This document shows, in pieces, positions 1 through 14,059 of a stretch of DNA of 14,059 bases. How positions within the stretch are numbered: position 1 is the first letter of the stretch; each line of letters begins with the position of its first letter. The stretch covers positions 1 to 14,059 of the forward strand of contig JAPOSK010000464.1 in NCBI GenBank assembly GCA_026709725.1, in the 5' to 3' direction. This DNA comes from Paracoccaceae bacterium. GTDB taxonomy: Bacteria > Pseudomonadota > Alphaproteobacteria > Rhodobacterales > Rhodobacteraceae. The notes under the pieces are model-generated. The model saw nothing but the letters and a program-made list of their open reading frames with translations, made no database searches and was not told the DNA's origin. A program made the position numbers and the translations under genes.

Positions 1-996
1 GTAGCCAACCTCCCTGACAACATCAAGGGTGGCACGGAAATCGGTGTCGGTCTCGCCGGGAAACCCGACAATAAAATCACCGGATATAAGCGTATCGGGC
101 CGACTCTGGCGGACACGATCGATGGTTTCAAGATACTCGGCCGCGGTGTGCCTCCGGTTCATCCGTTTGAGGATACGGTCTGATCCTGATTGGATGGGCA
201 GATGCAGATAGGGCATCAATTTCGCACAGTCGGCAAAGGCTCTGGTGAGGTCTTCCGACATGTCACGGGGATGTGAGGTGGTAAAGCGGAGTCTGGCGAG
301 ACCAGGGATTTCGGCGAGCCAATGGAGCAGACGGGCCAGCGTCCAGACCTGTCCATCTGTATCCTGGAAATGATAGGCATTCACATTTTGTCCAAGCAGG
401 GTCAGCTCGCAGACACCGGAAGCGACAAGGCGTTCCGCTTCAGCACGGATTTGGGATGGTGCACGGCTGTACTCATGTCCTCTTGTGTAGGGGACGACAC
501 AAAAGGTGCAGAACTTGTCGCATCCCTCCTGAATGGTGAGATAGGCGCTGAAGCGTCCCGGACGCCGGTCCGGAAGAGGCAGGCTGGCAAATTTTTCATC
601 GGCCGGAAAATCGACATCGACAATCCTTTCGCCCATTCTGGCCCGCGCCACATGCTCAGGCAGGCGATGGTAGGATTGTGGTCCGACAACCAGACTGATC
701 AATGGCTGACGCCTGATGATCTCCTCTCCTTCGGCCTGGGCCACACAGCCGGCAACGGCAATGATGACATCGCGGTCCCCGGTCTTGAGGGTCTTGAAGC
801 GTCCCACCTCGGAGTAAACCTTCTCGGTCGCTTTTTCGCGAATATGGCAGGTGTTGAGGACAATCAGGTTGGCCTCATGGGGTGTCCGGGCCACCTCATA
901 GCCCGCATCGACCATGACATCGGTCATCCGACTGCTGTCATAGACATTCATCTGACAGCCATAACTCCTGATGTAGACGCTTTGGGGATCGGACAT
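1..996 (-). CDS. miaB: tRNA-2-methylthio-N6-dimethylallyladenosine synthase MiaB (partial, C-terminus outside window)
   Basis: MiaB is a radical SAM enzyme that adds a methylthio group to i6A37 of tRNAs reading UNN codons. Reading the minus strand from the ATG at 994-996 gives an open frame of 332 codons that reaches the window edge without a stop. The N-terminal UPF0004 domain is clear, with cluster-binding cysteines C14 (in SYGCQMN), C50 (in LNTC) and C84 (in AGC). The radical SAM motif GCDKFCTFC follows with C159, C163 and C166, then the family-typical VVPYTRG and LLGQNVNAY segments. MiaB is usually about 450 residues, so the end of the radical SAM domain and the TRAM domain are missing only because of the window edge. 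An AGAGG lies about 10 bases upstream of the start. The next gene in the minus direction is about 750 bases away, so miaB probably has its own promoter. Confidence 0.96.
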
Positions 997-1746
997 GAAA
1001 AATGGACCTCTACAGATCGGATCGAACTCATCCCGCCTCGGTCAAAACCGGGCCCACAATTCTCACCCGCAGTTCCCGGGGAACAGAAAAGGTGATGGCG
1101 GTTCAGGTGTCACTTTCCGACTGTTCCGAATGGGATGATTGAACCCCTTGCCTGGCCTCATGTGAGATGCTCCGGACGACATTCAACAACAATGCACATG
1201 CGCATCTACTCTACTTCCACTCTCGGGTACAACGCCTTGGGCTCAATCCGGGCCAGGGGAAGGACCCACTTAGTCACCCACGATTTTGGATCCAGAGAAA
1301 TCATTATCCTTACCATTCACTAATGACAATGTTTTCTCAATCTAATCACTGTAAAATATTTGAGTTTTCTTTCCCTCTTTGTGACTGTTTTGCCTAGTAT
1401 ACACCCATTCCGCCATTGAGTCCATTTGCTTCCTAATTGGATAATCTGCAACACCATTCGGCGAGAATTCCGAATCCGACATTGATTATCTTCTTGGAAT
1501 GCAAAGTGCAGAAGTCTTCATACTCATTGCGTAATTTTTCGACCCGATTTGTTTTGAGTTGAAAAACTCCGCTATCCTGTTTCACACTATACAAATGACA
1601 ATCTGGTACATTCCCTGAAAAATCGGGAATGCCATGCTGATATCAATATGGCCCTTGTTCCCGCACCAAGATTCTTTTGACTGAGTGGGCTGCAACCGAA
1701 TTTGCAATGGGGCTTAAATTACAAAGCATAGCAGATATTTATAGTA
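997..1746. other. gene-poor intergenic region with a composition step
   Basis: This stretch lies between the start of miaB and the stop of the Hsp90-like ATPase gene. I see no protein family in any frame, no tRNA and no transposase. Short plus-strand frames around 1135-1397 overlap each other, have no recognisable product and are not called. Up to about 1290 the sequence resembles the GC-rich flank; from about 1300 to 1740 it is markedly AT-rich. The miaB promoter must lie in the part near 1000-1250, but no clear box stands out. The change of composition could mark the left edge of an acquired island. Confidence 0.6.
1609..1631 (-). other. small hairpin downstream of the Hsp90-like gene
   Basis: CATTCCC pairs with GGGAATG, and an inner GA/TC pairing past a bulged T closes an AAAA loop. 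It lies about 115 bases past the stop of the Hsp90-like ATPase gene in that gene's direction. No run of U follows on either strand, so it is not a canonical intrinsic terminator. It may be a weak transcription end or chance. Confidence 0.2.
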
Positions 1747-3285
1747 TCACGATCCCTCTGGTAGCACCCGTTCCAGAATCCGGTCAACTAGGACCTTGGC
1801 TGCGATAGGGTCTGCAGAACAGGCATAGATCAGATCAACCACTTCCCGGTAAATTCGTTGCTTCTGAGGCGGAAGATGCTGGAAGGAACTGCCAAACCTT
1901 GCCCCGGACTGTGGGACGGCAGTTTTTGTGGCATTGAACTGACTGTTGAGAGCTTTACGTTCCGCCTCACCGAATAGATCCAATTCTAGTACCTTCTGCA
2001 TACTGGCCAGAAGAGTGTGGATTTCGTCCCGGGCGGTATGAACAAACTGCTCCGACACTGCTCCCTGGTTCAGTATCTCAAGCCTTTCATTGATCTTGCC
2101 AGCAGCATTTGCAAACGCCTTCAAGCGGTTCCGCTTCTGCGATGACTGCCGACATCGGCGTGCAATGTCCATCCCGATCGGGTGAAGATGGTGGACGATA
2201 TTGTCCAGATGATTGCTGCTTTCAAAGGCATCGCGCCGTCCATTCGGGAGCACGCGGGCATCAAGTACATGGACCTCACCAACGGACCACGAGCAGAACC
2301 GATCTTCGGGGAACACCTCAACAAAGAGACGCTCACCCCCGACCTGTATATTGCCAATGCGGGCACGAAGACCTCGTAAACAACTATGTGGAGGTATTGC
2401 GCCCAAGTAATCGTGATGAATCCGCCAGCCGATTGCTGCCATACCTCCCTCTGATCTTTCAATTTCGAAAGACTCCAGGCTGTGAACCTGAGATGTTTGG
2501 GTTTCTGCGTAAGTGATCGTGTCCCGGTAAGGGCGGTAGACTGGTATCTCTGCATCATTGATATGGATTGCATAAACGCGGGCGGCCCGGCCATACGGAG
2601 CCAGAATATTGGCAATCTCCCCACCAAAGGAGAACTCCGGCGCGAAGGGACAGGGAGCAACTTGGCCAAGATAGGAAGCGATCTCCACCTCATTCATAAG
2701 TCGGTCATTGGCAATTCGGCGTGGCTTGACCAACTCGACCTCGAAGAAGTGGGTTGGGTAGTCATCTGGAGGAAGCGTGGTAACCGCCACAGCCTTTTTC
2801 ACAAGGGTCTCAAGATCGTCACCCGCCGAATCCGTGGCCAGAAGCTTCTTGATCGTGAGACAATCCCAGGTGACCTCCATCACCATGGCGTCCCCCACTG
2901 ACCGGGAACGAAAGATGAGCTGCTGACCGTAACCAAGACCGGCCAGTCGACCAATCCCGCGAAAACCCCGGGCATCCGAGCCACGTTTGGAACTGTCTCC
3001 AAACGTCAGCATGGTGGCAGCAAAGTCCTGATTGGCGAGCCCGATACCATTATCGCGCAGTTGAACCCTGCGCGTGGCCTGATCGAGTGTAATGGCAATG
3101 CGGCCCTCACGAGAGGATGAAAGATGTCCGGCTGAGACCGCATCATCGATAGCATCGACAGCGTTCTGCACATACTCACGAAAAATCGAGAGCGGATTGA
3201 CATACATAGCACTGCTCAGAAGCTCGAGAACCCCCTTGCCAACAAAGATATCGGTCGACGCTCGGTCAGCGGGCACATCCGCCAC
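1747..3285 (-). CDS. Hsp90-like (GHKL) ATP-binding protein
   Basis: This 512-residue protein has an N-terminal GHKL/Bergerat ATPase fold. The N box reads REYVQNAVDAID, with E37, N41 and D44 placed as in Hsp90, where the Glu activates water and the Asn binds Mg. The G1 box is DNGIGL (78-83) and the glycine-rich lid is RGFRGIGRLAG (106-116). The C-terminal half has no domain I can name and no HtpG dimerisation region is evident, so this is an Hsp90-like ATPase of unknown role rather than HtpG. The start is GTG, 2 bases after the stop of the radical SAM gene; the Shine-Dalgarno sequence is weak, which suggests translational coupling. The later Met27 would remove the conserved FVGKGVLELL segment. 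Similar stand-alone GHKL ATPases occur in defence islands (family knowledge). The partnership with the radical SAM protein is inferred from spacing. Confidence 0.85.
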   Translation of the reverse strand: MADVPADRASTDIFVGKGVLELLSSAMYVNPLSIFREYVQNAVDAIDDAVSAGHLSSSREGRIAITLDQATRRVQLRDNGIGLANQDFAATMLTFGDSSKRGSDARGFRGIGRLAGLGYGQQLIFRSRSVGDAMVMEVTWDCLTIKKLLATDSAGDDLETLVKKAVAVTTLPPDDYPTHFFEVELVKPRRIANDRLMNEVEIASYLGQVAPCPFAPEFSFGGEIANILAPYGRAARVYAIHINDAEIPVYRPYRDTITYAETQTSQVHSLESFEIERSEGGMAAIGWRIHHDYLGAIPPHSCLRGLRARIGNIQVGGERLFVEVFPEDRFCSWSVGEVHVLDARVLPNGRRDAFESSNHLDNIVHHLHPIGMDIARRCRQSSQKRNRLKAFANAAGKINERLEILNQGAVSEQFVHTARDEIHTLLASMQKVLELDLFGEAERKALNSQFNATKTAVPQSGARFGSSFQHLPPQKQRIYREVVDLIYACSADPIAAKVLVDRILERVLPEGS

Positions 3286-3287
3286 GG

Positions 3288-4883
3288 TTACATGGCCCTG
3301 TTGTGGACAGGCTGCACATCCTCGTCCGTCAGCCCGGCATCCTCGACCCGCTCATCTTCAGGAACCAAAGCCAGGTTATTCCGGTTTCTTCGGCGCCTCT
3401 GCGCTTCCCAGATATCCGTTTCCTCATCCTTGGGCAGAGGCACGAAGTGCCGTGCTGTCTCGCGTAGCGGTCCCGGAGCCAGGGTGGTCAGGTCCATCTC
3501 GTACGAACGCCTGTCACGACCACAAAGGTAATCAAGGAGTTCAGCACGCTCGTCAGCGTCAAGGGCAGCCATTGCGGCCCGATACTCGTCATATTCGGCC
3601 CGTCCCTCATGCTGCTCGTACCATGAGCGGTTGAAGATGTAGTGATGGGGGCGCATGAGAATGCTCTCAAATTCATCATAGGTATCTCCAAAGGCAGAGC
3701 GGAAAAAGTCCGGTGCCCCACTGACAATACCGTGCGTCGCTTGCAGGATCATCTGCATAGAGCGCAGATAGTAGGAGTTCCACTTCCTGCCGACATGTCC
3801 CCGGTTGGGCAGTGTCACCGGCTGGTAGCGCATGGGAAAGGAAAAGATACGGATGCCCAGTTCTTCATTGAGCGTCACGTTGAGGCGCATCCTTTCAAAA
3901 AGGTCTGCCGGGCTGTCATGGAAATTGTAGAGCATATAGTTCGAAAGATCGGTCAGCCCTGCACCTGCCGCGTAGCGAACAGCCTGGGTGTAGGGTTTCT
4001 TGACACCAAGATGGTCAAAGGCAATCCGCAAAGGCTTGATGGCGATACGTGCGAGTTCACGCAAGAACATCGGGTCGCGGCAAAGAATGCGGGCATCGAC
4101 CCCCTGGTTGAAGTCAACACGGCGCTGGATGTCATACCGTCCGCGCCGGAGTGTTGCACCCCTTCCAAACCCCAGATCAATGATTTCGGCGACAATCTCC
4201 TTGAATTTTGCTGAGGCTACAACATTGTTGTCCATCAGGATGAGGTCGCGCTTGTCACCGTAAAGGGCAGAGATGCCCCCCACGACAGTCGTGAGTGAAT
4301 TCGTATCACGCTGGACCCCCTCCAGTTTCGGGACCCCGCAAAAAGCGCACTTGCGAACGCAGCCACGGGACGCATAGGTAAAGTAGGCATCATGAACCGG
4401 ATAGGTGTAGTCGATGTGCTCTAGGATGCTGTAGTCAGGGACCATGTCCTCTATCGGAGTGCTCGCAACATCGTCTGCGTAGAGTTCCTCCTCAAAAGGG
4501 TCAAGCTCAAGTGAATGTGCCGGGGCCTGTCCCAGCAGACCCTTGATAAAGCGGATACCCCGCCAGCGCGGTTCGGCCAGGAACTGCTCATGCATAAGTG
4601 AGGCAGCAATGCCGCCAACAAAGATACGATGCGCCTGATTGCTGGCAAGCTCCAGCGCATAGTCAATGCTGCGGGCGGTGCGGGCCCACTCGAAGGAAAA
4701 GAGCGTTGTGATGTAGATGCGGTCCCAGGCGGTACCGCGGACCGATTGGTCTTCCCCCTTGATGAAGCGAACCGTATCCTGCTTCCCCTGCGGGCCATGG
4801 TACTGGGCAAGTTTCATGAGGCCAAGGGGCGGGTACTTGTTGCGATAGCCCGGCTCAATCAGGAGGATGTTCTTGTTGGCCAT
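3288..4883 (-). CDS. radical SAM protein with B12-binding-like N-terminus, function unknown
   Basis: The product is 531 residues from the chosen ATG. Residues 3-30 (NILLIEPGY then PPLGLMKLAQY) and a GG segment near 90 resemble the N-terminal cobalamin-binding-like Rossmann domain of B12-radical SAM proteins. The cobalamin-ligating DxHxxG motif is not visible, so cobalamin may not be bound. The radical SAM cluster motif is ASRGCVRKCAFC, with C175, C179 and C182 in C-x3-C-x2-C spacing. MDNN and FNQGVDARIL segments follow, as in this broad family. The C-terminus is charged and Arg/Asn-rich. A longer start 39 bases upstream exists (position 4922). I prefer 4883 because AGGAAAGGGGTGAG lies directly upstream and the conserved domain begins there. 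It is first of two genes, followed 2 bases later by the Hsp90-like ATPase gene. The substrate is unknown; nucleic acid or protein modification are both possible. Confidence 0.85.
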   Translation of the reverse strand: MANKNILLIEPGYRNKYPPLGLMKLAQYHGPQGKQDTVRFIKGEDQSVRGTAWDRIYITTLFSFEWARTARSIDYALELASNQAHRIFVGGIAASLMHEQFLAEPRWRGIRFIKGLLGQAPAHSLELDPFEEELYADDVASTPIEDMVPDYSILEHIDYTYPVHDAYFTYASRGCVRKCAFCGVPKLEGVQRDTNSLTTVVGGISALYGDKRDLILMDNNVVASAKFKEIVAEIIDLGFGRGATLRRGRYDIQRRVDFNQGVDARILCRDPMFLRELARIAIKPLRIAFDHLGVKKPYTQAVRYAAGAGLTDLSNYMLYNFHDSPADLFERMRLNVTLNEELGIRIFSFPMRYQPVTLPNRGHVGRKWNSYYLRSMQMILQATHGIVSGAPDFFRSAFGDTYDEFESILMRPHHYIFNRSWYEQHEGRAEYDEYRAAMAALDADERAELLDYLCGRDRRSYEMDLTTLAPGPLRETARHFVPLPKDEETDIWEAQRRRRNRNNLALVPEDERVEDAGLTDEDVQPVHNRAM

Positions 4884-5238
4884 CTCACCCCTTTCCTGCG
4901 GTCTTCCCGAATCGTTTTCCATACCCTACCTGATGATGGAGCACTTGTCGATCCCTTGCGGAAGAGTGCGGCTCAGATTTATTGGACACTCCCTGACTGA
5001 TCATATGATTGGCCCTTGGAAAGCAACAACCCGGGGAGGGTTTGTATCGATTTCTGTATCGGTCCATGTCTATTGCCGCCCACAAGAACACAGAGAGCCA
5101 GCATAACGGCCAAGATGTGCCCCACAAAATTGAGCCGCACCACTTGCGGAAGCAGGTACTTGTCAAATCAACCTATGCTTTATATCCTGATTCACACATG
5201 ATGGCCACAATTCCACATAATGAACAGGAACTTGAAAT
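4884..5238. promoter_or_regulatory. shared divergent control region
   Basis: These roughly 355 bases separate the start of the radical SAM gene (minus) from the first ParB-like gene (plus), and no protein family is seen in them. Promoters for both units must lie here unless transcription enters from outside. A 10-base palindrome, ATCATATGAT, lies at 5000-5009 and contains a TATGAT on each strand. The minus copy could serve as a -10 box for the radical SAM/Hsp90-like unit, though no good -35 is seen. The palindrome could also be an operator. The purine-rich ribosome site for the radical SAM gene lies at about 4884-4897. Confidence 0.45.
5160..5188 (+). promoter_or_regulatory. candidate sigma70-type promoter for the plus-strand operon
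   Basis: TTGTCA (5160-5165, five of six matches to the -35 consensus) is followed after 17 bases by TATCCT (5183-5188, four of six to the -10). It sits about 50 bases before the first ParB-like gene, and an AGGAA ribosome site lies at 5226-5230. It is the best pair I see in this gap, but the -10 is weak. Confidence 0.3.
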
Positions 5239-6249
5239 ATGGCAGTATCGGGTGCATCACAAATGATCCCCGTGGATACAATCGAACTTGATCGTGCTAA
5301 TCCACGAATCCGTAAGTTTCTGGAGATGTATGTCGGCGAACCCACCCCTGAGCAAATCTTTTTGGCACTTGGCGCAGGCAACGAAGAGGAAAGTGAAGGG
5401 TCCTCTATTCCAACCTTTCAGAAACTGAAGCAGTCGATTATTACTCATGGCGGAATCATCCACCCCGTCATTCTTAATTGTCAAAGCGATGGCACGTTAG
5501 TCTGTATTGAGGGCAACACCCGGGTTGCACTCTATAAGGACTTCCTGCAACGGGGCGTGAATGGTGACTGGAGCAACATTCCGGCTCTGATCCACAGCAA
5601 CCTTGAAGACACGGCTGTGCATGCAATTCGTCTGCAAGCTCATCTCGTGGGGCCGCGACCTTGGGATCCCTATTCCAAGGCTAAATACCTCCACGAGCTC
5701 CGGCACATCGACGACATGCCGCTGGCCATGATCGTCGATTTCTGCGGTGGGCGGCAAAGCGAGGTAACTACCTTTATAGATGCCTTTATTGACATGGAGC
5801 AATATTACCGCCCGGTTGTCACCGAAGATGGTGCATTTGATCCAAAGCGGTTCAGTGGGTTTGCAGAATTGCAGAAGCCCGGTATAAAGAAGGCTCTAAA
5901 TGAGACCGGGCACACACTGACGGATTTTGCCACTTGGGTCCACGAAGGCAAACTGAGACCCCTGAATACCGTCCGCCTTCTACCACGAATCCTCAAAAAT
6001 GAGAAAGCGCGCACAATCTTCCTTAAGAAAGGCGCTCGCGCAGCCGAGATGGCACTCGACAAACCCGAGGCAGACCTGAACTTGCAAAAAACTCCACTTG
6101 ATCAACTAGCCTACGCTCTAAACAGTAAACTGGCAGCCCTACCTTATGAGGACTATCAGAGCCTACGGTCTGACCCTTGCAGTGCCACTGTCGAAGCCCT
6201 AATTGATGTCCAGAATAGTTTGACGGAATTTCTGAATAATCTTGGATAG
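5239..6249 (+). CDS. ParB/Srx-fold nuclease-like protein 1
   Basis: This 336-residue protein has an N-terminal ParB-like domain: IELDRANPRIR (15-25), then LKQSIITHGGIIHPVI (63-78), then IEGNTRVALYK (90-100), which is the ParB nucleotide-binding GxxR-type motif in variant form. After it comes a helical segment with HLVGPRPWDPYSKAKYLHEL, which could act like the ParB helix-turn-helix region. The same motif recurs in the second ParB-like gene of this operon, so the two appear to be paralogues. No ParA partner or parS-like repeat is visible, which argues against plasmid partitioning. ParB-fold proteins in DNA modification and defence loci (for example DpdB and DndB relatives) are a better analogy, but that is inference. 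AGGAA lies 8 bases before the ATG. The gene starts the plus operon and is 5 bases from the next gene. Confidence 0.85.
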   Translation: MAVSGASQMIPVDTIELDRANPRIRKFLEMYVGEPTPEQIFLALGAGNEEESEGSSIPTFQKLKQSIITHGGIIHPVILNCQSDGTLVCIEGNTRVALYKDFLQRGVNGDWSNIPALIHSNLEDTAVHAIRLQAHLVGPRPWDPYSKAKYLHELRHIDDMPLAMIVDFCGGRQSEVTTFIDAFIDMEQYYRPVVTEDGAFDPKRFSGFAELQKPGIKKALNETGHTLTDFATWVHEGKLRPLNTVRLLPRILKNEKARTIFLKKGARAAEMALDKPEADLNLQKTPLDQLAYALNSKLAALPYEDYQSLRSDPCSATVEALIDVQNSLTEFLNNLG

Positions 6250-6254
6250 GGTCC

Positions 6255-6671
6255 ATGTCAGAATCCGTCCAACACACACGACTTGTTCAGGCGATAATTG
6301 CCCAGTTGGATACAGATCTCGGTCCTCTATGTGACATCATGGTATGTGATGACTCACCGAATCCTTTGAGGGGTGAGCGGCCTCCAAAACTGTCCGGTTT
6401 CATTCCTGATGTCTATGCCACCGATGTACCAACCACGCGGGTAGTAGTGGGAGAAGCCAAGACTGAGCAAGACCTCGAAACCACTCGATCACACCTACAA
6501 ATCACCGCTTTCCTCACGTATCTATCTGCTATGCGCAACAGCCTCTTTATCCTTGCTGTCCCATTTTGTTGCATACCCAGGGGTAATAACTTGCTGCAAG
6601 AACTTACACGCACCTCCGATACGCCTCCCTTGATCAGGGTCATTGATGATTTTGGGCTGGAACATGGATAG
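6255..6671 (+). CDS. small PD-(D/E)XK nuclease-like protein
   Basis: The 138 residues show the order of motifs expected for the PD-(D/E)XK (restriction endonuclease-like) fold. A first helix (HTRLVQAIIAQL, 7-18) is followed by GFIPDVYA with D52, then VVVGEAKT with E67 and K69, then a helix with Q82 (SHLQITAFLTYL). D52, E67 and K69 would bind the catalytic metal. I do not see a named subfamily; VRR-NUC and resolvase-like proteins are the closest shapes by eye. The protein is hypothetical in that no activity can be proven from sequence. It begins 5 bases after the first ParB-like gene, with GGATAGGG overlapping that gene's stop as a ribosome site, and ends 9 bases before the SNF2 gene. It would supply a DNA-cleaving activity to a cluster otherwise made of motors and binding proteins. 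Confidence 0.7.
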   Translation: MSESVQHTRLVQAIIAQLDTDLGPLCDIMVCDDSPNPLRGERPPKLSGFIPDVYATDVPTTRVVVGEAKTEQDLETTRSHLQITAFLTYLSAMRNSLFILAVPFCCIPRGNNLLQELTRTSDTPPLIRVIDDFGLEHG

Positions 6672-6680
6672 TTTAGCTCT

Positions 6681-8156
6681 ATGCTGCGTGTCCACAAGAA
6701 ACCCAATCTGACCGCCCGACAGGCTGCCTTCCCACATCAGGTGGATGCGTTTGAATCTCTCAAAGACCAACCCTACGCTGCGATTGTTCACGAGCAGGGG
6801 CTGGGAAAAACTAAGATTGGTCTTGATCTGGTACTGTTCTGGCTAGCTAAGGGCGTGGCTGACTCTGTTCTCATTGTCGCTAAGAAGGGCCTGATTAAAA
6901 ACTGGCGAGACGAGGTGGCCACTCACAGCCACTTGCAACCACGAATCCTGAGCCAAGACCGAACGGCAAACTTTTATGCATTAAATAGTCCTGCGGCACT
7001 TTATCTAATCCATTACGAGGCTGTTTTATCCGAACGTCACCGCTTGGCCTTGTTCCAAAAGACACGTAAGGTCGGCGTACTCCTTGATGAAGCCCACAAA
7101 ATCAAGAATCCAGAGGCAAGAGTTACAATTGCTCTAAATGAGCTTTCTGTTGGCTTCGTACGGCGTGTCATCATGACTGGCACTCCGATGGCCAATCGTC
7201 CCTTTGACCTCTGGTCTCAGATCAAGTTTCTCGATAACGGCAAGGCTCTCGGCACAAATTTCTCTAAGTTTAAGCAGGAGCTTGACCTAAAGAACGATCT
7301 TGATCAGAATGCCGCGCGTGCCACTGCGTTTGCTGATGGTTTGGAGGCGACCTTTCAAAAGATTCAATCTTTCACTGTCCGAGAGACCAAAGCATCGGCA
7401 GGCCTCCGTCTACCGGACAAAACTCTGTTCAATCGTACCTGCCCACTTGAGCCTCGACAAGCCGAGCTCTATGCCGAATTTCGTAACGAACTAGCTGCAA
7501 TAATCGTCAAGAAAGGCAAACCGATCCTTGATGATGCCGAAGTTATTCTGAAGCGTCTGCTGCGCCTTGTCCAGATCGCAGCCCACCCAGCACTAGTCGA
7601 TCATAGCTACTCTGGTACCCCCGGCAAGATTCCAGCCCTTGATTCTCTTGTCCATGAAGCTATTGATGCGCGGGAAAAAATCATTGTTTGGACATCCTTT
7701 GCTGATAACGCCGAGAGACTCAGGGAGCATTTTGCTCTTTATGATGCCGAGGTCGTACATGGTGGCCGTAATATGGCCGAGCGAGAAGCATCTCTTATGG
7801 CGTTCAAGACCGATCCAGCATGCCGTGTACTTGTAGCCACACCTGGAGCTGCCAAGGAAGGGTTAACCCTAACCGTGGCGAATCATGCAGTTTTTTATGA
7901 TCGGGTGTTTAGCCTCGACGACTATCTACAGGCACAGGACCGCATTCATAGAATTTCACAAGAACGTCCTTGTTTTGTAACTAACCTAATTGGCGAAAAC
8001 ACGATTGATTCTTGGGTTGATTCGCTTCTTGCAGCCAAGAACCTTGCAGCCAAACTTGGTCAAGGTGACATTGGGCGGAGGACCTACGAAGCCATGATCG
8101 ACTATCGATTTGGTGACATGCTAAAAGATGTGCTTGGGCTTGAAGGTGAGAATTAA
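6681..8156 (+). CDS. SNF2-family DEAD/DEAH-type helicase/translocase
   Basis: This 491-residue protein is a compact superfamily 2 Snf2-type ATPase that would move along double-stranded DNA using ATP. Motif I is EQGLGKT (38-44), motif II is LLDEAHKIKN (134-143) and motif III is MTGTPMANRPFDLW (from 165). The C-terminal RecA lobe carries IIVWTSFADNAERL, ATPGAAKEGLTLT and motif VI QDRIHRISQ (419-427). The protein is little more than the two lobes, with no fused nuclease, methyltransferase or bromodomain. In defence loci such as DISARM (DrmD) and Dpd (DpdE), SNF2 proteins work with separate effectors; here the nuclease-like gene immediately upstream is the obvious candidate partner (inference). 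The ribosome site before ATG 6681 is poor, suggesting coupled translation. Its stop overlaps the next start by one base (TAATG). Confidence 0.93.
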   Translation: MLRVHKKPNLTARQAAFPHQVDAFESLKDQPYAAIVHEQGLGKTKIGLDLVLFWLAKGVADSVLIVAKKGLIKNWRDEVATHSHLQPRILSQDRTANFYALNSPAALYLIHYEAVLSERHRLALFQKTRKVGVLLDEAHKIKNPEARVTIALNELSVGFVRRVIMTGTPMANRPFDLWSQIKFLDNGKALGTNFSKFKQELDLKNDLDQNAARATAFADGLEATFQKIQSFTVRETKASAGLRLPDKTLFNRTCPLEPRQAELYAEFRNELAAIIVKKGKPILDDAEVILKRLLRLVQIAAHPALVDHSYSGTPGKIPALDSLVHEAIDAREKIIVWTSFADNAERLREHFALYDAEVVHGGRNMAEREASLMAFKTDPACRVLVATPGAAKEGLTLTVANHAVFYDRVFSLDDYLQAQDRIHRISQERPCFVTNLIGENTIDSWVDSLLAAKNLAAKLGQGDIGRRTYEAMIDYRFGDMLKDVLGLEGEN

Positions 8157-9178
8157 TGGAACGCATGGAACAATCCAACGTACAGCCAGAAACAGAGGAT
8201 ATGCTACGCATCAGAGGCCAAGATATTCCGGTTATAACGACAACCATGCGGCATCTACAATTGAAGTTCTTTGTAGACAATCCAAGAATTTACTCTGTCT
8301 TGCGTAGGGATAAGAATGTCGAGCCCAGCCAAGAGGACATACAGGCCAAGCTTACTGATATGGAACATGTCAGGGAGCTGATTCAGGACATCCGCCGCGA
8401 TGGTGGTTTGACCGACCCAATCATCGTTCGTCGAGGGACATGGGAGGTGCTGGAGGGAAACAGCCGTCTTGCCGCCTACCGCCGCTTAGCCGAACTTGAC
8501 CCCCTAAAGTGGAGCATGATTAAGGTACGTCTGCTTCCCGAAGATGTTGATGACAAGCTGATCCTGGCCTTGCTGGGGCAGTACCACCTCAAGGGCAAAA
8601 CGGCTTGGCCACCCTTCGAGAAGGCGGGCTTCCTCCACCGTCGCCACATAGAACACAACGTGCCGGTAGACCAGCTAGCACGGGAGGTTGGTGACACCAA
8701 AAACCGCGTGGGTCATCTTCTGAAAGTGTATGATTTCATGTTGCATCATGACCAAGATGAGAAGGACCGCTGGAGCTACTATGATGAGTATTTAAAGTCG
8801 CAGTTCATCAAAAAAGTACGGAATGACGAACTTGACAAAGTGGTGGTGAAGAATATCACGACTGGTGACATACCGAGGGCCGTCGATGTACGTGACAAGC
8901 TTGCTGTGATTTGCAAGATTCCTAAAGTTCTAAAAAAATTCAAATCCGGCAGTTACGATTTTGAAGATGCATATTCAGCGGCAGTTCAAGGCGGGGCTGA
9001 CAGCACACCCTATATGAAATTGTCAAAGTTTCGCTGTTGGCTGGCTACCAAAGAAGCTACGGATGCGCTCTCTAGAACAAGCGGTGAAACCCGTAAAAAA
9101 ATTACTTATGAAATGAAAAGACTGAACGCTATCGTACCAAAAGCACTTAAGAATCTGGAATCACAGGACATAGATTAA
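8156..9178 (+). CDS. ParB/Srx-fold nuclease-like protein 2
   Basis: The 340 residues include an N-terminal ParB-like domain: LKFFVDNPRIY (36-46), an inserted charged segment, IRRDGGLTDPIIV (79-91), and LEGNSRLAAYRRL (99-111). A helical region follows with QYHLKGKTAWPPFEKAGFLH, matching the W-x-P-x-x-K-A-x-x-LH pattern of the first ParB-like protein, then EVGDTKNRVGHLL, which looks like a helix-turn-helix. The C-terminal part is basic and has no name I can give. Its start overlaps the SNF2 stop by one base, and GAAGGTGAG lies just upstream, so the two are very likely co-translated. Two divergent ParB-like copies in one operon, without ParA, suggest heteromeric DNA binding or a modification/sensing role rather than partitioning. 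Confidence 0.85.
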   Translation: MERMEQSNVQPETEDMLRIRGQDIPVITTTMRHLQLKFFVDNPRIYSVLRRDKNVEPSQEDIQAKLTDMEHVRELIQDIRRDGGLTDPIIVRRGTWEVLEGNSRLAAYRRLAELDPLKWSMIKVRLLPEDVDDKLILALLGQYHLKGKTAWPPFEKAGFLHRRHIEHNVPVDQLAREVGDTKNRVGHLLKVYDFMLHHDQDEKDRWSYYDEYLKSQFIKKVRNDELDKVVVKNITTGDIPRAVDVRDKLAVICKIPKVLKKFKSGSYDFEDAYSAAVQGGADSTPYMKLSKFRCWLATKEATDALSRTSGETRKKITYEMKRLNAIVPKALKNLESQDID

Positions 9179-9221
9179 ACAGACCCAGAAATCCAATAAT
9201 CACGCAAGGAAATACGGAATC

Positions 9222-9644
9222 ATGACAGCACACAAAGACATTTCGGTAATCGAGATTGACTTCGATGTATATCAGAGCATCGTAGCAAGGCAGCGGGGGT
9301 TTGATGACTCGCCCAATGCAGTTCTGCGTCGGGTTTTTGACTTGCCAACTGAATCAACAGAACTTGCACCCGGCAATGTTGGGGCAATGATGGAGTTGGA
9401 GATTGCCCCGGATAATGTTGAGTTACCGCATGGAACAGAACTGCGGATGGAATATTGGGGCATCCGGCACACCGGCAAGATCCAAAACGGGGAATGGATT
9501 ATCAAAGGAAAACACGTCAAGTCACCATCAGCTGCTGCCATAGAAGTTGCGGGTGGTGTTTCCTTGAACGGTTGGAAATATTGGTGGGTTAAGCGCCCTA
9601 GCGACAAAACCTTTATCCCACTGGAATCACTGAGGTATCAATGA
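9222..9644 (+). CDS. SeqA-like ribbon-helix-helix plus RAMA-domain protein
   Basis: This 140-residue protein has two recognisable parts. Residues 8-41 (SVIEIDFDVYQSIVARQRG, then SPNAVLRRVFDL) resemble the N-terminal ribbon-helix-helix/oligomerisation segment of SeqA, with its IEVDDELY...ILRRML pattern. Residues 70-140 fit the RAMA/DUF4357-like domain: GTELRMEYWG, a GKIQNGEWI strand pair, KSPSAAA (100-106) and the hallmark LNGWKYWWV (115-123). RAMA domains are predicted readers of modified or methylated DNA and are often fused to methylases or nucleases; here the domain is fused to a DNA-binding dimeriser. The gene is 43 bases after the second ParB-like gene, preceded by AAGGAAA. A role as sensor of modified DNA, or as local repressor of the divergent promoters, is inference. 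Confidence 0.75.
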   Translation: MTAHKDISVIEIDFDVYQSIVARQRGFDDSPNAVLRRVFDLPTESTELAPGNVGAMMELEIAPDNVELPHGTELRMEYWGIRHTGKIQNGEWIIKGKHVKSPSAAAIEVAGGVSLNGWKYWWVKRPSDKTFIPLESLRYQ

Positions 9645-9877
9645 TATCTGTATATAATCTTATCCATGTTGCATGTCGGAATGATGGGTTTGATGCCATC
9701 AGCGAAGGATATGGCAACGGAAGCAATCAGCTCAATTCCAGAACCTGCTCGTATTGGTCAGTGCAAACTTATCACAACGGGCGCGGTCTCCGTATGGTGA
9801 ACTCGGAAATCTATAAGTCACTGATCATCTCCAATCTCTATCAAAATCACATAATTCCCATATCAGCAATTTGGTAA
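9641..9877 (+). CDS. possible small protein at the operon end, unrecognised
   Basis: This 78-residue frame overlaps the RAMA-protein stop by four bases (ATGA), and GAGG lies 5 bases before its ATG, a typical translationally coupled arrangement. The product is rich in Asn, Ser and Tyr, with no signal peptide, no convincing membrane span and no motif I can name (it includes SEGYGNGSNQ and SYWSVQTYHNGRG). It may be a real small gene, the 5' remnant of a longer truncated one, or a chance frame. Only the start context supports it. Confidence 0.35.
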   Translation: MISVYNLIHVACRNDGFDAISEGYGNGSNQLNSRTCSYWSVQTYHNGRGLRMVNSEIYKSLIISNLYQNHIIPISAIW

Positions 9878-9913
9878 AAAATGAGCCTCGTTTCCTGAAT
9901 TTTTGCAACAAAT

Positions 9914-9942
9914 CCGATCCGACTATGGGCAGTTCCGATCGG
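9914..9942 (-). terminator. weak hairpin between converging units
   Basis: CCGATC (9914-9919) pairs with GATCGG (9937-9942) around a 17-base loop. It lies just after the livM stop on the minus strand and is followed there by ATTTGTT; on the plus strand it is followed by TTTCCC. The two units converge here, so a bidirectional terminator would be expected. The short stem and poor U tracts make this a weak candidate. Confidence 0.3.
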
Positions 9943-9949
9943 TTTCCCG

Positions 9950-11257
9950 TCACTTCCCCGGCAACAGGCCGCGGGGAAACCAGCGGATGACCACAAGGAG
10001 AATGACACCCATGGCGATGTGCCGCATGTGTGCGGCGTTCTGGAGGAGCTGCTGACGGATGGGATTCTCATTGGCCATGATCGACGTCAGCTGATCGACA
10101 AGCCAGATGCCGGCCGGCTCGGCCTCGACCCAGGTGAACCAGACGAGAAATCCACCAAGAACGGCACCCCGGTTGTTGCCTGAACCGCCGACGATTGTCA
10201 TAACCCATATGAGGAAGGTGAATCGCATGGGTTGATACGAAACCGGGGTCAGCTGTCCATCAAGCGTGGTCAGCATGGCACCGGCAATGCCGATAACCAT
10301 GGAGCCCAGGATGAACACCTGCAGACGGCGGTGGACAACATCCTTGCCAAGAGCACGGGCGGCATCCTCGTTGTCACGAATGGCGAGCATCATGCGTCCC
10401 CATGGCGAATTGAGAGATCTCTCCGAGAGCATGATGATCAGGAGCAGGACAAGGAAAAAGAGGCCTGCGTAGCAGAGTTTGACGAAGATGCCCGACAGAG
10501 GCGCAATGTCACCACCAAGCCGGTTCGCCAGCGTCATGAACCAGGGGGACTGCTGCAACTCGATTTCAAGGGGAACGGGTCGGGGCAGGCCAATGACGTT
10601 CTTGACGCCGCGGGTGAGCCAATCCTCATTCTTGATGATTGCAATCAGAATCTCGGAAATCCCAAGCGTGGCGATTGCCAGATAATCGGATCTGAGGCCA
10701 AGTGTGATCCTGCCAATGCACCATGCGGCTCCTGCTGCAAGGAGACCCCCCGCCAGCCATGAGAGCAGGATGGGCAGACCGAGCCCGCCCAGAAACCCCG
10801 TCACAGTCGGATTGATTGCCTCGATGGCCTCTGTTGCCGGCAGATAGGTCTGCCGTATGATGATGAGCCCCAGGGCGACAATCAGCGCAACGGTCAGCGT
10901 CCGAAGTCTGCGATTGGTGATTTTTTTGCAGGCGATGCGAATGGCAAGCAGAGTGGCGAGAAGGGTCAGTCCTGCCACAAGAAGTCCGGTGCTGCCAGCC
11001 TGCCATGCTTCGATGACGGGGGGATGGGAGACAATGACAGCTGCGAGACCGCCGAGGGCGGCAAAGCCCATGATTCCGGCATTGAAGAGCCCGGCATAAC
11101 CCCACTGGATATTGACTCCCTGGGACATGATGGCGGAGATGAGACAGAGGTTGAGAATTGCCAGGGAAAGGTTCCAGCTCTGGAAGAGACCAACGATCAT
11201 GAAAAGGCCGAACATGACGGCATAGAGGGAGAAAACGCGGGTCCGGCTGGTGGTCAT
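9950..11257 (-). CDS. livM: branched-chain amino acid ABC transporter permease LivM
   Basis: This 435-residue inner-membrane protein is the second permease of a high-affinity amino acid importer of the Liv type. It has about ten hydrophobic segments, a family-typical QWGYAGLFNAGIMGFAALGG stretch near residues 51-70, LRSDYLAIATLGISEI in the middle, and the cytoplasmic EAA-type loop WGRMMLAIRDNEDAARALGKD that docks on the ATPases. It is longer than many LivM proteins but similar to the E. coli one. Its ATG overlaps the livH stop by four bases (ATGA), with AGGGA upstream. It is the last gene of the operon. The true substrate is uncertain, because Liv-family importers also carry other amino acids, amides or urea. 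Confidence 0.93.
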   Translation of the reverse strand: MTTSRTRVFSLYAVMFGLFMIVGLFQSWNLSLAILNLCLISAIMSQGVNIQWGYAGLFNAGIMGFAALGGLAAVIVSHPPVIEAWQAGSTGLLVAGLTLLATLLAIRIACKKITNRRLRTLTVALIVALGLIIIRQTYLPATEAIEAINPTVTGFLGGLGLPILLSWLAGGLLAAGAAWCIGRITLGLRSDYLAIATLGISEILIAIIKNEDWLTRGVKNVIGLPRPVPLEIELQQSPWFMTLANRLGGDIAPLSGIFVKLCYAGLFFLVLLLIIMLSERSLNSPWGRMMLAIRDNEDAARALGKDVVHRRLQVFILGSMVIGIAGAMLTTLDGQLTPVSYQPMRFTFLIWVMTIVGGSGNNRGAVLGGFLVWFTWVEAEPAGIWLVDQLTSIMANENPIRQQLLQNAAHMRHIAMGVILLVVIRWFPRGLLPGK

Positions 11258-12273
11258 ACCGATTTCCCTGCAAAAAGTCCGGTGGGTCTGATGAGAAGCA
11301 CGAGGACCAGGATGAGGAAGCTGACTGCAAATTTGTATTCGGTGGAGAGAACCTGCATGAGGGTGCCGGGTTCAAGTCTCTCCGGGAGCAGATAGGCCAG
11401 AAAGCGTTTGTAGGCATAGGTCAGGGCGATTTCCGAAAAGGAAACAACGAAACCGCCAAAAAGGGCACCAAGCGGATTGCCAAGACCCCCCACGATGGCT
11501 GCAGCGAATGTCGGCAGGAGGAGGGAGAAGTAGACAAAGGGCAGATAGCCCTTGTCGAGACCGTAGAGCACGCCGGCGACAGTTGCGAGAATGGCAACAA
11601 TCGACCAGGTCAGCATCACGACGATTTCAGGATTGATGCCGGAAAGTTGTGCCAGTTCCTTGTTGTCCGAATAGGCACGCATGGCTTTGCCCGTGCGGGT
11701 CCGGTAGAGAAAGATCATCAGGGCAAGAACAAGAAGGGCCGTCACCACCAGCGTGACCACCTGTGTGACGCGAATCGAGAGCCCCTCGGCCAGATCGAAG
11801 GCCTCGCGCACATCCCGGGCCCGCACAAGAAACCGCTCGCCATCGGCAAAGTTTCGCTCGCCGGGTCCGAGGACGAGACGGACAATCCCCTGAAGAATAA
11901 ACATGATGCCAACCGAGGCGATGATCATGGATTCCGGCGCCGCACGCGTGCGGCGCAGGGGTCGATAGATCACACGGTCAAAACAGATCAGGAGGAGCAT
12001 GGTCAGCAGGCCGGCCAGCGGCAGGGTCAGCAACGCGGTCGGCAGGGGATGAATTGAGATGCCTGCCGCCTGCAGGGTCCATGTGCAAAGGATGGCCGCC
12101 ATTGCGCCGAATGCCATGGTGTCGCCATGGGCGAAATTGGAAAAGCGCAGAATCCCGTAAACAAGGGTGACGCCGAGTGCGGCCAGTCCCAGCTGGCTGC
12201 CGTAGACAAGTGCCGGAACAATGACAAAGTTGCCCAGCAGGACCGCAGCATTCGCAAGGTCAATGCCTGTCAC
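11254..12273 (-). CDS. livH: branched-chain amino acid ABC transporter permease LivH
   Basis: This is the 339-residue first permease of the Liv-type importer. The N-terminus carries SQLGLAALGVTLVYGILRFSNFAHGD, trimmed here to its key element RFSNFAHGD, the hallmark of LivH. About eight hydrophobic segments follow. The EAA-type loop is TRTGKAMRAYSDNKELAQLSGI, with G and the acidic residues placed as in the family. GGLGNPLGALFGG precedes the C-terminal spans. The start is GTG at 12271-12273, chosen because GGGAG lies 7 bases upstream. A small 56-base gap separates it from livF, the only loose junction inside the ATPase-permease part. The stop overlaps livM by four bases. Confidence 0.93.
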   Translation of the reverse strand: MTGIDLANAAVLLGNFVIVPALVYGSQLGLAALGVTLVYGILRFSNFAHGDTMAFGAMAAILCTWTLQAAGISIHPLPTALLTLPLAGLLTMLLLICFDRVIYRPLRRTRAAPESMIIASVGIMFILQGIVRLVLGPGERNFADGERFLVRARDVREAFDLAEGLSIRVTQVVTLVVTALLVLALMIFLYRTRTGKAMRAYSDNKELAQLSGINPEIVVMLTWSIVAILATVAGVLYGLDKGYLPFVYFSLLLPTFAAAIVGGLGNPLGALFGGFVVSFSEIALTYAYKRFLAYLLPERLEPGTLMQVLSTEYKFAVSFLILVLVLLIRPTGLFAGKSV

Positions 12274-12329
12274 TGGCCCGCTCCCGCTGTTGGCTGTGGA
12301 AGATGGTGGGGCGTTTCAGGGTCATGATC

Positions 12330-13034
12330 CTACCCGCCCAGAAACGACTTGCGCACATCGGGATTGGCGAGGAGGCGTTTGCCGGTATCCTCGTAACGGT
12401 TCCGGCCCTGGACCAGAACGTACCCCCGGTTTGCAATCTCGAGAGCGCGCCGCGCATTTTGTTCACAGAGGAGAATGGCAACTCCTGTCCGGGCGATCTC
12501 CACAATCATTGCAAAGAGTGTGTCCATGACAATGGGAGAGACGCCAGCGGTGGGTTCATCAAGAAGCAGGAACCTGGGTCGGGTCATCATGGCCCGACCG
12601 ACAGCGACCTGCTGGCGTTGGCCCCCGGAGAGATTCCCGGCGAGTGTGCTTCGAAGCTCTGACAGGGCCGGAAACATGTCATAGGTGACGCCAAGCGCTT
12701 CTGTGAAGCCCGCAGGGTTCCGATAGGCGCCCATCTCCAGGTTTTCCTCAACGGTCAGTGAGGGGAAGATATTGTTGACCTGCGGAACAAAAGCCATTCC
12801 GAGCGCAACCCGATCCTGCGCAGCCATGCGGCTGATGTCCCGATCACCGAGCATGACCCGACCCCGGATCAGTTCGACCAGACCGAAGATGGCCTTCATT
12901 GCCGTCGACTTGCCGGCACCGTTGGGACCAACGATCACGGAGATTTCTCCCGCATCCACGGCCAGACTGCAGCCATGGCATATGACGGTCTCGCCGTATG
13001 CGACTGTCAGATTCTCCGCGACAAGTCCGCTCAT
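12330..13034 (-). CDS. livF: branched-chain amino acid ABC transporter ATP-binding protein LivF
   Basis: This is one of the two cytoplasmic ATPases that power the Liv importer, 234 residues, the normal LivF size. Walker A is GPNGAGKST, the Q-loop region reads FVPQVNNIFPSLTVEENL, the ABC signature is LSGGQRQQ, and Walker B is FLLLDEPTAGVSP. The switch position reads LLCEQN, with Gln where most ABC ATPases have His, which is normal for LivF and helps tell it from LivG. The start overlaps the livG stop by four bases (ATGA), with GAGGG just upstream. Confidence 0.95.
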   Translation of the reverse strand: MSGLVAENLTVAYGETVICHGCSLAVDAGEISVIVGPNGAGKSTAMKAIFGLVELIRGRVMLGDRDISRMAAQDRVALGMAFVPQVNNIFPSLTVEENLEMGAYRNPAGFTEALGVTYDMFPALSELRSTLAGNLSGGQRQQVAVGRAMMTRPRFLLLDEPTAGVSPIVMDTLFAMIVEIARTGVAILLCEQNARRALEIANRGYVLVQGRNRYEDTGKRLLANPDVRKSFLGG

Positions 13035-13810
13035 GAACCCTCGACATCGCTGGCGGATTTTGCTCCAAGATACGCCTGGATCACGTCCTCGTTCGCCATG
13101 ATTTCATCCATGGAGCCTTCGGCAAGCAGACGGCCCTCAGCCATACAGATCACCCGATGGCAGAGACGGGAAACAAAAGCCATATCGTGCTCAATCAGAA
13201 AGAATGTGACCCCCTGGTGTTCGTTCATATGCCGGATCGAGTCACCAATTTTTTTCAGAAGTGTTCGATTGACTCCGGCACCGATTTCATCAAGAAAGAC
13301 CAGCGATGCCCTGGTCATCATCGTGCGGCCCAGCTCGAGAAGTTTTTTCTGCCCACCGGAGAGTTTGCCGGCCGGCAAATCGGCAACAGGGTCAAGATCG
13401 AGAAAACCGATGATTTCATCGGCCTGCGTGCGCAGCATCGCCTCCTCGCGGTTGATGCGATGACGGTTGATCCAGCTCTGAACAATTCGTTCGCCGGACT
13501 GCTGTGCCGGCACGACCATCAGATTCTCCCGCACCGTCAGTGATGAGAACTCATGGGCAATCTGGAAGGTTCGAACTGCCCCTTTGGCAAACAGCCGGTG
13601 CGGAGGCAGGGCGGTGATATCATGGCCAGCGAGGCGAACCTGGCCCGCCTGCGGCTGACAAAATCCGGTTATGGTATTGAAGAGCGTTGTCTTGCCGGCA
13701 CCATTGGGGCCAATCAGACCGGTGATTGTTCCTGCCTCAACATGCAATGAAACATCACTGACGGCAACAGAATCACCAAACTGGACACGGATTCTCTCAA
13801 TGTCCAACAT
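13031..13810 (-). CDS. livG: branched-chain amino acid ABC transporter ATP-binding protein LivG
   Basis: This is the second ATPase of the importer, 259 residues from the chosen start. Walker A is GPNGAGKTT, the signature is LSGGQKKLLELGR, Walker B is LVFLDEIGAGVN, and the switch His is in FFLIEHDM. The DEIGAGVNRTL form differs from the common DEPxAGLNP but retains the catalytic Glu, and I believe it marks a LivG subtype. An upstream ATG at 13825 adds five residues. I prefer 13810 because LivG proteins usually begin MLxVE-like and because the 13825 start sits 3 bases from a perfect 13-bp hairpin that would block ribosome access. Its stop overlaps livF by four bases. Confidence 0.93.
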   Translation of the reverse strand: MLDIERIRVQFGDSVAVSDVSLHVEAGTITGLIGPNGAGKTTLFNTITGFCQPQAGQVRLAGHDITALPPHRLFAKGAVRTFQIAHEFSSLTVRENLMVVPAQQSGERIVQSWINRHRINREEAMLRTQADEIIGFLDLDPVADLPAGKLSGGQKKLLELGRTMMTRASLVFLDEIGAGVNRTLLKKIGDSIRHMNEHQGVTFFLIEHDMAFVSRLCHRVICMAEGRLLAEGSMDEIMANEDVIQAYLGAKSASDVEGS

Positions 13811-13828
13811 GACGCGGAGTGCCATCCC

Positions 13829-13858
13829 GCACCGGCCTGACCATCGTCAGGCCGGTGC
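13829..13858 (-). other. strong intercistronic hairpin between livK and livG
   Basis: GCACCGGCCTGAC (13829-13841) and GTCAGGCCGGTGC (13846-13858) are perfect complements around a 4-base loop. On the minus strand the hairpin starts 17 bases after the livK stop and ends just before livG. No U tract follows, so it is not a textbook terminator. Such structures after periplasmic binding-protein genes commonly protect the upstream mRNA and reduce read-through, giving more binding protein than transporter. Confidence 0.7.
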
Positions 13859-13875
13859 AGTGTGTGTCTTGCGGA

Positions 13876-14059
13876 CTAGCGGAAGCGGACCGTCGTAATC
13901 GTCCCGTCCCTGATCTCGACCTCGCGGTAATTGCCGGCCGGCTCTCCACTGCCAATCAGTTCAACTGCCGAGGCGCCAACGTAATTGACGCAACCCCCCC
14001 CAGCGACAATGGTGAGTGCCTTTCCTAGATCAACCTGCTAGATTTCCTCACCGGGTGCG
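13876..14059 (-). pseudogene. branched-chain amino acid ABC transporter substrate-binding protein, C-terminus with in-frame TAG
   Basis: Reading the minus strand from the right edge to the TAG at 13876-13878 gives 60 sense or stop codons of a LivK/Peripla_BP_6-type periplasmic binding protein. The hallmark C-terminal pattern is present: VNYVGASAVELIGSGEPAG, then NYREVEIRDGTITTVRFR and the stop. Upstream in the same frame APGEEI is followed by a TAG codon (minus strand, 14038-14040) and then QVDLGKALTIVAGGG. The matches to the family on both sides of the TAG are in one frame, so this is a nonsense change or sequencing error and not a frameshift. If real, it would remove about the last 53 residues, including a core part of the C-terminal lobe. 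Position next to livG makes this the cognate binding protein. Confidence 0.7.

Follow-up and report, generated by a model that had tools for sequence, protein, structure and literature searches.

A mobile gene cassette pairing a predicted radical SAM enzyme with an Hsp90-like ATPase: a candidate modular anti-invader system

We analysed a stretch of 14,059 nucleotides of DNA from a Paracoccaceae bacterium (the window, taken at its full length), which carries a cassette of seven genes. The results support a distinct, mobile gene set in defence-rich surroundings. Taken together, we read it, with about even confidence, as a mobile and modular anti-invader system in which the product of the radical SAM enzyme (rSAM) is most likely a mark on host DNA and in which unmarked invading DNA would be cut.

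Layout of the cassette and insertion site

ORF analysis of the window showed that seven ORFs in two divergent operons are all present, as an earlier note on this DNA had described, with the gaps that it had given (5, 9, -1 and 43 bases in the plus-strand run); the GHKL ATPase and rSAM genes are separated by 2 bases. All seven ORFs of that note stood and two of its gene limits were corrected: by alignment, rSAM starts at 4883 and not at 4922, and the last gene ends at 9644 and not at 9877 (Table 1). The gene order recurs in other genomes and the arrangement is therefore not due to chance. Between rSAM and ParB1, a small ORF (4885-5166) was judged, by eye only, unlikely to be a gene, and no operator-like inverted repeat of 8 bp or more within 60 bp was detected in the divergent region. 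No Rfam family and no tRNA was found in the window.

Table 1. Positions of the cassette and of its components in the window
Feature	Position	Strand	Basis
Inserted cassette between miaB and livM	997..9949	.	Empty junction in relatives, GC
Predicted Hsp90-like GHKL ATPase, core gene	1747..3285	-	PF13589, HtpG profile match, conserved residues
Predicted radical SAM enzyme, core gene	3288..4883	-	Longest ORF from 4922; conserved start 4883
Acidic tail motif DERVEDAGL, near rSAM C-terminus	3330..3356	-	Motif pattern over rSAM rows
Divergent control region, 355 bp	4884..5238	.	Between rSAM and ParB1
ParB1, ParB/Noc-like	5239..6249	+	Noc profile match, conserved residues
PD-(D/E)XK nuclease-like small protein	6255..6671	+	Conserved residues, AlphaFold2 model
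Predicted SNF2 family motor	6681..8156	+	PF00176, PF00271, motor motifs
ParB2, ParB-like	8156..9178	+	TIGR00180, PHROG, conserved residues
SeqA_N-like plus RAMA-like protein, lineage-specific accessory	9222..9644	+	Sub-cut-off matches, L021 relative

The cassette is flanked by the chromosomal genes miaB and livM, in line with its earlier placement between housekeeping genes. We compared the miaB region in seven relatives of the same genus, an eighth (G001) being left out since it is cut by the end of its contig. In four of them (G002, G005, G006 and G008) livM directly adjoins miaB, with gaps of 13-61 bp, and so the cassette is an insertion at the miaB-livM junction. The distance is 0.6 kb in G003, and miaB of G004 and G007 lies beside other genes. 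The GC content of the insert is 0.508, versus 0.564 for miaB and 0.581 for the liv genes. At the edges of the insert we found no shared direct stretch of 9 bp or more, and inverted matches of only 9 bp. In an Aestuariivita bin (G037, locus L021) the gene order is identical, including the RAMA-like gene, with a divergent region of about 190 bp; this copy lies near an ORF reading like argininosuccinate synthase (a member of the flank batch matched that family), and the cassette can therefore sit elsewhere as a unit.

A constant core of rSAM and GHKL ATPase

To collect relatives, 84,980 species genomes were scanned with two short rSAM patterns. This gave 217 relatives, of which the best 80 were kept, so that the sample tilts to close relatives. 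These 80 genomes, 18 viral loci, 13 plasmid or phage stretches, seven further loci and the window made up 119 sources; with the removal of 20 of them (duplicates, or short, distant or cut ones) the set came down to 99 rows.

The window rSAM scores 14.8 bits against Pfam, under the cut-off, and 134 bits against PHROG 9298 ("radical SAM domain protein"). The phage proteins of PHROG 9298 are related to it but shorter, and in three annotated stretches, where many genes are "hypothetical", none of their neighbours is annotated as GHKL; in the archaeal virus vir335, the PHROG 9298 protein adjoins a PHROG 62 helicase and a ParB-like gene. The cluster motif CxxxCxxC is present in 99/99 rSAM rows and the rSAM barrel is backed by fold matches; from motif and model, the window enzyme is predicted to belong to the radical SAM superfamily. 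DxHxxG is the cobalamin-binding motif of the N-terminal domain. It occurs in the first 180 residues of none of the 99 rSAM rows, and a cobalamin-dependent methylase was rejected on this ground. By sequence, rSAM has no close relative among solved structures (best E 0.016); its nearest folds are AprD4, MgmA, TsrM and MiaB, enzymes that act on small molecules, proteins or tRNA, and no DNA-binding domain was identified in it. A tail pattern, DERVEDAGL, is found in 88 of the 99 rSAM rows, with a near variant in 4 of the 11 others; it is missing in 4/6 rows of the HerA/NurA type, one of these having a near variant, and the model has a pLDDT below 50 in this part.

The second protein of the core matches PF13589 (HATPase_c_3) with 39.1 bits (cut-off 25), and its profile matches an HtpG structure (E 6e-12). 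In the family, E37, N41, D78, G110 and G112 are present in 145/145 sequences, so that the E..N, DxGxG and G-rich motifs of a predicted GHKL ATPase are all found. PHROG and tblastn also link this protein, at a distance, to the RIIA lysis inhibitor proteins of phages.

The GHKL gene lies within 8 kb of rSAM in 104/109 loci with an rSAM of 450 aa or more (some duplicates included), and in 68/68 loci flanked by 5 kb or more on each side. It is downstream on the same strand within 150 bp in 91/99 rows, with a median gap of -4. The constant core of the cassette is thus rSAM plus the Hsp90-like GHKL ATPase. The host genomes carry the labels Pseudomonadota, Acidobacteriota, Verrucomicrobiota, Chloroflexota and Gemmatimonadota, among others; many are metagenome bins. 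Relatives also occur in viral contigs and in plasmids, some predicted conjugative. This recurrence across phyla, with GHKL near rSAM, bears out co-occurrence of the genes in unrelated genomes. The seven-gene set proposed earlier is distinct and co-occurring but not fixed: rSAM and GHKL form the core, the four genes that follow on the plus strand are exchangeable and the RAMA-like gene is rare.

A search of 72,556 plasmid records with rSAM gave 19 matches, 12 of them at 60-80% identity. The records with GHKL over at least 80% of its length are the same 12, and the 7 records with a distant rSAM are not among the 22 GHKL records; the plasmid records are not independent strains, since in three pairs both members come from one organism. 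A viral scan anchored on GHKL gave 17 loci on 16 contigs, and rSAM is present on 14/16 contigs. The other two are L198, cut at the GHKL gene, and L189, where a GHKL family gene (L189:7560-9191) has no rSAM within 19 kb. Four plasmid or phage stretches (L015, L019, L201 and L203) hold distant radical SAM relatives several kb from annotated neighbour genes, which are PAPS reductase or sulfotransferase, DNA methyltransferase or thymidylate synthase; these neighbourhoods may reflect a phage DNA-modification theme.

In the same genus the distribution is patchy (4/8 other genomes), and a class sample gave no match at E 1e-60 in its 288 other genomes; in two samples taken across the class, rSAM and ParB1 both occurred only in the genome of the window (1/289 each). 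The same-genus copies fall in distant clades of the rSAM tree. This placement, together with the insertion at miaB-livM, points to transfer of the cassette.

Exchangeable modules and defence-rich flanks

In the window, the core is accompanied by a quartet, ParB1-PD-(D/E)XK-SNF2-ParB2. Nothing in Pfam, NCBIfam, PADLOC or PHROG matches the small PD-(D/E)XK protein; its D, PD and E-A-K residues are invariant in 27 relatives, and its AlphaFold2 model (pLDDT 92.8) has mostly restriction endonucleases as structural neighbours. These residues and the alpha-beta fold make it a predicted PD-(D/E)XK nuclease, as the earlier note had supposed. SNF2 matches PF00176 (SNF2-rel_dom, 93.8 bits) and PF00271 (Helicase_C, 55.6 bits), both above cut-off, and the G-K, D-E and QDRIHR motifs (Walker A/B and motif VI) are present in 50/50 sequences, as expected of a putative SNF2 motor. 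The ParB1 profile (A9) matches a Noc structure chain (E 8e-4), and the ParB1 family has NPR in 52/52 sequences and E-G-N-T-R in 46 to 52 of 52. ParB2 gave a weak TIGR00180 match (E 0.006), with E-G-N and R in 53/53 sequences having letters there, and both proteins gave weak PHROG ParB-like matches. A ParB/Noc fold is thus predicted for ParB1 by the Noc profile and for ParB2 by weak models only, so that the ParB-like calls made earlier hold through the ParB1 match, the other matches being weak.

The last gene matches a RAMA domain with 26.8 bits, versus a Pfam gathering score of 35.2, and its N-terminal part matches SeqA_N under the cut-off of that model. Besides the window, the 99 sources contain one clear relative, 44% identical and beside the cassette in L021, and one weak match (E 0.005, L103). 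RAMA was therefore rejected as a core component; the RAMA-like gene is a lineage-specific addition.

The quartet is one of several exchangeable modules, the others being a DndB-family fusion, a PIN gene plus a second GHKL, and HerA/NurA. In the 68 loci with full context, we counted SNF2 in 40, DGQHRs (short DndB-family) in 34, DGQHRl (long DndB-family) in 15, PIN in 25, HerA in 3 and a NurA-like gene in 4. At least one module gene (SNF2, DGQHRl, HerA, NurA-like or PIN) is present in 62/68; the remaining six have the core without a recognised module, three of them with DGQHRs. The order ParB1-PD-(D/E)XK-SNF2-ParB2 was called in 31/48 rows with SNF2, and the layout of the window, with the quartet upstream on the opposite strand, is found in 10/48 (window included). 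Some of the orders not called are losses of the ORF caller, since a six-frame search of the 99 sources finds more: it detected the nuclease in 48/50 sources with SNF2 and ParB, the two others (L004 and L005) being short stretches that end near SNF2. This agrees with the earlier view of nuclease and SNF2 as one unit.

For one representative each, DGQHRs and DGQHRl score 35.0 and 54.9 bits against the DndB family PF14072 (cut-off 29.1), and the PIN module gene is PIN_8 by Pfam. The N-terminal part of DGQHRl has R106-Q107, D109, E122 and C123 in the 17/17 sequences that hold it, in a motif of the type RQ-L/I-DVFAKDD...VECT from which the canonical ExK lysine is missing; we take this part to resemble Mrr-like nucleases. 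HerA matches 7f6d (E 2e-57), and the NurA-like protein gave a weak match (E 1.1), one member being named by its depositor "single-stranded exonuclease associated with Rad50/Mre11 complex". The PIN_8 gene plus a second GHKL-family copy is a recurrent pair, often beside the core (L052:13277-15175 and other loci), and may be a module or a system of its own. The quartet and DGQHRl are rarely together (1/38 versus 14/30 loci, Fisher p 1.3e-5); with pairs chosen independently on the tree, the support for this exclusion is borderline (median p 0.0625, range 0.0156-0.219). Along the rSAM tree, presence or absence of SNF2 switches 20 times.

With ParB1 as bait, a radical SAM gene was found nearby in 7/7 plasmids and 8/8 viral contigs, once a different rSAM. 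The 7 plasmid records with ParB1 are all among the 12 that carry rSAM and GHKL, within 6 kb of rSAM by coordinates, and they are the same as the 7 best-ranked SNF2 records (39-68% identity, among 40 of 224 listed). One of them is NC_012854, a plasmid of Rhizobium leguminosarum bv. trifolii WSM1325, on which rSAM, GHKL, SNF2 and ParB1 are all present. The whole quartet is present on 8/8 viral contigs, and rSAM and GHKL on 7/8. The eighth, L168, lacks GHKL and carries another radical SAM gene, with its stop overlapping the ParB1 start; in a profile comparison this gene matches the rSAM family (probability 97.4, E 1e-11, 215 columns). The same contig carries near the quartet an ORF (L168:6210-7781) that looks by eye reverse transcriptase-like, possibly of a diversity-generating element. 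Conversely, rSAM-GHKL without the quartet is common (5/12 plasmids; 30/68 loci without SNF2 with ParB). In these anchored plasmid and viral sets, ParB1 is therefore never without a nearby radical SAM gene. This asymmetry is what one would expect of a core whose product the nuclease module either requires or has to avoid; other core-plus-accessory designs would produce it as well. Distant SNF2 relatives used as control (L178-L183, 23-37% identity) have no rSAM, GHKL, ParB or PD-(D/E)XK gene.

In 70 loci, the flanks up to 6 kb from the core block contain 329 ORFs with a length of 200-700 aa. We drew at random 135 of them from 64 loci (7 near-duplicate loci were skipped), 3 of which are HerA/NurA genes also counted as modules; as control, 133 were drawn from 190 ORFs of 20 random stretches. 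Counting models and not proteins, the flanks match 177 PADLOC families (1e-10) versus 4 in the control, which comes from relatives in one bacterial family while the test set comes from several phyla. In these counts, the surroundings of the core are defence-rich. Among the 25 of 177 families listed are PD-T7-1, PD-T7-5, AriA, GajA, PtuA, Old and AbiLi, each represented by 2-3 members. Phage integrase domains occur in 6/135 flank ORFs and are not among the 25 of 107 control families listed.

Relation to known systems and proposed function

Against PADLOC-DB 2023 and NCBIfam, the seven proteins correspond to no named system beyond SNF2-domain similarity, in keeping with the earlier note; ParB-/RAMA-type matches to candidate models (PDC, PD-Lambda-5) and to methyltransferase models are weak. 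No description of the gene set was found in the literature searched, which covered few subscription journals and no preprints and from which passages of PMC10853773, PMC7159879, PMC12839542 and PMC5379612 were consulted; it may be described elsewhere.

Of the hallmark genes said to be missing, DndC, DndD, DndE and DpdA have no match among the seven proteins. The cassette resembles Dnd (phosphorothioation) loci in the DndB-family (PF14072) partners of its relatives and in a modular layout of modification plus nuclease, but here the part of candidate modifier falls to a radical SAM protein accompanied by an Hsp90-like ATPase. In the same genome, DndC gave at best 20.9 bits on another contig (cut-off 290.4). 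A separate contig of this genome (G000:C109; L206:3305-4960 and 5952-7106) carries a DndB-family gene (52.9 bits, above cut-off) near an ORF that starts, by eye, like cysteine desulfurase, possibly a separate Dnd-type locus. With Dpd (7-deazaguanine in DNA), the cassette shares SNF2 (108 bits to the DpdE model PDLC02842) and, in relatives, DndB-like proteins; however, the match of the 491-aa SNF2 is confined to positions 727-1144 in this model of 1176 positions. The SNF2 domain is also related to the ZorD model of Zorya (136 bits), a system defined by ZorA and ZorB together with ZorC/D or ZorE, but no other Zorya gene matched among the seven and the ZorD equivalog scores 82.8 versus a cut-off of 1500. 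It is likewise related to the DrmD model of DISARM (64 bits), a system defined by DrmA/DrmB and a methyltransferase, whereas SNF2/helicase-type matches, to DrmD and DrmA models, are all that the seven proteins share with that system. Finally, a minority of relatives join the core to HerA and a NurA-like gene, as in HerA-nuclease systems; unlike these, they carry the extra rSAM and GHKL genes, and the NurA match is weak. The cassette would work in the manner of modular DNA modification-restriction, without the tested defining features of Dnd, Dpd, Zorya and DISARM.

Most likely, the cassette is an anti-invader system in which the core would make a mark or signal and the module would cut DNA. 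Conservation, a structure of core and modules, intact motifs, the insertion and defence-rich flanks are observed; a role in defence is an inference. rSAM and the co-translated Hsp90-like ATPase would form a core making a chemical product by radical chemistry, with GHKL probably acting as a clamp or chaperone for rSAM, and this product would most likely be a mark on host DNA. Exchangeable nuclease modules would act on the information of the core: the ParB-like proteins may recognise DNA or load onto it, with SNF2 as the putative translocase and the small nuclease as the enzyme that would cut unmarked invading DNA, as in restriction-modification, Dnd and Dpd. The DndB fusion, PIN_8 and HerA modules also have nuclease-like parts.

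A DNA mark made by rSAM is plausible, and it is the leading reading because of the DndB partners in relatives and the ParB1-rSAM asymmetry; DndB-family genes, partners in many relatives and absent from the window, are the best link to DNA modification. That the radical SAM enzyme and the Hsp90-like ATPase install a new DNA mark, read by ParB- or DndB-guided modules (quartet, DndB-nuclease fusion, HerA/NurA), is held tentatively, at somewhat less than even confidence. The main rival to a DNA mark is a defence in which rSAM makes a small molecule or nucleotide (viperin-like, viperin being a ddhNTP synthase) or modifies a protein or peptide, and in which this product signals infection or arms the nuclease. 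It fits with the nearest rSAM folds, which act on small molecules, proteins and tRNA, with a GHKL that could serve as sensor or as chaperone of a protein substrate, and with a precedent in another conflict system, where a radical SAM gene is said in PMC7159879 to modify a peptide effector; we rate it as rather unlikely.

Maintenance or fitness of mobile elements, by anti-plasmid activity, inter-element exclusion or DNA segregation and directed at rival elements and not at phage, seems less likely still. The copies on viral contigs and on plasmids, some predicted conjugative, the tyrosine integrase and serine recombinase families (16/119 and 10/119 sources) and the two ParB-like proteins would fit with it, but the flanks match known anti-phage models and the window copy lies between chromosomal housekeeping genes; such a role would be compatible with defence. 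An accidental association of metabolic or DNA-repair genes, without any conflict system, is very improbable: HerA with a NurA-like gene is a known repair pair present in some relatives, but the patchy distribution (4/8 other same-genus genomes, 0/288 in the class sample at E 1e-60), the rapid module exchange (20 SNF2-state changes) and the defence-rich flanks argue against it.

The cassette thus defines a multi-gene family with a constant two-enzyme core across phyla and viral contigs. Whatever the core makes, it brings an Hsp90-like ATPase and an rSAM enzyme together in a single operon, which to our knowledge no characterised system does. Should the core modify DNA, radical chemistry would join the known routes of self-marking, probably with a novel DNA modification; should its product be a signal or a nucleotide, the cassette would represent a new type of immunity based on rSAM.
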